In this document: positions 1 through 64,000 of the stretch, one piece after another | How positions within the stretch are numbered: the stretch's first letter is position 1 | Layout of the letters: every line of letters begins with the position of its first letter | Assembly (NCBI RefSeq): GCF_038811545.1 | Contig: NZ_CP133319.1 | Coordinates: forward strand, 992,001 to 1,056,000 | Length of the DNA: 64,000 bases | DNA from: Rhodoligotrophos sp. CJ14 | Lineage (GTDB): Bacteria > Pseudomonadota > Alphaproteobacteria > Rhizobiales > Im1 | Reading direction: 5' to 3' | Translations under genes and position numbers: made by a program | Notes under the pieces: generated by a model | Told to the model about the DNA's origin: nothing | Seen by the model: the letters and a program-made list of their open reading frames with translations, nothing else | Databases searched by the model: none

Positions 1-1063
1 TGTTGATGACGAGCGCGCTTTCTCGGCTCACCGGCGCAAAAAGGCCGCCCTGTTTGAGCTGCGGTGCTCTCACCATGAAGAGAGTGAGGGCACCGCCAAT
101 GAACAGGCACAGGATGAGCAGGATGAAAAGGCCGCGCTCCGGGTCGACGGCGAAGGCATGCACCGAGGTGAGTACGCCCGAGCGCACCAGGAACGTGCCG
201 AGTAGGCTGAACGAAAAGGCGAGAACCGAGAGCAATATGGTCCAGATTTTCAAGGCGTCCCGCTTCTCGACCACAATGGCAGAGTGGAGCAGCGCCGTGG
301 CGATCAGCCATGGCATCAGCGAAGCATTTTCAACGGGATCCCAGAACCACCATCCGCCCCAGCCGAGTTCGTAATAGGCCCACCAGGAGCCCATTGCGAT
401 GCCGACCGTCAGGAACATCCAGGCGGCGAGTGTCCAAGGCCTTACCCATCGCGCCCAGGCCGCATCGACCTTTCCCTCGATGAGAGCTGCCGAGGCAAAG
501 GAGAACACGCTCGAAAGCCCTACATAGCCCGCATAGAGGAACGGAGGATGGAAGGCGAGCGCGGGATCCTGCAGCAATGGGTTAATGCCATTCCCATCGA
601 CCGGTGGCGTAAGAAGCCGCTCGAAGGGGTTGCTGGTGAGCAACGTAAACAGGAGGAAAGCCGCCCCGATCATGCCCTGAACGGCGAGCGTGCGCGCCCG
701 CAAAGCCAAAGGGAGGTTGCGCCCGCCAAGGGCAATGGCCGCACCGAACAGGGCAAGGATCATGATCCACAGCAGCATGGATCCCTCGTGATTGGCCCAT
801 ACGCCGGAGACCTTGTAGAGCAGGGGCTTGGCCGAATGGGAATTGGCCCACACGAGCTTGACCGAGAAGTCGGACACAACGAAAGCATGGACCAGCGCGG
901 CAAAGGACACGGCGACGAAGAACAGCTGCGCAAGCGCGGCCGTCGTAGCGACGCGCATCATGCGATCATTGCCGACATGAGCGCCATAAACGGGTATCGT
1001 TGCCTGATAGAAGGCCACGACCATCGCCAGCACCAAAGAGAAGTGACCGGCCTCCGTGATCAT
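1..1063 (-). CDS. ccmF: Cytochrome c maturation protein CcmF, N-terminal part (cut by window edge)
   Basis: CcmF is the membrane haem lyase component that joins haem from CcmE to apocytochrome c in the periplasm. About 354 residues are visible; the C-terminus lies outside the window. The reverse-strand translation starts MITEAGHFSLVL and shows hydrophobic helices throughout. It carries the family's tryptophan-rich haem-handling segment (GWGGWWFWDPVENASLMPW) near residue 230. The ATG at 1063 lies 31 bases after the ccmE stop, so it belongs to one operon with ccmE and ccmI. This is the cycHJK order known from rhizobia, in which ccmH would follow outside the window. Identity is near certain; only completeness is unknown. 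Confidence 0.95.
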   Translation of the reverse strand, partial: MITEAGHFSLVLAMVVAFYQATIPVYGAHVGNDRMMRVATTAALAQLFFVAVSFAALVHAFVVSDFSVKLVWANSHSAKPLLYKVSGVWANHEGSMLLWIMILALFGAAIALGGRNLPLALRARTLAVQGMIGAAFLLFTLLTSNPFERLLTPPVDGNGINPLLQDPALAFHPPFLYAGYVGLSSVFSFASAALIEGKVDAAWARWVRPWTLAAWMFLTVGIAMGSWWAYYELGWGGWWFWDPVENASLMPWLIATALLHSAIVVEKRDALKIWTILLSVLAFSFSLLGTFLVRSGVLTSVHAFAVDPERGLFILLILCLFIGGALTLFMVRAPQLKQGGLFAPVSRESALVIN

Positions 1064-1094
1064 CCGCTGCGTTCCAGCTTTGCGCCTTTAGCCA

Positions 1095-1544
1095 CTATTG
1101 GCGGGCCTCATTGTGCTGCCAGACACCCTTTTCCTTAAGGGCATCGGCGACCTCTCGCGGCATATAATTCTCGTCATGCTTGGCGAGCACTGTATCCGCC
1201 ACGAATTTCCCTTGCCCGTCCAGCATTCCCTCCGCGACCACCCCTTGGCCCTCTCGGAACAGATCGGGCAGGATGCCCGCATAGCTGACAGGCAGGCTCT
1301 TATGGGTGTCGGTCACAACGAATTGAACCTTGCCGTCGCTTGTCTTGCTGACACTACCCGTCGCAACGAGGCCTCCGAGGCGGAAGCGTTGCCCTGGTTC
1401 AACCTTCGCTGCGACCTCGCTCGGGGTATAGAAGAACACGATTGCATCGCTGAGCGCGAACAGCACCAGACCCACCGCAATGCCGAGAATGGCAATGCCG
1501 GTGGCGATGAAAGCTCCGCGTTTCTGCTTTCGCGACAGCGCCAT
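1095..1544 (-). CDS. ccmE: Cytochrome c maturation haem chaperone CcmE
   Basis: CcmE is a periplasmic, membrane-anchored chaperone that binds haem covalently through a histidine and passes it to CcmF. The protein has 149 residues, normal for the family. A basic N-terminus is followed by one membrane anchor (about residues 10-31), and an OB-fold domain fills the rest. The diagnostic motif KHDENYMP is present, with the haem-linking His at about 123 and Tyr127. The gene lies between ccmI (gap 32 bases) and ccmF (gap 31 bases), all on the same strand, so co-transcription is likely. Nothing is abnormal. Confidence 0.95.
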
Positions 1545-1576
1545 TCGCTAAAAATTCCTCTTCGCCCATAGTCAGG

Positions 1577-2686
1577 TCAGTTTGCTTGATGCAGAAGGCG
1601 GCGGGCCTCGTCTATGCGTGCCAGTGCCGCATTATCACTCCGAAAACGTTCTGAAGCACGATCAAGAGCCGCCAGAGCAGCCTTCTGCTCACCCAGCACC
1701 ATCCGGGCCTGCGCGAGCTTCAGCCAGTCATCGAGCGGGCCGCTATTGGCATTCAGCCGCGCTTCGAGCCCATCCACCATGCCGCGGATCATCTCCCGTT
1801 GCTGGGCTGGACTTTGGGAGGTCACAGCGCCCATCCGTTCGCGCGAAACTGGCGGGCCGGAGGTGCCACCCTCGACCTCATCGATATTACGCTGCACGAA
1901 CTGCCGCCATGGCGCATCCTGTGGCGCATCCGCCAGCAAAGCGCGCCAGATCTTGAGGGCCTGGTCCCTATCCCCGTCTTGCTTGGCGGCAAGCCCTTTA
2001 TAGAAGCGCGCCTTGGGCAGCTTTGGATCGAGTGCCAGTCCCCGGTCGACGGCTTCCCGTGCCTTTTCAGTTACAATGCCGCCATCGGCCAGAATGAGGG
2101 CCTCAGCATAGCTCGTCAGAAGATCGGCACGCTCGCCGCTGAGGGCAATCAGCCGCCCATAGGCATTCGCTGCATCCACATAGCGGCCCTGCTTCAGATA
2201 GATAGGGGCGAGGACCGACCACCCCTGAGCATCCTCGGGACGCTCTGCCAGGTGCTGCTCCACCTGCGCGATCAGGGCGGCATAGTCCTGATTTTCCATC
2301 GCATGCGCGAGGCGTTCCGCATGGGGTACCCCGGGCATCAGCGGCTGGCCGAGCGCCAAATAGACTGCAAGGCTGAGTGCGGGAATACCGATTAATCCTG
2401 CGAGAATGATCCCCTTAGGCTGGATCGCGTTGTGAAGACTTTGGCCGCCGCTCTGCTTGGCTGCAGCAAGCAAGCGGCGCGCAATCTCCGACCGGGCCGC
2501 AGCCGCCTCGCTGGCGCCAATTAGTCCGCGCCCCACGTCGCGCTCGAGTTCTGCTAATTGATCCCGGTAGACGGCGGCATCGTACGCAGCCGCAGGTTGA
2601 GCCCCCCTGCCCCGCGCGACGAGCGGCCAGAGAACCGCTGCAATGGCAATGCCCGTCAGAACGGCAAGAGCAATCCAGAACTCCAT
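1577..2686 (-). CDS. ccmI: Cytochrome c biogenesis protein CcmI (CycH)
   Basis: CcmI/CycH is the apocytochrome c chaperone that brings substrates to the CcmF/CcmH lyase. The chosen ATG at 2686 gives 369 residues starting MEFWIALAVLTG, a typical CcmI signal-anchor. An upstream in-frame start would add 34 non-hydrophobic residues and is less likely. A cytoplasmic Leu/Arg-rich coiled segment follows (YRDQLAELERDVGRGL), then a second membrane span near residues 100-120 and periplasmic TPR repeats to the C-terminus. It is the first gene of the ccmI-ccmE-ccmF operon. Its promoter should lie in the 270 bases it shares with the divergent soxB. Confidence 0.92.
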   Translation of the reverse strand: MEFWIALAVLTGIAIAAVLWPLVARGRGAQPAAAYDAAVYRDQLAELERDVGRGLIGASEAAAARSEIARRLLAAAKQSGGQSLHNAIQPKGIILAGLIGIPALSLAVYLALGQPLMPGVPHAERLAHAMENQDYAALIAQVEQHLAERPEDAQGWSVLAPIYLKQGRYVDAANAYGRLIALSGERADLLTSYAEALILADGGIVTEKAREAVDRGLALDPKLPKARFYKGLAAKQDGDRDQALKIWRALLADAPQDAPWRQFVQRNIDEVEGGTSGPPVSRERMGAVTSQSPAQQREMIRGMVDGLEARLNANSGPLDDWLKLAQARMVLGEQKAALAALDRASERFRSDNAALARIDEARRLLHQAN

Positions 2687-2956
2687 ATCACTCCCATCGG
2701 CCATTCGCGGCCCATCTGCAATCGGACAGATTATCCCGATGGCAGGAATGCTGAATCCGGCGGATCTGAGAGGCGCCGGGCATCTCATTCCTGGCTCTGG
2801 CCCGCGCTACCAATCCGCCTTATGGTGTCGCAGTTTACGTGCTCCAGGTCGCAAAGCTGCATGTCTAGGTGGCAGCGGGTGCTAAGGTCGCCGCAACCCA
2901 CCGGCGGTTCTGCAGCACCGACCGGAGCTTTGCGTCCTGGCCGGTCCTGGAGAACG

Positions 2957-4207
2957 ATGAAGCTCTACTCGATCTTTTCGCTCGCGCGCAATGCGCTCAA
3001 CTACCACAAGGACTGGCCACGTGCCTGGCGCAGCCCGGAGCCTCGGCCAGAATACGACGTGGTGATCATTGGTGCCGGCGGCCACGGGCTTGCGACTGCT
3101 TATTATCTCGCCAAGGAGCACAAGGTCACCAATGTGGCAGTGCTTGAGAAAGGCTGGCTCGGTGGTGGCAATACCGGCCGCAATACCACGATCATCCGCT
3201 CGAACTATCTGCAAGATGAATCGATGGCGATCTACGAGCTCTCGCGCAAGCTCTATGAGGATTTGTCGCAGGAGCTGAATTTCAACACGATGTTTTCCCC
3301 CCGCGGCCTCTTGATGCTCTGCCAAACCGAGCATGAGCTTCGGGCAATGAAGCGTACGAACCATGCCAATCGGCTGGCGGGGATCGAGGCGCGAATGATC
3401 GACACCGCCGAGGTGAAGCGCCTGGTGCCTATCATCAATGATAGCCCGAATGCGCGCTATCCCATTCTAGGCGCCTATTATCAACCGCGCGGCGGTACCG
3501 GGCGCCATGATGCCGTCGCCTGGGGCTACGCGCGCGGCGCCGATTCTCGCGGCGTCGACATCATCCAGAATTGCGAGGTCTTCAAGATCATCCGCGACGA
3601 CGACCGGGTAACCGGTGTCGAGACGAGCCGCGGCACGATCCGCGCCAAGAAGGTGGCTGTGGTGACCGCCGGCAATACCTCGCCGCTGATGCAGTCGGCC
3701 GGGGTCAATATGCCGCTTGAGAGCGTGTGCCTGCAGGCTCTGGTCTCAGAGCCGATCAAGCCGGTCATCGATGTGGTGGTGATGGCCAACACGGTCCATG
3801 GCTATATCAGCCAATCGGATAAAGGCGAGCTCGTTATCGGCGGTGGCGCCGATGCCTATAATAATTATTCCCAGAAAGGCACCCTGCCCGCCCTCGAGCA
3901 CACCATCACCGCGCTCGTGGAAACATTCCCGATCATCTCCCGGCTGCGCACGATGCGCATGTGGGGTGGCATTGTCGACATGACCGGCGACCGTTCGCCG
4001 ATCATCGGCAAGACCGACGTGAAGGGGCTTTATGTGAATTGCGGCTGGGGCACCGGCGGTTTCAAGGCCATTCCAGGCTCGGGCTTCGTTTTCGCCGACA
4101 CCATCGCCAATGATCGCCCTCATCCGATTGCGGCCCCCTTCGGGCTCGACCGGTTCCTCGAAGGCCGCCTCATTGACGAGAGCGTGGCTGCGGCCGTCGC
4201 TCACTGA
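2957..4207 (+). CDS. soxB: Sarcosine oxidase subunit beta
   Basis: This is the FAD/FMN-carrying oxidising subunit of heterotetrameric sarcosine oxidase, which demethylates sarcosine to glycine with O2, giving H2O2 and, with THF, methylene-THF. It has 416 residues from the ATG at 2957, a normal size. An N-terminal dinucleotide-binding motif (VVIIGAGGHGLATAYYLA) lies near residue 32. GRHDAVAWGYARGA contains His184, which fits the position of the covalent-FMN histidine of the family. C-terminal GDRSPIIGKT and GWGTGGFKAIPGSG match DAO-family closing motifs. An upstream reading-frame extension (from 2558) overlaps ccmI antisense and is rejected. It is the first gene of soxBDAG. Confidence 0.94.
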   Translation: MKLYSIFSLARNALNYHKDWPRAWRSPEPRPEYDVVIIGAGGHGLATAYYLAKEHKVTNVAVLEKGWLGGGNTGRNTTIIRSNYLQDESMAIYELSRKLYEDLSQELNFNTMFSPRGLLMLCQTEHELRAMKRTNHANRLAGIEARMIDTAEVKRLVPIINDSPNARYPILGAYYQPRGGTGRHDAVAWGYARGADSRGVDIIQNCEVFKIIRDDDRVTGVETSRGTIRAKKVAVVTAGNTSPLMQSAGVNMPLESVCLQALVSEPIKPVIDVVVMANTVHGYISQSDKGELVIGGGADAYNNYSQKGTLPALEHTITALVETFPIISRLRTMRMWGGIVDMTGDRSPIIGKTDVKGLYVNCGWGTGGFKAIPGSGFVFADTIANDRPHPIAAPFGLDRFLEGRLIDESVAAAVAH

Positions 4208-4298
4208 GATCCCTGATGTCGGCTGCTGCTCCCGCTCAGTTGTCATATCCGGCCATGACGGACCATTTGGCCCAACCCATAGCAAGGACCTGCGCGCC

Positions 4299-4703
4299 AT
4301 GCTGCTGATCACCTGCCCAGTCTGCGGCAATGTCGGAGACGAGACCGACTTTCACTATGGCGGGCAAGCCCATATCCGTCGCCCCGCGTCAGCCAATCCC
4401 GGCGAGGTCAGCGACGAGGCGCAGCGCGACTATCTCTATGTCCGCCTCAATCCCAAGGGTCTGCATTTCGAGCGCTGGCGCTGTGATCGCGGCTGCGCAA
4501 AATGGTTTCATATGGCGCGCGACACCGTGACGATGGAGATCAAGGCCTGCTACGGCATTACCGAGTTGCCACCGCGCGAGATTATTGCGCAGATCCCGCC
4601 CAGCAATCCCTGGTACGGCTTTTTCGATCAGCGGCAAGCAGAGCCTGCTTCGACTGCCGCAGAACCCAAGAACGCTGAACTGGAGAGCACCGGTGAGAGG
4701 TAA
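4299..4703 (+). CDS. soxD: Sarcosine oxidase subunit delta
   Basis: This is the small zinc-binding subunit of heterotetrameric sarcosine oxidase. It has 134 residues from the ATG at 4299, starting MLLITCPVCGNVGDETDF. The CPVC pair at the N-terminus and the later HFERWRCDRGC (His plus Cys) supply the family's zinc ligands. The tail is rich in Ala and Glu and somewhat longer than usual. It starts 91 bases after soxB and its stop overlaps the GTG start of soxA by 11 bases, consistent with translational coupling. Confidence 0.93.
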   Translation: MLLITCPVCGNVGDETDFHYGGQAHIRRPASANPGEVSDEAQRDYLYVRLNPKGLHFERWRCDRGCAKWFHMARDTVTMEIKACYGITELPPREIIAQIPPSNPWYGFFDQRQAEPASTAAEPKNAELESTGER

Positions 4704-7700
4704 GCCCTATCGCCTGGCCTCCTCGCCCGAGGCTGGCCGCCTCATTGACCGGACCCGGAGGCTCACCTTCACATTTGATGGGCGGCGCATGACGGGCTTT
4801 GCGGGCGACACCGTCGCCTCTGCCGTGCTAGCCAATGGCGAGCGGCTCTTCGGGCGCAGCTTTAAATATCACCGCCCCCGCGGTGTCATGGGGCTTGGCG
4901 CGGACGAGCCGAATGCCCTGATCGGGGTCGGCCAAGGCGCACGGCACGAGCCAAATCTCAGGGCAACCCAGGTTGAACTCTACGATGGCCTGACGGCGGT
5001 TACGCAGAACCGCTGGCCGAACCTCATCTTTGACATCGGCCAGCTCAACAGCCTGTTCTCACGCATTCTTCCCGCCGGCTTCTACTACAAGACCTTTATG
5101 TGGCCGCAGCGTTTTTGGGAGATGCTTTATGAGCCGTTGATCCGCCGGACCGCCGGGCTCGGCAAGGCCCCGACTGCGCCCGATCCCGACCTTTACGAGC
5201 AGATGCACGCCCATTGCGACGTCCTGGTGGTGGGTGCGGGAATTGCGGGTCTCGCGGCGGCGGAAGCAGCGGCCGCCCGCGGCGCTCATGTCATCATTAT
5301 CGACGAGAATCCGCGTTTCGGCGGCCTCGCCGACTTGGGCGGCGCTGTGATCGATGGCCGCCCGGCCCTCGACTGGGCAAGGGAAGTAACCGCCCGGCTT
5401 GCCAAGGCGGACAACGTCCACGTGATGACCCGGACAACCGCCTGGGGTCATTTCCACGACAATTTCGTGGGGCTGTTGGAGCGCCTGACCGATCCTGATC
5501 CCGCTGCGGCTCGATCCGGCACGCCACGGCTTAGATTGTGGAAGCTCAGAGCACGCGAGATCATCATGGCGACCGGCGCCATCGAGCGGCCGATCGCCTT
5601 TGCGAATAATGATCGGCCAGGCGTGATGATGTCCTTGGCGGGGCGGGCCCTGCTTGCGCGCTATGCCGTATCCCCGGGGCAGCGCGGGGTCGTCTTCACC
5701 AACAACGATGATGGCTACCGGACGGCGCTCGCCTATGCGAAAGCCGGCGTGCCAATTTCCCGTCTCGTGGATGCTCGGCCCCAAGCACCGGAGGCGCTCG
5801 CCGAAGAATTGCGAGCATCCGGAGTGATGGTCTCGCCGGCCTCAGGCATATCGAATGTCAAGACCAGCTTTGGCGGCCTTTCCATCGAGAGCGTCGTGGT
5901 CTCGCCCTATCGCGCGGGCCAAGGTCGCATCTCTTCCGAGGAGGTGATCCCGGCAGATTTCGTGCTAGTCTCGGGCGGCTGGAATCCCGTCGTCAATCTT
6001 TGGTGCCACAATGGCGGCAAGCTGAGATTTGATGAACAACTAGCCGCTCACCGCCCTGATCGGACGACAGCCCGCATGCGCGCGGTCGGTGCAGCCAATG
6101 GCACATTCGACCCTGCAGCCATCCTGGATGAGGCCTATGCCGCAGGCGAAGCTGCCTCAGGCAACAGCAGCAGTGGTGCTCTCCCACGCGCCAAAGCTGC
6201 ATCGCATCCCACGAGCGCGATCGAGCCCATCTGGTTCATGCCCGCGACCGGCTCCTATAATGAGGGCAACAAGCATTTCATCGACCACCAGAACGACGTA
6301 ACCGCAGCCGATCTGGAACTGGCTCTGCGCGAAGGCTACCAGTCCATCGAGCATGTGAAGCGCTATACCACGTGGAGCATGGCGACCGATCAGGGCAAGA
6401 CCAGCAACACGCTGGGCCTTGGGGTCGTCTCCGGAGCAACCCACAAGCCGATCCCGGAGATCGGCACGACCACCTTCCGCCCGCCCTATACGCCGGTGAC
6501 CTTCGGGGCCATTGCCGGCAGCCACACGAAGCAGCTGTTCCTCCCGGTACGGCGCACCCCTGTCCATGAATGGCATCTCGCCCAGAGGGCGAGCTTTGAG
6601 CCCGTCGGACATTGGCGCAGGCCCTATTGCTATCCAAAGCCCGGCGAGAGTCGGCATGATGCCGTGAACCGCGAGATTGTGACGGTTCGTGAGAAGGTCG
6701 GGCTTCTCGATGCCTCAACCCTGGGCAAGATCGAGGTGAAGGGCCCGGACGCCGCCGCGTTCCTCGACCGCATCTATACCAACACCTTCTCCACCCTGAA
6801 GGTCGGCCGGGCCCGCTATGGCCTCATGATGACCGATGCCGGCTTCCTGTTCGATGACGGGGTCACCGTGAGGATCGCGGAGGACCATTTCCTCATGCAC
6901 ACCACCTCCGGCGGTGCCGACCGGGTGACCGCCTGGCTTGAGGAATGGCTGCAGACGGAATGGACCCACGACAAGGTCTTTATCACCAATGTCACCGAGC
7001 AATGGGCGCAATTCGCTTTGGCAGGGGCAAAGGCCCGCGCCATCCTCGAGAAGCTCGGCACGGATATCGATCTCTCGCCCCAGGCGTTGCCCTTCATGGG
7101 ATATGCGTCAGGAACGCTTGGTTCCTATCCCGTACGGCTCTACAGGATCTCCTTCTCGGGCGAGCTTTCCTTCGAAATCGCAACCCCGGCCGGCTATGGT
7201 CGGGCACTTTGGGATGCCCTGCTGGCGGCTGGCGCTGAATTCGGCATTGCCCCCTATGGCACGGAGGCCTTGCACGTGCTGCGCGCCGAGAAGGGGTTCA
7301 TTGCCATCGGTGATGAAACCGACGGCACGGTGACACCGCTCGATCTCGGCCTCGACTGGGCCGTATCGAAGAAGAAGCCGGATTTCGTCGGAAAACGTGC
7401 TTTGGACCTCGCCTATCTCAAGGCTGAGGGCCGAAAGCAGCTTGTAGGCTTGCTCACGGAGGATCCTCAAATCGTGCTGCCCGACGGCGCATACGCGGTG
7501 GAGACCCCATTGCCGCAGCCGCCCATGCGCATGATCGGCCAGGTGACCTCGACTTATTGGAGCCCCACCCTGAAACGCTCGATCGCCCTTGCTCTGATCC
7601 GGGAGGGCCGCAAGCGCATGGGCCAGGTGATCAGCTTCCCTTTGAGTGAAGGAAAGGTCATTCGCGCCAAGATCGTCGAGCCCGTTTTCTATGACAAAGA

Positions 7701-7722
7701 GGGAGCGCGCCAGAATGTCTGA
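4693..7722 (+). CDS. soxA: Sarcosine oxidase subunit alpha
   Basis: This is the large subunit of heterotetrameric sarcosine oxidase, binding NAD and THF. The GTG at 4693 gives 1009 residues starting with VRGKPYRL, the usual place for this family, overlapping soxD. The N-terminal part is ferredoxin-like (GFAGDTVASAVLANG, FKYHRPRGVMGLGADEPNA). A Rossmann motif (DVLVVGAGIAGLAAAEAA) lies near residue 174. From about residue 665 to the end there is a GcvT-type aminomethyltransferase module (VGLLDASTLGKIEVKGPDA, then GKRALDLAYLKAEGRKQLVG). That module is where the sarcosine methyl group is transferred to THF. No break or missing motif was seen. Confidence 0.94.
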   Translation: MRGKPYRLASSPEAGRLIDRTRRLTFTFDGRRMTGFAGDTVASAVLANGERLFGRSFKYHRPRGVMGLGADEPNALIGVGQGARHEPNLRATQVELYDGLTAVTQNRWPNLIFDIGQLNSLFSRILPAGFYYKTFMWPQRFWEMLYEPLIRRTAGLGKAPTAPDPDLYEQMHAHCDVLVVGAGIAGLAAAEAAAARGAHVIIIDENPRFGGLADLGGAVIDGRPALDWAREVTARLAKADNVHVMTRTTAWGHFHDNFVGLLERLTDPDPAAARSGTPRLRLWKLRAREIIMATGAIERPIAFANNDRPGVMMSLAGRALLARYAVSPGQRGVVFTNNDDGYRTALAYAKAGVPISRLVDARPQAPEALAEELRASGVMVSPASGISNVKTSFGGLSIESVVVSPYRAGQGRISSEEVIPADFVLVSGGWNPVVNLWCHNGGKLRFDEQLAAHRPDRTTARMRAVGAANGTFDPAAILDEAYAAGEAASGNSSSGALPRAKAASHPTSAIEPIWFMPATGSYNEGNKHFIDHQNDVTAADLELALREGYQSIEHVKRYTTWSMATDQGKTSNTLGLGVVSGATHKPIPEIGTTTFRPPYTPVTFGAIAGSHTKQLFLPVRRTPVHEWHLAQRASFEPVGHWRRPYCYPKPGESRHDAVNREIVTVREKVGLLDASTLGKIEVKGPDAAAFLDRIYTNTFSTLKVGRARYGLMMTDAGFLFDDGVTVRIAEDHFLMHTTSGGADRVTAWLEEWLQTEWTHDKVFITNVTEQWAQFALAGAKARAILEKLGTDIDLSPQALPFMGYASGTLGSYPVRLYRISFSGELSFEIATPAGYGRALWDALLAAGAEFGIAPYGTEALHVLRAEKGFIAIGDETDGTVTPLDLGLDWAVSKKKPDFVGKRALDLAYLKAEGRKQLVGLLTEDPQIVLPDGAYAVETPLPQPPMRMIGQVTSTYWSPTLKRSIALALIREGRKRMGQVISFPLSEGKVIRAKIVEPVFYDKEGARQNV

Positions 7723-8335
7723 ACCCGACTTCGCGAGCCCACTTCACCATCGCACCGATCGGCAGTCGCCTCGAGATCTTGCCATCGGTCTTGCCGAGAT
7801 CACCGATCTCGGAATGATTGATTTGCGTGGCGAGCCTGGTGACGATCGCTTCCTCGCCGCTATTCGGGACTGTCTCGGCGTCGATCTGCCGCGCCTGCCC
7901 CGGAGCTCGGCTCGGCATGAGGCCGTGACGGTTCTCTGGCTCTCCACCGACCAGTGGCTGGTGCTCGCGCCTCGTGCGGATACCCCGGCCCTCGTACAGG
8001 CCTTGCAAGTGAAACTCGCAGGGCTCCACGCGTTGGTTTGCGATGTCAGCGACATGCGCTGCATCATCCGGCTTTCCGGCCCCGAAGCGCGAATGGTCTT
8101 GATGAAGGGCTGCTCGTTGAACCTGCTCGCGCCGGAAATCAAGGCAGGTTTTGTGAAACGCGCGCTGTTTGCGGAGATCGCGGCTCTGATCCACGTCGTC
8201 GATGACGATCCGGACGTGATTGATCTCTTCGTGTTCCGCTCTTATGCGGAATTCGCGTGGGAATGGCTGCTGAGGACCGGCGCCCGCAATGCCTTGGTCG
8301 AGCTTTACGGAGAACAGAACCCGCCTCCGGTCTAG
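7715..8335 (+). CDS. soxG: Sarcosine oxidase subunit gamma
   Basis: This is the small gamma subunit of heterotetrameric sarcosine oxidase, with a fold related to the aminomethyltransferase module. It has 206 residues from the ATG at 7715, which overlaps the last 8 bases of soxA (ATGTCTGA arrangement). Family-typical stretches are TVLWLSTDQWLVLAP, DVSDMRCIIRLSGPEARMVL and RSYAEFAWEWLL. The gene ends 17 bases before the stop of the convergent MTHFR-like gene, so the two transcripts may collide or share a terminator. No glyA, folD or purU follows, unlike many sox operons. Confidence 0.9.
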   Translation: MSEPDFASPLHHRTDRQSPRDLAIGLAEITDLGMIDLRGEPGDDRFLAAIRDCLGVDLPRLPRSSARHEAVTVLWLSTDQWLVLAPRADTPALVQALQVKLAGLHALVCDVSDMRCIIRLSGPEARMVLMKGCSLNLLAPEIKAGFVKRALFAEIAALIHVVDDDPDVIDLFVFRSYAEFAWEWLLRTGARNALVELYGEQNPPPV

Positions 8336-8352
8336 CCGGGCCCAGCTCACAT

Positions 8353-9240
8353 TCAGAGCGAGCGGACCTCGTCAACCCAGTGGAACAGCTTGTCAAAGCC
8401 GCCAAATGGGTAGAGATGCGCTCGCGCAATTCCGAGCTCCGGCTGGCTCTGCTGGAGGCGGCCGAGATCGCTCACCATCTCATCCGGCCTGGAGACCGTC
8501 AGCAGTTTTGTGACGTTCAACGCCTGTTTCCGGATCATCCGCGCCGAGGGCCCGACGCCGCAGAGAACCGCATATTTGACCAAGGTCTTGATAGTGGCCG
8601 GTCCGGGAATGCCCACATGGATAGGCAGCGTAATGCCATTGGCACGCAGCTGCTTTGCCCACCCTTCGACGGGCTCCGCCGCAAACAGGAATTGCGTTGC
8701 CAGATAGGCCTCCAGCCCATGCTCTGCGGCATAGGCCTGCTTCACGGCAAGTGCCTCAAGCAGCGCGCCCTCGCCATAGGCCTTGACGATATCGGAATTT
8801 CCCTCAGGGTGGCCCGCAAGGCCCAGCTTGCGGATCCCGTGCTTCTCAAGGACGCCCGTCCGCAACAGGCTGATCGTCGAGGAAAATTCGCCCAGCGGCG
8901 CCAGCCCGCCCCCGATCGCCAACACTTGAGTCACACCAGCCTCGCCGGCGAAACGGGCGATGCGGTCCTCGAGTGAAGCGGCAGATCTCACCAGCCGCGC
9001 CGGCAGATGGGGTACCGGATTGAATCCGTTCACCGCCAGCATTTTCGCCATTTCGATCTGCTGGGGAACCTCATCGGGATTGATCAGCGCGATGTATACG
9101 CGACTGCCAGGCTTCAAAGCCTGCCGCAAGATCTCGATTTTATCTCCCTGCCTCGGCGTGACCTCGACCGAGTGATCCTCGAGAAAGTCGCGGGCCGGAT
9201 TTTGGCTCTGACGGACGGTGGCGAGCATGCTTGCCATCAT
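8353..9240 (-). CDS. Methylenetetrahydrofolate reductase family protein
   Basis: This is a TIM-barrel protein of the MTHFR family, of the type linked to glycine betaine/sarcosine loci. It is likely to reduce the methylene-THF released by sarcosine oxidase. The ATG at 9240 gives 295 residues. Supporting segments are VYIALINPDEVPQQIEMAKML, NPVPHLPARLV, VLAIGGG, LGLAGHPEGN and a C-terminal half with IHVGIPGPATIKTLVKYA and YPFGGFDKLFHWV. A GTG at 9432, preceded by an AGGA about 9 bases upstream, would add 64 residues in frame and cannot be excluded. The gene is convergent with soxG and divergent from the GbdR-like regulator. The usual E. coli-type metF is shorter in similarity, so function is inferred. 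Confidence 0.85.
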   Translation of the reverse strand: MMASMLATVRQSQNPARDFLEDHSVEVTPRQGDKIEILRQALKPGSRVYIALINPDEVPQQIEMAKMLAVNGFNPVPHLPARLVRSAASLEDRIARFAGEAGVTQVLAIGGGLAPLGEFSSTISLLRTGVLEKHGIRKLGLAGHPEGNSDIVKAYGEGALLEALAVKQAYAAEHGLEAYLATQFLFAAEPVEGWAKQLRANGITLPIHVGIPGPATIKTLVKYAVLCGVGPSARMIRKQALNVTKLLTVSRPDEMVSDLGRLQQSQPELGIARAHLYPFGGFDKLFHWVDEVRSL

Positions 9241-9541
9241 TTCTGGAGATCCTGGGCGGAGCGGTTCATCAACGCCATTAATGTAGTTATTTCTTGAGCG
9301 GGATTTGGGTCCGGAAGCGACTTCGGCATACGGGATTGCGACCGTCTGCCCGAAGCTGCCAACACGAACCTCGTAAACCCTGCTTCCGCCACTCAAAGCC
9401 ACGCGACTCCCCACCTTGAGAGCGACGTTCACTTTCCTATGTCCTGGACCTAGGCTAATAAGATGGCAGGTCGTGCTGCCGATCCGCGGGATACTGTTAT
9501 CCAGTATACTCGCGGCAATGTGACATAGGTTGGGACCATCA
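9241..9541. promoter_or_regulatory. Divergent regulatory region with inverted repeat
   Basis: This intergenic stretch separates the MTHFR-like gene (minus) from the GbdR-like activator (plus). It holds a perfect inverted repeat ATACTG-N5-CAGTAT at 9491-9507, about 35 bases before the regulator's ATG. A weaker one, GGCAG-N6-CTGCC, lies at 9465-9480. An autoregulatory operator is a reasonable guess. If the MTHFR-like gene really starts at the GTG at 9432, the first repeat sits almost midway between the two starts. No -35/-10 pair could be assigned with confidence. Confidence 0.45.
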
Positions 9542-10543
9542 ATGTTTGGACAGCCTCCCCGTGAGTTGCCGCAGCGCTTTGCTTTTATTTTGGTCCCCGA
9601 ATTCTCGATGATGCCGGTCACTTCGGCCATCGAACCTTTGCGGCTCGCCAATCGATCCGCCGAGCGGCAGCTGTACGAATGGTCCATGTATTCGGTGGAC
9701 GGACAGCCCGTTGCCGCGTCCAACGGCCTCATAACAGCAGTGGTGGGAAATCTGGAAACTGTTCCAGCCCAGGCCACAATCGTGGTCTGCGGCGGGCTCA
9801 ACATCCAGCAGCATACTGACCGGCGGCTGATCGCCTGGCTTCGAAAGGTCGCCCGCCGTGGCAATGACATTGGCGCCCTCTGCACGGCGAGCCACATCCT
9901 CGCCGAAGCAGGCTTGCTGGAAGGGCACCGTTGCACGATCCACTGGGAAAATCTCCCGGGCTTTGCCGAGGCATTCCCGGACATCAACGTGACCGGCAGC
10001 CTGTTCGAGATCGACCGCGACCGGTTCTCGAGCGCCGGTGGCACCTCGGCCCTCGATATGATGCTATCGCTGATCAGCGGCCAGCACGGGCCTGATCTCG
10101 CCGCCGAGGTGGCCGAGACCATCCTCCATTCGCCCGTCCGTCATCAGAACGAGCACCAGCGCATGTCGCTGCCAGCACGTATTGGCGCGCGGCACCCGAA
10201 GCTCGTCAGCATCATCGAGCAGATGGAGCAAAATCTCGAGGATCCGCTGAGCCCCAGCATCCTCGCTCGACAGGCCGGACTTTCAACCCGGCAGTTGGAG
10301 CGCCTGTTCCGCCGCTATCTCGATCGTTCGCCGAAGCGATATTATCTCGAGCTGCGTTTGCGCAAGGCGCGCTCCTTGCTCTTGCAGACCGACATGTCGG
10401 TGATCAACGTCGCGCTGGCCTGCGGCTTCTCCTCACCTTCGCATTTTTCCAAATGCTATCGCGCCTTCTTCGGCCGCACGCCTTACCGCGAGCGCGGCAT
10501 TCCAACACTTGAGTCCGTTGTCTCTGGAGCAGCCGCGGAATAG
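9542..10543 (+). CDS. GlxA/GbdR-type AraC family transcriptional activator
   Basis: This regulator has a DJ-1/PfpI-like sensor domain and an AraC helix-turn-helix. It has 333 residues from the ATG at 9542; a TTG four codons earlier is possible. The N-terminal part has FAFILVPEFSMMPVTSAIEPLRLANR, VVCGGLNIQQ and GALCTASHILAEAGLLEG with a nucleophile-elbow-like Cys, then RCTIHWENL. The C-terminal part has RQAGLSTRQLERLFRRYL and VALACGFSSPSHFSKCYRAFFG. Overall order and length match GbdR of Pseudomonas, which responds to glycine betaine and dimethylglycine. Its position beside soxBDAG suggests that it activates sarcosine catabolism. Confidence 0.9.
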   Translation: MFGQPPRELPQRFAFILVPEFSMMPVTSAIEPLRLANRSAERQLYEWSMYSVDGQPVAASNGLITAVVGNLETVPAQATIVVCGGLNIQQHTDRRLIAWLRKVARRGNDIGALCTASHILAEAGLLEGHRCTIHWENLPGFAEAFPDINVTGSLFEIDRDRFSSAGGTSALDMMLSLISGQHGPDLAAEVAETILHSPVRHQNEHQRMSLPARIGARHPKLVSIIEQMEQNLEDPLSPSILARQAGLSTRQLERLFRRYLDRSPKRYYLELRLRKARSLLLQTDMSVINVALACGFSSPSHFSKCYRAFFGRTPYRERGIPTLESVVSGAAAE

Positions 10544-10548
10544 GCGTT

Positions 10549-11931
10549 TCAGCCTGCCGCCGGCAGGCGCAGCAGCACCATCAACCCGCCCATTGGCGAT
10601 GTCTCGAGCTTGAGATCTCCGCCATACATCCCCGCGGCCTCGGAAACGATGGAAAGGCCAAGGCCTGAACCTGGCTTTGTCTCATCGAGCCTGTGCCCGC
10701 GCTTCAGCGCATCCGCACGCCGCTCGACGGGCAGACCGGGCCCGTCATCGTGAACCTCGATACTGAGCCAATTGCCGCGCTGACCGCTCTGTGCCGGCAG
10801 CAGATAGGCTTTCACCGTGATTGAAGAGCGTGCCCACTTGAAGGCATTGTCCAGGAGATTGCCGATGATCTCCTCAAGATCCTGCCGCTCGCCGCGAAAG
10901 CGCAAGCCTTTGCTACAGTCCACTTTAACCTTGATCTCGCGCTCGATATTGATCCGCTGAAGCGTCCTGACCAGCGCCTCCACCACCGGTGCGATCTCGG
11001 TCACAGCCCCAAGGCTCTGAGCGCGTGCAGCCAGTCGCGCCCGATCCAGATAGAGATTGACCTGATCCCGCATGACATGAAGCTGCTCCAGGACCTTGGC
11101 AGACAGCGCCCCCGGCGTGGCATTTGCTTCATTCGTCATCACGCTCAGCGGCGTTTTGAGTGCATGCGCAAGATTTCCAACCTGGGTTCGTGCCCGCTCG
11201 ATCACCTCCGTATTGGCTTGGATCAGCGCGTTGAGCTCTTGAGCAATGTCCTGAATTTCGACCGGAAAGGATCCGGTGATGCGGTTGGCAACCCCCGCCC
11301 GGATTGCACCGATTTCAGCTTGTAGCTTGCGCATGGGCCTGAGGCCATAGCGAACCTGAACGAAAATCGCAGCCACGAGGCCGAGACCGAGCAGGCTGAG
11401 CACCAGGACAAGCGTGTTCGTGAACGCCGAGATTTCCTCGCGCAACTCGTCGAAATTACCCGCGACAGCGAAGGAATAGGCTTCATCCGACCCGAACAGC
11501 CGGTACCGCTGCTCGATCGCCCGTAATCGATGCCCGTCCGCATCGCTGAGGAAGAAGCGTGCAATGCCGTTCTCGTCGCGGCGGTCGAGGGCCCCTGCTG
11601 GTATATCGAGGCGCTGCTCGAGCAGAGAATCGGAGGTGAGGCTGTGGTCGGCCCTGGCCACCTCGCTCACCTGCCAGTACCAGCCCGATAGTGGCAGCCC
11701 GAAGCGGCTATCCGCCAGTGTCTCCCTTAGAGTGAGTTCGCCTTGCTCGTTCAGCTCGACCGAGGCGAGCAAGCCGTCCAGCACCGCTTGCAATCGCGCA
11801 TCGAAATTGCGCTCGACCGCATTCTGAAACAGGGATTGGAGCAGGATCCCAGCGGCAAGGATAATGATGAGACTGACCAGTGCCGCAGAGGCGATAAGCC
11901 GGACAGCGAGCGAGTTTAGCCGCATCGCCAT
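10549..11931 (-). CDS. feuQ: Sensor histidine kinase, FeuQ-like
   Basis: This is a membrane histidine kinase paired with the response regulator just upstream. The ATG at 11931 (AGGG six bases before) gives 460 residues; a GTG at 11970 is an alternative. A membrane span lies at about residues 8-35, then a periplasmic sensor domain and a second span near 170-195. A HAMP-like segment follows, then the phosphorylation box NLAHALKTPLS (His256). ATPase boxes NLLDNAFKWA, DDGPGLP and GSGLGLSIVSEAA are all present. The gene is downstream of feuP with a 78-base gap. The name is by context and similarity to the rhizobial FeuQ family; a PhoQ-like sensor is the broader description. Confidence 0.85.
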   Translation of the reverse strand: MAMRLNSLAVRLIASAALVSLIIILAAGILLQSLFQNAVERNFDARLQAVLDGLLASVELNEQGELTLRETLADSRFGLPLSGWYWQVSEVARADHSLTSDSLLEQRLDIPAGALDRRDENGIARFFLSDADGHRLRAIEQRYRLFGSDEAYSFAVAGNFDELREEISAFTNTLVLVLSLLGLGLVAAIFVQVRYGLRPMRKLQAEIGAIRAGVANRITGSFPVEIQDIAQELNALIQANTEVIERARTQVGNLAHALKTPLSVMTNEANATPGALSAKVLEQLHVMRDQVNLYLDRARLAARAQSLGAVTEIAPVVEALVRTLQRINIEREIKVKVDCSKGLRFRGERQDLEEIIGNLLDNAFKWARSSITVKAYLLPAQSGQRGNWLSIEVHDDGPGLPVERRADALKRGHRLDETKPGSGLGLSIVSEAAGMYGGDLKLETSPMGGLMVLLRLPAAG

Positions 11932-12009
11932 GAAACGCCCTGGCACATCCGAGCTGGCGAAGGGCCCCACTCCCGCCGCCGGCCGGCAGCGCTTGCCCCC
12001 GACAGGATG

Positions 12010-12681
12010 CTAGACCGCATTGTCTGGCTCTGCCAGGCAATATCCCAAGCCGCGCACGGTTCTGATCATATCCGTGCCGATCTTCTTGCGAAGCCGTCCG
12101 ACAAAGACCTCGATCGTGTTGGAGTCCCGGTCGAAATCCTGGTCATAGAGATGTTCGACCAGTTCGGTCCGCGAGACGACACGCCCCTTGTGGTGCATGA
12201 GATAGGCGAGCAATCGATATTCGAGCGAGGTCACCTTGACGGGATTGCCGTCAACGATCACGCGGGCGCCGCGCGTATCGACGGTGAGTGGGCCACATGT
12301 GATTTCATCCGTGGCATGTCCCGCATTGCGCCGGAGCAGTGCCCGGATCCGGGCGAGCACCTCTTCCATATGGAAGGGCTTGGCCACGTAATCATCCGCA
12401 CCCGCATCGAAGCCGGCAACCTTATCGCTCCAGCGGTCCCGGGCGGTCAGGATGAGCACCGGCATATTGCGCCCGGCCCGGCGCCATCTCTCGAGCACGC
12501 TCACCCCGTCGAGCACCGGCAGCCCGAGGTCGAGGATCACAGCATCATAAGGCTCGCTATCGCCAAGATAGTGTCCTTCCTCGCCATCCGCGGCGGAATC
12601 GACCGCATATCCGGCATCGCTCAATGCCGTGACCAGTTGGCGATTGAGGTCGGGATCATCCTCAATGACAAGTAATCTCAT
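12010..12681 (-). CDS. feuP: OmpR-family response regulator, FeuP-like
   Basis: This DNA-binding response regulator has 223 residues. The receiver domain has the acidic pair Asp8/Asp9, phosphoacceptor Asp51 (AVILDLGLP), Thr in LILTARDRWSDKV and Lys in YVAKPFHMEEVLAR. A winged helix occupies the last 100 residues (VKVTSLEYRLLAYLMHH, RDSNTIEVFVGRLRKKIG, VRGLGYCL). The segments GEEGHYLGDSEPYDAVILD and LVEHLYDQDFDRDSNTIEVF are characteristic of rhizobial FeuP, which controls cyclic glucan export and related genes there. It lies between a secreted PepSY protein and its kinase. The target genes in this organism are unknown. Confidence 0.9.
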   Translation of the reverse strand: MRLLVIEDDPDLNRQLVTALSDAGYAVDSAADGEEGHYLGDSEPYDAVILDLGLPVLDGVSVLERWRRAGRNMPVLILTARDRWSDKVAGFDAGADDYVAKPFHMEEVLARIRALLRRNAGHATDEITCGPLTVDTRGARVIVDGNPVKVTSLEYRLLAYLMHHKGRVVSRTELVEHLYDQDFDRDSNTIEVFVGRLRKKIGTDMIRTVRGLGYCLAEPDNAV

Positions 12682-12685
12682 CTAA

Positions 12686-13225
12686 TCAATAACCCAGAAC
12701 CTGCCCCGTTCGCGCATCGACGACCACGATGCGGATCTGCGCGTCGTCGCGCACTTTGACAAGATAGACCGGAGCGCCGCGCTTCGAAAGACGCACGTCC
12801 AGCAACTTGCCGGGAACCGCTCTTTGCGCTGCGCGCGCGGCAGCATATTTGGGAATGATGGGCTCGCCCCTGTTCTGGGCAAAGCCATCTCGACCCGAGG
12901 GTGGGGGTGTGGGATCGGCAGACCCCCGTCGTGGTAAGGGCATGGCCTTGTTCTGTGCGTCGGGAACCGAATCCACGGGCGGCGCGCCACGCGGCGATGG
13001 CGGGACGATGATGAGGCCGGGAATGCGCCCCCGTTGCTGACCGACGGCCGGCCCCGCATTTCCTGGTGCGCGCGACGCCCCGCCGGGAACATGATCCGGC
13101 TGGTTGGGGACGGCCGCGCTGGGTCGAGCAGTTTGCGCACTTGCCGCAGAAAACGTTGAGGACGAGATCTGCAGCATCGCAGCTGTCAGGAGCGCCGCGG
13201 CTATGATTGCACCTTTGAAGATCAT
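12686..13225 (-). CDS. Secreted PepSY-domain protein (possible FeuN-like modulator)
   Basis: This is a small exported protein of 179 residues from the ATG at 13225. It has a clear signal sequence (MIFKGAIIAAALLTAAML then a Ser/Ala-rich cleavage region). A long Pro/Gly/Arg-rich low-complexity middle (about residues 35-120) follows, then a C-terminal PepSY-type domain from about 125 (ARAAQRAVPGKLLDVRL, YLVKVRDDAQIRIVVVDARTG). The stop lies four bases before the feuP start, so it leads the feuPQ operon. In Sinorhizobium a small periplasmic inhibitor, FeuN, sits in this position and restrains FeuQ. That role is inferred from position here, not shown. Confidence 0.8.
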   Translation of the reverse strand: MIFKGAIIAAALLTAAMLQISSSTFSAASAQTARPSAAVPNQPDHVPGGASRAPGNAGPAVGQQRGRIPGLIIVPPSPRGAPPVDSVPDAQNKAMPLPRRGSADPTPPPSGRDGFAQNRGEPIIPKYAAARAAQRAVPGKLLDVRLSKRGAPVYLVKVRDDAQIRIVVVDARTGQVLGY

Positions 13226-13290
13226 CGCCGTCGGTTTCAGTTGTCCCCCGTGATTAGGCCGCCCGCGCTGAACGCAGCCTGAACATGTCT

Positions 13291-13968
13291 TTACGCCTCG
13301 AACCCACGGAATGTGGCGATCTCGTCGAGCGCGGCCCTGTCCGTTCGCCAACGATTAACGGGCGCCGCAAGATCGCCGTAGCCTAGAGCGATTCCGCAAA
13401 AGACCATCTGCTCCTCCGCGAGAGCGAGGTGTCGACGCACGATATCCTCGAAAAAGGCCCATGCCTCCTGCGCACAGCTATGCAGTCCATATTCCCGCGC
13501 AAGAAGCAGGATGCTCTGCATGAAGGCCCCGAGATCCGCCCATTGTGGCGCCCCCATGCTCTTGTCGACCAGCAGCATGATGGCCGCTGGGGCGCCGAAA
13601 AAGGCGAAGTTCTTCTGAAATTGTCGGATGCGCGCCGGCCTGTCCTCCCGCTCGATCCCGAGCGCCGAATAAAGATCGGCACCGTTCTGAAATCGCCGCG
13701 CGCGATAAGGCTCTTTGAGCGGTTCGGGATAGATCTGATAGGCTGGCTTGTCTCCGGTTGGATGATCAGCCAGTGCGTCTTGCACCTCGCTGACGAGCGC
13801 ACGGAGAGGTTTGCCGGTCAGCACCTGAACCTGCCAGGGCTGAAGATTGCCTCCCGAGGGCGCGCGCTGAGCCTGCTGCAGGATGGATCGGATCGTGGCG
13901 AGCGGAACAGGCAAATCGAGATAAGCGCGGCAGCTGAACCGTGAAGCGAGCGCCTCCGAAACCTTCAC
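13291..13968 (-). CDS. Nitroreductase family protein
   Basis: This is an FMN-dependent nitroreductase-fold oxidoreductase of 225 residues. It begins MKVSEALASRFSCRAYLDLPVPL with the FMN-phosphate-binding SxRxY-type segment. It then shows QQAQRAPSGGNLQPWQVQVL, WADLGAFMQSILLLAREYGLHSCAQEAW and GIALGYGD, all family landmarks. The physiological substrate cannot be read from the sequence; quinones or nitro compounds are usual. It stands 104 bases downstream of the last GTA gene on the same strand, and 65 bases before the PepSY gene. It could be read through from either operon, but a functional link to the GTA is not suggested. Confidence 0.9.
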   Translation of the reverse strand: MKVSEALASRFSCRAYLDLPVPLATIRSILQQAQRAPSGGNLQPWQVQVLTGKPLRALVSEVQDALADHPTGDKPAYQIYPEPLKEPYRARRFQNGADLYSALGIEREDRPARIRQFQKNFAFFGAPAAIMLLVDKSMGAPQWADLGAFMQSILLLAREYGLHSCAQEAWAFFEDIVRRHLALAEEQMVFCGIALGYGDLAAPVNRWRTDRAALDEIATFRGFEA

Positions 13969-14072
13969 TTTCGCCCCCCGCTGACCCTGTGGATGCGTAA
14001 GCTAGTCCGCCCAACTTCGCCCCGCAAGCCACGAAATTCGGCCCTCTGCAGAAATGGCTCTCACCAGCGCGT

Positions 14073-17000
14073 TCAGAGATGAATAACCGCGCGCCGTCCA
14101 GTGCCTCGGCCGAACAGCGCGGAAACCTGATGGACGGTCGCGATGAAACTTGTCGGAAGACTGCCAAAATCGGCGATCTGGGCCTCGCTGCTATAGATCA
14201 CCTGCGGCTCTTGGGCAACGAGGCTTCGTTTAAACGAGCCCTGATCATTGAATAACTCGATCTCATAGGCTTCGACCTGTTCACCCAGCGGCACATCGCT
14301 CAATTGCCAGCTGTCGCCGCCGTTGCGGGTCCGCCTGATCCAACGCAACTCGACATCCCCGGTGGCAAGCCGCCGTCCACGCACATGCACTGGGCTAAAC
14401 GGCCGCAGACCAAGGCCCGAGAAGCGGTATTGCATCTCGACAAACGTATCCCCGCCGAGAGCATCTCCAGCTGGTCCCGCCCGATAACGATGGTTCACCC
14501 CTAGATCCGCCGCCTGCATTGCGACGGGTATCACCGCGGAATCAATCAACAGAACCCGCGCTCCTGCCAGCACTGTGTCTGACATTTCGCCCTCGCTCCC
14601 ATACTGGCCGCGCAGCAGGCGGCTTAATCGCCAGACTTGCGGCGCGATGAGCTCGGCTTCAGCAAATTGCAGAAGCTCCCAATGATCATCGCTGTTTTCA
14701 ATCGCGATGAGATTGCCGCCGGCAAGCACCGCGGCCTCTTCAAGTGAACGCATTTCACCCTGATAGAGCCGGATATCGATCGCGGTTCCGCGGTCCCATC
14801 GCCCCGTCGGCCCTCGCGAGAACTCTGATATTGTTTCACCCGCTGCAGCCGGTAATCCCAGAATGCCAACGAGGCCGTAATCCTGGCTGCCTGCCGTTCT
14901 GTACAGATTGACGGGTCCAGGCCAGGGACGGGCGAAAGCGGCCGCATAGCTCCCCCAGTCCGGATCACTGTCTCTAAGGCGCGGCAAATTGAGCAGCGCG
15001 AGCGCCGGCGCACCTTTTACGCCCGTAGTAGGCTTCGCCGAAATCGCCCGTCCATATCGCGTTGCTGCATAGGCCGGCCTGAAGATGTCTTCGTCAAAAG
15101 CCCGCGCCTCACACACCCGCTCGGTCAGCTCATTGATCCGGCTAAGGCGAAAAACCTGCGGTGGTGCGTCCCCCTTCATCACACTGACGACATCGCCCGG
15201 CTCGAGCGCCAGCCGCGACGGTGAGACCGTAAATTGGCCGATCTCCCGGGCAACCCAGAGATCCTGCAACCAAGTCTCAACAGCGTTCTGCGCGCGCGCC
15301 TGGTCCGTCACCACGGCCACGTCCGCTTCCGCAACCCGCTGGCTATGGCCAGGAACGCGCCGGGCCTCGGCGGCCGCCGTGCGGTAATCCGCCTGTGCCT
15401 CGATGAACCGAAGCTTGGCGGCCTGCGGCAATTCCGTCTCCTGGCGCCGCGTGAGCGTCAGGATCATCCCCTCGCCCAAATGATCTTCACCGAGCGTTGC
15501 AACGGGGCTCGCGCCCTGCTTCGGACAGATCCGGATGCGGTCGCCGGTTTCGACACTATCGAACCCGAACACCACCTCCAGCGGCTGCAAAGCCTCTCTC
15601 AGCGACATGGTCCGGTCGAGCACATAGCCATCGACTGTGCCATGCAACTCCGCGCTTGCCACCTCAGTAAGGCCGAAACTTCGGGAAAGCTCCCGGACGA
15701 GATCAGCCAGGGATACGGCGGTTGCCCGGCTGGAGATCCAGTGTCCTTGCGGCCAGTTCTCTGCATCGCCCCACGAGCCGCGATCGGTGGGAAACGACGG
15801 GAACGGCCGTGCATCCCAGGCCCAGACGCAGATCTTATCTGCATCCACCATGCTCGCCCCATAGGATCCGATCGGGTTATGCCCCGCAGCCGGCTCCCAA
15901 TAGCCTGTCACCGCCTCGATATAGGCCCGCTGCATGGCATCGTCGCGACCACCCGTCGAGAATGGCGGAATTCCGGACTCCGATGATTTCGCATCGAAGA
16001 ACAGGTTCGGCCGGTTGGTGCCCTTGTCGATCGCCGGACAGCCGCATTCCGTGAACCGGATGGGCTTCGACCTGGGCTGCCACCCGGTTGGCGCTGTAGC
16101 CTCTATGCCACCCGGGCGGTTATAATGGGTATTCTCCCACCAGCCCCGAATATCCTTGTTGCGGAACACCCATGGCTTGCCCCGCCCGTCGGTGATCGGC
16201 GACCGGGCTTGTGCGCGCCGGTCAAGATCATCCGCATAGAACCAGTCGTAATATTCGCCCCCTTCTATCCCCGCCCGCAGATACTTCTGGTCATAGATCG
16301 AGGTGACGCCTGCATCAGGATCATAGTCGAGGTGGTCCCTGCCCTCGCGCCAGTCGGAGAGCGGTAAATAGTTGTCTATACCTATGAAATCGATATTGGC
16401 GTCCGCCCATAGCGGATCCAGATGAAAGACCACATCACCGGAGCCGTCATCGGGCCGATGGCTGTGATATTCTGACCAGTCAGCCGCATAGCCGATCTCG
16501 ACGCCCGGCCCGACGATTGCCCTCACATCTGCGGCAAGCTGCTTCAGTCCCTCCACAAAGGGATACCCGCCGTCGCCATCGCGCACCTGCGACAGCCCCA
16601 CCATCTCCGACCCGATCAAGATCCCGTCGGCGCCCGCGCCCTTGGCGATCGTGGCATAGTGCAGAATGAAGCGGCGATAGGACCATTCGCTCGGACCGGT
16701 ATAGTCGACGCCCGCTCCTGACGCCGCAATCCCGAAGTCCCCCGGCTCGGCCTCCCCCAGGAACGCGCCGATCTGTGTGGTAGCGGCGGCATATCTGTCG
16801 GCAAGCAAGGGCTCTGCTGAGTCGTTGAGTCGATAGGCTTTGAGCCCTCGCCCGGGCGTTGCCTGTGGCGCTGCAAAGATCGCCGACCCCGTTGCCGCTG
16901 GATCCGCTGCGGGAAACGATGCCTTGAAGCCGATTGCCGGAAACAAATCGGCACGCAGCAACGGCCCCTCTGGGTCCTCTAGATCAACCCACAGGCGCCG

Positions 17001-18575
17001 GAACTCGCCCATGCGCTCCATGCCATAGCCATGGGCGATGAGACCATTTCCGGCCACGAGCCCATCGATCACATCTGAATCAGGGTTGTAGCGAAGGGTA
17101 ACCGCATGCGTCCCTTGCCGCGTCATGACCCGCAGTGCCGGAAAGCTCGCTGCCGACTGATCCCTCAGCACATAGACCGAAACCGTGCTGCGCTTGCCCA
17201 CCAATAGATCGGCAAGGCAGGAGGCATAGCCCCCGGCAGCAGCCGCACCATCGGTGAGCATCACCCGTGATCCCGCATGCCCCTCGGGCATCTCCCCATT
17301 GACCACCTCGAGGCCGATATTGGAGAGCGCCCAGCTCCCCAGATCACCGGTGGTCACAAACCCATTGCCCTGCCCTGGTGCGGGATCGCACGTGATCCGG
17401 CCCCGCCAGGGATAGGCCGGCTGGTCTCTGGCCCCATCCCAGGGATCGGTTAGCCCATTACCCTGGGGCACATCCATCATCAGGAAGGGCAGCACGGTCA
17501 CGTGATAGCCGCGCTGCTTGAGGTCCTTGATGGCCGAAACGACAGATGCGTCATTGGGCGTTCCGCCATAAGCGGGCCGGTTGGCGACCAGCGAGACGGC
17601 CTCAGCATCCGCACGCTCCAGCCCTGCGACCCGCCAGCGGATCGGCATCGTATCCTTCTGCTTGTTGTCGACCTTCGGCCGGATGGTGCATTGACCGCAG
17701 CGCAGATCATCTCCGAACCAGGCCACCACCAGATTGACTGTCTTGAGATTGGGCAGGAGCACGCGCAAATGGTCGAGCGTGAGCGCCCAATCGCTCTCAC
17801 CGCTTGTCACATGCCGATTTTCCGTGGCGACGAAGATCGCGCCCCAGCTACCTGAGCTGACCTGCTTGACCGCTTGGCGCTCATAGCCGAACTCCGTCGC
17901 GCCCGGGATGAGGTTGACCCCCCGGATCCGCTCCTCCACCCGGCCCGGCAGCGGCTTGAACACTTCGAAATTGAGCTGCGGGATCCTGTTGCCGAATTGC
18001 TCGAGCGCCAGCCGCTCGAACACCACATAGGCAATGCCTCGATAGGCCGGAGCATTGGCCGCCCCTTCCTTCGCTTCGATGAACGCATCTGGCAGCTGAT
18101 CCTCGCTGCCCCTATAGACGCGATAGGTGATATTGTTGAGATCGAGCTCCTTGCCGTCTGCCCAGATGCGGTTCACATAGGCGATCTCACCCTCACAGAG
18201 CGCAACAGCGAAATTGGCGAAATACCGATAGGAAATCGAGGTGATCGTCTGGCCACCAATGCCGAAGACACCGCCGACCGTGTCCTTGTCCTTATCGATC
18301 ACCTCCTCGAGCCGTGTCGCCCAGATCATCTGCCCCCCAATCCGCACCCGTCCATAGACGCGCGGGATCGGGCTGCCCTCGGTCGCCGACAAGACATCCA
18401 GTTCGGTGAGCCTTGGGCCGACCTGCGTGCCGCCGCCCGATGCGCCAAACAGCGCATTGTCAATGACACTGCCGGCGATTGCGGCACCCGCATTGAGCAG
18501 GGACTGCCCGATGGCGTTGAATCCCATGGATGAGCCGATGGCCGAGGCAGCCGTCGTCAGCAGGATCGAAGCCAT
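14073..18575 (-). CDS. GTA gp15-like giant host-contact / baseplate protein with inserted domain
   Basis: This is the largest tail protein of an RcGTA-type particle, forming the baseplate hub and central fibre that touch the recipient cell. It has 1500 residues, longer than the roughly 1300 of RcGTA gp15. The N-terminus is glycine/alanine rich. A GTA TIM-barrel-like domain begins about residue 275 (NLVVAWFGDDLRCGQC) and continues after an insertion (ATTQIGAFLGEAEPGDFG, GADGILIGSEM, RFTECGCPAID). Phage-tail modules follow to the C-terminus (GQYGSEG, HVRGRRL, WIRRTRNGGDSW). Residues about 398-588 interrupt the barrel with a beta-rich module (STVSVYVLRD, GEFRRLWVDL, GSAIFAAPQ) resembling phage carbohydrate-binding modules. 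It is the last gene of the GTA operon, 7 bases after gp14. Confidence 0.92.
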   Translation of the reverse strand: MASILLTTAASAIGSSMGFNAIGQSLLNAGAAIAGSVIDNALFGASGGGTQVGPRLTELDVLSATEGSPIPRVYGRVRIGGQMIWATRLEEVIDKDKDTVGGVFGIGGQTITSISYRYFANFAVALCEGEIAYVNRIWADGKELDLNNITYRVYRGSEDQLPDAFIEAKEGAANAPAYRGIAYVVFERLALEQFGNRIPQLNFEVFKPLPGRVEERIRGVNLIPGATEFGYERQAVKQVSSGSWGAIFVATENRHVTSGESDWALTLDHLRVLLPNLKTVNLVVAWFGDDLRCGQCTIRPKVDNKQKDTMPIRWRVAGLERADAEAVSLVANRPAYGGTPNDASVVSAIKDLKQRGYHVTVLPFLMMDVPQGNGLTDPWDGARDQPAYPWRGRITCDPAPGQGNGFVTTGDLGSWALSNIGLEVVNGEMPEGHAGSRVMLTDGAAAAGGYASCLADLLVGKRSTVSVYVLRDQSAASFPALRVMTRQGTHAVTLRYNPDSDVIDGLVAGNGLIAHGYGMERMGEFRRLWVDLEDPEGPLLRADLFPAIGFKASFPAADPAATGSAIFAAPQATPGRGLKAYRLNDSAEPLLADRYAAATTQIGAFLGEAEPGDFGIAASGAGVDYTGPSEWSYRRFILHYATIAKGAGADGILIGSEMVGLSQVRDGDGGYPFVEGLKQLAADVRAIVGPGVEIGYAADWSEYHSHRPDDGSGDVVFHLDPLWADANIDFIGIDNYLPLSDWREGRDHLDYDPDAGVTSIYDQKYLRAGIEGGEYYDWFYADDLDRRAQARSPITDGRGKPWVFRNKDIRGWWENTHYNRPGGIEATAPTGWQPRSKPIRFTECGCPAIDKGTNRPNLFFDAKSSESGIPPFSTGGRDDAMQRAYIEAVTGYWEPAAGHNPIGSYGASMVDADKICVWAWDARPFPSFPTDRGSWGDAENWPQGHWISSRATAVSLADLVRELSRSFGLTEVASAELHGTVDGYVLDRTMSLREALQPLEVVFGFDSVETGDRIRICPKQGASPVATLGEDHLGEGMILTLTRRQETELPQAAKLRFIEAQADYRTAAAEARRVPGHSQRVAEADVAVVTDQARAQNAVETWLQDLWVAREIGQFTVSPSRLALEPGDVVSVMKGDAPPQVFRLSRINELTERVCEARAFDEDIFRPAYAATRYGRAISAKPTTGVKGAPALALLNLPRLRDSDPDWGSYAAAFARPWPGPVNLYRTAGSQDYGLVGILGLPAAAGETISEFSRGPTGRWDRGTAIDIRLYQGEMRSLEEAAVLAGGNLIAIENSDDHWELLQFAEAELIAPQVWRLSRLLRGQYGSEGEMSDTVLAGARVLLIDSAVIPVAMQAADLGVNHRYRAGPAGDALGGDTFVEMQYRFSGLGLRPFSPVHVRGRRLATGDVELRWIRRTRNGGDSWQLSDVPLGEQVEAYEIELFNDQGSFKRSLVAQEPQVIYSSEAQIADFGSLPTSFIATVHQVSALFGRGTGRRAVIHL

Positions 18576-18582
18576 ATGCCTC

Positions 18583-19023
18583 TCATATGTTGAATAGGAA
18601 TGCCGCTGCCAGGCGCCTCAGCCACCACGGGTTGAGGCTGACCTCGCTCACGGCGATGCCCTGATGAACATGGATCATCCGATCGGGCCCGGCGAGAATT
18701 GCCGCGTGCTTTGCGACACATCCTTCACGCCAGCGAAAGGCCACGATCATGCCCGGCGTGAGACAATCGAGTGAAGCGGAACAGAAATGCGCGGCAAGGC
18801 CGCGGAGCAGCAGCTCATCTCCGGTGGCTTCCGCCCAGTCTGGTGCGTAGAGGGGCAGCCGTTGCGGAACGTCACCACCGAGATCCCGCCACACACCGCG
18901 CACGAGCCCTATGCAATCGCATCCCACGCCGCGCAGGCTCGCCCGATGCCGATAAGGTGTGCCAAGCCAATGACGGGCGGCCGCAACGACCGCCTCACTC
19001 GCCGGCGAAATTGCCGCCCCCAT
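18583..19023 (-). CDS. GTA gp14-like NlpC/P60 cell-wall peptidase
   Basis: This is a tail-associated peptidoglycan hydrolase of the NlpC/P60 type, thought to open the recipient wall for DNA entry. The ATG at 19023 (GAGG upstream) gives 146 residues; a GTG at 19038 is the alternative. The catalytic Cys is in GVGCDCIGLVRGVW and the His in CVAKHAAILAG, with HWLGTPYRHRAS at the N-terminus as in other GTA peptidases. It overlaps the end of gp13 and is followed 7 bases later by gp15. Length is typical. Confidence 0.92.
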   Translation of the reverse strand: MGAAISPASEAVVAAARHWLGTPYRHRASLRGVGCDCIGLVRGVWRDLGGDVPQRLPLYAPDWAEATGDELLLRGLAAHFCSASLDCLTPGMIVAFRWREGCVAKHAAILAGPDRMIHVHQGIAVSEVSLNPWWLRRLAAAFLFNI

Positions 19024-19894
19024 CGAGATTGGCCTCACCGGGATTGGGGTAAGCCATCACGAAGTCCTTGGTCGGCATATGCGGGAAGCCGCGAAAATTG
19101 GCGCCATTGGCGAACTTGGCCCGGCAAGTGGCGAACCGCTTGTCGCACCCCGCCTCCACCATGAATTGGTCATTGACCGCGATGATCCCGGCCGGCGCCT
19201 GCCAGAGCTCGATAAAAACGATGCCAGCCTCTTGCCGGTGCGTCTTCACCTCCGAGGCAACACCCGCATTGGCACCCGTGGTCCAGACGAGCCGTCCCCG
19301 CTCGAACCATCTTACTGGGAAGTTGCTGAGGCCGCCCGCATCCAGCCTGCGATTAGCCTTCACCGCCTCGACGCTGCCGAACCCGCGATAGCTCTCGCTC
19401 GAAAGCGAGACGCCGCATCGCTGATCCCCCAGCATCGCATCACAGGTGAATTGGTAAAGGCGGCCCTGCGGTTGATTAAGCCGATGCGCCAGCCCGCGGA
19501 TCTCGGCGGAGAAGGCCTTGCCGCTCCGTGTGACCTCCCCCAGATTGCCCTTCCGCATCAGCACCCATTGGCTGGGTTTCTGCCAATTGACCCGCAGGAT
19601 CTCCACATCCGCATCGTCGTAGCGGCCTGCCGCGATATCCTCCTCCGTGATCTCGGCAGCGCTGAGTGCTGCCTCGGCTTGCATCGTATCGACTGCAAGC
19701 CCGAGCGCCGACGTGATCTCGCCTGCGGTAAACCCCGTACCGGCTTTATAGGTCACGCCCTCGACGATCAGGTCTATGTCGTGGTCCGTAAATCCCATCA
19801 CCTGTCCGTCATGCCGTGTAATCTTCCAGCACCAGGCGAGTGTCGTTGCCCCATCTTCAAGATGCGCCTGAAGTTCGGGATCGAGCGTCTTCAT
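18995..19894 (-). CDS. GTA gp13-like tail hub protein (DUF2163)
   Basis: This is the hub protein of the GTA baseplate, of the DUF2163 / phage BR0599 type. It has 299 residues, starting MKTLDPELQAHLEDGATTLAWCWK, the usual start in this family. It contains TRHDGQVMGFTDHDIDLIVEGVTY-type sequence near residue 30, and a Cys-rich C-terminal part (MVEAGCDKRFATCRAKFANGANFRGFPHMP) typical of hub proteins that may bind a metal or iron-sulfur cluster. It starts with an ATGA overlap with gp12 and runs into gp14. Nothing is missing. Confidence 0.92.
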   Translation of the reverse strand: MKTLDPELQAHLEDGATTLAWCWKITRHDGQVMGFTDHDIDLIVEGVTYKAGTGFTAGEITSALGLAVDTMQAEAALSAAEITEEDIAAGRYDDADVEILRVNWQKPSQWVLMRKGNLGEVTRSGKAFSAEIRGLAHRLNQPQGRLYQFTCDAMLGDQRCGVSLSSESYRGFGSVEAVKANRRLDAGGLSNFPVRWFERGRLVWTTGANAGVASEVKTHRQEAGIVFIELWQAPAGIIAVNDQFMVEAGCDKRFATCRAKFANGANFRGFPHMPTKDFVMAYPNPGEANLDGGGNFAGE

Positions 19895-20523
19895 CGCCGC
19901 ACCTCGATGAGGGGAATGTGAGGAATGTCGCCGACGCCGAACGCTGTAAGATTGATGTCGAGTGCGTCGGTGTCAAAGCGCACCGGCACGTCGAACTCAT
20001 AGCCGGCGGTGATCACCGCGCCATCGGCCGGCGGCACCGCGAAACTGACCAGGCCTGTCGCGTGATCGACCGTGAAATCCGCGCCCGCGGCAAGCTCTCG
20101 CCCTTCGATCGCCACCCGCACCGTGGCCGCGACCGGCTTGGTGATCGGCCGGACATAGAGCCTCTCGCCGGATTTGTAGCGCTTTACCAGTTGGAACAGG
20201 GCCCTGGTGCCGTCACCCGTCCCGATCTGCTGATCCACCGGCGAGATTGGCGCACTGGGCGCACTGGATTTGAAATCCGTATGGTCCTTAAAGCGAAATC
20301 CGTACAGCCGGCCCGCCCGCGCCTCGAAAAACGCGAGCACCTCGTGAAGGTCGTCGAGCGACTTGACCCCATACCCCGCATTATACCGCCGCCGCGAATG
20401 GACCCAGCGCCCGTTGCGCTCCTCTCCGCCCGAGGCGAGCGTCACCACATCCGTCCGCCGCTCGGGACCTCCCGATGAGCCAAGGGAGATGCTCGTCGGA
20501 AACCGCACCTCATGAAAAACCAT
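19891..20523 (-). CDS. GTA gp12-like distal tail protein (DUF2460)
   Basis: This is the distal tail protein that joins the tail tube to the hub. The ATG at 20523, with GAGG five bases upstream, gives 210 residues starting MVFHEVRFPTSISLGSSGG, matching the known start of the family. A TTG 15 bases earlier is possible but less likely. Typical segments are RRRYNAGYGVKSLDDLHEVLAFFEAR (in two pieces), GRLYGFRFKD and PVRFDTDALDINLTAF. It lies between gp11 and gp13 with short or overlapping junctions. Confidence 0.92.
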   Translation of the reverse strand: MVFHEVRFPTSISLGSSGGPERRTDVVTLASGGEERNGRWVHSRRRYNAGYGVKSLDDLHEVLAFFEARAGRLYGFRFKDHTDFKSSAPSAPISPVDQQIGTGDGTRALFQLVKRYKSGERLYVRPITKPVAATVRVAIEGRELAAGADFTVDHATGLVSFAVPPADGAVITAGYEFDVPVRFDTDALDINLTAFGVGDIPHIPLIEVRR

Positions 20524-20534
20524 GTTGTCCTCGC

Positions 20535-21116
20535 TCAAAGGTTTCGCTGTCCCCTCGCGATCGCCCGGGCCAGCATGGCGCCGATCTCCGATTGCGACCG
20601 CTGGAAGCCGGAGACGTCGGGGGTTGTCACATTGAAGGTCACCTGCACGGGCCGGCCATCACCATCGCTGCGCACGCCGAGCCGCCCGTCAGACCCTCGA
20701 GCCAGAGGCAATATCGCCTCAGGTCCTGCCTCACCCATGAGCCCCGTGCCGCCGCGCATGGGAAACAGCGTTGGCCCGGCAACGACGCCACCGTCGGCGA
20801 ACGGCTTGAGCACACCACCGGTGAAGACATTCCCGCGCGCATTCGCCGTAAGCCCCGTGACCGCACTGCTCAACGCAGCTCCCAGCCCTTCGGAAAAGGG
20901 CCGCAAGGCAGCCGCAAGCGTCTTGTTCGAAAGCGACAGGATCAGCGAGCGCATGACATCGCTGAGCTTGCGTCCGCCAACCGCCGCATTGGCAAAGGCG
21001 CGCGTGATCGAGCGCTCGAACCCGTCGGCCAGCCGGCCCAAATCGTCGAGCTCCTTCTTGAACTGGCTCGCATCAAGCCCGATGGCCATATCGAGTTCTG
21101 GGCGATCATCCGCCAT
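20535..21116 (-). CDS. GTA gp11-like tail tape measure protein
   Basis: This is the tape measure protein that sets tail length. It is only 193 residues, as expected for the short GTA tail and far shorter than phage tape measures. The ATG at 21116 has an excellent AAGGAG six bases upstream. Helical N-terminal half (FKKELDDLGRLADGFERSI) is followed by a glycine-rich segment with FADGGVVAGP and GLMGEAGPEAILPL, the standard signature of this family. It overlaps gp10.1 by 11 bases. Confidence 0.92.
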   Translation of the reverse strand: MADDRPELDMAIGLDASQFKKELDDLGRLADGFERSITRAFANAAVGGRKLSDVMRSLILSLSNKTLAAALRPFSEGLGAALSSAVTGLTANARGNVFTGGVLKPFADGGVVAGPTLFPMRGGTGLMGEAGPEAILPLARGSDGRLGVRSDGDGRPVQVTFNVTTPDVSGFQRSQSEIGAMLARAIARGQRNL

Positions 21117-21342
21117 GGTTTGCTCCTTCCCCATCGGGATAGCGCATCATCAATGCGACCAAGGTGCCGCGATCAGGCCTATCCGGCGCGGGCTTGATGC
21201 AACCGGCCCCTTCCAGCGCCGCCCTAAGCTCTCGCGGCGTCATCTGCCAGAATTGGGCGGGCGGCAGCCGCAGCACGCCAAGCCCCACGCCCATGAGCTG
21301 TCTCCAGGGGAAACCTGGGTGCTCGCCATCACGAACCGCCAT
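21106..21342 (-). CDS. GTA gp10.1-like tail assembly chaperone
   Basis: This small protein of 78 residues corresponds to the RcGTA orfg10.1 type (rcc01693-like) tail assembly chaperone. FPWRQLMGVGLGVLRLPPAQFWQMTPREL is the family signature (shown here by its FPW and PPAQFWQMTPREL elements). It begins inside the end of gp10 (ATG at 21342, gp10 stop at 21329) and ends inside gp11. It is easy to miss by automatic calling because of its size and its overlaps on both sides. Confidence 0.9.
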   Translation of the reverse strand: MAVRDGEHPGFPWRQLMGVGLGVLRLPPAQFWQMTPRELRAALEGAGCIKPAPDRPDRGTLVALMMRYPDGEGANHGG

Positions 21343-21652
21343 CGCCGCTTCCGAAACTTGCTTTGAGCAGAGACGCCGTGAGCCTCACGAACCCGGCCGC
21401 CCCGCCCTCGATCTGCATGCGGGCCACCGTCTCATTGTCGATATCCTCGCCCGCCCCGCGCAACCCTGCGCCGATGATCCTGATGATATCGCTTGCCTGA
21501 AGCCGCCCGCCTTCGAACCGCTCGGCAAGCCTCATGAGATCGATGCCGCCATAGCTGTCCTCGAGCTCGGCAAGCGCGCCCAGAGTGAGGCAAAGCCTGT
21601 ACTGCCTGCCATCGAGCACGGCTTCGATCTCACCGCGATGTCTGTTGACCAT
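21329..21652 (-). CDS. GTA gp10-like tail chaperone / tail component
   Basis: This matches the GTA gp10 family (DUF3356 type), a small protein found between the tail tube and tape-measure genes; phage genes there act as tail assembly chaperones. The ATG at about 21652 with GGAG upstream gives 107 residues; a TTG at 21667 would add five. It contains VLDGRQYRLCLTLGALAELED and SDIIRIIGAGLRGAGE, typical of the family. It starts 11 bases after gp9 and overlaps gp10.1 at its end. Confidence 0.88.
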   Translation of the reverse strand: MVNRHRGEIEAVLDGRQYRLCLTLGALAELEDSYGGIDLMRLAERFEGGRLQASDIIRIIGAGLRGAGEDIDNETVARMQIEGGAAGFVRLTASLLKASFGSGDGGS

Positions 21653-21663
21653 GTGCGCTCCCC

Positions 21664-22077
21664 TCAAGCTGCCGAGAAGCTCAGCACGCCCGCAGATTCG
21701 AGCGCGATCTCGAAGGTGAGCTCCCCGTCATGCTGGCCCGCATAATCGAGCGCGGTGATTTGGAACGGGCCTTGGAGGATGCCGAAATCCGGTATGATCA
21801 CCTGCCAGTCGCGAATGAGATCGCCGAAAAAACAGGCGCGCACCCTTTCATCCGAGCTTTCATCGCGGAAGATCCCCGCACCCCGGATGCTGGCGGAACG
21901 AACCCCGGCTCCGCCCAGCAATTCACGCCATCGTTGGGCTGAATCCGCGTTGGTGACATCGACCATCGCTGCATTCAGCCCGATCGAGTGGCTCCGTAAG
22001 CCAGCGATGGTTGTAAACTGCCCACTGCTTTCGACATCGACCTTCAATAGAAGGTCGCGGCCTCGTTGAGCCGTCAT
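21664..22077 (-). CDS. GTA gp9-like major tail (tube) protein
   Basis: This is the tail tube protein of TP901-1 type that stacks into the tail. The ATG at 22077, with GAGGAG seven bases upstream, gives 137 residues starting MTAQRGRDLLLKVD, the expected family start. Landmarks are TIAGLRSHSIGLNAAMVDVTN and GPFQITALDYAGQHDGELTF (in pieces). It is separated from gp8 by 79 bases without a gene; that gap holds its ribosome-binding site. Confidence 0.92.
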   Translation of the reverse strand: MTAQRGRDLLLKVDVESSGQFTTIAGLRSHSIGLNAAMVDVTNADSAQRWRELLGGAGVRSASIRGAGIFRDESSDERVRACFFGDLIRDWQVIIPDFGILQGPFQITALDYAGQHDGELTFEIALESAGVLSFSAA

Positions 22078-22156
22078 GATTGATCTCCTCAATGGAAAGG
22101 CAAGCTTGGCCGGCCGCCGCCAGTTCAGTAGGGGGAAGAGGCTCGGCGCCACCAGA

Positions 22157-22579
22157 CTATTGGTCCTGAGCCAGCGGCTCGGTCACCGCTCTCAGCCGCA
22201 TTACGCCGTGATAGGTCACCCCGTCGGGATCCCTCAATGCGTGCCAGAATACGGGTCGCAGATTGATGAGCTTATGCCCATCGAGGCTGGGCAGGTCCTG
22301 ATCCAGCGCCGCGTCCACGGCCTCCATGACATCCTGCACTTCCCGGCGTCCCGCCGCCCGCGACCACACATGGATCGTCAGCTGATGCTCATGTCCGCAC
22401 CGGGTCTGAGTGCTCCAGTCATTGGTCCTGATGTCCCCGATGGTGATGTATGGAAAGCGTCTATGCTCATCCACATCATCGGCGATGCCATCGGCACCGA
22501 CCATTTCGATAATCTCAGCATTCAGGCTGAGTTGATCGAACAGCGCCCTTTGCAGGGCGAAAGCAGCACCCTTGCTCAT
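22157..22579 (-). CDS. GTA gp8-like tail terminator (DUF3168)
   Basis: This is the tail terminator that caps the tail tube at the head side. It has 140 residues of DUF3168 type: GAAFALQRALFDQL, YITIGDIRTNDWSTQT, CGHEHQLTIHVWSRAAG and REVQDVMEAVDAAL are classical. The start ATG at 22579 overlaps the stop of the 62-residue gene upstream in an ATGA junction. No irregularity was found. Confidence 0.92.
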   Translation of the reverse strand: MSKGAAFALQRALFDQLSLNAEIIEMVGADGIADDVDEHRRFPYITIGDIRTNDWSTQTRCGHEHQLTIHVWSRAAGRREVQDVMEAVDAALDQDLPSLDGHKLINLRPVFWHALRDPDGVTYHGVMRLRAVTEPLAQDQ

Positions 22580-22764
22580 CGTTGTCCCCGCTCGTTCTCT
22601 GACATCGGCCGGATATCCGGATGGACTGTCTCGGCCGCCCGGGAACCACTGGCGGCTCCCGCCCTGGTCGGGGAGAGGATCATCTCCCTGACCTGCTCTG
22701 TGACGGCCGCTCTGATCTGCGCGCTAAATCCTGATCCCCTTGCGGTCCGCTTTATGATCCTCAT
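22576..22764 (-). CDS. Small basic protein of unknown function inside the GTA operon
   Basis: This 62-residue gene sits between the stopper (gp7) and tail terminator (gp8). It has four-base ATGA overlaps at both ends (start 22764 with the gp7 stop, stop 22576 with the gp8 start), strong evidence that it is translated. The protein begins MRIIKRTARGSGFSAQ, is rich in Arg, Ala and Ser, and has no membrane segment. To my knowledge the RcGTA operon has no gene here. In HK97-like phages an HK97-gp10-like protein of about 130 residues occupies this slot, so this may be a shortened relative. No motif supports a function. Confidence 0.7.
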   Translation of the reverse strand: MRIIKRTARGSGFSAQIRAAVTEQVREMILSPTRAGAASGSRAAETVHPDIRPMSENERGQR

Positions 22765-23087
22765 GGGACCAGCCTCTCGCGAACGACGTAGGTGAGAAAT
22801 CGCCCGCGTCCGTCATCATCCTGCAGGCCATCGATCTCGAAGATCCTCTCGCCCTGCCGGAACCGCATGCTCGTCGTCACGTCACAGCCGCTTCGCACCG
22901 TGATCCGGTGCGTGACCGACGCGGCGATCTTCTCCGCCTTGACCCCAGAGGCCTGCCGTATTGGCCTGATATCTGCCCACATGCAGGCCACAGGCGTCCA
23001 CTGCACCACAGCCCCGCCCGCCCCATCCGACGTCCTCGCCGGTGCCTCCAGCACGAGCCGATGCCGGAGCCGTCCGATCGCGATCAC
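22761..23087 (-). CDS. GTA gp7-like head-tail stopper (head closure) protein
   Basis: This is the head closure protein at the head-tail junction. The GTG at 23087 overlaps the gp6 stop (GTGA junction) and gives 108 residues starting VIAIGRLRHRLVLEAPARTSD. It shows GAGGAVVQWTPVACMWADIRPI and RHRL/HRITVR elements, typical of SPP1 gp16 / HK97-type stoppers. The reading frame is open further upstream, but that part is antisense-like and overlaps gp6 fully, so it is rejected. Confidence 0.9.
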   Translation of the reverse strand: MIAIGRLRHRLVLEAPARTSDGAGGAVVQWTPVACMWADIRPIRQASGVKAEKIAASVTHRITVRSGCDVTTSMRFRQGERIFEIDGLQDDDGRGRFLTYVVRERLVP

Positions 23088-23659
23088 AGCGCCATGATCC
23101 GGTACGGGGCAACGAGCGCATTGATCATGGCCGGGATTTCGAACGCGTGATCGCCGAGGGCGACTGGCTCCCGGTTCTCGTACCAGTGAGCGACGAGTTG
23201 CAGAATGGCTTGGCGCAACGGTTGGGGCACGTCTTCGGGCGCATCGCCATAGCCGGCCGTGATCTCGATTTCGATCCCGCGGAATGGCTTGTCCGGGCGC
23301 GGCCATTGTCGGCCGGATCGCGGTCTGAGCCTCGGGAGACTGCCCGTATCTGCGGTATAGTCGGCCGGCTCGATCTCCCTGGCTGCTCCGCTCTCCGCAT
23401 GAAGGATCACGCTGTCCACCGACTGAACCGGCCGGATCGCCAGCGTGATGACGCCACCCTCCGGCCACTCGTCCAGGAAAACCGACCATCCCTGGGTGAT
23501 GAACATCCGACGGGTCGCGATCTCGAGATGAATCCTGGCCGACGTGATGAGAGCGGCAATCAGCTCATCTTCCAGGCATCCGGCCACCCGCAGATGGGCC
23601 CTTGCCTGCTCGAGGCTCACCGGCTCGACTGCCGGCGGTGAATTGGGTACCGACATCAT
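23084..23659 (-). CDS. GTA gp6-like head-tail adaptor
   Basis: This is the connector protein that binds under the portal. It has 191 residues with the family pattern: PVSLEQARAHLRVAGCLEDELIAALI-like N-terminus, TRRMFITQGW, a middle with ITLAIRPVQSVDSV, then IEIEITAGYGD, QPLRQAILQLVAHWYENREPV and the C-terminal INALVAPYRIMAL. It follows gp5 after 104 bases that contain a strong hairpin, and overlaps gp7. Confidence 0.92.
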   Translation of the reverse strand: MMSVPNSPPAVEPVSLEQARAHLRVAGCLEDELIAALITSARIHLEIATRRMFITQGWSVFLDEWPEGGVITLAIRPVQSVDSVILHAESGAAREIEPADYTADTGSLPRLRPRSGRQWPRPDKPFRGIEIEITAGYGDAPEDVPQPLRQAILQLVAHWYENREPVALGDHAFEIPAMINALVAPYRIMAL

Positions 23660-23697
23660 GGCTCGACTCCGGGCATTCTATTGCTGGAAATGAAACG

Positions 23698-23730
23698 GGC
23701 GCGGAGACGGTATCCCGTCATCCGCGCCCG
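23698..23730 (-). promoter_or_regulatory. Strong intergenic hairpin after the capsid gene
   Basis: This perfect-to-near-perfect stem lies between the major capsid gene (stop at 23764) and gp6 (start 23659). Outer arms of nine bases (GGGCGCGGA with TCCGCGCCC) continue into a five-base inner stem (GACGG with CCGTC) with one bulged A and a four-base loop. There is no run of T after it on the minus strand, so it is not a textbook terminator. It may act as an attenuator or as a 3' stability element that raises capsid mRNA over downstream genes. Confidence 0.6.
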
Positions 23731-23763
23731 CAATTCGGCACGTCTGTCTGGGGGGAGGCGTTG

Positions 23764-25038
23764 TCAGGCCGTGCCGAATTTGAGAAGCTTGATCGCGTCG
23801 AAGTCCTGCACCCCGCCGCCGACCCGCTTGGTCGTGTAGAACAGAACATAGGGCTTCGCCGAATAGGGATCGCGCAGCACGCGCATCCCGAGGCGATCAA
23901 CGATCAGATAGCCGCGACGGAAATCGCCGAAGGCGATTGCGGTTGCATCAGCGGCTATGTCGGGCATGGCCTCCGCCTCGACCACCGGGAAGCCCATGAG
24001 GCTTGCGGGCGATCCGGCCTGCAGCGCAGGTTGCCACAGGTAATTCCCATCCCCGTCCTTGATTTTGCGGACTGCCGCCTGGGTTTTGCGGTTCATGACC
24101 CAGCGGCCGTTCTGCCGATATCCCGCTTTGAGTGAATAGACCAGGTCGATCAGGATATCGGCAGCGTCGGTTGCAGCGAAGCCTCCCGAAACGCCGGTCG
24201 CCAGATGTCCCAGATTGCCCCAGCTCCAGGAGGAATTGGCGACCGTGTTATAGTCGAGAAAGCCGCGTGGCTTGTTTGAGCCGTCACCTGCAACGAATGC
24301 CGCACTCTCCTGCTCGGCAAACACCGTGCGGACCTCGTCCACAATCCACTGGTCGATATTCACCGCCGCATCATCGAGCAGGCTCTGGGTTGCCGCCGGC
24401 ATGGCATAGAGCTCCATCGTCGGGAACTCGATCGAGGCAAGGCTTGGCGAGGTGGTTTGCGTGCGTGCATCAGTTTCTGCAACCCAGCCCGTTGCAGCCC
24501 CGGTGGTCACGAAGGGTTTCTTGTAGGTGGCACCTGAAACCTGCCGCACGCTCGCGATCGCACGGATCGGCGAGACATCTCCCAGCAGGCGCCCGATCTC
24601 GGTTTCCGTCTCCTGGGGAACGAGATAGCCGCCATCCGGCCCCGATCCAACCGACAGCGCTTTCGCTTCCAGGGCTGCGAGCCCCTGCGCCTCCCCTTTG
24701 CGCATATAGGCATGGAAGGCGGATTTATGCTGCAAGGCGTTCAGATCCAACCCGACCTGCTCTTGCCCTCCCGAAGTCCCCATCCGCGGGCGGGCGGCCT
24801 TCAAGACCAGCGCATCGAGCTGCTGCTTCTGCTCGTCGAGCGCCATGTTGATCCGCCCGACCTTCTCCTCCGTGAGGACGTCCGTCGCCATGCGCCGCTC
24901 GAGCTGCGCCAGGCGTTCGTCATTGGCCTGCTTGAAGCTTTCGAAGGCCTGCATGAAGCCCTCGAACGCCATGCCGATATCGCCCGTCTGCGGACGGGCA
25001 ACCTTCATCTCCAGAGCTCGATCTTCCATATCTCTCAT
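23764..25038 (-). CDS. GTA gp5-like HK97-fold major capsid protein
   Basis: This is the major capsid protein. It has 424 residues, with an N-terminal delta/scaffold region (about 20-100) of coiled-coil character (AFEGFMQAFESFKQANDERLAQLE). The region is removed in relatives by the gp4 protease. The HK97 fold follows: LSVGSGPDGGYLVPQE, IASVRQVSGATYKKPF, TMELYAMPAATQSLLDDA, FVAGDGSNKPRGFL, WVMNRKTQAAVRKIKDGDG and DFRRGYLIVDRLGMRV. All are hallmarks of HK97-type capsids. It starts with an overlap of the gp4 stop. Confidence 0.95.
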   Translation of the reverse strand: MRDMEDRALEMKVARPQTGDIGMAFEGFMQAFESFKQANDERLAQLERRMATDVLTEEKVGRINMALDEQKQQLDALVLKAARPRMGTSGGQEQVGLDLNALQHKSAFHAYMRKGEAQGLAALEAKALSVGSGPDGGYLVPQETETEIGRLLGDVSPIRAIASVRQVSGATYKKPFVTTGAATGWVAETDARTQTTSPSLASIEFPTMELYAMPAATQSLLDDAAVNIDQWIVDEVRTVFAEQESAAFVAGDGSNKPRGFLDYNTVANSSWSWGNLGHLATGVSGGFAATDAADILIDLVYSLKAGYRQNGRWVMNRKTQAAVRKIKDGDGNYLWQPALQAGSPASLMGFPVVEAEAMPDIAADATAIAFGDFRRGYLIVDRLGMRVLRDPYSAKPYVLFYTTKRVGGGVQDFDAIKLLKFGTA

Positions 25039-25565
25039 CGTGACGTCCTCTCATTGGCAGCAGGTGATGTCAGGAAGGATTGGGCAGCAGCCCGTATGGC
25101 CGAGGCAGACAGGCCCTCGCGCTGTACAGGCCGGGATGCAATGGGGCCTGTCACGAGCCTCGCTTCGGCGAGAAGCGGAAACGTGACGATCGAGATTTCC
25201 CAGAGGTCGATGGCCGTCAGCAGCCTCATTCCCGTCACGCGATCCCGTTGAGCATGCAGCGTGCGAAAGCCGATCGATAGGCCATCCAGGGCGCCGAGCC
25301 TGACAAGACGCGCGATCTCCTCTGCGCGCTCCACACCTTCCGCAAGCAGGCCCTGCACCTTGAGCCCGTAGCCATCCTCGCGGATATCGGTCCAGAGTCC
25401 GATGGGCTGCCCCGGATCATGCTGGAAGAGCATTTTGATGCCAGCGGGCCTGCGGCGGGCGAGCGAAGCGCTGAAGGCGCCCCTGGCGACCACATCACCG
25501 GCGCTATCGGCGCGGCCGAACACGCTCGCATAGCCCTCGATCATCATTGATGGATCCACGATCAT
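25035..25565 (-). CDS. GTA gp4-like HK97 prohead protease
   Basis: This is the maturation protease that trims the capsid delta domain. The ATG at 25565, with GGAG upstream, gives 176 residues (an earlier in-frame start overlaps gp3 and is rejected). The S78-type catalytic elements are present: LFQHDPGQPIGLW with its His, and GALDGLSIGFRT with its Ser, plus LWEISIVTFPLL. The N-terminus MIEGYASVFGRADSAGD is canonical. It lies 71 bases after gp3, too little space for the g3.5 gene known in RcGTA. Confidence 0.94.
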   Translation of the reverse strand: MIVDPSMMIEGYASVFGRADSAGDVVARGAFSASLARRRPAGIKMLFQHDPGQPIGLWTDIREDGYGLKVQGLLAEGVERAEEIARLVRLGALDGLSIGFRTLHAQRDRVTGMRLLTAIDLWEISIVTFPLLAEARLVTGPIASRPVQREGLSASAIRAAAQSFLTSPAANERTSR

Positions 25566-25636
25566 TCTCTCTCCTGCAGACTGAAGCAGGTTGCTCGGGG
25601 AAGAAGTGCTGAAAGGGATGTGACGTGCCCGCAGGA

Positions 25637-26836
25637 TCAGTCGCCGCGGCTTGGCCCATAACCGACAGCGGCACGCTTCTCGTTGGTCGTCAGAAAGTCG
25701 GCGGCGGCGATCCGCGACCACAGCGCCTCTCGTTCTGAAGAAAGCGCCTCGATCTGGTCGGCGTCATACCAGAGCCGGAGATCGTGCCCGAAGCTCGGCG
25801 CGAGCCACTGGCTCAATGCGCGCGCGGTTTTCCCAACCAGCGGCAGAACCGTCTGGCGCCAGAATGTCCGATTGGCCTCCGCGTAATTGGCGAAGGTGTT
25901 GTCGCCGGGAATACCAAGCAGCATGGGTGGCACACCGAAAGCCAGGGCGATTTCTCTGGCTGCTGCATGTTTGGCTTCGATGAAGTCCATATCCCGCGGG
26001 CTCAGGCTCATGGATTTCCAGTCGAGCCCGCCCTCGAGCACCAGGGGCCGTCCTGCATTTGCCGCCCCCTGGAAGGAGGCTTCGAGCTCCTGCTTGAGCC
26101 GCGAAAACTGCTCTTCCGATAAGTTGCCCGAGCCGTCCTGGCCGCCATAGACCAGCGCACCCGAGGGGCGTGCCGCATTATCGAGCAGGCTCTTGTTCCA
26201 TGCCCCCGCCGCGCTCTGAATGTCCACGCTATGGGCGGCAGCCTCGAACGGGCTCAACCCGTAATGCTCATTGATGGGATTGAACAGCTTGAGATGAAGG
26301 ATCGGCCACTGCCCGCGACCGGACTGGTCGAAACGCACCGTCTGCCCGTCCACCGTGTATTCATAGGCGTCCGGCCAGCCATCCCCTCCAGGCACCGCCC
26401 GCATCCGGTCGGGTCTCAGCACATAGAGTTCGCGCGCCGCACCATCGATGCTGACCACCTCCATATAGCTGTTTCCGGCAGTCTGCAGATAGCCGTAGAA
26501 GTCTTCGAAGAGATCGATGCCGTTGGTGACCGGATTTGGCCTCGCGAGCAGCTCGAGCAGCGGATGCTGCATGATCTCCTCGTCACCACGGTAGAGCAGC
26601 CAAGGAACGGACGCCGCCGCCTCTGCAATCATCCTCACGCAGCGATAGCCAACCGCGTTCCGCGTAAAGCCCTCCCGGGCGAGATCCGCATAATTCCGCG
26701 GCGTCCATACCGGACGCCCCTGCATATGCAGCGCGACCAATGCACCGCTCGCGCTTCGTTTGATTTCGCCGGCAGCTACGGACGGCCGCCTCGCCTCTTT
26801 GCCGGCGAGCTGCCGCAATCGCTCAAAAATTGCCAT
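25637..26836 (-). CDS. GTA gp3-like portal protein
   Basis: This is the HK97-family portal ring protein through which DNA is packaged and released. The ATG at 26836 gives 399 residues starting MAIFERLRQLAGKEARRP. Typical segments are YADLAREGFTRNAVGYRCVRMIAEAAASVPWLLY (in pieces), HPLLELLARPNP, ILHLKLFNPINEHYGLSPFEAA and LSPRDMDFIEAKHAAAREIALAFGVPPMLLG. Full length, no gaps. It is preceded by 101 bases holding a direct repeat and hairpin, then gp2. Confidence 0.95.
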   Translation of the reverse strand: MAIFERLRQLAGKEARRPSVAAGEIKRSASGALVALHMQGRPVWTPRNYADLAREGFTRNAVGYRCVRMIAEAAASVPWLLYRGDEEIMQHPLLELLARPNPVTNGIDLFEDFYGYLQTAGNSYMEVVSIDGAARELYVLRPDRMRAVPGGDGWPDAYEYTVDGQTVRFDQSGRGQWPILHLKLFNPINEHYGLSPFEAAAHSVDIQSAAGAWNKSLLDNAARPSGALVYGGQDGSGNLSEEQFSRLKQELEASFQGAANAGRPLVLEGGLDWKSMSLSPRDMDFIEAKHAAAREIALAFGVPPMLLGIPGDNTFANYAEANRTFWRQTVLPLVGKTARALSQWLAPSFGHDLRLWYDADQIEALSSEREALWSRIAAADFLTTNEKRAAVGYGPSRGD

Positions 26837-26861
26837 GAGGATTTCCCGTTTATGGGTGACT

Positions 26862-26908
26862 TGCGGCACCGCTTACGCGCGCATGATCATCCGCGCGCAT
26901 GCGGTGCT
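26862..26908. repeat. Intergenic hairpin with internal direct repeat between terminase and portal
   Basis: In the 101-base gap between gp2 and gp3, outer arms GCACCGC and GCGGTGC enclose two copies of CGCGCGCATG (26876-26885 and 26892-26901). The copies also allow CGCGCG self-pairing. The element could be a small RNA structure in the polycistronic message, or simply sequence drift in a GC-rich gap. It has no T run. Confidence 0.4.
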
Positions 26909-26937
26909 GGCTAAGACCGCTGACTGGCTCGATAATC

Positions 26938-28263
26938 CTAAAGGCTGCGCACCCGGGGCGCCTTGGGCCTGCCGAGCATCAATTCGGTCATCGCCCAGAC
27001 CAGTGCATCCGCCCGGTCGGGGCTGCGGCCGGCGCTGGCAATGACGGCCTCGAGGCTACAGAGCTCATCTTCGAGTTCAGCGAACACCCCCACATGCGAG
27101 ATGCGTCCCTGCTCGTAAAGCGCTGCAATAGGTTCGGCCCGGGTCTGTTTGCCGCGACTTGCGCGTACCGCGCGGAACGGTATGCGCGGGTCAATCTCGC
27201 GGATAACGGCCTCCACCATGTCGCCCCCCTGGTTCACTTCGGCGATGAGCCGGTCAGCCTCATAGGCATGGAACAGCTCCACCGCCCGCTTCGCCCAGCG
27301 AGCGGGCGCGGCCCCTTCGAGCGTGCCGTCTCGCAGCACATAGCCGCGGCCGTCACCACCCAGCCCCGCGCAGATGATCCCGCACGCATTGGCACCCGTG
27401 CCAGCCGTGGCCGGCGGATCGACCGCGACGACGATCCGAGCCAGCTCGGGCGCGGCCGCCACCCGGTATTTCTCGATATCGGCGCGCTTGAACAGTGCGC
27501 GGGGATCATCATCGATCAGCTCCCCATCGAGCTCCTGGCGGCCAAGCGCCGTGCCGCCATACTTGCCTTCGACGACCGCCAGGAACGACGCGGCGAGATT
27601 GGCCGCATTGTCCCGTGTTTTCGCCCGTGAGACCCGCGTGCCCGTTTCCGCCAGGAGCTTATGGAGGATCGGCACCGGCTTTGGCGTCGTCGTGGCCACG
27701 ATCCGCGGCTTGGGGCCGAGCCGTAGAGCAAATTGCAGCATGTCCCACGTTTCGTCCGGATTGCGCCATTTGGCGATCTCATCGCACCACGCGGTTTCGA
27801 ACTGTGGCCCGCGCAATTGATCCGGCTCCTCTGCTGAAAACAACTGTGCGACGGCTCCATTGGCCCACGTCACCGTCCTTTTGGACGGCTCATAGACAGG
27901 GCGGCTCCGCCGGTCATGAACCGCAAGCAGGCCGGACTCCCCCTCCACCATCACCGAGCGGACATCATTCAGCGTCTGCCCCACAAGGGCGATGCGCCGC
28001 GCCGGAGCGGGGCTGAAGCACAGATCACCCTTGACCTGCGCTTTGATCCACTCCGCCCCGGCCCGGGTCTTGCCGGCGCCGCGTCCACCCATCAGCAGCC
28101 ACACGGTCCAGTCTTCATCATAATGGGTGAGATCGGGCGGGAGCTGGTCCATGCGGCCACGCAAGACCCAGTCCCGTTGCATCGCCAGCAAATCCGGCAG
28201 GCCGAGCCGGCCTAGCCGTGTTGCCCGCTCAGATGGGGCCAATGAGCCCCAGCCGTTCCGCAA
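26938..28263 (-). CDS. GTA gp2-like terminase large subunit
   Basis: This is the packaging motor ATPase and nuclease. It has 441 residues. Walker A GGRGAGKT spans residues 59-66, and Walker B ends in Asp161-Glu162 (ETAWCDEIAKW). The coupling motif IVATTTPKP follows, and the nuclease domain begins IVVAVDPPATAGTGA with its metal-binding Asp. Later motifs include LIAEVNQGGDMVEAVI and DALVWAMTELML. In GTAs this enzyme packages host DNA by a headful mechanism with little sequence preference. It overlaps the end of gp1 by 35 bases. Confidence 0.95.
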   Translation of the reverse strand: MRNGWGSLAPSERATRLGRLGLPDLLAMQRDWVLRGRMDQLPPDLTHYDEDWTVWLLMGGRGAGKTRAGAEWIKAQVKGDLCFSPAPARRIALVGQTLNDVRSVMVEGESGLLAVHDRRSRPVYEPSKRTVTWANGAVAQLFSAEEPDQLRGPQFETAWCDEIAKWRNPDETWDMLQFALRLGPKPRIVATTTPKPVPILHKLLAETGTRVSRAKTRDNAANLAASFLAVVEGKYGGTALGRQELDGELIDDDPRALFKRADIEKYRVAAAPELARIVVAVDPPATAGTGANACGIICAGLGGDGRGYVLRDGTLEGAAPARWAKRAVELFHAYEADRLIAEVNQGGDMVEAVIREIDPRIPFRAVRASRGKQTRAEPIAALYEQGRISHVGVFAELEDELCSLEAVIASAGRSPDRADALVWAMTELMLGRPKAPRVRSL

Positions 28264-28735
28264 GTTCCGCGCGCACGATATGTAGTACCTTCTCGTCTCG
28301 TTCAGGGTTGGGCTCCTCGGGCTTCCCTCCCCCCTTCATCTCCAGGTCGATAAGCTTGTCGATGGCATTGACGATCGTCGCCATGGCGCGCGCCGATCGC
28401 TCATTCAGGGCGCTGTCATTCGGATGGCGCTCATTGATCGCAGCAAGCTGCTCGAGCTGATTGGTGAGCACCTCGAGCATGCGCGCGCGGATCTCGGCAA
28501 TGGTCATGCGCTTGCGCGTCTTGGCCCTGCGTGTTGGCAAGGGCTCGTCGCCTGCCGGTGCGGGGCGCCCGCGCATGGTGCCCCCCTGCCGTGCAGGCCA
28601 ACCCTCGCGCAATGCCCGGCGCGAGATCCGTGATGTCGAGACGCCGAACTGCCGCGAGATCTCGTTGAGGCTCGCTTCGCTGGCCGAATAGGCCGCTCTG
28701 ATGGCGTCCCAGTCGACGGAACTCGATCCACCCAT
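28229..28735 (-). CDS. GTA gp1-like terminase small subunit
   Basis: This is the first gene of the GTA operon: a small-terminase-like protein of 168 residues. The N-terminus carries a helix-turn-helix (WDAIRAAYSASEASLNEISRQFGVSTSRISRRAL), then a basic linker (PTRRAKTRKRMT). A helical oligomerisation region follows (MLEVLTNQLEQLAAIN, ATIVNAIDKLIDLEMKG). In RcGTA the equivalent was long overlooked and has lost specific DNA recognition. Whether the HTH here is active is not known. Its promoter must lie in 28736-29228. Confidence 0.88.
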   Translation of the reverse strand: MGGSSSVDWDAIRAAYSASEASLNEISRQFGVSTSRISRRALREGWPARQGGTMRGRPAPAGDEPLPTRRAKTRKRMTIAEIRARMLEVLTNQLEQLAAINERHPNDSALNERSARAMATIVNAIDKLIDLEMKGGGKPEEPNPERDEKVLHIVRAELAERLGLIGPI

Positions 28736-29228
28736 ATGCGATTATCCCTGGAACGTTGCCGGTGATTAAATATGCAGCGGCATCCCTGCCCTTGCGGGGC
28801 AAGCCACTTTGATGAGACCAGAATGCCGAGGGGAAATGGTCGAGAAGCGAGGATGGACAGAACACCCAGCCGGGAGCCGAGGCGCCGGACATCAATGCAC
28901 TGTGACACTTTCTGGATTGTGATAAATTTAACAGAATTAGCGTTTCGCTGTCAAGGTTATTTTACCCAGCGTGCAATTTTCTCCCAATTTGCGTTAATCC
29001 ATAAACCTTTGCTGGGCCACTGTTCTCACCGACTTGGCAAACGACTCTGCCAGTCCAAGGCTTGGTCATGTATTCTTCAGTCCCATTGTCGTATCATCGC
29101 CGCAACTGGCGCTTATCAGCCGTCCACGGCTGCGGTATAGGAACACTGGATGCGATGCCCTCTCGTCCTATGGCGGGCGTTCGCTTCGGTGACGGGAAAG
29201 CGCACTACGCGGTTTGAGAGCCCTGCAC
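28736..29228. promoter_or_regulatory. Divergent intergenic region: GTA promoter and PBP1A promoter
   Basis: About 490 bases without a credible gene separate gp1 (minus) from the class A PBP (plus). The part at 28905-29000 is notably AT-rich for this genome, with TAAATTTAACAG near 28923 and GTTAATCCATAAACC near 28994. The latter looks like a CtrA half-site context (TTAA). CtrA controls GTA genes in Rhodobacter, so this is a reasonable but weak candidate. No full TTAA-N7-TTAA site was found. Confidence 0.45.
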
Positions 29229-31511
29229 GTGTCAAAACCTCGTTCAGATAATATTGTTTACCGCTTCTTCTACACGTTGGAATCGTGGGTGAGTTCCATT
29301 CTGTATGAAGCAGGCGAGCGCCTTGGCCGCATATGGGATAATTATGCGGCGCGCCTTGCCCCACTCAAGGTTTCAGGGCTTCCTCGCGCCTTCTTCGAGG
29401 TCGGTTCCGATGGTCTGACCCTTGGCCTCCTCGCGGCTCTTGGCATCCTCTATTACGCACTACCCCCGTTTAGCGGCACTGGGGATATCTGGAACCGTGG
29501 CCGGGAATATGCCATCACCTTCACCGATGCCTCGGGCACCTTCATTGGCCGCCGCGGCGTTCGCCAAGACGACAACATCGCCCTCGATGAGATCCCTCCT
29601 CATGTAATTAAGGCGGTGCTTGCCACGGAAGATGCCCGCTTTTTCACCCATATCGGCGTAGACTTCTTCGGCACCGCCCGTGCGCTCATTCGCAATCTGC
29701 GCGCCAATAATGTTGTCCAGGGCGGCTCGACGCTCACCCAGCAGCTGGCCAAGAACCTGTTTCTGAGCCCCGAACGGACCATTCAACGCAAGATCAACGA
29801 GGCCTTCCTCGCCTTGTGGATTGAGGCGCGCCTGACCAAGCCCGAGATCCTCAAGCTCTATCTCGACCGCTCTTATCTCGGCGGTGGCACCTATGGCGTC
29901 GAGGCGGCCGCCCAGTTCTATTTTGGCAAATCGATCCGCGACGTGAACTTGTCTGAAGCGGCAATGTTGGCCGGCCTGTTCAAGGCGCCGAGCAACTATG
30001 CGCCCCATGTTCACCCCGATGCGGCAAGAGCCCGCGCCAATGTTGTGCTCCACCGTATGCTCGACGCCGGCTATATCAGCCAGGGTGAGCTGTTCGCGGC
30101 GCGGCGCGTTCCCGCCCAGAGCACCAAGCCGCCCAGCTATTTCGCGCCCGATTACTTCCTGGACTATGCCTATCAGCAGACTCTCAAGATCCTCCAGGAC
30201 AAGAACCTCGCGCATGAATATGTGATCGAGGTTAGGACCACGGTCGACACCGAGCTCCAGAAGACCGCCCAGGCCACCATCAACAAGATCCTGGAACAGG
30301 AGGGCCGTCCGCTGCACGTCTCCGAAGGCTCTCTCGTGGCCATGCGGCCGGACGGGGCGGTCAAAGCCATCGTGGGTGGCCGCGACTATGAACAAAGCCA
30401 GTTCAATCGGGCCACGTCTGCCCGGCGCCAGCCTGGCTCATCCTTTAAGCCTTTGGTCTACTTGGCGGCACTCAAGGCGGGCTACCATCCCGACACGATC
30501 GTCTATGATACCCCGGTCTCGATCGGCCGATGGACGCCGAAGAACTACTCGCGCAAATATTCGGGCCGAACCACCCTGGCCTATGCGCTGCGCCACTCCC
30601 TGAATACGATCCCGGTGCAGATCGCCATGAAGATCGGCCGGAAATCGATCATCGAAACGGCGCAGGCTGCCGGCATTCGCTCGCCGCTCCTCTCGGTTGC
30701 CTCCCTCCCGCTTGGCACCAACGAGGTCACCGTCATCGAGCTGACCACCGCCTATGCAACCTTGGCCAATGGCGGCAAGTCGGTGAGTCCATACGCGGTG
30801 ATCGAGATCCGCCGGCCCAATGGCGAGCTCCTTTACAGCCGCGAGCGCGACGAGCCCGCGCCACAGCAGATTTTTGACCCGGTCAACGTCGCCGATCTCA
30901 ATTATATGCTGAACCAGGTTGTGACCCAGGGCACCGGCCGCCGCGCATTGCTCGGTTTCACGCCGCAGGCAGGCAAGACCGGGACCACGCAAGATTATCG
31001 CGACGCTTGGTTCGTCGGCTTCACCGCGCAATATGTGACCGGCGTCTGGTTCGGCAATGACGATTATTCCCCCATGAAGAAGGTCACCGGCGGCTCCATT
31101 CCGGCCACCGCATGGAAGACCTTCATGGAGAAGGCGCTGGCAACCCAAGTAGCAGCACCCCTTCCCGGCATTCCCCTCGACAACAGCTATGCCGCCTATG
31201 TGGCCCGTCGCCAGAGTCAGGACCAGAAGCTGCCGCCTGCCCTCGCCAGCACCGAGCCCCGGTCGCAGAAGCGGTCCGGCTCAGCGGTTGCAGCCGTTTC
31301 CCCACAGCAGCGCCGCGCGGCAGCGCAAGCGCAAATGCTGCCGCCGGTGGCCTCTGCAACGCCACAGACGCAGCAGGGAGGCGTGCTCCAGCGGATCTTC
31401 GGCGGCCTATTCGGCGGCCGCCAGCAGCGGGCAGAGCCCGCACCGGCGGGGACGGCACGTCCCCAGGTGCGCGGCGGCAATTTTCAGGGTAGATTCCAGA
31501 ACAACCGTTGA
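29229..31511 (+). CDS. mrcA: Class A penicillin-binding protein 1A
   Basis: This is a bifunctional peptidoglycan synthase with glycosyltransferase and transpeptidase domains, anchored in the inner membrane. The GTG at 29229 gives 760 residues; a TTG 15 bases earlier is possible. A membrane span lies near residues 60-80 (LTLGLLAALGILYYAL). GT51 motifs are ATEDARFFTHIGVD, QGGSTLTQQLAKNLFL and KINEAFLALWIE. The transpeptidase has Ser404 in SSFK, SLN in RHSLNTIP and KTGTT from residue 583. The last 120 residues are a Gln/Pro/Ala-rich low-complexity tail. Whole and unremarkable otherwise. Confidence 0.93.
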   Translation: MSKPRSDNIVYRFFYTLESWVSSILYEAGERLGRIWDNYAARLAPLKVSGLPRAFFEVGSDGLTLGLLAALGILYYALPPFSGTGDIWNRGREYAITFTDASGTFIGRRGVRQDDNIALDEIPPHVIKAVLATEDARFFTHIGVDFFGTARALIRNLRANNVVQGGSTLTQQLAKNLFLSPERTIQRKINEAFLALWIEARLTKPEILKLYLDRSYLGGGTYGVEAAAQFYFGKSIRDVNLSEAAMLAGLFKAPSNYAPHVHPDAARARANVVLHRMLDAGYISQGELFAARRVPAQSTKPPSYFAPDYFLDYAYQQTLKILQDKNLAHEYVIEVRTTVDTELQKTAQATINKILEQEGRPLHVSEGSLVAMRPDGAVKAIVGGRDYEQSQFNRATSARRQPGSSFKPLVYLAALKAGYHPDTIVYDTPVSIGRWTPKNYSRKYSGRTTLAYALRHSLNTIPVQIAMKIGRKSIIETAQAAGIRSPLLSVASLPLGTNEVTVIELTTAYATLANGGKSVSPYAVIEIRRPNGELLYSRERDEPAPQQIFDPVNVADLNYMLNQVVTQGTGRRALLGFTPQAGKTGTTQDYRDAWFVGFTAQYVTGVWFGNDDYSPMKKVTGGSIPATAWKTFMEKALATQVAAPLPGIPLDNSYAAYVARRQSQDQKLPPALASTEPRSQKRSGSAVAAVSPQQRRAAAQAQMLPPVASATPQTQQGGVLQRIFGGLFGGRQQRAEPAPAGTARPQVRGGNFQGRFQNNR

Positions 31512-31528
31512 TGCCGCTGCAGGGCCCA

Positions 31529-32122
31529 ATGAGCCGTACCTCTCGTTCTGCGAAGATCCTGTTGAACGTGTTCGCATTTGTCATTGCGGGCTTGGCAGTG
31601 GGTTACTTGACCGTGGAGATGGCCGTAACCCGCGGCTTCTCACCGATCATTCAGAAAGCAGGCCCTTGGGTCGTCTGGCCCCACGCGGCCAGTGTCGATG
31701 CGGATCCCTATACGCGCGCGCATTTCGCCAGTTTTGGGAAGCTGGGTTTATTGCCGTTCGAAGCACTGGAATACCGCACCGAAAAAGACAGCAGCGGCGC
31801 GCTTCTCGATCAGTCCTGCACATATGTTCTGACCGGGTTGCCTCTGTCGGGCCGCTGGTGGAACATTGCAGCCTACGAGGATGATCGCCGTTTGATTGCC
31901 AATCCGGCCGATCGGCATAGTTTCAATTCAGAAAACATCATCCGCGAGCAGGATGGCTCGTTCCGTATTACCCTCTCAAGTCAGCCCCATCCCGGAAATT
32001 GGCTTCCGCTCGGCCCGGGCGGTGCGTTTCGCCTGATCCTGACGATTGCCGATCCCCCAGGCCACTACCGCAACGACCCGACCAATGTCCTTGTGCCGCA
32101 GATAGAGCGGAGATCCTGCTGA
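31529..32122 (+). CDS. DUF1214-domain membrane-anchored protein
   Basis: This protein of about 197 residues has an N-terminal membrane anchor (ILLNVFAFVIAGLAVGYLTVEM). A DUF1214-like domain follows, with TYVLTGLPLSGRWWNIAAYEDDRRLI, SFRITLSSQPHPGNWLPL and FRLILTIADP. The ATG at 31529 has AGGG upstream; an ATG at 31511 overlapping the mrcA stop is the alternative. Its stop overlaps the next gene in a TGATG junction. In most bacteria DUF1254 and DUF1214 are halves of one protein; here they are separate adjacent genes. Function unknown. Confidence 0.85.
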   Translation: MSRTSRSAKILLNVFAFVIAGLAVGYLTVEMAVTRGFSPIIQKAGPWVVWPHAASVDADPYTRAHFASFGKLGLLPFEALEYRTEKDSSGALLDQSCTYVLTGLPLSGRWWNIAAYEDDRRLIANPADRHSFNSENIIREQDGSFRITLSSQPHPGNWLPLGPGGAFRLILTIADPPGHYRNDPTNVLVPQIERRSC

Positions 32123-32712
32123 TGGCGCGTCTGGCATTCTGGAGCACCGCTGTCATTCTGCTTGCGTTGGCGACCCACCTCGCCTCGGTGCTGTTCAGCC
32201 CGGCGGTCAGCATGGCGAGTACCTTGGAGCGGATCTTCTCGATCGCGCCGGTCAATAGGATGACGGTGCTCGATCAGGAGGTGATGGGCAATGTTGTCCG
32301 CGAGCTCAACCCCGATCTCGTCTATGCGATTTGCCCCTATGACATCGGTTCTCATCCGCTCGCCATTGAGGCTCACATTCCCGATTTCTACTGGTCGATC
32401 AGCGTCTATTCCGCGAAGGGCGACAACGTGTACACCCTGAACGATCAGCAAGCGGGTGTCAGCATCCTGCGCTTTCGTCTCGCCTTGGATCAAGCTGGTT
32501 TCAGCCTGGAGGAGATGGTGGCCGACAGCGAGGCTGAAGAGGAAGCAGCCGAGGCGGAAGCGGCAAAGGGCGACGATACGGTCGTCATCAATACGCCCAC
32601 GGCCCAGGGCGTTATTCTGTTGCGGGCCTTTATGCCGGATCCCGCCTATCGCGGTCGCCTCACCGACGCTTTGGCCGCTTCATCCTGCCGCCCGGCTCAA
32701 GCAACATCCTGA
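32122..32712 (+). CDS. DUF1254-domain membrane-anchored protein
   Basis: This is a 196-residue partner of the preceding gene (TGATG overlap). N-terminal hydrophobic anchor (FWSTAVILLALATHLASVLF), then a DUF1254-like stretch (NPDLVYAICPYDIGSHPLAIEAHIPDFYWSISVYS in pieces, DNVYTLNDQQAG). An unusual run of Glu/Ala (SEAEEEAAEAEAAKGDD) follows near residue 140, then VILLRAFMPDPAYRGRL. The pair probably acts together at the membrane facing the periplasm. No enzymatic motif was recognised. Confidence 0.85.
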   Translation: MARLAFWSTAVILLALATHLASVLFSPAVSMASTLERIFSIAPVNRMTVLDQEVMGNVVRELNPDLVYAICPYDIGSHPLAIEAHIPDFYWSISVYSAKGDNVYTLNDQQAGVSILRFRLALDQAGFSLEEMVADSEAEEEAAEAEAAKGDDTVVINTPTAQGVILLRAFMPDPAYRGRLTDALAASSCRPAQATS

Positions 32713-32798
32713 CCCACGCGCATTTTGCCGAGCTGAGTGGCTGGCGTCCCTTGGCCATCGGCCGCGGAAAGCGCCTACCTGCCGTGAGCCGAGCATCA

Positions 32799-32978
32799 TC
32801 AACGCGCGCGGCGCTCTGCAGCCTCGTGATTTTCGGCCACCGCATGTCTGGCAGCACCGGCCTCCCCGAGACGCTCGATCCGAATGCCCGGGAAAATAAT
32901 GATGCTGCAGGGGCTATCGGATGATACCCGTATATCGGTCGACCTTCGCACTCTCGGGAATTCGAGCAGGTTCGACAT
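32799..32978 (-). CDS. Possible small protein, hypothetical
   Basis: A 59-residue frame on the minus strand starts MSNLLEFPRVRRSTDIRV, an N-terminus that recurs in short Rhizobiales proteins. AGGG lies about eight bases before the ATG at 32978. A hydrophobic middle (SIIIFPGIRIERLGE) is followed by an Ala/Arg-rich tail. It lies alone between the DUF1254 gene and the peptidoglycan-binding gene. No domain was recognised. It is too short to be sure of from sequence alone. Confidence 0.45.
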   Translation of the reverse strand: MSNLLEFPRVRRSTDIRVSSDSPCSIIIFPGIRIERLGEAGAARHAVAENHEAAERRAR

Positions 32979-33207
32979 GGTCTGATCCCTTCCGGTGATC
33001 GACGACGGGCGGGCGCCATGGGCCAGCCCCGTCATAACAGCGTGACTTGGTTAACAAATGGCTAACAGCGCACAAGGCTGGAGAGCCCTGTCCCCCGTTG
33101 CGCGGACGAATGCCCACGACGGAGAGGATCATCTCCATAACAAATGAAGCCTGAGTTTCGTTTCGTGTTAAATTTGCGCAGAAATCAGGAACAATTCCTA
33201 CAAGTGC

Positions 33208-33225
33208 CAATATTTGGGAATATTG
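33208..33225. repeat. Short AT-rich inverted repeat downstream of the peptidoglycan-binding gene
   Basis: CAATATT and AATATTG face each other across TGGG, 20 bases beyond the stop of the peptidoglycan-binding gene. No T run follows on the minus strand, so a terminator role is uncertain. The rest of the 267-base gap 32979-33245 shows no gene. Confidence 0.35.
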
Positions 33226-33245
33226 ATTGAAGCTGTCTTGCCTTC

Positions 33246-34049
33246 TCAAGCCTCGTTGAGGCTGCTGAGCCCGGTGACCTTCATCAATTCTTTGAGCACC
33301 GTCTCATCCAACTGCCCGGTGACGGGCAAGTCTCGATCTCGCTGAAACTGCATGATCGCCTCCCGCGTCTGCCGCCCGGCAATTCCATCCGCGGGCCCAG
33401 GCTGATAGCCAAGCTCAGCCAGGCCTCTCTGGATCAGCTTCATCCGCTCCCGCTCTCCCTGACCGCTGGCGCTCTCAGGTGCTGACGAATGGGATCGCCC
33501 GCTCGATCGCGATGGGGTGGACGCACCCGCTTGCTCAACCGCCGCTGGAGCATTGCCCTCAAACCGGCTCGCCCTGAGGAAGGCGATATCGGCGGCGATC
33601 TGCTCTAGAAGCGGCTGCGACAGCCGCCCATCTGCTGCAAGCCCCCGGTCCGCCTGGTAAGCCGAGATGGCAGCATCCAGCCCCTTGCTGCCGCGGCCGT
33701 CCACCGCACCCTTGAAATAGCCCAGCGTCACGAGTTGCGCCTGCACATGCCGAATGATCGGCGAGACCTGATCCACTTCGCCGCCCATCGGCGTCTTGCT
33801 CACGGCCGATGAGGGCAGCCGCCCGAGCCCTGGCTCTACGCCAGTCGTGCCTGTCGTCAGATCCGGCTTGGCCATGGGGCGCGCTGCGCGCTTTGCGGCC
33901 CACCCCTCGCCGAAGGGTGCCGGATGCTTGCCAGTCTGGGCGATGAGCGCGTTATAGAAGATCCCGCACCCCGCGAGGAAAACCAGTCCGAGGGTGATCG
34001 CTCCGCGGAAGGAAACCGCGGGTGGTGTTTCGTCCAGCAGATCCTTCAC
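33246..34049 (-). CDS. Membrane-anchored protein with two peptidoglycan-binding domains
   Basis: A protein of 267 residues with a single N-terminal membrane span (AITLGLVFLAGCGIFYNALI, residues 18-37). It has two PG_binding_1-type domains, one at about 95-150 (HVQAQLVTLGYFKGAVDGRGSKGLDAAI) and one at about 200-260 (IQRGLAELGYQPGPADGIAGRQTREAIMQFQ in pieces). A Ser/Gly-rich linker joins them. No hydrolase domain is present, so it is probably a structural or regulatory wall-binding protein. It stands alone, divergent from the DUF5330 gene. Confidence 0.88.
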   Translation of the reverse strand: MKDLLDETPPAVSFRGAITLGLVFLAGCGIFYNALIAQTGKHPAPFGEGWAAKRAARPMAKPDLTTGTTGVEPGLGRLPSSAVSKTPMGGEVDQVSPIIRHVQAQLVTLGYFKGAVDGRGSKGLDAAISAYQADRGLAADGRLSQPLLEQIAADIAFLRASRFEGNAPAAVEQAGASTPSRSSGRSHSSAPESASGQGERERMKLIQRGLAELGYQPGPADGIAGRQTREAIMQFQRDRDLPVTGQLDETVLKELMKVTGLSSLNEA

Positions 34050-34486
34050 GGCCGCATTCCTTGGCAGGCTGATGCAGGCCCCGCGGCTTGTTGGCGCCCA
34101 GCGCTCGAGGGATCCACCGCCCGAGCCTTGCCGATCCCCTTAAGGCACTGATGACGGAAGTTGGTTCGCATGGGACAAATCACGATACTCACCGGGCCGC
34201 CAGGCAAGCGCACCCGTCATGACATTTGCACTGCTTGGCTTAATGAAGTTTGAACCTTAACACGCGAAACCCTACTCTCGCACCGGGCAATAAGCCCTTT
34301 CGACAACTTTAGTGAAATTGTCTCGTCTATTCTCCAACGAGACAATGGTATGTAGGCTGATTGAATGAAACGCGCCAGAGAGCTTATGCGTCGGAACTGC
34401 GGAAGGGGTGGTGCCGGGTGTTTGCTGTGGCGACAGGGTTCTCGACCCCGCATTGTTGAAACTCGCCATGATGATCGGGATGCGCG
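34050..34486. promoter_or_regulatory. Divergent intergenic region, AT-richer in the middle
   Basis: This 437-base gap separates the peptidoglycan-binding gene (minus) from the DUF5330 gene (plus). Apart from the 30-base inverted repeat listed separately I see no gene or RNA. The part at 34240-34370 is less GC-rich than its surroundings, as expected for promoters. Confidence 0.4.
34317..34346. promoter_or_regulatory. Perfect 10-bp inverted repeat, candidate operator
   Basis: ATTGTCTCGT (34317-34326) and ACGAGACAAT (34337-34346) form a perfect inverted repeat with a 10-base spacer. Equivalent positions in the two arms are two helical turns apart. That geometry suits a dimeric regulator, and the lack of a following T run argues against a terminator. 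It lies about 140 bases upstream of the DUF5330 gene. The regulator is unknown. Confidence 0.55.
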
Positions 34487-34933
34487 ATGATGTCCTTGTT
34501 TCGGATCCTTCTCATTCTCGTCGTCATCATCATGATCCTGCCGGTTGGCAATGACGCCCCCGAGGCGACGGGACCTGCGCCCCAGTCTCAGGTCTCGACC
34601 GGCCAGTTCGTGGATGCGGCCGTTTCGGCGGCCTACGATGTATCGGGTATCTGCAGTCGCCAGCCGGTGGTCTGCACCATAGGGCACGAGCTATGGACCA
34701 CATTCCAGCGAAAGTCCCTGTTCATCATCGGCGCCGCCTATGATTGGCTGAATGGCTCTCGCGAGCAGGCATCCCCGCTCATCCCGCGCGACCAGAACGC
34801 CACGGCCCGCGAAACCTCGAAAATGGAAGGCGGCACTGGTCCACGCAGCGACCGCCTTGAGAACCAATCCGATACCCTGACCGAGCGCGATCTCCTGGTT
34901 CCCTGGCGCGGTCCGGCAGGTCCCGCCGGATGA
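34487..34933 (+). CDS. DUF5330-type small exported protein
   Basis: This 148-residue protein has an N-terminal signal anchor (LFRILLILVVIIMILPV). A short conserved domain follows around residues 40-85 (FVDAAVSAAYDVSGICSRQPVVC, HELWTTFQRKSLFIIGAAYDWL), matching DUF5330 of Rhizobiales. Two cysteines (Cys56 and Cys62) may form a disulfide in the periplasm. The rest is polar and disordered-looking. Function unknown; it lies 73 bases before sufE. Confidence 0.82.
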   Translation: MMSLFRILLILVVIIMILPVGNDAPEATGPAPQSQVSTGQFVDAAVSAAYDVSGICSRQPVVCTIGHELWTTFQRKSLFIIGAAYDWLNGSREQASPLIPRDQNATARETSKMEGGTGPRSDRLENQSDTLTERDLLVPWRGPAGPAG

Positions 34934-35006
34934 GCGGATAAGCATTTCTCAAAGCCACCCCTGCTCTGCGCTTGTCGCGGCCTTCGGAACGCATTATCTC
35001 GGGCCT

Positions 35007-35468
35007 ATGACTGACACCCTGAGCCATGCTTCAGCTTCCGCGCAGCGCGCGGCCGTCGATCGGTTGATCGAAGATTTCGAGCTGCTCGACGACTGGGAAG
35101 AGCGCTATCGCTATCTCATCGAGCTTGGCCGCGATCTGCCTCCCCTCGCTGATGAGCTTCGCACCGGCGAAAACAAGGTGCGCGGCTGCGCAAGCCAGGT
35201 CTGGCTCGCAACCCATGTTGATAAATCGAACCCCACCGACCCCGTGCTCACCTTCGAGGGGGACAGTGACGCGCATATCGTCAAAGGTTTGATTGCGGTG
35301 CTGTTCACCATCTACTCCGGCCTCCATGCTCGCGCAGTTCTTGCCGTTGATCCGCAGGAAGTCTTTTCGAGGCTCGGCCTTCGTGAACACCTGACCCCGC
35401 AGCGGTCCAACGGCTTCTCCGCCATGGTGAGCAGGATCCGCGCCGATGCCCAGGCCGCTCTTGCCTGA
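35007..35468 (+). CDS. sufE: SufE-family sulfur acceptor
   Basis: SufE takes the persulfide from the cysteine desulfurase SufS during iron-sulfur cluster assembly. It has 153 residues, with the active Cys61 in NKVRGCASQVWLA. The N-terminal helix LIEDFELLDDWEERYRYLIELG and AHIVKGLIAVLFTIYSG are typical. It is a stand-alone gene; no sufBCDS is in the window. Confidence 0.93.
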   Translation: MTDTLSHASASAQRAAVDRLIEDFELLDDWEERYRYLIELGRDLPPLADELRTGENKVRGCASQVWLATHVDKSNPTDPVLTFEGDSDAHIVKGLIAVLFTIYSGLHARAVLAVDPQEVFSRLGLREHLTPQRSNGFSAMVSRIRADAQAALA

Positions 35469-35621
35469 CCATCGCAGCCTTCCATCCTTCCCGAGCATGA
35501 TTTCCAACCGATGCGGGGACGCGAGTCCGGCACGCACGGAAAGATCACGCTCATGGAAAACCGAAGACGGCACGCGGGATGCATACGGCAGGCCCGTACT
35601 CGGCGGCATGACTGCTCTGCC

Positions 35622-36458
35622 TCAGAGGCTGGGTCGATACCCCTCAGCGCCCCAGCTCCGTACCGTTGCGCCCTGGCGGCGTTCCGCTCGCCCGATCAGC
35701 CCATAATGACGCGCGAGCTGTGTTAGTGCGATTTGCAGCACGATCTTCGCTGAGCGCGGCGGCCATCCAAAGCTTCGTTCCGCTGCCTCCAGCCCATTCG
35801 CAAGACAGCACACCTCTAGCAATACCCGTGTGAGCTCTGGCCCGATCGCATCGAGCGCCGCATTCAAGCGCGCCTTGGCGGCAATCACAGCATCCTGAAG
35901 CTCGCCTGCCCCTGCCGCTCTCGAATGATGTCCGCCATTGCCAACCACCGAAGCATCCCATCGTGAGGTGATCGAGGGGCTCATGCCGGCCAGCGTGAAA
36001 TCCCGCCGCAATCTCTCCCCGGCTGCCACCTGCTCTGCCGTGATCATCGGCTGCCCGTTTGCATCCTTGCGGCGCGCGAGCCAGGTGAGCGGATTTTCCG
36101 CCGCATTGACCGTCACCTCCTGCCAATTTCCGTCATCCTGCCGGATCCGCTGCCGTCTCAAGAGCTGGTGCTGCGCCTCATAGGGGTCCGCCTTACCCGC
36201 ATTGTGCCGTCGCAACCAAGCGCGGCCAGCTTGTGAGAGTTCGGCGACATCGCCGTCCAGGCAAAGCCAGTCCTTGGCGAGCCAGGCCGATACGATCTCT
36301 CCATCGAGCTCGATGCTGTGTCGCTCCGTCTCAGGCGGCACCAGGCGCCACCCCTCGCGTCCTTCGATGCTCTTCTTCCGGAAGATCCGGGAGCCCGTCG
36401 CCAGTTTCGGAAAAATCCTTTCGGCACTCCGGATGACCTTATGTTCGCTCGCAGCCAT
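35622..36458 (-). CDS. DUF6456-domain protein
   Basis: A protein of about 278 residues with an uncharacterised C-terminal domain common in Rhizobiales (DUF6456: LTWLARRKDANGQPMITAEQVAAGERLRRDF, LTRVLLEVCCLANGLEAAERSFGWPPRSAKIVLQIALTQLARHYG in pieces). The N-terminal part contains a winged-helix-like stretch (GWRLVPPE, ELSQAGRAWLRRH). The ATG at 36458 has GAGGG upstream; an ATG at 36470 overlaps the stop of the next gene (ATGA). It is co-transcribed with the DnaA-domain-IV-like gene. DNA binding is plausible but not shown. Confidence 0.82.
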   Translation of the reverse strand: MAASEHKVIRSAERIFPKLATGSRIFRKKSIEGREGWRLVPPETERHSIELDGEIVSAWLAKDWLCLDGDVAELSQAGRAWLRRHNAGKADPYEAQHQLLRRQRIRQDDGNWQEVTVNAAENPLTWLARRKDANGQPMITAEQVAAGERLRRDFTLAGMSPSITSRWDASVVGNGGHHSRAAGAGELQDAVIAAKARLNAALDAIGPELTRVLLEVCCLANGLEAAERSFGWPPRSAKIVLQIALTQLARHYGLIGRAERRQGATVRSWGAEGYRPSL

Positions 36459-36466
36459 TCTAGCCC

Positions 36467-36907
36467 TCATGCCGACCGAGGCTGCCATGCGGTGGTCCGC
36501 CATCTGTTCAGTGCACTGTCCAGAGCGGTGAGCGCGAGGTCCACATCTGGATCATCCCGCTGATCCTCGATCTGCCGGCAGGCATGCGCGGCTGTCGTGC
36601 GGTCCCGACCAAACAGCCGCCCCACTTCCGTGAGTGTGAGGCCGCAGGAAACATGGGCGAGATACATCGCAATCTGACGCGCCCGCGCCACCCTGGCCTG
36701 GCATCTGGTCGAAGCCGCGAGTTCGGATCGCCGCACGCGATAGGCGCTGCATACGACGAAAATGATGAAGCCGTGCAGCGAAGTGAGTTCCGAGCCGGCG
36801 GTCAATCCTTTTACAGAATGCCCAATCCCTGAACTAAATTTCCCCACACCATCATGGCAATGTATTCTTCCGTATTGCACCACATCAAAGGTTTGAATAC
36901 CGACCAT
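36467..36907 (-). CDS. Stand-alone DnaA domain IV-like helix-turn-helix protein
   Basis: The C-terminal 80 residues closely follow DnaA domain IV, the part of the replication initiator that reads DnaA boxes. Landmarks are ARVARARQIAMYLAH, LTLTEVGRLFGRDRTTAAHACRQIE, with the basic loop and DRTT signature. The AAA+ ATPase domain of DnaA is absent. The protein is up to 146 residues from the ATG at 36907; the first 45 residues look unlike the family and a GTG or TTG further in may be the true start. It is followed directly by a DUF6456 gene, a pairing also seen elsewhere in Rhizobiales. Confidence 0.8.
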   Translation of the reverse strand: MVGIQTFDVVQYGRIHCHDGVGKFSSGIGHSVKGLTAGSELTSLHGFIIFVVCSAYRVRRSELAASTRCQARVARARQIAMYLAHVSCGLTLTEVGRLFGRDRTTAAHACRQIEDQRDDPDVDLALTALDSALNRWRTTAWQPRSA

Positions 36908-36933
36908 TGCTGTTCTCCCGCCGCAACATTTTG

Positions 36934-36965
36934 AATCATCCCAAGACTGTCAGCTCGGGATGATT
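36934..36965. promoter_or_regulatory. Perfect 9-bp inverted repeat between divergent regulators
   Basis: AATCATCCC (36934-36942) and GGGATGATT (36957-36965) are separated by 14 bases, in the 168-base region between the DnaA-like gene and the XRE regulator. A TTACATGTAA palindrome follows at 36974-36983. Together they suggest operators for the flanking regulator. The stem could also fold in RNA, but no T run follows immediately. Confidence 0.5.
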
Positions 36966-37075
36966 TCAATTCTTTACATGTAACCTTAACGCTGAAATTA
37001 TTACCCGATCCAATACGTACGGGGATAAGTTGTAGGCGAGAGATCGCTTATAATACGCGGCAAGGTGCTTGCGAA

Positions 37076-37642
37076 ATGGAGACCAGGATTAGGGAGCTCC
37101 GGCATCGGCGGGGCTGGACCCTCAAGGCCCTGGCCGACCGTTTGTCCACCACACCGCAAACGGTGCAGCGTCTCGAGACAGGGGCCGTCACCCTCTCTAC
37201 AGATTGGCTCGAGCGGTTCGCGCGGGCATTTGGCGTCTCTCCGGCCGAGCTGATCGGTGGCGGCGACCGGCCTGGCATAGAGCTTCTCGGCGAGCTCGGC
37301 CGTAACGGTCAGCTCCATGCAAAACGTCAGGAGGCCGAACGGTTTAGCATTGATGTGCCAGCAATCCAGCCAGTGGCCGTTCGCGTCAGTGAGCCTATCG
37401 GCCCCTACCCCCGCGGATCGATCCTCATTGGCAATCGCCTTGAGGGCCTCGATATGGCAGGAGTTCGTTCATGCGATGCTTTGGTCGCGCTTGACCATGG
37501 CGTCATTCTGTTGCGCCGGGTGATCCGCAGCGGCACCGACGATCGATTTATCCTGGTGCCCTTTTCAGCAGAGGATGACGTGAGTTACGATGTTGCGCCG
37601 CATTGGATTGCGCGCTTGGTGATGCGTATCGATTATCTCTGA
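37076..37642 (+). CDS. XRE-family regulator with S24-like C-terminal domain
   Basis: A phage-repressor-like regulator of 188 residues. The N-terminal helix-turn-helix (residues 4-58) reads IRELRHRRGWTLKALADRL, TTPQTVQRLETG. The C-terminal half (PVAVRVSEPIGPYPRGSILIG, CDALVALDHGVILLRRVI) has the beta fold of the S24/LexA group. It lacks an evident catalytic Ser-Lys pair, so self-cleavage is doubtful. It is divergent from the DnaA-like gene and may control it through the repeat between them. Targets unknown. Confidence 0.85.
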   Translation: METRIRELRHRRGWTLKALADRLSTTPQTVQRLETGAVTLSTDWLERFARAFGVSPAELIGGGDRPGIELLGELGRNGQLHAKRQEAERFSIDVPAIQPVAVRVSEPIGPYPRGSILIGNRLEGLDMAGVRSCDALVALDHGVILLRRVIRSGTDDRFILVPFSAEDDVSYDVAPHWIARLVMRIDYL

Positions 37643-37795
37643 ACAGACAAGAATGGAGGCCACGCTCGATGGAATTCGGAGCGAGAAGCCTGCCGAACCA
37701 ACGATTGGAGAGCTTGGTCGTTCTAACGAGCGATGCACCGTCCGGGCAGCTGCCGATGCTGCGGCGAGGCTGCCGTCTAAGGCCTGGCGATTAGC

Positions 37796-38335
37796 CTACT
37801 GGCTCTGCTCGAAGGCGAGGACCTTCGCCGCTCCGTAGACTGGATTGTCCAACGGCGCATGCAGATCAACGGCGGGAACAAAGGCGTCGTGACAAAGGAT
37901 CATATCGATCCGGTTGCAGTCTGACGACAAGGGCAGCCGTAGCCAGAACTGCACCAGATGCTCTTTCGACGCCCGTGGCCCCCGTACCACGCCCTGCGCT
38001 GGCCTCCCGGTGCCGACCACCCGCTCATAAGCCGAAACCCAGTAGTCTCGCCGATCGCCCCAATCCAGCTCGTCGAGATAGAGGCCCGTGATCTCCCGCT
38101 CATAGATGTCGCGCAGCCTTGTGCCGGCAAGCCGCACCCTGAAACGCTGATCATCGCGTGTCACGTCGATCAGGCTGATACCGGGAAGCAGTTTGGGAAA
38201 ATGAGCCGGATTGATATCACATCGTGCTGGAAGCGGCCTGTCACCGCTGCGGGCACTCCAGTAATCATACAACTGCCGCTGCTCTGAGACGATCAGCTGT
38301 GCCCTGAATGTGTCGTGTGTGGATCCCGAACCCAA
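37796..38335 (-). CDS. PAS-domain protein (PAS_5 type)
   Basis: A 179-residue cytoplasmic protein made almost wholly of one PAS-like sensor domain of the family frequent in Alphaproteobacteria (LYDYWSARSGDRPLPARCDINPAHFPKLLPGISLIDV in pieces, FRVRLAGTRLRDIYEREITG, LDELDWGDRRDYWVSAYERVV). No output domain is present. It stands alone; ligand and partner are unknown. Confidence 0.85.
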   Translation of the reverse strand: MGSGSTHDTFRAQLIVSEQRQLYDYWSARSGDRPLPARCDINPAHFPKLLPGISLIDVTRDDQRFRVRLAGTRLRDIYEREITGLYLDELDWGDRRDYWVSAYERVVGTGRPAQGVVRGPRASKEHLVQFWLRLPLSSDCNRIDMILCHDAFVPAVDLHAPLDNPVYGAAKVLAFEQSQ

Positions 38336-38436
38336 GGCAGTTCCCGCTCAACGAATCAGTAAGACACCCTCTGGGAATCCTTATGAATCGGTTAGCGGAC
38401 GAGCACAAGTCCCAACCGTTTGTGAGCAGGGCGGTA

Positions 38437-38460
38437 TGGGCCCGGATGCAACCGGGCCCA
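38437..38460 (-). terminator. Probable terminator hairpin after gcdH
   Basis: A perfect 9-base stem TGGGCCCGG / CCGGGCCCA with a six-base loop starts six bases beyond the gcdH stop. It has no T run on the minus strand, so it may stall rather than end transcription by itself. It separates gcdH from the PAS gene. Confidence 0.5.
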
Positions 38461-38466
38461 GCTTGT

Positions 38467-39696
38467 TTATTGAAACGCCTGGATACCCGTCTGAGCCCGG
38501 CCGAGAATTAATGCGTGTACGTCGTGCGTGCCTTCGTAGGTATTCACGGTCTCGAGATTGACCAGATGGCGGATGACGTGGAACTCATCCGAGATCCCGT
38601 TCCCGCCATGCATGTCGCGGGCCATCCGCGCAATCTCCAGCGCCTTGCCGCAATTATTCCGCTTGAGCAGCGAGATGGCCGGCGGAGCTGCACGCCCCTC
38701 CTCCAGTGCCCGGCCCAGAGCCAGCGCCGCATGCAGGCCGAGCGTGATCTCGGTCTGCATGTCCGCGAGCTTTTTCTGGATCAGCTGGTTTGCGGCGAGC
38801 GGCTTTCCGAACTGGTGACGGTCAAGCGTATATTGCCGCGCGGCGTGCCAGCAGAACTCTGCAGCCCCCATCGCGCCCCAGGCGATGCCGTAACGCGCCT
38901 TGTTCAGGCAGCCGAACGGCCCCGACAATCCCTTGGCATTGGGCAGCAGATTCGCCTCGGGGATGAAGCAGTCCTCAAGCACGATCTCGCCGGTGATTGA
39001 TGCCCGCAGCGAAAACTTGCCCTCGATCGTCGGTGTTGAGAAACCTTTCGTCCCCCGTTCGACGACAAACCCGCGAATCCCCTCATCTTCGAGCTTCGCC
39101 CAGACCACAGCCACATCGGCGACGGGCGCATTGGAGATCCACATCTTGGCCCCATTGAGCACGAAGCCGTTACCATCGCGGCGAGCGCGCGTCTTCATAC
39201 CACCGGGGTCCGAACCGGCATCTGGCTCCGTCAAACCGAAACAGCCGATGAATTCGCCGGAGGCCAGCTTGGGCAGATACTTGCGACGCTGCTCTTCCGT
39301 GCCATAGGCAAAGATCGGGTGCATCACCAGCGAGTTCTGCACGCTCATCGTCGACCGGTAGCCTGAATCGATGCGCTCGATTTCCCGTGCCGCAAGCCCA
39401 TAGGCCACATAGTTGAGCCCCGCCCCGCCATATTCCTCAGGGATCATCACGCCCAGCAGGCCGAGCTCGCCGAGCTCGTTCACCACCTCCCGGTCGAACC
39501 GCTCTTCGCGGAAGGCCGACTGGATGCGCGGCATCAGCTTGGCTTCCGCATAGCTGCGCACGCTGTCACGGATCATCCGCTCTTCTTCGTTCAGCGAATG
39601 CTCGAGGCCGAGCGGATCCTGCCAATCAAATGGCACCTTGTCGTGATCAACGCTCGCCGGCTTGGCTCCCGCCTGGCTGCGCAGGGCTTGGCTCAT
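38467..39696 (-). CDS. gcdH: Acyl-CoA dehydrogenase, glutaryl-CoA dehydrogenase type
   Basis: A flavin enzyme that oxidises and decarboxylates glutaryl-CoA to crotonyl-CoA in lysine and aromatic degradation. The ATG at 39696 has GGAG six bases upstream and gives 409 residues. Landmarks are [32 protein letters not shown] (in pieces), [51 protein letters not shown] and the catalytic Glu388 in [17 protein letters not shown]. The FGCLN-ARYGI segment is typical of glutaryl-CoA dehydrogenase rather than other acyl-CoA dehydrogenases. It ends at a strong hairpin. Confidence 0.9.
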
Positions 39697-39715
39697 CTGT
39701 TTCTCCAATCGGACT

Positions 39716-41808
39716 TCATTCTGCTCGCGACGTTATCGTGCAAGCGAAGGCATAGATCAACGCCACTTCTTTCAACCGGTCGAATCGTCCCGCCGCACCT
39801 GCGTGTCCCGCCTCCATATTGGTTCGGAACAGCAGCAGGCTATCGTCGGTCTTGGTTGCCCTAAGCCTTGCCACCCATTTGGCCGGTTCCCAATAGGTAA
39901 CCCGCGGATCCGTCAGGCCCGCCAGCGCGAGAATATGGGGATAGGCTTGCGCCCGCACATTCTCATAGGGGCTATAGGACAGAATATAGCGAAAATCTTC
40001 TTCCGATGCGATCGGATTACCCCATTCCGGCCATTCCGGCGGCGTCAGCGGCAGGCTGGCGTCGAGCATCGTATTGAGCACATCCACGAACGGCACCTCG
40101 GCAATGATGCCGCGGAAAAGCTCGGGCGCCATATTGGCAACGGCCCCCATCAGCATGCCGCCCGCGCTTCCACCCAAGGCGACGATATTGCCCTGGCTCG
40201 TATAGCCCTCTCGGATCAGGTGTTTTGCAGCGGCGATGAAGTCCTTGAAGGTGTTTTTCTTCTTGAGATGCTTGCCGCTGCGATACCAGCGATACCCTTT
40301 GTCCTTGCCGCCGCGTATATGCGCGATTGCATAGATGAAGCCGCGGTCGACCAGCGACAACCAATTTGCATTGAACGCGGCCGGAATGGTGATGCCATAG
40401 GCACCATAGCCATAGAGAAGACAGGGCGCTGAGCCATCGAGAGGCGTGTCCTTGGCATAGAGCAAGGAGACCGGCACCAGCTCGCCATCCTCCGCCGGCG
40501 CGAACAGCCGCCGCGTCAAGTAACGCGCGGGGTCATGGCCGCTCGGCACCTCCTGGGTCTTGCGCAGCACCCTTTGCCGCGATGCCATGTCATAGTCGAA
40601 CACCTGTCCTGGTGTGGTCATCGACGAATAGGTGAAGCGCAGCGTGGTCGTCTCATATTCGAGGTTTTCGCCAAGACCGAGCGCATAGGCCTCTTCCGCG
40701 AATGTGATGGCATGTTCCGCACCGCTGGCGAATTCGCGGATGACGATCCGCGGCAGCCCTTCATAGCGTTCAAGCCGCACCAGATGCGCCTTGAACGGCA
40801 GAATCCCAAGAATGAACCGCCCCTCTTCATGCGGGATCAGCTCGCGCCAGTTCTCCCGGCCGGGCGCATCGATGGGGGCCTCGACCACCTTGAAATCCTC
40901 GGCACCATTCGAATTCGTGAGAATGACAAGCCGGTCCTCATGATGCTCGACGGAATATTCATGGCCCGTCTCGCGCGGCGAGATCAGCACCGGCGCCAGA
41001 TCTGGAGCCTGCGCATCGATGAGATAGACTTCGGATGTCTGGTGATCATGCGCATTGATCTTGATGAAGCGCTGGCTCTGCGTCTCGCCGACCCCCACGA
41101 AGAATCCGGGATCCTGCTCTTCATAAACCAGAATGTCTTGGTCACCCGGTGTTCCCAGCCTGTGCCGGTAAACCCGGCATGGCTGATGGCGTTCATTATT
41201 CCACGTATAAAACAGCGTCTTGCCGTCGCTGGCCCAAACGGCGCCGCCCGTTGTGTTGCGGATGACATCCTCCAAATCGCGTCCGGTCTCGGTATCCCTG
41301 ATGCGGATCGTATAATATTCGCCACCCGTCTCATCGAAACCATAAGCCACCAGCTTATGATCGGGGCTGTGCGAGACCCCGCCGAACCGGAAGAAGGCGC
41401 GGTCTTCGCTTAGACTGTGGCCATCCAGCAAAACCTCGACGGGACCACCCTCGCGGGGCTGCCGGCAATAGGCCGGATGCTCCGCGCCCGTCTCATAGCG
41501 GAAGAAAAATAGGCAAACGGCCCATCCGGCGCCGGCACACCTGAATCATCCTCTTTGATCCGCCCGCGCAACTCGCGATAGAGCCTGTCGCGAAAACCTT
41601 CCACATGGGCGAGCTCTGCTTCTGCATGGGCGTTCTCCGCTGCGAGATAGGCCCGGATTTCGGGATCGAGCGCCCCCGGATCTCGCATCACCTCCTGCCA
41701 ATTCTCCGCCCGTAGCCAGTGAAAGGGATCCTCGAGCGTCACATCATGGATCTGGGTCACATGGGGATGTTTAGGCGCGCTAAGCGCTTGGGCAGTTTGC
41801 AAAGTCAT
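39716..41808 (-). pseudogene. ptrB: Oligopeptidase B / prolyl oligopeptidase S9A, frameshifted
   Basis: Oligopeptidase B cuts short peptides after Arg or Lys. The N-terminal frame (from about 41808, MTLQTAQALSAPKHPHVTQ) carries PFHWLRAENWQEV and RGRIKEDDSGVPAPDGPFAYF. It then shifts in a run of five T (about 41508-41512, read on the minus strand), and the frame ending at 39716 continues with the expected RYETGAEHPAYCR. The larger fragment keeps the whole catalytic domain: Ser in ALGGSAGGMLMGAV, Asp in GLTDPRVTYWEPAKWVA and His in MEAGHAGAAGRF. One added T restores a full protein, so this is either a true pseudogene or a homopolymer sequencing error. Confidence 0.85.
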
Positions 41809-41955
41809 AGGGCAGGTGTCTTCCAGAAGCCGGCCCTGTTTGGGGCACCCTTCAGGGATCGGCGGAATGAGATTGACGCGAATGTCCAAGGTCCGGTTTT
41901 CGGATCTAGCGATATCTTCTAATGGAGCCGCGGGCTGCGAGGATAACTTGGTCCT

Positions 41956-42378
41956 TTACTCCTGCGACGGCTCTTCCGGTTTGAGCTTGAGGGCGGTCCC
42001 GTTCATGCAATAGCGCAGGCCCGTTGGCTGCGGGCCATCCGGAAACACATGCCCGAGATGTGCACCGCAATTTGCGCACCGCACTTCGGTGCGCACCATG
42101 AAATGCGACCGATCCTCATGTTCCGCCACCGCCTCATCGGCGATCGGCTCATAGAAGCTCGGCCATCCCGAGCCCGATTCGTATTTGGTCTTGGATTCGA
42201 ACAGCGGCGCGCCACAGCACACGCAGGTATAGACCCCCTGCCGCTTCTCGAAATTATACGGGTGGCTGAACGGCGGTTCCGTGCCGCAAGACCTGGTCAC
42301 CGCAAACTGCTCCGGCGTCAGCTCGGCGCGCCACTCCGCGTCGGTTTTTTTGATTTTCGGCTGCTTCGGATCGGACAT
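41956..42378 (-). CDS. msrB: Peptide methionine-R-sulfoxide reductase MsrB
   Basis: Repairs R-methionine sulfoxide in proteins. The ATG at 42378 gives 140 residues. Zinc Cys pairs are present (TCVCCG at 51-56 and CANCG at 101-105), and the catalytic Cys124 is in [14 protein letters not shown] and [10 protein letters not shown] are invariant family segments. Cys31 in [18 protein letters not shown] may be the resolving cysteine. The start has AGG about seven bases upstream. It is followed by the frameshifted peptidase and preceded by the MaoC gene on the same strand. Confidence 0.95.
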
Positions 42379-42416
42379 GACAGGACCTTTTCGGACGTAT
42401 CTCGGCAAACGACGCC

Positions 42417-42869
42417 TTATTCGTAGAATATGGTGAGCAATTCGGCGATGGCCACCGGCTTCTTCACGCCCTCACGCTCCACGGTGAATTCGGAAACGGT
42501 CCGCAGCGAGCTGCTGCTCAACACCGCCTTGGCCAGCGTCACCCGCCCACGCAACCTCGTATTCACGGGCACCACCCCAGTGAAACGCAGTCGGTTGGCC
42601 CCCAGGTTGATCAATCGCTTCACCGAGGTCACCGTAAAGATCTGGCTGGTAAAATACGGGATCAGCGACAGCGTGAGATAGCCATGGGCAATCGGCTCCA
42701 TGTCGAGCTCGGCCCGCGTCCGCTCTGGATCCACATGGATCCATTGGTGGTCATCGGTCGCATCCGCAAACCGGTTGATCCGGTCCTGCGTCATGGTGAG
42801 CCAGTCGCTCACGCCAATTTCCGTTCCTTGATCTGCCGCAAGGTCGGCCAGCGTCGGATAGATCTTCAT
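42417..42869 (-). CDS. MaoC-family (R)-specific enoyl hydratase-like protein
   Basis: A hot-dog-fold hydratase of 150 residues from the ATG at 42869. The catalytic pair Asp40 and His45 lies in [30 protein letters not shown]-like sequence ([15 protein letters not shown]) and [12 protein letters not shown]-like ([15 protein letters not shown]) are typical of the NodN/MaoC group. It could hydrate enoyl-CoA in fatty acid or polyhydroxyalkanoate metabolism; the substrate is not readable here. It lies 38 bases upstream of msrB on the same strand. Confidence 0.9.
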
Positions 42870-43168
42870 GAAGTCCTGTCCAGGGCAGGTGAGAATGGTG
42901 GACCGATACTCAAGGATCGGCCCTCTGAACAGCCCCTTGTTGCCTTTCCTCATTCATCAGCCTTCTTGAGCGCCGATCGTGAGCTGCTGCTCGAATCTGT
43001 CATATGCGGCGCCGAATGCCGTTGGCTCAGCAAAACCTGTTGGATATAAGAGCCCGAATTATCTCGATCGCGCTTGATTGCTGACTGAGCGCATGGGAAT
43101 GCCCATGCCTTTGCGCCTCATTTTGCGGATCGACACTTTGCAATTGCCGAGAGGGGAAAGAAGCTCAC
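42870..43168. promoter_or_regulatory. Divergent intergenic region upstream of mrp operon
   Basis: This 299-base gap lies between the MaoC gene (minus) and mrpA (plus). A small perfect hairpin GCATGGG-AATG-CCCATGC (43091-43108) lies in the likely mrp leader. GATATAAG near 43043 could be a -10 element. AGGGGAAAG before the mrpA ATG is a good ribosome-binding site. No gene was seen. Confidence 0.45.
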
Positions 43169-45529
43169 ATGTTGTCCGCCATCATCTCATGCTTCGTCGT
43201 GGCGGGCATCGCTCCCCTCGTATCGCGCGCGGCCGGCAGGACGGCAGGCTGGTTTCTGGCCCTGTTGCCGGTCGCGCTCCTCATTTATTTCATGGGCTTC
43301 ATTCCAGAGATTGCCGGCGGCAATGTCATCACCGAATCGCTCGCCTGGCTGCCCCAGCTGGACATCGCCCTTTCCTTTCGCCTGGACGGCCTCAGTCTGG
43401 TCTTTGCGCTTCTGATCACCGGCATTGGTGCGCTGATCGTCATTTACGCCGGTGCCTATCTCGAGGAAAATCCGCGCCGCGGCGGCTTTCTCTGCGTGCT
43501 GCTGATGTTCATGGGCTCCATGCTGGGCCTGGTCCTGGCGGACAACATCGCCCCCTTCTTCATCTTCTGGGAGCTCACCTCGATCACCTCTTTCCTGCTC
43601 ATCGGCTTCGACCATGCGCGCGCCGCCTCCCGTCGGGCCGCGGTACAGGCCTTGATCGTCACTGGTGGCGGGGGCCTGATCTTGATGGCGGGTCTGATCG
43701 CGATGGGGCTCACCACGGGAGGCTGGGAGCTTTCCCATCTCAATGCGCAAGGAGAACTGCTCAAGGGCGATCCCCTCTATGCCACCTTCCTCATCCTGGT
43801 CCTGTTCGGAGCCTTCACCAAATCGGCGCAGGTGCCCTTTCACTTCTGGCTACCCAATGCCATGGAGGCGCCAACCCCGGTCAGCGCCTATCTCCATTCC
43901 GCGACCATGGTGAAGGCGGGCGTCTATTTATTGATGCGGCTCACCCCCGCGCTCGGCGGAACCGAGCTCTGGACCACCCTGCTTGTCGCCTTTGGTGCCG
44001 TCACCCTGCTGGTTGGTGCTGTGCTTTCGATCCGGCAGACCGATCTTAAGCTCATACTCGCCTATACCACCGTCGCCTCGCTTGGCCTTTTGGTCATGCT
44101 ACTCGGCCTTGGGATGGAATCCGCCATCGAGGCCGCAGCGCTCTATCTCGTTGCCCATGCCCTGTTCAAGGGCGCCTTGTTCATGATTGCGGGCATCATC
44201 GACCATGAGACGCACACGCGTGATATCACCATTCTCGGTGGCCTTCGCCAGGCGATGCCCTTCACCTTCGTCGTCGGCATCATTGCCGCGCTCTCGATGT
44301 CCGGGCTTCCGCCGCTGCTTGGCTTTATCGCGAAAGAGACGATCTATGCAGCCGGTGAGTTCGGCCCCGCCACCATCATCATGCTTCTGGGCAATGCGCT
44401 CATGGTGGCTGCAGCCCTGGCGGTCGTCTGGACACCATTTTCCGGAACCCTCCCCAATGTTCCTGCTCTGCCGCATGAGGCCTCGCCTGCCCTGATCATC
44501 GGCCCGGCCTTGCTCGCGCTTGCCGGGCTCTTCGCCGGCGCGTTCCCCGGCCCTTTTGGTGATGCCTTTGCATCCGGAATGACCGGCGCGATTATTGGCC
44601 GCCCCGTGTCCCTCGAGCTGGCGATCTGGCATGGGCTGAACCTGCCACTCCTTTTGAGCTTGATTACCCTGATACTGGGTCTTGCGGCCTATATCCTGCT
44701 GCCTCGCCTGCGCGCAGTGATCACCGCGGGTCTTTCAAGTCTCGGCTGGACGGCCGACCAGCTCTATGATGTGGCGCTTGCTGGCCTCGTGCGGCTGACC
44801 CGCCTCGTGGTCCGCATCATCCAGCCCGGCCGGCTTCGGGTCTACATGCTGATGACCTTTACCGTCCTCGCGCTGGCCCTGCTGCTTCCCATTCTAGTCT
44901 ACGGCGTTCCCCTGGCAGCGCCGCTGGTCGAGCCACAGAAGCTTGTTCCCAATCTGCACGCCATCGCGATCATGATCCTTGGCCTGTCTGGCGCCGCAGC
45001 GGTCGTCGTGGTGAAGAGCCGTCTCAACGCGATCATTGCGCTCGGTGTTCAAGGCGTCGCGATCGCCCTCCTCTTCCTCATTTACGGCGCGCCAGACCTC
45101 GCCTTCACCCAGTTCATGGTCGAGATCCTGTCCGTTGTGATCCTGACCCTGGTGATGACCCGTCTGCGGCTCGATCTGCGCGATCGCCGCGGCCTGACGG
45201 ATCGCGTCGTTCATGGTGCGATTGCCCTCGCTGTGGCCGTCGGAATAGGCGTCACCCTGATCTCGCTCACCCAACAGCCGCTCGACCTCGCGCTCTCCAC
45301 ATTCTTTGCCGAGAACAGCGTGCCCGCGGCCCATGGCCACAATATCGTGAACGTGATCCTGGTCGACTTCCGCGGCCTCGATACGCTCGGCGAAATCACC
45401 GTCGTGCTCATGTCGGGGCTGGCAGCCCTGGCCTTAATCCGAATGCGTCATCGCAGGTCCAGTCCGGCGGGCACCACTGCGGCAGAAGCCACCGCGGCGA
45501 ATGAAAGGCCATCCTCATGCGCACGGTAA
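43169..45529 (+). CDS. mrpA: Na+/H+ antiporter subunit MrpA
   Basis: MrpA is the largest subunit of the seven-part Mrp cation/proton antiporter, related to NuoL. It has 786 residues and about twenty membrane segments. It includes the proton-path [17 protein letters not shown] with its Glu and [35 protein letters not shown] (in pieces). The C-terminal part from about residue 590 carries the MrpA-specific extension ([34 protein letters not shown] in pieces). It heads an operon with all seven genes overlapping or nearly touching. Confidence 0.94.
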
Positions 45530-45939
45530 TTCTGCGGACGGTTGTTCCGCTGCTCACCGGGATCATGGTGCTGTTCTCGGTATTCGTCCTTCTTCGCGGC
45601 CATAACGAACCGGGTGGCGGCTTCATTGGCGGTCTGATCGCGGCCTCAGCTCTCACCCTTTACGGCATCGCTTGCGGCGTGGACTCGGCCCGGCGTGCCC
45701 TTGTCGCCCACCCTATCGCGATTGCCGGCACCGGCGCGTTCCTGGCGGGCTTGAGCGGCCTGCCCTCTTTTCCGCTCGATCTGCCCTTTCTCACCGGTCT
45801 TTGGTGGTCCGTGCGTCTGTCCGAGATCACCACCGTCTACCTCTCGACTCCAATGCTGTTCGACATCGGGGTGTGGCTCGTCGTGGTGGGCGCGATCACC
45901 AGCATAGCTTTCGCATTGGAAGAAAGGGACTTTGACTGA
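45517..45939 (+). CDS. mrpB: Na+/H+ antiporter subunit MrpB
   Basis: MrpB is a small membrane subunit of the antiporter. It has 140 residues with four membrane segments, and the family signature [19 protein letters not shown] near residue 25, then [23 protein letters not shown] (in pieces). The ATG overlaps the end of mrpA by 13 bases, and the stop shares its last base with the start of mrpC. Confidence 0.94.
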
Positions 45940-46313
45940 TGGAGTCCCTGCTCTCCCTCACTGTGGCTGGCCTGTTCGGCATTTCCGTCTATCTCTTGCT
46001 CTCGCGCAGCCTTGTGCGATTGCTCCTTGGCGTGGTCACTCTTGGCAATGCCACCAACCTCCTGATCTTCACCGCCGGCCGCATTCTCGGCACAGTGCCC
46101 CCGATCGTGCCCGAAGGCGAGCAAACCCCGATCGGTGAGATCGCCAATTCCCTGCCCCAGGCCCTGATCCTCACCGCGATCGTGATCAGCTTTTCGCTAT
46201 TTGCCTATGTCCTCGTGCTGAGCTACCGCGCCTACCAAGATCTGGGCACTGACGATTCCGATGAGATGCAGCTCGCCGAGGCAAGGTCTCCGACAGAAGG
46301 AGAAGCCCGATGA
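45939..46313 (+). CDS. mrpC: Na+/H+ antiporter subunit MrpC
   Basis: MrpC is the NuoK-like subunit. It has 124 residues with three membrane segments. FGISVYLLLSRSLVRLLLGVVTLGNATNLLIF is followed by the proline-rich loop and ANSLPQALILTAIVISFSLFAYVLVL (quoted in pieces), closely as in other MrpC proteins. It overlaps mrpD by four bases. Confidence 0.94.
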   Translation: MESLLSLTVAGLFGISVYLLLSRSLVRLLLGVVTLGNATNLLIFTAGRILGTVPPIVPEGEQTPIGEIANSLPQALILTAIVISFSLFAYVLVLSYRAYQDLGTDDSDEMQLAEARSPTEGEAR

Positions 46314-47833
46314 ACCAAGCGGCGCTCTCCCCGGTGACCTGGTTGGCTATTCTTCCCGCCATATTGCCCTTGGCGGCAGGCGCGCTGGCAATCGCCCTAC
46401 GCGGCAGGCTCGCGATGCAGCGATGGTTCGCGCTCCTCGTTCTGCTTCTTGAGCTCGCCCTGAACATCGCCCTGCTCGTCCACGTCCGTGATCATGGGAT
46501 CATGTCGCTCACCATGGGCAATTGGCTGCCGCCTTTCGGCATCAGCTTCACCGCCGACATGCTGGGCGCTGTGCTTGCGCTCGCGGCAACCTTCGTATCG
46601 CTCGCCTGCTGCCTCTATGCCTTTGCCGATATCGATGAGGTGGCAACCCGCTTCGGTTTCTATCCCATGCTGCTGGTGCTGGTCGGCGGCATGAACGGAG
46701 CTTTCCTCACCGGCGACATCTTCAATCTCTATGTTTGGCTCGAGATCCTGCTGATTTCGTCCTTCGGTCTCATCATTCTGGGCGGCACGCGCCTGCAGCT
46801 CGACGGCGCGGTGAAATACGCCTTCCTCAACCTGGTGGCGACCACCCTGTTCCTCATCGCCACCGGCCTGCTCTACGGTGCCGTCGGCACATTGAATTTC
46901 GCCGACCTCGTGGCCAAAGCAGCCAATTATCCCCATCAGAACCTTCTGACCGTTATTGCTGCCCTCTATCTGGTCGCGTTGGCCATGAAAGCTGCGGCCT
47001 TTCCTTTGTTCTTCTGGCTTCCGGCGTCTTATCACACCCCGAAATTCGTGGCCTCCGCCCTCTTTGCGGCCCTGCTCACCAAGGTTGGCGTCTACGGCAT
47101 CTATCGGATTTTCACCGCCGTCTTTGCGGGCGGCATGGGCTTTGTCCCCCTAACCCTCACCTGGGCGGCGGGCCTGACCATGCTTCTCGGTGCTGCCGGC
47201 GCAGTCGCCCAGCACCGCATGCGCCCGATGCTCGGCTTCCTCGTGGTCGCCGGAATTGGCTACATGCTGCTGGGATTTTCCTTAGGCACCGAGAACGCGC
47301 GCGCCGCAGGCACCTTCTACATGGTCCAATCCATGCTGGTGATGGCAGGGCTCTATCTTCTCTCCGGCCTTGTGCATGGAGCAAGGAAGACTGTGCCCAC
47401 CTCCGGCTCGTCCGCCAGCCTATATGACGACCAGATCGCGCTCGCCATCCTCTTCCTGGTGCTCGGCTTTGCGGTTGCCGGCTTGCCCCCCTTCTCCGGT
47501 TTCTGGCCGAAATTTGCCCTGGTCCGGGAGAGCCTCGCGCAGCATCTGGGCTGGGCGGCGGCGGCGGTGCTTATCTCGGGCTTCCTGACCACCATCGCGA
47601 TCGCCCGCTCCTTTGCCGCAACTTTCTGGGGAGCATCCCACCTCTCCGAGGACGGGGAGCAGCCCGGCCCGCAAACCTCCTTCGCAACTCTCACGCCCAT
47701 ATTGGCGATCGCCGCGCTTGTCCTCGTGTTTGGCCTTTTACCTGGCACGCTCTACGGTCTTGCAGATGGTGCGGCGCGTGGGATTGCCGACTATGGACCA
47801 TATGTCGCCGCCGTTCTGGGAGCTGGGCCATGA
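46310..47833 (+). CDS. mrpD: Na+/H+ antiporter subunit MrpD
   Basis: MrpD is the NuoN/M-like proton-pumping subunit. It has 507 residues and about fourteen membrane segments. NLYVWLEILLISSFGLIILG contains the conserved membrane Glu, and MKAAAFPLFFWLPASYHTPK the conserved Lys of the proton path. SALFAALLTKVGVYGIYR is also diagnostic. It overlaps mrpC and mrpE by four bases each. Confidence 0.94.
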   Translation: MNQAALSPVTWLAILPAILPLAAGALAIALRGRLAMQRWFALLVLLLELALNIALLVHVRDHGIMSLTMGNWLPPFGISFTADMLGAVLALAATFVSLACCLYAFADIDEVATRFGFYPMLLVLVGGMNGAFLTGDIFNLYVWLEILLISSFGLIILGGTRLQLDGAVKYAFLNLVATTLFLIATGLLYGAVGTLNFADLVAKAANYPHQNLLTVIAALYLVALAMKAAAFPLFFWLPASYHTPKFVASALFAALLTKVGVYGIYRIFTAVFAGGMGFVPLTLTWAAGLTMLLGAAGAVAQHRMRPMLGFLVVAGIGYMLLGFSLGTENARAAGTFYMVQSMLVMAGLYLLSGLVHGARKTVPTSGSSASLYDDQIALAILFLVLGFAVAGLPPFSGFWPKFALVRESLAQHLGWAAAAVLISGFLTTIAIARSFAATFWGASHLSEDGEQPGPQTSFATLTPILAIAALVLVFGLLPGTLYGLADGAARGIADYGPYVAAVLGAGP

Positions 47834-48306
47834 CCGCGCTTCTGCCGCTCAATCTCGTGCTGGCCCTCGTCTGGGTGGCGGTGACCGCCACCTTCACGAT
47901 CGCCAATTTTCTCTTCGGCTTTCTGCTCGGCGCCGGAGCGCTTTGGCTGGTTCGTGAACAGTTTTCGACCCGGCGTTATCTCAGCCGCACATGGTCTCTT
48001 CTCAAGCTCGCCGTGACATTTCTTATCGAGCTGACGAAATCCACATGGACAGTTGTGAAGCTGGTCTGGACAGCATCGCCGCAATATGAGACAGGCTTCG
48101 TCGCCCTGCCTCTGCGCGTCAGGTCCGACCGCGAGATCACCCTTCTGGCCAACCTCATAACGCTGACCCCCGGCACCCTGAGCGTCGACGTTTCCGATGA
48201 TCGCAGCACGCTTTACATCCACGCCCTTGATGCGCCCGATATTGAAAGCCTCAGGCGTGATATTGCCACCGGGTTTGAGCGGCAGGTGCGTGAGGCGCTC
48301 AGATAA
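47830..48306 (+). CDS. mrpE: Na+/H+ antiporter subunit MrpE
   Basis: MrpE is an accessory membrane subunit needed for stable assembly of the antiporter. It has 158 residues: N-terminal membrane helices (LNLVLALVWVAVTATFTIANFLFGFLLG), then a soluble C-terminal half. Typical sequence there is LLANLITLTPGTLSVDVSDDRSTLYIHALD (in pieces). It shares its last base with the start of mrpF. Confidence 0.93.
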   Translation: MTALLPLNLVLALVWVAVTATFTIANFLFGFLLGAGALWLVREQFSTRRYLSRTWSLLKLAVTFLIELTKSTWTVVKLVWTASPQYETGFVALPLRVRSDREITLLANLITLTPGTLSVDVSDDRSTLYIHALDAPDIESLRRDIATGFERQVREALR

Positions 48307-48665
48307 TGGCCACCTCCGACATACTTGCCTGGTCCGTCTCGATCGGCTTTGCAGCCCTTCTCGCAGGCTTCGGCTTTATTTTCGTTCGCCTGATCAAAGG
48401 GCCGACTTTGCCCGACCGGGTTGTCGCCCTCGATCTGCTCACCACCCTCGCCACCGCCTTCATTCTTCTGCTGGCTGTGCGAAACGGGATCGGCGCCTTT
48501 CTCGACGTCGCCATTTCACTGGGGCTGGTGGCTTTCCTCAGCACTGTCGCCTTCGCCCGTTATGTCATGTTTCGCGGCCTTAATCGCCATGGCTCGTCCC
48601 GCGAAGAGAGCGCAGACCACCCACAAGACGCCGGTCCGTCCACTGAAGACAGGACGCGACCATGA
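48306..48665 (+). CDS. mrpF: Na+/H+ antiporter subunit MrpF
   Basis: MrpF is a small three-helix subunit. It has 119 residues; GPTLPDRVVALDLLTTLATAF near residue 35 is the family signature, with the membrane Asp pair. A hydrophilic C-terminal tail (about 30 residues) follows the last helix, somewhat longer than usual. It overlaps mrpG by four bases. Confidence 0.93.
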   Translation: MATSDILAWSVSIGFAALLAGFGFIFVRLIKGPTLPDRVVALDLLTTLATAFILLLAVRNGIGAFLDVAISLGLVAFLSTVAFARYVMFRGLNRHGSSREESADHPQDAGPSTEDRTRP

Positions 48666-49030
48666 TCGAACTTCTCACAGCCGTCCTGATCTTTCTTGGA
48701 TGCTTCCTCTGTCTCAGCGCGTCGGTCGGAATTCTGCGCTTTCCCGATGTCTATGCTCGCATGCACGCCGCGAGTAAGGCGGGAACTCTTGGCATTGGCT
48801 TCCTCTTTGCTGCCGTAGCGGTTCATTTTTCAGACGTTGACATCACCATCCGTGCGGTTGTCGGTATTCTGTTCTTCGTGTTGACCGCACCGATTTCGGC
48901 ACATCTCTTGGCGCGTGCCGCCTATTGGGCTGGTGTAAAGCCATGGGCAGGTGCTGGTGTTGACCATTTATCCGGTCGTTACCATAAAGAGATGCATAGG
49001 TTAGACGCCTACCCGTTCGACAAGGAGTAA
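48662..49030 (+). CDS. mrpG: Na+/H+ antiporter subunit MrpG
   Basis: MrpG is the last subunit of the Mrp antiporter. It has 122 residues with three membrane segments and the signature LRFPDVYARMHAASKAGTLG. The operon therefore has all of A to G and is probably functional in pH and Na+ homeostasis. It ends just before a long inverted repeat that may stop transcription. Confidence 0.93.
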   Translation: MIELLTAVLIFLGCFLCLSASVGILRFPDVYARMHAASKAGTLGIGFLFAAVAVHFSDVDITIRAVVGILFFVLTAPISAHLLARAAYWAGVKPWAGAGVDHLSGRYHKEMHRLDAYPFDKE

Positions 49031-49033
49031 ACG

Positions 49034-49081
49034 AAACACAACGCAATGGCCCATGCAATTCTGTCGCAGTCTGTTGTGTTT
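49034..49081 (+). terminator. Possible terminator of the mrp operon
   Basis: AAACACAAC (49034-49042) and GTTGTGTTT (49073-49081) can pair across a 30-base loop. The repeat begins four bases after the mrpG stop and is followed by TGCTT. The arms are AT-rich and the loop long, so it is weak as a terminator. The rest of the gap to mucR (to 49318) has no gene and must carry the mucR promoter. Confidence 0.4.
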
Positions 49082-49318
49082 TGCTTGAATGCATTTCGGT
49101 TCTCTGCAATAAGCATTCGTTGTTGCACATAGTTAGGGCAACGAGTCGGGTTCTTACACCTGAAAGGTCGCAGACCCGCTGAGAGCTCAACGAAATGAGA
49201 GGGTTTGTGAACGTCGTTCGCGACGGCAAAGCCGTTGGTTGGCGGGGAGGCACAACCCAGATGAGCCAGGCGGGCTGCGGATGAGAACATGGGATTACGA
49301 AGGAGCTTTGGGAGAGTA

Positions 49319-49756
49319 ATGGAAGCATCGGTAAGCAGTAGTCCTGCCACGGACACAGGTGAACTCGCTGAACTGACGGCCGAGATTGTTGCCGCTTATG
49401 TGGCGAATAACGCAGTACCGTCGGAATCCCTCCCTGGGCTCATTAAGGATGTTTATCGGGCACTGACCGGCACCTTGGAGCCAGAGGAGAAACAGGCGGC
49501 GGAACTCAAGCCGGCTGTTCCGCTGCGTCGTTCCGTTACACCGGACTACATCGTCTGTCTTGAAGACGGAAAGAAGTTCAAGTCATTGAAGCGTCATCTG
49601 CGCACGCAGTATAATATGACGCCTGAACAGTATCGCGAGAAGTGGGGTCTTCCCGCTGATTATCCGATGGTGGCGCCGAACTATGCGGCGGCCCGGTCGG
49701 ATCTCGCCAAGAAGATGGGTCTCGGCCAGAAGAAGCGGCGCCGGAACGGCAGGTAA
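49319..49756 (+). CDS. mucR: MucR/Ros-family transcriptional regulator
   Basis: MucR is a zinc-finger-like regulator that binds AT-rich DNA and controls exopolysaccharide, motility and cell cycle genes in Rhizobiales. It has 145 residues from the ATG at 49319 (GGAG upstream; an in-frame ATG at 49289 is less likely). The N-terminus [19 protein letters not shown] and the finger region [21 protein letters not shown] plus [28 protein letters not shown] (in pieces) are classical. The gene is single, with its own terminator. Confidence 0.94.
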
Positions 49757-49812
49757 TTTGGATCCCGGCCAAAACACCGGGTCCACTTTGCACATTTCTA
49801 TAATCTAATGTG

Positions 49813-49843
49813 AAAAGCCCTACCTTGCGTAGGGCTTTTTCTT
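49813..49843 (+). terminator. Rho-independent terminator of mucR
   Basis: A perfect 11-base stem AAAAGCCCTAC / GTAGGGCTTTT with a five-base loop is followed by further T residues. It lies 57 bases after the mucR stop. The A-run on the 5' side makes it effective in both directions, so it can also protect against the convergent mutB transcript. Confidence 0.9.
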
Positions 49844-49921
49844 ATGTCTCAGCGCACTTCTCAAGCCAAGTGATACGGTTCGCGCCTGTCTAGACTAGAC
49901 TAGTCCCGCTCGATGACGGGC

Positions 49922-52120
49922 CTATTCCGCCGCCTGCGCATAGCCAAGCCGGCGGCAAAGCGTATCAATCAACCCCATGGCGGCTTCCGCAATATTGGTG
50001 CCGGGCGGGAAGATTGCCGAAGCGCCCGCCGACCTCAGCTCGTCATAATCCTGTGGCGGCACCACCCCGCCGACCACGATCATGATGTCTGGCCGCCCCA
50101 TCTGCTCGAGGCTCTTCTTGAGTTCGGGCACGAGGGTGAGATGCCCACCGGCAAGCGACGAAACGCCCACCACATGCACGTCATTTTCGACCGCCTGTCG
50201 GGCGACCTCTTCCGGCGTTGCAAACAGTGGACCGATATCGACGTCGAACCCGAGATCGGCGAAGGCAGACGCGATCACCTTCTGGCCGCGATCATGCCCG
50301 TCCTGCCCGACCTTGGCGACGAGAATGCGCGGCCGCCGGCCGTCAGCCTCGGCGAAGGCGTCGATCTTGCTCCGCGCTCTATCGACATCGCTGGACATGG
50401 TCTGCGCCTCCCTGCGATAGACACCTTGGATTGCGCGGATCTCTGCCACATGCCGCCCGAAGACCTTCTCCATGGCGGCCGAGATCTCTCCGACTGTGGC
50501 CTTGGCGCGCGCCGCCTCGACCGCGGCCTCCAGAAGATTACCTTGGCCCCCCGCCACATTGGTCAGCCGCTCCAACGCCGCTTGGGTCGCTCCCTCGTCG
50601 CGCTCCGCCTTGAGCCGCGCCAGCTTCTCGAGCTGGCGTGCCCGCACCGCCGAATTGTCGACCTTCAGGATCTCCACCGGCCGGTCTTCCTCAACCCGAT
50701 ATTTGTTGACCCCGACCACCGTCTGGGCGCCGGTGTCGATACGCGCCTGCGTGCGCGCTGCCGCCTCCTCGATCCGCAGCTTCGGCACGCCCGCCTCGAT
50801 GGCCCGCGCCATGCCGCCGAGCTCTTCAACCTCCGCGATATGGGCGAGCGCCTTCTCTGCGAGATCATGCGTGAGCCGCTCGACGAAATAGCTGCCGCCC
50901 CAGGGATCGATGAACTTGGTGGTGCCCGCCTCCTGGATCAGGAAAAGCTGGGTATTGCGCGCGATCCGGGCGGAAAAATCCGTCGGCAGCGCCAGCGCCT
51001 CATCCAGCGCATTGGTGTGCAGCGACTGGGTGCCGCCGTAAACGGCCGCCATCGCCTCGATGCAGGTCCGGGTCACATTATTGAACACATCCTGCGCAGT
51101 CAGCGACCAGCCGGAGGTCTGGCAATGCGTTCTCAGCGAAAGCGACCGCTCATCTCTTGGGTTGAACTGCTTCATCAGCTTGGCCCAGACCGCCCGCGCC
51201 GCGCGCATCTTGGCCACTTCCATGAAGACATTCATGCCGATCGCCCAGAAGAACGAGAGCCTCGGCGCGAACTGATCGACACTGAGGCCCGCATCGATCC
51301 CGGCGCGGACATATTCGACACCATCGGCCAGCGTATAGGCGAGCTCGAGATCCGCCGTCGCCCCCGCCTCCTGCATGTGATAGCCGGAGATCGAGATCGA
51401 GTTGAACTTCGGCATGTTCTGCGAAGTATAGGCGAAGATGTCGGAGATGATCCGCATCGACGGCTTGGGCGGATAGATATAGGTGTTCCGGACCATGAAC
51501 TCCTTGAGAATGTCGTTCTGAATGGTCCCGGACAGCTTGGTCGGCGGCACGCCCTGCTCTTCCGCAGCCACGATATAGAGCGCGAGCACCGGCAGCACCG
51601 CGCCATTCATGGTCATGGAGACGCTCATCTCGTCCAGGGGAATGCCCTCGAACAAGGTGCGCATGTCGAGAATGGAATCGATGGCAACCCCGGCCATTCC
51701 CACATCGCCCGCCACGCGAGGATGATCGGAATCATAGCCGCGATGGGTTGCTAGATCGAAGGCGATTGACAGGCCCTTTTGACCAGCCGCCAGATTACGC
51801 CGGTAGAACGCGTTCGAATCCTCAGCCGTCGAGAACCCCGCATATTGCCGGACCGTCCATGGCCGCGTCACATACATGGTCGGGTAAGGCCCGCGCAGAA
51901 AGGGAGGGATGCCTGGCAGCGATTTGATGAAATCGAGCCCTTCGAGATCTTCCGACCCGTAAGATGGCTTGAGCGCCAGCCCTTCCGGCGTCGTCCAGAC
52001 ATGCGCCCCGACCCCGTCCTCGCCCGCTTGTGCCTCTGCGGCCGCTTGCCAGGTCGCGGCGGTGGCGGCATCACCATCCGTCTTCAGCGATACGGTGGTA
52101 AAATCCGGGATCTGGGTCAT
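49922..52120 (-). CDS. mutB: Methylmalonyl-CoA mutase, large (alpha) subunit
   Basis: Adenosylcobalamin-dependent mutase that interconverts methylmalonyl-CoA and succinyl-CoA. It has 732 residues. The N-terminal TIM barrel shows [58 protein letters not shown] (in pieces) and the [15 protein letters not shown] segment. The C-terminal B12 domain has the cobalt-binding DGHDRG (Asp607, His609). It lies 103 bases after the small subunit on the same strand. It is also called scpA. Confidence 0.96.
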
Positions 52121-52223
52121 TGGCCTGTCTCTTCTGGCTGCAGTCTGGCAACAATCATGGCCGGCTTTTGGGGCATGCGGATGATCCGCGCGGGACGACG
52201 GCGGCTGTTCGTCCCGCCCTGCG

Positions 52224-54128
52224 TCAAACCTTTACCCCTACGATATTATAGACGCCTCTCAGCGCTGCAAGGACGTCGGCCCCCTCGAAGAGGAAGCCAT
52301 CGACGCCGGCCTCTTTGAGGGTCGCCTCGGCATCTCCGGGGCGGCCGGCAAGAAAAACGGCTTTCGCGCCTTCAGCCTTGAGCGCCTTCGCCGTATCCGC
52401 TGCCATGCTCTCATAGAGGGCATCCGTAGAGCAGAGAATGGCAACCTTGGCGCCGCCCTCGCGAAATTCCTGGGCCGCCTCCGCGGGGCTTCCGGCGCCG
52501 CGCCCGGCCAGCGCGGCTATGCCGCCGGCTTCGAACAGGTTGCGCGCCCAGGTGGCGCGGGTATTGAAATCGACGAGCCTGCCCAGATTGGCAAGGAAGA
52601 TGGCCGGGCGTTCTCCCGTTGCCGCGGCGATCGCATCGCCCTCATCGCGCAAGGCTTCGAAATCCGCAGCAAGTGGGCGGGTTTGCAAGGGCTCAACCCT
52701 CGTCTCTCCTGCAAAAGCCGGGGCGGACGGCGCAACCGCCGGTCGCGCAGTGGCCGCTGCCAGCGTGGGTGGCGCCTCATCGAGCTTCGGAAAGGCGGAG
52801 ACACCGGTCACCAGGCGCTTGCGGCGGGCATAGTCCTTTGCCCGCTGCTCGGCAACGGCGCGGATCGTGGTCTGGATTTCACCACTTGCCAGCGCCGCGG
52901 CAATCCCGCCTTTGCCCTCGATGTCCTGGAACAGGGCCCAGCCCTTCTCTGCCAGCGCATCGGTCAGGCTCTCGATCGCCCACGCGCCGCCGGCAGGATC
53001 AGCCACTTTGCCGATCCCGGATTCCTCCTGCAGCATCAGTTGCACATTGCGGGCGATACGGCGGGCAAAATCATCCGGCACCCCGATCACCGCATTATAG
53101 GGCGCCACCATGATCCACTCGGCCCCGGCAACCCCCGCCGCGAATGCGGCGGCCGTGACCCGCAGCATGTTCACCCACGGATCCCGCCGCGTCATCATGC
53201 GTGCGGCGGTCTCGACGCCTAAGCGCGGTGGCTGTGCCTCAACGCCGCACGCTTCGCTCACCCGTGCCCACAGGCGCCGGAACGCCCGGAGTTTCGCAAT
53301 GCTGGTGGTCACATCCGCATCGCTCACCAGAGTAAATCCGATCGCGCGGAACGCATCCTGGAGTGACAGGCCTGCAGCCTCGAGCCCGCGCAGATAGGCA
53401 ACCCCGGTGGACAACGCGACCGCAAGCTCCTGCCCCTCGGTGGCGCCCGCCGCGTGATAGGCGCGCGTATCCACATGCAGCACCTGGACATCGCCAAAGC
53501 CGCGCACCCCTTGGACGATCTTGGCGGCCGCGGCCAAATGCTCGTCCACCGTCCCGCAGAGCTCGCCGCGTCTGGCCAGTGTTCCCGCAGGGTCTATTCC
53601 GAGGAAACCGCGCCGGTCCGCCGGGGCGATGTTGCGTGCCTCCCACAGATCCAGCATCAGCCCGCTGAGCTCGAGCGCCCTCGCACCTCCCTCAAGACGC
53701 ACAGGCACCGCCTCGATCAACACGCCTTTCAGAACCGTGTCGAGATCACCTCGGCTCCACACATCGATGCCAGCTGCCTGCACATCCTCCGCAATGAGCA
53801 GATCAGCCGACCCTACGCCATTGGCAAGCCCCTCCAGCAGCGCCTTATTCGCCTGAACCGGGTCGTGGTCGGAAATCACCTGCCCCACGATCCAAGGCCT
53901 CGCGGACATAGTCAATGGCTGCGCTCCACGAGTGAAGGGCGCAATCCCGGGCCATTCCGGCGCAACCTTCACCCAAGGCCCGCCAAGCGGGTCGACCTCG
54001 AGCCCGTCATCGGTTTTCCACACCAGCCGCTTCTTGTAGTCCGCGCCCTTGAGTGTCGCCTCAACGCGCTTCAGCCACTCATCCCGGGTGGGAATAGGAA
54101 AATCGAGCTGGTCGAAGGAACCGGACAT
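52224..54128 (-). CDS. mutA: Methylmalonyl-CoA mutase, small (beta) subunit
   Basis: This is the non-catalytic partner of MutB in the heterodimeric mutase. It has 634 residues. The start [20 protein letters not shown] and [11 protein letters not shown] are as expected. The C-terminal B12-like domain lacks the DxHxxG cobalt ligand ([18 protein letters not shown] there), as in other MutA proteins. It is first of the two-gene operon. No cobalamin riboswitch was seen upstream. Confidence 0.94.
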
Positions 54129-54296
54129 TGCACCGCCCTGTCTCTGGGGTCGTGGACCTATTTGACCCGTGGGTTATACAGCGGTGGCAGACATCGGCAA
54201 GACCCTGATGGCGCAATCAGGGCAGGCTTGACCCAAACCAGGCATCGAGATGCCCTCGCTTCATGAGCCGGCGCCTTGGGCGAGAAGCATACCGGC

Positions 54297-54704
54297 CTAA
54301 TGCGTGATAACCGTCGGCAGCAGCTTTGCCTGCGCGATCCAGCTGGCCACCCGCTTTTCTCCTGGCGCCTCGCGCACGAGACGCTGCCGGGCATTCACCT
54401 CCTGCAAGGCAGCAGCCAGATTGCTGGCGTTCCGGTGGCGAAGATCCCTTACGGTATCCACGCCTGTCGCGCGCAGCAGCTCGCAATAATCATGGCCGAC
54501 ACCGCGAATACGCATGAGGTCAGCCGTGTTGACCCAATGCAGAATGAGCGCCTCGGAAATGCCGGTCTCAGTGGCCAGCTGCCGCCGTCCGCGCCGGTCT
54601 TTTGCCCTGTTTAGGAGAAGCTCGCGGTTTTTGATGCCGACCTCGCTGAGAGCAGCAAGAAACGGCTCGCCTATCCCATCCAGGCGCGCATTCGAACGCC
54701 CCAT
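54297..54704 (-). CDS. DUF4332-domain protein
   Basis: A 135-residue protein whose sequence follows DUF4332, made of helix-hairpin-helix-like repeats: RRQLATETGISEALILHWVNTADLMRIRGVG (in pieces) and YCELLRATGVDTVRDLRHRNASNLAAALQEVN (in pieces). Such repeats usually bind DNA or proteins, but the function of this family is unknown. A seven-base hairpin CCCTGAT / ATCAGGG lies downstream at 54203-54222, without a T run. Confidence 0.85.
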   Translation of the reverse strand: MGRSNARLDGIGEPFLAALSEVGIKNRELLLNRAKDRRGRRQLATETGISEALILHWVNTADLMRIRGVGHDYCELLRATGVDTVRDLRHRNASNLAAALQEVNARQRLVREAPGEKRVASWIAQAKLLPTVITH

Positions 54705-54790
54705 CTCCCCGCCCCTTTTCTTATCTTGGGCTTATTTTACTTGATTTAAAACGCCAATGCCGCTGCTCCGCAAATCCCTGGATGAGTTAT

Positions 54791-55165
54791 TCACACGAAT
54801 GCGGAAAGTCCCGGGATGGAGGATGCAACCTCTTTGACCAGCGGCTCCCCACATTTCGCCTTGGCATAGGCGAGAACTTCCTTCCCGAGTTCCTGGCTTT
54901 GCGCAGTATCAAGTCCTGCCGCTTTCAGCTTGCCGAGGGCCACCATGGGTCCGGCGATGGACGTCAGAGCTCCGAACAGCCCGCCCCGCCGCTCGCCATA
55001 GTGCTGAGCCAGGGCATCGGCACCCGGAAGCTGCTGGAACATCTCGCGCACCTTCGCCTTGTCCCCGTGCTGCTGAACGAGACCGAGCACGATCCCGATG
55101 GCGCGCTCTGCGAGCGCCCTGTCGATTCCCAGCCGGGTCGAGACCCTGTTGATCAGCTCTTCCAT
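54791..55165 (-). CDS. Small helical protein of unknown function
   Basis: A protein of 124 residues from the ATG at 55165, which has GGAG upstream. It reads MEELINRVSTRLGIDRALAERAIGIVLGLVQQHGDKAKVREMF (in pieces) then GADALAQHYGERRGG, a pattern seen in several small alphaproteobacterial proteins of the DUF2267/DUF2780 kind. No export signal or membrane segment is certain; the Gly-rich middle (GGLFGALTSIAGPMVAL) could be loosely membrane-associated. The frame is open further upstream but that part lacks family features. Confidence 0.75.
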   Translation of the reverse strand: MEELINRVSTRLGIDRALAERAIGIVLGLVQQHGDKAKVREMFQQLPGADALAQHYGERRGGLFGALTSIAGPMVALGKLKAAGLDTAQSQELGKEVLAYAKAKCGEPLVKEVASSIPGLSAFV

Positions 55166-55333
55166 GTCAGCCTCTCCGCTTGCTGCCGTTTGACCACGGC
55201 CGAGGATTTTACCTGCCTTGCTTAATTCTGTATGACTTGAGCTGATGGCAGCAGTGCTCGGCGCACAGTTTTGTAACACGTTTGCCAGAGCATCGGGCGC
55301 CAACGATCTGATCGCAATAAGGGCTGTGCAAAA

Positions 55334-56806
55334 ATGGTAGCTGCTGCTGATTCGGTCTTCATTGGACAGAGCATCCATCCCGAGAATCTACTGCTGCGCT
55401 TCGGCAACCGGCACGGGCTGATCACGGGCGCAACCGGCACCGGCAAGACCGTCACCCTGCAGATCATGGCTGAGGGCTTCTCCAAGGCGGGGGTCCCCGT
55501 CTTCGCCGCCGACGTTAAAGGCGATCTCTCCGGCATTGCCGAACCCGGCGCCCCCAATGACGCCCTTGTCGCGCGCGCCAAGCAGATCGGCATGGATGAC
55601 TACGGGTTTGAAGCCTTTCCCACCATTTTCTGGGATCTCTATGGCGAACAGGGTCACCCCGTTCGCACCACCATGTCGGAAATGGGGCCGCTTCTTTTAT
55701 CGCGCCTGATGAACCTGACCGAGGCGCAGGAAGGGGCGCTGAACATCGCCTTCCGCATTGCCGATCAGGAAGGCATGGCGCTTCTCGACATGAAGGATCT
55801 GCGCGCGATGCTGACGGATCTCGCCGGTCGTGCCGACGAGCTGCGTGCTGAATATGGCAACGTCACCGCCAGCACCATCGGTGCCATCCAGCGCCGTCTG
55901 CTCGTGCTCGAGCAGCAGGGGGCTGATCAGTTCTTCGGCGAGCCGGCGCTTTCGATCTCCGATCTCATGCGCACGACGCCCGATGGCCGGGGCTATGTCA
56001 GCATTCTTGCAGCCGACAAGCTGATGCAGGCGCCGGGCCTCTATGCCACCTTCCTGCTCTCCCTCATGTCGGAGCTGTTCGAGCAGCTGCCTGAAGTCGG
56101 TAATCCCGACAAGCCGAAGCTCGTCTTCTTCTTCGATGAGGCGCATCTGCTCTTCGATGAGGCACCTCCCGCACTCATTCAAAAAGTCGAGCAAGTGGTT
56201 CGGCTGATCCGTTCAAAGGGCGTGGGCATCTATTTCGTCACCCAGAACCCCATGGACGTGCCCGATACCGTGCTTGCCCAGCTCGGCAACCGCGTCCAGC
56301 ATGCCCTGCGCGCCTACACGCCACGCGAGCAGAAGGCGGTCAAGGCGGCAGCCACGACCTTCCGTCAGAACCCCGACCTCGACACCGAGACCGCGATCAC
56401 CCAGCTCGGCACCGGCGAGGCCCTCACATCCTTGCTTGACGACAAGGGCGTACCCTCGATGGTCCAGAAAACGTTGATCCGGCCGCCATCCTCCCGTCTT
56501 GGCCCCGTCACGCCGGATGAGCGCCGCAAGCTGATCTCCGCAAGCCCGGTCTATGGTATTTACGAGACACCGGTCGATCGTGAGTCGGCTTATGAGATCC
56601 TCACCAAACGGGCGCAGGAGAAGGCACAGCAGGCAGCCACCGCCGCCCAGGAAGTTGCCGCCGCGAAACAACCGCAGAGCGCCGTAAGCAGCACCCTTGA
56701 CACGATCACTCAGCGCATCGTCCGCAATGTGGCGAGCCAGGTCGGCACCCAGATCGGACGCGCATTGGTCCGCGGCATTCTGGGAAGTCTCACGGGTCGC
56801 CGCTAA
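55334..56806 (+). CDS. HerA-like ATPase, YjgR/DUF853 family
   Basis: A 490-residue ATPase of the HerA/FtsK fold, resembling E. coli YjgR. Walker A GATGTGKT at 32-39, Walker B with Asp268-Glu269 ([15 protein letters not shown]), and an Arg-finger-like [43 protein letters not shown] (in pieces). A coiled, Ala/Gln-rich stretch at 430-450 precedes a short C-terminal helix. No NurA nuclease neighbour is present, so it is unlikely to be a DNA-end-processing pair; its substrate is unknown. Confidence 0.92.
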
Positions 56807-56856
56807 AGCATTTTCGAGCGAAGTGGATACCGGTTCGCGTGAAGAAGATGCGACAA
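56807..56856. repeat. Rhizobiales-type dispersed palindromic intergenic repeat
   Basis: A sequence of about 50 bases starting AGCATTTTCGAGCGAAG and ending GAAGATGCGACAA, directly after the stop of the HerA-like gene. It folds as a long imperfect hairpin (GCGAA with TTCGC, TTTTC with GAAGA). I recognise it as one of the short repeats scattered between genes in many Rhizobiales genomes. No second full copy was noticed in this window. Confidence 0.7.
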
Positions 56857-56865
56857 CGCCCCGGA

Positions 56866-58014
56866 TCAGCTCGCCGGCGGGCTCACCTTGATGGAGAATT
56901 GCGCGCCCCGTCCATCGGGACCGGGGCCCGCGGCCAGCCGCCCGCCGAGCTGTTGGGCCAGCACGCGCACCACCTTCATGCCCAGGCCGCTCTTCCGCCG
57001 CGGATCGAAGCCCTCGGCAAGGCCCGGCCCCTGATCCGTAACCGACAGGACATAGCCGTTATCCGGCGCGGCTTTGAGCGCCACCGTGATGCGGCCACCG
57101 CCATATTTGGCGGCATTGGTCACGAACTCGTTCACGATCAGGCCGATGGGGACGACCTGCTTGGCGGGAATATGGATCTCATCTCCCTCGACCGCGAGCT
57201 CGTTCAGCCGCAGCATCTCGGAAAGCCCGGCGCAGAGATTGCGCAGATAGGTGAGCGAGGGAACGTTCTGGATCGATGTATCGAGATAGAAATGGCGATG
57301 AACCTGCGCCACCGTCGACACCCGGCTGGCCGCGCTTCTGAGATGCTCGGCGGCTTGCGGATTGTCCACCGACCGGCTCTGCAGCAACAGGAGGCTTGAG
57401 ACGAGCTGCAGGCTGTTCATGATCCTGTGGTCGGTCTCCTGCTTCATCAGCTCGGCGCGTTCGAGAGCCCGGTCCTTGTCGGCCATCACTTCCGCGACGC
57501 GCGCCACTGCGCTCTGTGCCAAACGGCGCAGCTCGAGTTGATCCATGACCATGGCCGCGAGTTCCTCAAGCAGGCTGAGCTCCTGCTCCGAGGCCCCACG
57601 CGGCTCACGATCCATGACACACAGGCACCCAAGCGCATGCCCATCCCGCGTGATCAGCGGCAGCCCGGCATAGAAGCGCACGCCCTCTGCGCCCGCGACC
57701 AGCGCATTGGTCGCGGCGATTGGGTTGTCCTGCGTATCGCCGATAACATGTGGTCCTCGGCCGAAGATTGCCGAGGCGCAAAGGCCAGGCTCGCGCCGGC
57801 TGTGTGTCAGGTCGAGCCCGTGCCGTCCCTTGAACCAGATCCAGCTGTCATCGACGATCGTCACCAGCGCCATAGGAGTTCCCGTCAGGCGCGCGGCCAA
57901 GCCGGCGATCCGATCCAGCGCCGGCTCGCTTGCCGAATCGAGAAGGTCGTAGCGTCTCACCACAGCCAGCCGATCGGCCTCGTTCTCGGGTATCGTGATC
58001 TGGCCCGGCACCAC
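56866..58014 (-). CDS. GAF-domain histidine kinase (HisKA_2 / HWE-type)
   Basis: A soluble sensor kinase of 382 residues from GTG 58014. The N-terminal GAF domain (residues about 20-165; ALVTIVDDSWIWFKGRHGLD, REPGLCASAIFG, YAGLPLITRDGHALGCLCVMD) may sense light or small molecules. The HisKA_2 phosphorylation motif ETDHRIMNSLQLVSSLLLLQ carries the His. The ATPase part has GLIVNEFVTNAAKY, TDQGPGL and SGLGMKVVRVLAQQLGG. A stand-alone gene; no partner response regulator is adjacent. Confidence 0.88.
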   Translation of the reverse strand: MVPGQITIPENEADRLAVVRRYDLLDSASEPALDRIAGLAARLTGTPMALVTIVDDSWIWFKGRHGLDLTHSRREPGLCASAIFGRGPHVIGDTQDNPIAATNALVAGAEGVRFYAGLPLITRDGHALGCLCVMDREPRGASEQELSLLEELAAMVMDQLELRRLAQSAVARVAEVMADKDRALERAELMKQETDHRIMNSLQLVSSLLLLQSRSVDNPQAAEHLRSAASRVSTVAQVHRHFYLDTSIQNVPSLTYLRNLCAGLSEMLRLNELAVEGDEIHIPAKQVVPIGLIVNEFVTNAAKYGGGRITVALKAAPDNGYVLSVTDQGPGLAEGFDPRRKSGLGMKVVRVLAQQLGGRLAAGPGPDGRGAQFSIKVSPPAS

Positions 58015-58245
58015 AGTCCGCGACGTTATGCAGTGCTCGCTCAGCGTCGGCCTCTCTGTCCTATAATGCTAGGCAGCTTCGTTTCTGAAGGACCCATGCG
58101 CTGCCGAAGCATTCCATGCCCAGCATACGCCTCAGACGCGGAATGCGCAGCAGAATATTGGACAACCGAAGAACAGCACAATTGAGGTGTTAAGAAGGCA
58201 GAAAGCTGGACCCCAGAGGCTCGTGACGGCCTGGCTAAGGAGAAG

Positions 58246-58273
58246 TCGGGCGCCTCATCGGAGAGGCGCCCGA
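58246..58273 (-). terminator. Terminator-like hairpin downstream of tRNA-Pro
   Basis: A perfect 11-base stem TCGGGCGCCTC / GAGGCGCCCGA with a six-base loop lies about 40 bases beyond the 3' end of tRNA-Pro. On the minus strand CTTCTCCTT follows, a pyrimidine-rich tail suited to termination. The remainder of 58015-58313 holds no gene. Confidence 0.7.
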
Positions 58274-58313
58274 GTCTTGATCGATCGTTTCTGAGCCCCA
58301 AACTGAGCCCGAA

Positions 58314-58390
58314 TGGTCGGAGTGGCGTGATTCGAACACGCGACCCCCTCGTCCCGAACGAGGTGCGCTACCAGGCTGCGCTACACTCCG
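58314..58390 (-). tRNA. tRNA-Pro (anticodon CGG)
   Basis: On the minus strand the acceptor arms CGGAGTG and CACTCCG pair perfectly. The anticodon stem CCTCG/CGAGG holds the loop TTCGGGA, so the anticodon is CGG. The T loop contains GTTCGAATC. CCA is encoded (58314-58316). The gene is 77 bases with CCA and has a terminator-like hairpin about 40 bases downstream. Confidence 0.96.
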
Positions 58391-58486
58391 CCGATCGATG
58401 GCGGCTATATAGCGCCGTGCCGCGTGGATCGCAACCCGTCTGTCAAGGTCGGGTAAAATCGCATTCCCATGATTGCGTCACGGCGC

Positions 58487-58597
58487 GAGAATGATTATGG
58501 TCGCGCCCGTCTTTTGGGGCGTGGCCAAGCGGTAAGGCAACGGGTTTTGGTCCCGTGATCCCAGGTTCGAATCCTGGCGCCCCAGCCAATCATTCTC
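58487..58597. repeat. Inverted repeat flanking tRNA-Gln
   Basis: GAGAATGATT (58487-58496) and AATCATTCTC (58588-58597) are perfect inverted arms on each side of tRNA-Gln. The right arm begins at the final A of the encoded CCA. In the primary transcript they can pair leader with trailer and bring both ends of the tRNA together, which could assist or regulate processing. Confidence 0.6.
58515..58588 (+). tRNA. tRNA-Gln (anticodon TTG)
   Basis: Acceptor TGGGGCG pairs with CGCCCCA. The D arm contains AAGCGGTAAGGC. The anticodon stem ACGGG/CCCGT holds the loop TTTTGGT, so the anticodon is TTG (glutamine). The T arm has CCAGGTTCGAATCCTGG. CCA is encoded (58586-58588). It lies opposite tRNA-Pro, about 125 bases away, and just before the convergent ABC ATPase gene. 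Confidence 0.96.
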
Positions 58598-58628
58598 AGC
58601 CTGCTCGCGGTCTCGTGTCGTTCAGACG

Positions 58629-59687
58629 TCACTCCGTGACGAACCACGAATCCTGAGCCTGCCAATCGAGGCTCACCATCTCGCCCGGTGAGAATCGCGC
58701 CCGATTGCCCGGCACGATCGCGACCAGCGGCGCGCCATGGCACCCATCGAGCTGGTAGCGGACCGTCTGGCCCAGATAGATCACGTCGATCACCCTGGCC
58801 CGCAACGGCGATCCGCCCTCCGCTGGCTGAACCACCATGTTCTCCGGTCGCACGATCAAGCTGAGATCACCTGCTTGCACGCCCGCCGGCGGGCTGGGAC
58901 ACGGAATGGCAGTCCCCTCCCTCAGCTGCAGCCGGTATCCCTCGCCATGGCTCTCGGCCTTTCCCTTGAACACATTGGCGGTGCCCAGGAAATCCGCGAC
59001 GAAGAGATTGGCGGGGCGCAGATAGGCATCTTCCGGTGTACCGATCTGCTGAATGCGCCCCTGGTCGAGGACGATCAGCCGATCGGAGAGCGAGAGCGCC
59101 TCCTCCTGGTCATGAGTGACCAGAACTGTGGTGATGCCGAGTGATTTCTGTAATTGCCGGAGTTCGACCTGTACCTGCTCGCGCAGCTTGCGGTCGAGTG
59201 CGCCCAAGGGCTCATCGAGAAGGAGGATCGAGGGCTGAAAGACAAAGGCTCGGGCAAGCGCAACCCGCTGCTGCTGGCCGCCTGACAATTGGGCGGGCTT
59301 GCGCTTTTCGAAGCCGACGAGGCGCACTTTATCGAGTGCCTCGGCCACGCGGCGCTCGATGTCGCCAGCGCTGAGCTTCCGCACCGTCAGGGGAAAGGCC
59401 ACGTTGTCATAGACGGTCAGATGCGGAAACAGCGCGTAATTCTGAAACACCAGTCCGACATTGCGTTTACCCGAGGGCTCGAAGGTGACATCTCGGCCGC
59501 CGATAAGGATCTGCCCCGAGCTTGGTGCGGAAAGGCCCGCGATCAGGGTGAGCAGCGTGGTCTTGCCAGAACCGCTGGGCCCGAGGATCGTGACGAACTC
59601 GCCTTCACGGACCGACAGATTGATGTTCGCGCAGGCAACGAAGCTGCCATAGCTCTTCGAAATATCCACAAGCTGAATAGTACTCAT
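58629..59687 (-). CDS. ABC transporter ATP-binding protein, polyamine-type (PotA-like)
   Basis: The ATPase of a spermidine/putrescine-type importer. It has 352 residues: Walker [10 protein letters not shown] at 36-44, Q loop [20 protein letters not shown], signature LSGGQQQR at 134-141, Walker B with Asp158-Glu159 and [20 protein letters not shown]-type regulatory domain fills the C-terminal third. It is divergent from the binding protein and permease genes, unusual but not rare. The substrate (polyamine, iron or another compound) is inferred only from family. Confidence 0.92.
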
Positions 59688-59990
59688 CCGCAGCCCCCAC
59701 CATCGATCCCCGTCCCGGCTCGCTGGGTTCTTCGTTCTCGCCTAAGTTGCGACCCCGGCTACTTTTTGTCGATCGCCAGCACGGTTGTTGTCAATCGATA
59801 TCACCTATGACAAACTTCGCGCTTGAAGGGGTGATGAATATAACAAAGATCAAGAACACGCCTGCATCAATGACGCTTGAAATCGGCCAATTTATATTTC
59901 TAGAATTTGGCATTTACAGAATTACGGGAGTGAACGCCCCGCACAAATCTGCCATCTGACAATAATCACAAACAGAGGGAGTAAGACAGC
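59688..59990. promoter_or_regulatory. Divergent promoter region of the ABC transporter genes
   Basis: This 303-base region separates the ATPase gene (minus) from the binding protein gene (plus). The part at 59800-59935 is AT-rich for this genome (for example AATTTATATTTCTAGAATTTGG near 59886-59908 in pieces), as expected for promoters or an upstream regulatory site. A short open frame here lacks any protein-like features and is not called. GAGGGAG precedes the 59991 ATG as ribosome-binding site. Confidence 0.45.
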
Positions 59991-61022
59991 ATGAAAACCA
60001 TCCTTCAGAACAGCCTCAGGAGTTTCGCCGCAGGGCTGCTGCTGATCTCCGCCTCGAGCTTCACAGCCGAGGCAGAGGTCAAGGAACTGCGCATGATCGA
60101 GGCCGGAGGCCTGTCCGGCGACTCAATCGAGAAGGGTTACATCGAGCCGTTCACCGCAAAGACGGGCATCAAGGTCACCCGCGAAAGCCCCGCAGGCCTG
60201 GGTAAGCTCAGGGCGATGGTCGAAGCGAAGAACCTCACCGCCGACGTGGTCGAGCTGAGCAGCGCCGAGCTCGAGCAGGCCAAGGCCCTTGGTCTCCTCG
60301 ACAAGCTGGACTGGGATGCGATCAAGCCCGATCCGATCTTCCCCGAGGCGAAGATGGATGAGGGTCTCGGCTGGCAATATTACTCGACGATCCTGGCCTG
60401 GCGCGAGGATGCTAAGCCGATTTCGACCTGGGCGGAGTTCTGGGATGTGGAGAAATTTCCCGGCAAGCGCACCCTGCCCGACTATCCCGCCTATATTCTG
60501 CCCATGGCACTGATTGCCGACGGCGTTAAGCCGCAAGATCTTTACCCGCTGGATCTCGACCGCGCCTTCGCCAAGCTTGATCAGATCAAGGAACATGTTT
60601 CGGTCTGGTGGCAGGCCGGAGCCCAGCCCCCGCAATTGCTCAAGGACAACGAGGTTCAATATGCGGTGTCCTGGTCGGGCCGTGTGACCGATGCCGAGGG
60701 TATCGACTACACCTTCAATCAGGGCCAGCTTGATCTGACCTATTTCGCCGTCCCGAAGGGAATCGACCCCGAGCGCAAGGCTGCCGTGATGAAGCTCATG
60801 CATGAGATCACGGTCGCCAAGAACCAGGCGGCGGCAGCGCAAGTCGTGTCCTATACGGGTCCAAGCGAAGGTCTGGATCCTCTCCTGCCCAAGGACAGGC
60901 TCGACACCTATCCGACCGTGGCTAAGAACAAGAGCGTGCAATTCCTGATGGACCCGAAATGGTGGTATGATCACGCCGATGAAGTCGAGCAGCGCTGGCA
61001 GGAGTTCAAGCTCGGCCTCTGA
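59991..61022 (+). CDS. ABC transporter substrate-binding protein (PotD/AfuA-like)
   Basis: The periplasmic binding protein of the transporter. It has 343 residues with an N-terminal signal peptide (LRSFAAGLLLISASSFTAEAE). The mature part follows the PotD-type fold: RMIEAGGLSGDSIEKGYIEPFTAKTGIKV-like, LGKLRAMVEAKNLTADVVELSSAELEQA, WAEFWDVEKFPGKRTLPDYPAYILPMAL (all quoted in pieces) and the WSGRVTDA segment. These suggest a polyamine-like ligand, but specificity cannot be read reliably. It is followed by two permease genes on the same strand. Confidence 0.91.
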   Translation: MKTILQNSLRSFAAGLLLISASSFTAEAEVKELRMIEAGGLSGDSIEKGYIEPFTAKTGIKVTRESPAGLGKLRAMVEAKNLTADVVELSSAELEQAKALGLLDKLDWDAIKPDPIFPEAKMDEGLGWQYYSTILAWREDAKPISTWAEFWDVEKFPGKRTLPDYPAYILPMALIADGVKPQDLYPLDLDRAFAKLDQIKEHVSVWWQAGAQPPQLLKDNEVQYAVSWSGRVTDAEGIDYTFNQGQLDLTYFAVPKGIDPERKAAVMKLMHEITVAKNQAAAAQVVSYTGPSEGLDPLLPKDRLDTYPTVAKNKSVQFLMDPKWWYDHADEVEQRWQEFKLGL

Positions 61023-61088
61023 TTTGCCAATGCCCTGACCTCTAACTTGGGAGACGGCAGGTCGGAACCGCCGGGTCCAACCTGCCCT

Positions 61089-61961
61089 ATGCATGGCATG
61101 ACGGAATTGGCATCAGCGATACCGCGCGACAATGAGAGACGGGGGCTTCGCTTGCCGGGCGGCCTGCTGCAGGTCACACCAGCCGCGGTTTTCATCCTCC
61201 TGCTCTTCAACATTCCCCTTTTGCTCATGCTCTCCTGGTCGGTCGGCACGGGCGACGAGCCTTTGAAATATTTCGCCGCCCTGGCGCGCGGCTCCGTCTA
61301 TATGAAGGTGCTCGGCAACACGATTTACATCGCGCTGCTGACGACCCTTGCCTGCTGCATCCTCGGCTATCCCCTGGCCTATTGGATGTGGAGCCTGAGC
61401 CCGCGCCGGCAGATGCTGGTGCTGGCACTGGTGGTGCTGACCTTCTGGATCAGCATCCTGGTGCGGACCTATTCCTGGATCGTCGTGCTCGGTAATGACG
61501 GCGTCGTCAATCGTGTGCTTCGCTGGCTTGGGATCACGGAAACCTCCGTGCCCTTTCTCTACAACCAGTTCGGCGTGATCGTCGGCACGACCAATGTCCT
61601 CTTGCCTTTCCTTGTCCTGCCCTTGTTTGCGGCGATGCTCAAGCTCGACCGACGGCTGCTGCAGGCGGCGGAATCCATGGGGGCCTCCCAGGCCACCATC
61701 TTCTTCCGGATCTTCCTGCCGCTGACGATCCCCGCCCTGGCGGCGGGCTCGATCCTGGTCTTCATCCTGACGCTCGGCTTTTTCATCACGCCTGCGATCC
61801 TTGGCGGCGGACGTGTACCGATGATCGCCAACATGCTCGATCTCCTGATCAACCGCATGCCGCGCTGGGAAACCGCGGCAGCGATCTCGACGGTGCTCCT
61901 CGTTCTCACCTTGCTGTTCTATGCAGCCTATCAGTGGATCGAGAAAAAGAGCCGCATCTGA
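61089..61961 (+). CDS. ABC transporter permease, PotB-like
   Basis: Inner-membrane permease of the polyamine-type importer. About 290 residues from an ATG at 61089; 61098 is equally possible, since neither has a clear ribosome-binding site, and an upstream TTG frame exists. Six membrane segments are visible, and the EAA loop (QAAESMGASQATIFFRIFLPLTIPAL) couples it to the ATPase. ISILVRTYSWIVVLG is the PotB-type landmark. It lies 66 bases after the binding protein gene. Confidence 0.9.
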   Translation: MHGMTELASAIPRDNERRGLRLPGGLLQVTPAAVFILLLFNIPLLLMLSWSVGTGDEPLKYFAALARGSVYMKVLGNTIYIALLTTLACCILGYPLAYWMWSLSPRRQMLVLALVVLTFWISILVRTYSWIVVLGNDGVVNRVLRWLGITETSVPFLYNQFGVIVGTTNVLLPFLVLPLFAAMLKLDRRLLQAAESMGASQATIFFRIFLPLTIPALAAGSILVFILTLGFFITPAILGGGRVPMIANMLDLLINRMPRWETAAAISTVLLVLTLLFYAAYQWIEKKSRI

Positions 61962-61979
61962 TCCTGCTGGAGCTTTCAC

Positions 61980-62783
61980 ATGGACAACCGATCGGCGCTC
62001 TCACGCTGGCTGATCAATCTGGTCGGCTTCTCGGTGCTGCTGTTCCTGTGCCTGCCGATTGCCATCGTCATTCCAATGTCCTTCTCGAGCGCCGACACGC
62101 TGGCCTTCCCGCCCCCGAGCCTGTCGCTGCGCTGGTATCACTCCTTCTTTGATGATCCCCGCTGGATCGAAGCCGCGCGGACGTCGCTGCTGGTGGCCTT
62201 TGCATCGAGCACGATCGCCGTTCTGTTCGGCAGTGCCGCGGCCTATGGCCTGGTGCGGGGGACTTTTCGTGGCCGGCGGGTTCTGGAAGCCAATTTCCTC
62301 GCCCCCATCATCGTCCCCCAGGTCATTACCGCCTTGGCCCTCTATATCTACCTGGCGAAATTCGGCCTGCTGGGTACCCTTGGCGGGCTCATCATCGGCC
62401 ACACGATCCTGGGCCTTCCCTATGTGGTGTTGCTGATGATGGTCGCGATCCGCTCCTTCGATGTTCGGATCGAGCAGGCCGCCCTCAGCCTTGGTGCATC
62501 CTGGCAGGAAATGTTCCGCCGCGTGCTGATCCCCAACCTGATGCCGAGCCTACTCGCGGCCTGGATCTTTGCCTTCATCATCAGCTTCGACGAGGTGATC
62601 GTGACGATCTTCCTGTCGGGCGCACATGAGACCATTCCGAAGAAGATGTTCAACGAGCTCGTCCTGCGGGTCAATCCGACCATCACGGCGATCGCGACGT
62701 TGCTGATCGGCTTCACGGTGATCACCATGGGCCTCGCGGCCTGGCTGGCCAAGCGCGGCGGCGTTGCGGCCTTCGCACGCTAA
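61980..62783 (+). CDS. ABC transporter permease, PotC-like
   Basis: The second permease. It has 267 residues with six membrane segments. PMSFSSADTLAFPPPSLSLRWYHSFFDD (in pieces) is characteristic of PotC-type proteins, and the EAA loop reads EQAALSLGASWQEMFRRVLIPNLMP. With the binding protein, the first permease and the divergent ATPase the transporter is complete. It starts 18 bases after the PotB-like gene. Confidence 0.92.
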   Translation: MDNRSALSRWLINLVGFSVLLFLCLPIAIVIPMSFSSADTLAFPPPSLSLRWYHSFFDDPRWIEAARTSLLVAFASSTIAVLFGSAAAYGLVRGTFRGRRVLEANFLAPIIVPQVITALALYIYLAKFGLLGTLGGLIIGHTILGLPYVVLLMMVAIRSFDVRIEQAALSLGASWQEMFRRVLIPNLMPSLLAAWIFAFIISFDEVIVTIFLSGAHETIPKKMFNELVLRVNPTITAIATLLIGFTVITMGLAAWLAKRGGVAAFAR

Positions 62784-62835
62784 TTAATCTTGAGACGTGG
62801 CCGAAGAACAAGCATGAGCAATCCCTTCACGGGTG

Positions 62836-62875
62836 CGGCTCCGGCTGAGCCGGACGAATAGGCGGGCCGGAGCCG
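62836..62875. repeat. GC-rich nested hairpin between convergent genes
   Basis: CGGCTCCGGC (62836-62845) and GCCGGAGCCG (62866-62875) form perfect 10-base arms, and a second stem TCCGGCT-G-AGCCGGA overlaps the left arm. It lies between the PotC-like gene and the convergent SRPBCC gene and could stop transcription from both sides, though no T run follows. Confidence 0.45.
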
Positions 62876-62918
62876 TCGTGGAACACGACACGCGCCGCGC
62901 CCGCGCGATCCTGTTGTT

Positions 62919-63362
62919 TTATTGATTGATCTCGGGCTCGACGAGCCTTGCCAGATTTTGCAGCGATTCCTGCCAGCCGAGATAACAGGCCTCAGGCGGA
63001 ATGACATCCGGCACACCGGCCTGTTCGATATCGAGCTCGGTGCCGACCGAGACCTTCTTCAGCCTCACCGTGATCTGCATCTCGCCGGGCAGGTTGGGAT
63101 CATCAAACTTGTCCGTATAGCGCAAGCATTCGCCGGGGACGAGTTCGACATACTCACCGCCAAAGCTGTGGCTGATGCCGGTTGTGAAGTTCCGGAAAGA
63201 CATCTTGAACCGACCGCCCGCTTTCGGTTCGAGGTAATGCACCGTGCAGGTAAAGCCATTGGGCGGAAGCCATTTGGCCAGCGCATCAGCCTCCAGGAAA
63301 GCGCGATAGACCTTCTCCGGGCTGGTCGCCAGAACGCGGTGCAAACGTATTGTGCTGGGCAT
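62919..63362 (-). CDS. SRPBCC-family protein, AHSA1-like
   Basis: A 147-residue START-like/AHSA1 fold protein. It begins MPSTIRLHRVLATSPEKVYRAFLEADALAKWLPPNGF (in pieces), the usual pattern, and has GGRFKMSFRNFTTG, GEYVELVPGECLRYTDKFDDPNLPGEMQITVRL (in pieces) and YLGWQESLQNLARLVE. Ligand and role are unknown; such proteins often lie beside ArsR regulators, but none is here. Confidence 0.9.
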   Translation of the reverse strand: MPSTIRLHRVLATSPEKVYRAFLEADALAKWLPPNGFTCTVHYLEPKAGGRFKMSFRNFTTGISHSFGGEYVELVPGECLRYTDKFDDPNLPGEMQITVRLKKVSVGTELDIEQAGVPDVIPPEACYLGWQESLQNLARLVEPEINQ

Positions 63363-63468
63363 ATCCCCTCCCCTTATGAATGGAACGGCACCTTTCGGCG
63401 CTCATTGGCTGGGCCGCGCTCCAAATGCGTTTGAAGCGCAGCCCTCCTTCGTCCCACGACCTCCCGAA

Positions 63469-64000
<532 letters not shown>

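Follow-up and report, generated by a model that had tools for sequence, protein, structure and literature searches.

The systems closest to the one described here are found in the gene transfer agent (GTA) RcGTA and in tailed phages. Passages of the RcGTA structure paper call gp15 the “megatron” and gp13 the hub (PMC7296036), and three megatrons are placed in the baseplate of this tail type in parts of PMC7296036, PMC10218006 and PMC10276861. The head spikes of RcGTA enable attachment to the capsule, as stated in passages of PMC7296036 and PMC10218006. An extra domain in the megatron barrel is already known from phage vB_DshS-R4C (R4C). According to excerpts of PMC10276861, the R4C megatron (8gtc) contains a carbohydrate-binding domain at residues 482-629 within the peripheral barrel, which was proposed as a sugar binder and likened by the authors to CBM11. 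In the contractile-tailed phages E217 and Pa193, a module of the same sequence family as ours is a domain of a structural subunit (E217 gp45, 8env_K; Pa193 gp46, 9b45), and the available passages of PMC10329688 and PMC11042391 report no sugar binding by these subunits.

The window, that is, the whole stretch of 64,000 nucleotides that was analysed, encodes a GTA megatron homologous to that of R4C (E=2.9e-263). R4C is a phage and the window holds a GTA, and the extra domains of the two proteins do not share a loop, as the R4C domain corresponds to an unaligned segment at window residue ~664-665 and not at 403. The RcGTA megatron Rcc01698 (6tba) is homologous on both sides of our insert but lacks its 189 residues. 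RcGTA does contain a homologous module, likewise in a GTA, at residues ~87-261 of Rcc01080 (6tb9); there it belongs to a separate flexible head fibre, whereas the window module lies inside the tail-tip megatron. A literature search over titles, abstract openings and passages, with few subscription journals among its sources, turned up no report of a GTA megatron carrying an insert of this kind. Within the literature found, the GTA case, the kinship with the head spike, the repeated use of the site and the presence, at two other loops, of a module family with no apparent relation to this one are new.

The megatron and its gene cluster

The structural genes of the GTA, from the terminase to gp15, all lie on the minus strand of the window. 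The features considered are as follows.

14073..18575, minus strand: gp15-type megatron of the GTA, 1500 aa (6tba_8A, E=0; 8gtc_M, E=2.9e-263; Pfam GTA_TIM, Phage-tail_3 and Rcc01698_C)
16800..17366, minus strand: inserted beta-sandwich module (modelled fold), megatron residues 404-592 (alignment gap, junction survey, models and profiles)
17367..17963, minus strand: first part of the modelled peripheral domain/TIM barrel, residues 205-403 (phmmer alignment, AlphaFold model)
15789..16685, minus strand: second part of the TIM barrel, Pfam GTA_TIM, residues 631-929 (Pfam; Foldseek matches to GH113 mannanases)
16605..16607, minus strand: Glu657 of the megatron (E in 185/185 aligned rows)
16047..16049, minus strand: Glu843 of the megatron (E in 184/185 aligned rows, gap in 1)
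18583..19038, minus strand: gp14 cell-wall peptidase, NlpC/P60 (Pfam scan)
18995..19894, minus strand: gp13 baseplate hub (Pfam scan)
19891..20538, minus strand: gp12 distal tail protein, DUF2460 (Pfam scan)
20535..21134, minus strand: gp11 short tape measure protein, 199 aa (assigned from gene order and GTA homologues; without Pfam match)
21664..22152, minus strand: tail tube protein (Pfam scan)
22157..22579, minus strand: tail completion protein (Pfam scan)
23084..23659, minus strand: head-tail connector (adaptor) (Pfam scan)
23764..25038, minus strand: major capsid protein (Pfam scan)
25035..25721, minus strand: prohead protease (Pfam scan)
25637..26869, minus strand: portal protein (Pfam scan)
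26938..28263, minus strand: large terminase (Pfam scan)

Homology to Rcc01698 along the protein, together with the GTA_TIM, Phage-tail_3 and Rcc01698_C domains, placed the 1500-residue protein in the GTA megatron (gp15) family. We take an RcGTA-type GTA to be marked by a capsid-to-megatron cluster, a short tape measure, the lack of an integrase or lysis gene, and flanking host genes. The window contained the capsid-to-megatron cluster, a short tape measure gene and host genes on both sides, with nitroreductase and two-component genes on one flank and a penicillin-binding protein on the other. A scan of 18 window proteins and gp15, small ORFs excluded, named neither an integrase nor a lysis gene in the cluster; three of the 18 proteins had no Pfam match. 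By gene content, the cluster can be classed as an RcGTA-type gene transfer agent. An earlier reading, made from the sequence alone, had called the insert-bearing protein the hub, a name that belongs to gp13 and not to gp15 in the passages of PMC7296036.

The insertion and its boundaries

That sequence-only reading had proposed an extra domain of about 190 residues in the barrel, at positions 16810-17380. Alignment by phmmer with RcGTA gp15 (6tba) paired megatron residues 1-403 with 1-405 and residues 593-1496 with 409-1300, leaving 189 residues (404-592) without a counterpart, so the proposed length agreed closely and the proposed position was right to within ~15 bases (16800-17366). The junction was sharp. 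In relatives it has the sequence RITCDPAPGQxGTxDKTAAA and 19 residues separate two anchors, against 205 in the window protein and also in the protein on contig 2 of G002, another genome of the genus. Residues 404-592 are confirmed as a clean domain insertion in the GTA megatron. An intein was considered and rejected; intein hallmarks are a Cys, Ser or Thr nucleophile as the first residue and a His-Asn end, and the insert starts with Asn, ends with LLA and contained no splice residues when read by eye.

The junction was then compared among megatrons. In a survey set of 30 loci, 27 were bare, two had the insert (G002 and G383) and one was read in the wrong frame. Two further sets, each being the best 80 of more than 590 matches and hence a sample, gave similar counts: among the named genome loci, 74 were bare at 19 residues, two were bare and shorter, one had the insert (the G383 element again) and three were fragments or misread ORFs, and among the viral loci 78 were bare at 19 residues and two were bare at 11 and 18. 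Pooling gave 185 sampled megatrons, of which 179 had a bare junction (176 at 19 residues, three at 11 or 18), five had the insert (205, 205, 205, 206 and 192 residues between the anchors) and one was uncovered (L149). Outside this pool were L068, L090, L121 and L127 (fragments or misread ORFs), L021 (odd start, junction bare), L022 (wrong frame) and L142 (duplicate of L063). Grouping the 185 rows at 98% identity into 177 clusters left 171 bare, five with the insert and one uncovered. These counts showed that the insert is rare among sampled megatrons, and the bare junction in 179/185 of them bears out the earlier expectation that the segment is not common to all GTA gp15 proteins.

Predicted fold of the insert

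Megatron residues 205-965 were modelled with AlphaFold from an alignment of 42 megatrons that held no phage module. In this context model the insert was all-beta with 11 strands, preceded by a barrel strand at about residues 358-367 and followed by a helix; the 10-residue mean pLDDT over the insert was 34-81, which is low to moderate confidence. Foldseek searches with the context model found the R4C megatron, GH113 mannanases, Pa193 9b45_1 (1.7e-5) and E217 8env_K (5.7e-5). The search gave no aligned ranges, and the assignment of 9b45_1 and 8env_K to the insert and of GH113 to the barrel is our own. The insert modelled by itself had a pLDDT of 84.9 and a pTM of 0.84, and its best PDB matches were 9b45_1 (TM 0.75) and 8env_K (TM 0.71), followed by CBM-type and other beta-sandwich folds. 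The CBM folds matched by the models included CBM22, CBM4, CBM35 and CBM6. At E<=0.001, 79 viral models matched the stand-alone model, several of them named tail protein or “concanavalin A-like lectin”. The alignment for the stand-alone model held 40 phage modules, and its fold is thus not independent of the homology described below.

Across the AlphaFold models the insert was an all-beta domain of 11-12 strands, and the predicted model shared its fold with phage tail and head-spike beta-sandwich modules among both solved and predicted structures. The models therefore support a separate all-beta domain of the phage tail/CBM-like beta-sandwich fold. The best explanation of the models is that the module replaces a turn of a few residues in the loop following a strand of a GH113-like TIM barrel. 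Both structural claims of the sequence-only reading, a domain set apart from the barrel and a phage tail or carbohydrate-binding type of beta-sandwich, agree with this all-beta domain in a barrel loop and with the Foldseek matches of the predicted models to 9b45_1, 8env_K and CBM-type folds.

The same matches raise the question of a structural role. E217 gp45 and Pa193 gp46 are the best solved fold matches (TM 0.71-0.75), and both are baseplate triplex subunits; a passage of PMC10329688 describes gp45 as a fibre anchor, and their domain may provide comparable bracing in those baseplates. The insert could accordingly be a phage beta-sandwich that serves assembly as a spacer, for example by bracing the barrel against the fibre, the distal tail protein or the tailspike. 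We consider this unlikely, since the bare junction of 179/185 sampled megatrons implies that assembly generally does without the module, and we prefer a receptor-binding role, for which the evidence is given below.

Kinship with the head-spike and phage tail module

Pfam and PHROGs assigned the window insert to no family, and its relatives were informative. The best PDB match of a profile built from five megatron inserts was Rcc01080, the RcGTA head-spike fibre (E=0.0028), and it strengthened to E=8.8e-9 once a module from genome G532 joined the profile. By hhalign, the five inserts matched the head-spike stretch plus two modules at E=1.5e-10, and none of 100 shuffles scored as high. The cleanest test compared the three inserts of the window's own genus with a phage-only profile of 40 modules: the score was 38.8 (E=1.3e-5), whereas 60 column shuffles reached at most 18.2 and the reversed control 11, and the alignment covered insert residues 1-135. 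Taken singly, the inserts of G002, G001, G383 and G453 scored 25.6, 37.4, 31.5 and 24.4 against this profile, and the window insert alone scored 13.1, which is noise level. Among 14 megatron segments, only 301-489 and 401-589 matched, which hold the first part of the insert or nearly all of it; segment 501-689, with the second half, gave no match. The phage-only profile itself found Rcc01080 at 2.6e-51 and also 8env_K, 9b45_v and 9occ_C. Profile similarity thus places the insert family, above shuffled controls, with the PHROG 5939-type module (Rcc01080 87-261).

Searches in the opposite direction were weaker. When four genomes of the family were searched with head-spike-type modules as queries, the insert was the best match, weakly, in G001 (0.0049) and G002 (0.028), and a chance place was chosen instead in the window's own genome, G000 (0.23). 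The phage-only profile found the insert in G001 only (5.8e-5), missing two of the three genus genomes, and its best place in G000 was a chance one. A mixed profile, which contained rows from two of the three genus genomes searched, had the insert as its sole match at E<=1. At the thresholds used, the genus gave no second copy of the module, although a divergent head spike could escape detection, given that the insert itself was missed by the phage-only profile in 2/3 genomes. Through its relatives, the insert is homologous to the phage tail/baseplate beta-sandwich module that includes Rcc01080.

Two other matches were set aside. DnaT at E=0.31 was taken as chance. ApbE, at E=0.0025 with a four-sequence profile and ahead of Rcc01080 at 0.04, covered 59 residues only, and its match weakened to 0.05 and 0.39 as the profile gained members.

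Carriers and separate gains

All three genomes examined in the genus (G000, the genome of the window, G001 and G002) had the insert, and it was absent from a genome of the same family (G003). The insert-bearing megatron of G002 was 72% identical to the window protein over its full length, and the same genome also encodes a second megatron without the insert. Profile searches covered 397 genomes of the order and 385 of the class, these totals counting genomes and not megatrons. The order gave seven matches: the three of the genus, the megatron of G383, a phage-type module in another, 887-aa protein of G099, and matches in G231 and G250 that were taken as chance from the translations around them. 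The class gave four: the window, the megatron of G453, a module outside the megatron in G532, and a match in G622 (E=0.0086) that was provisionally taken as chance. The G383 carrier, from a Hyphomicrobiales MAG, is a prophage-like element that appears to encode a lysozyme and to have a long tape measure gene; these two names and a DUF2793-like one in G383, like those in G029 and G532 below, were read from translations. G453 belongs to another family of the class, its only megatron holds the insert, and its cluster gave matches to gp3-gp15 within 19 kb.

In a tree of 70 megatron cores, built without the insert columns, the insert trait needed three changes. A single clade of the five carriers was rejected with p-AU 5.2e-7, in a test in which the carrier group was defined by the trait and an earlier tree was known beforehand, and a common origin of the five carriers is rejected on that value. 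Our computation showed that the insert arrived at the same megatron site on at least three separate occasions.

In G001 (L032:3538-18760, contig 3), the megatron gene was split after residue ~783 by a prophage-like element of ~15 kb with a tyrosine integrase at one end, and a repeat search found no clear attachment repeat for it. The IMG/VR contig L038 represents the same junction, and this contig, the sole viral match to the insert, carries the G001 megatron. Searches of phage and plasmid records with the window insert gave two records at E=7 and none, respectively, and no match came from viral scans that used the inserts of G383 and G453 or the G532 module. The window's own genome also contains a degraded second megatron remnant (C1:4484398-4485868, L036), with a DUF2793 match adjoining.

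Between the window and G002, the identity of the insert was 65%, compared with 83% for residues 1-403, 77% for 593-960 and 62% for 961-1500. Since the insert was not less conserved than residues 961-1500, fast change alone is no sign of receptor contact. The dN/dS of the insert was 0.12 for window-G002, 0.34 for window-G001 and 0.43 for G002-G001, with dS near saturation, and purifying selection acts on it. GTA loci do decay in this genus, as the broken megatron of G001 and the degraded second megatron of G000 illustrate, and the insert might be a neutral or decaying passenger without function; we regard this as highly improbable in view of the purifying selection, the use of the same site in at least three lineages, and the absence of any stop within the insert in the five carriers.

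Proposed function of the module

The insert most likely represents an added receptor-binding module, with a glycan as its probable ligand by analogy with its relatives. Some of these relatives are structural baseplate parts, so glycan binding by the insert is a property that we infer. In the context model, Glu657 and Glu843 were located at or after barrel strands, in what are presumably the places of the acid/base and the nucleophile, respectively, of a GH113-like barrel (clan GH-A). Because of the usual TIM-barrel layout, the insert loop and the two glutamates would share one face of the barrel, and the module is read as an added glycan-recognition part for its place beside this glycosidase-like cleft. 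Conservation of Glu657 and Glu843, together with the match of the barrel model to GH113 mannanases, makes a kept enzymatic activity of the megatron barrel plausible as a prediction.

Such an activity could shift the emphasis from recognition to cleavage. The module may be the substrate-targeting CBM of an active glycanase, in which the barrel cleaves surface polysaccharide and the main effect is capsule digestion. The Foldseek matches to GH113 beta-mannanases, a Pfam GH113 match (1.6e-6 over 31 residues), the conservation of Glu657 and Glu843 among 185 megatrons and the predicted resemblance of the module to enzyme CBMs are in keeping with this idea; however, the passages of the literature found report no megatron catalysis, and the function of the peripheral barrel is called unknown in a passage of PMC13420450. 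We judge digestion as the main effect to be distinctly improbable, and it is compatible with a receptor role.

We think it fairly probable that the insert is a self-contained phage-type beta-sandwich, plugged into the megatron barrel as a receptor module that narrows or shifts the range of recipients. With three megatrons per particle, three receptor-binding modules would be added to the tail tip, each on the barrel face that also bears the conserved glutamate pair. A surface glycan could be bound at the edge of what may be a glycan-processing cleft, and the baseplate would recognise capsule or O-polysaccharide directly, in addition to the separate tail fibre. Such recognition would narrow or shift which cells receive DNA. 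DUF2793 is, as we take it, a domain of the RcGTA tail fibre, and a fuller DUF2793 gene is present elsewhere in the window genome (C1:3671933), so the module probably supplements the fibre rather than replacing it. The sequence-only reading is thus partly supported: its structural claim and the rarity of the insert are borne out, while sugar binding and an effect on recipient range are suggested by analogy.

To our knowledge, what sets the recipients of GTA DNA is known mainly for one species. A separately gained module at one loop, kin to the RcGTA head spike, is a candidate for recipient range that can be read from sequence, and both GTAs and a prophage-like element gained a receptor-type module at that loop. 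The G002 megatrons with and without the insert form a natural pair for testing.

Modules at other loops and in other genes

Inserts were also observed in other loops of the megatron. The megatron of Oceanicella actignis (L063) had one at about residue 383 in window numbering, and those of a Rhodobacteraceae MAG and three viral contigs (L072, L129, L130 and L148) had inserts at about 688-693. The inserts at the two places were kin to each other (hhalign probability 97); no kinship with the window module was detected for either, and neither had a sequence match in the PDB. At least two module families seem mobile, both between barrel loops and between particle genes. A broader idea, put forward tentatively and on balance doubtful, is that loops on the catalytic face of the GTA/phage megatron barrel serve as a general plug-in rack for modules that recognise recipients, and that in this genus a module type known from the RcGTA head spike is placed on the tail tip instead. 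At least two families without detectable kinship, three loops (~383, 403 and 665-693) and repeated gains would fit such a rack. If it were true, recognition of the capsule would be tied straight to the baseplate with its conserved, glycosidase-like cleft, and exchanging modules would retune the set of cells that receive DNA.

Several modules were seen outside the megatron. In G029, from another genus of the order, the phage module type (E=2.3e-5) was present in a separate 447-aa gene (L305:2385-3725) that lies downstream of both the megatron gene and a DUF2793-like gene. In G164, a congener of G029, the module was located ~2 kb past the megatron end (L306, about 2924-3340). In G532 (contig 140, 1-3000; L213), an ORF of 225 aa that encodes a relative of the module was on the same strand as apparent ABC-type polysaccharide exporter genes.
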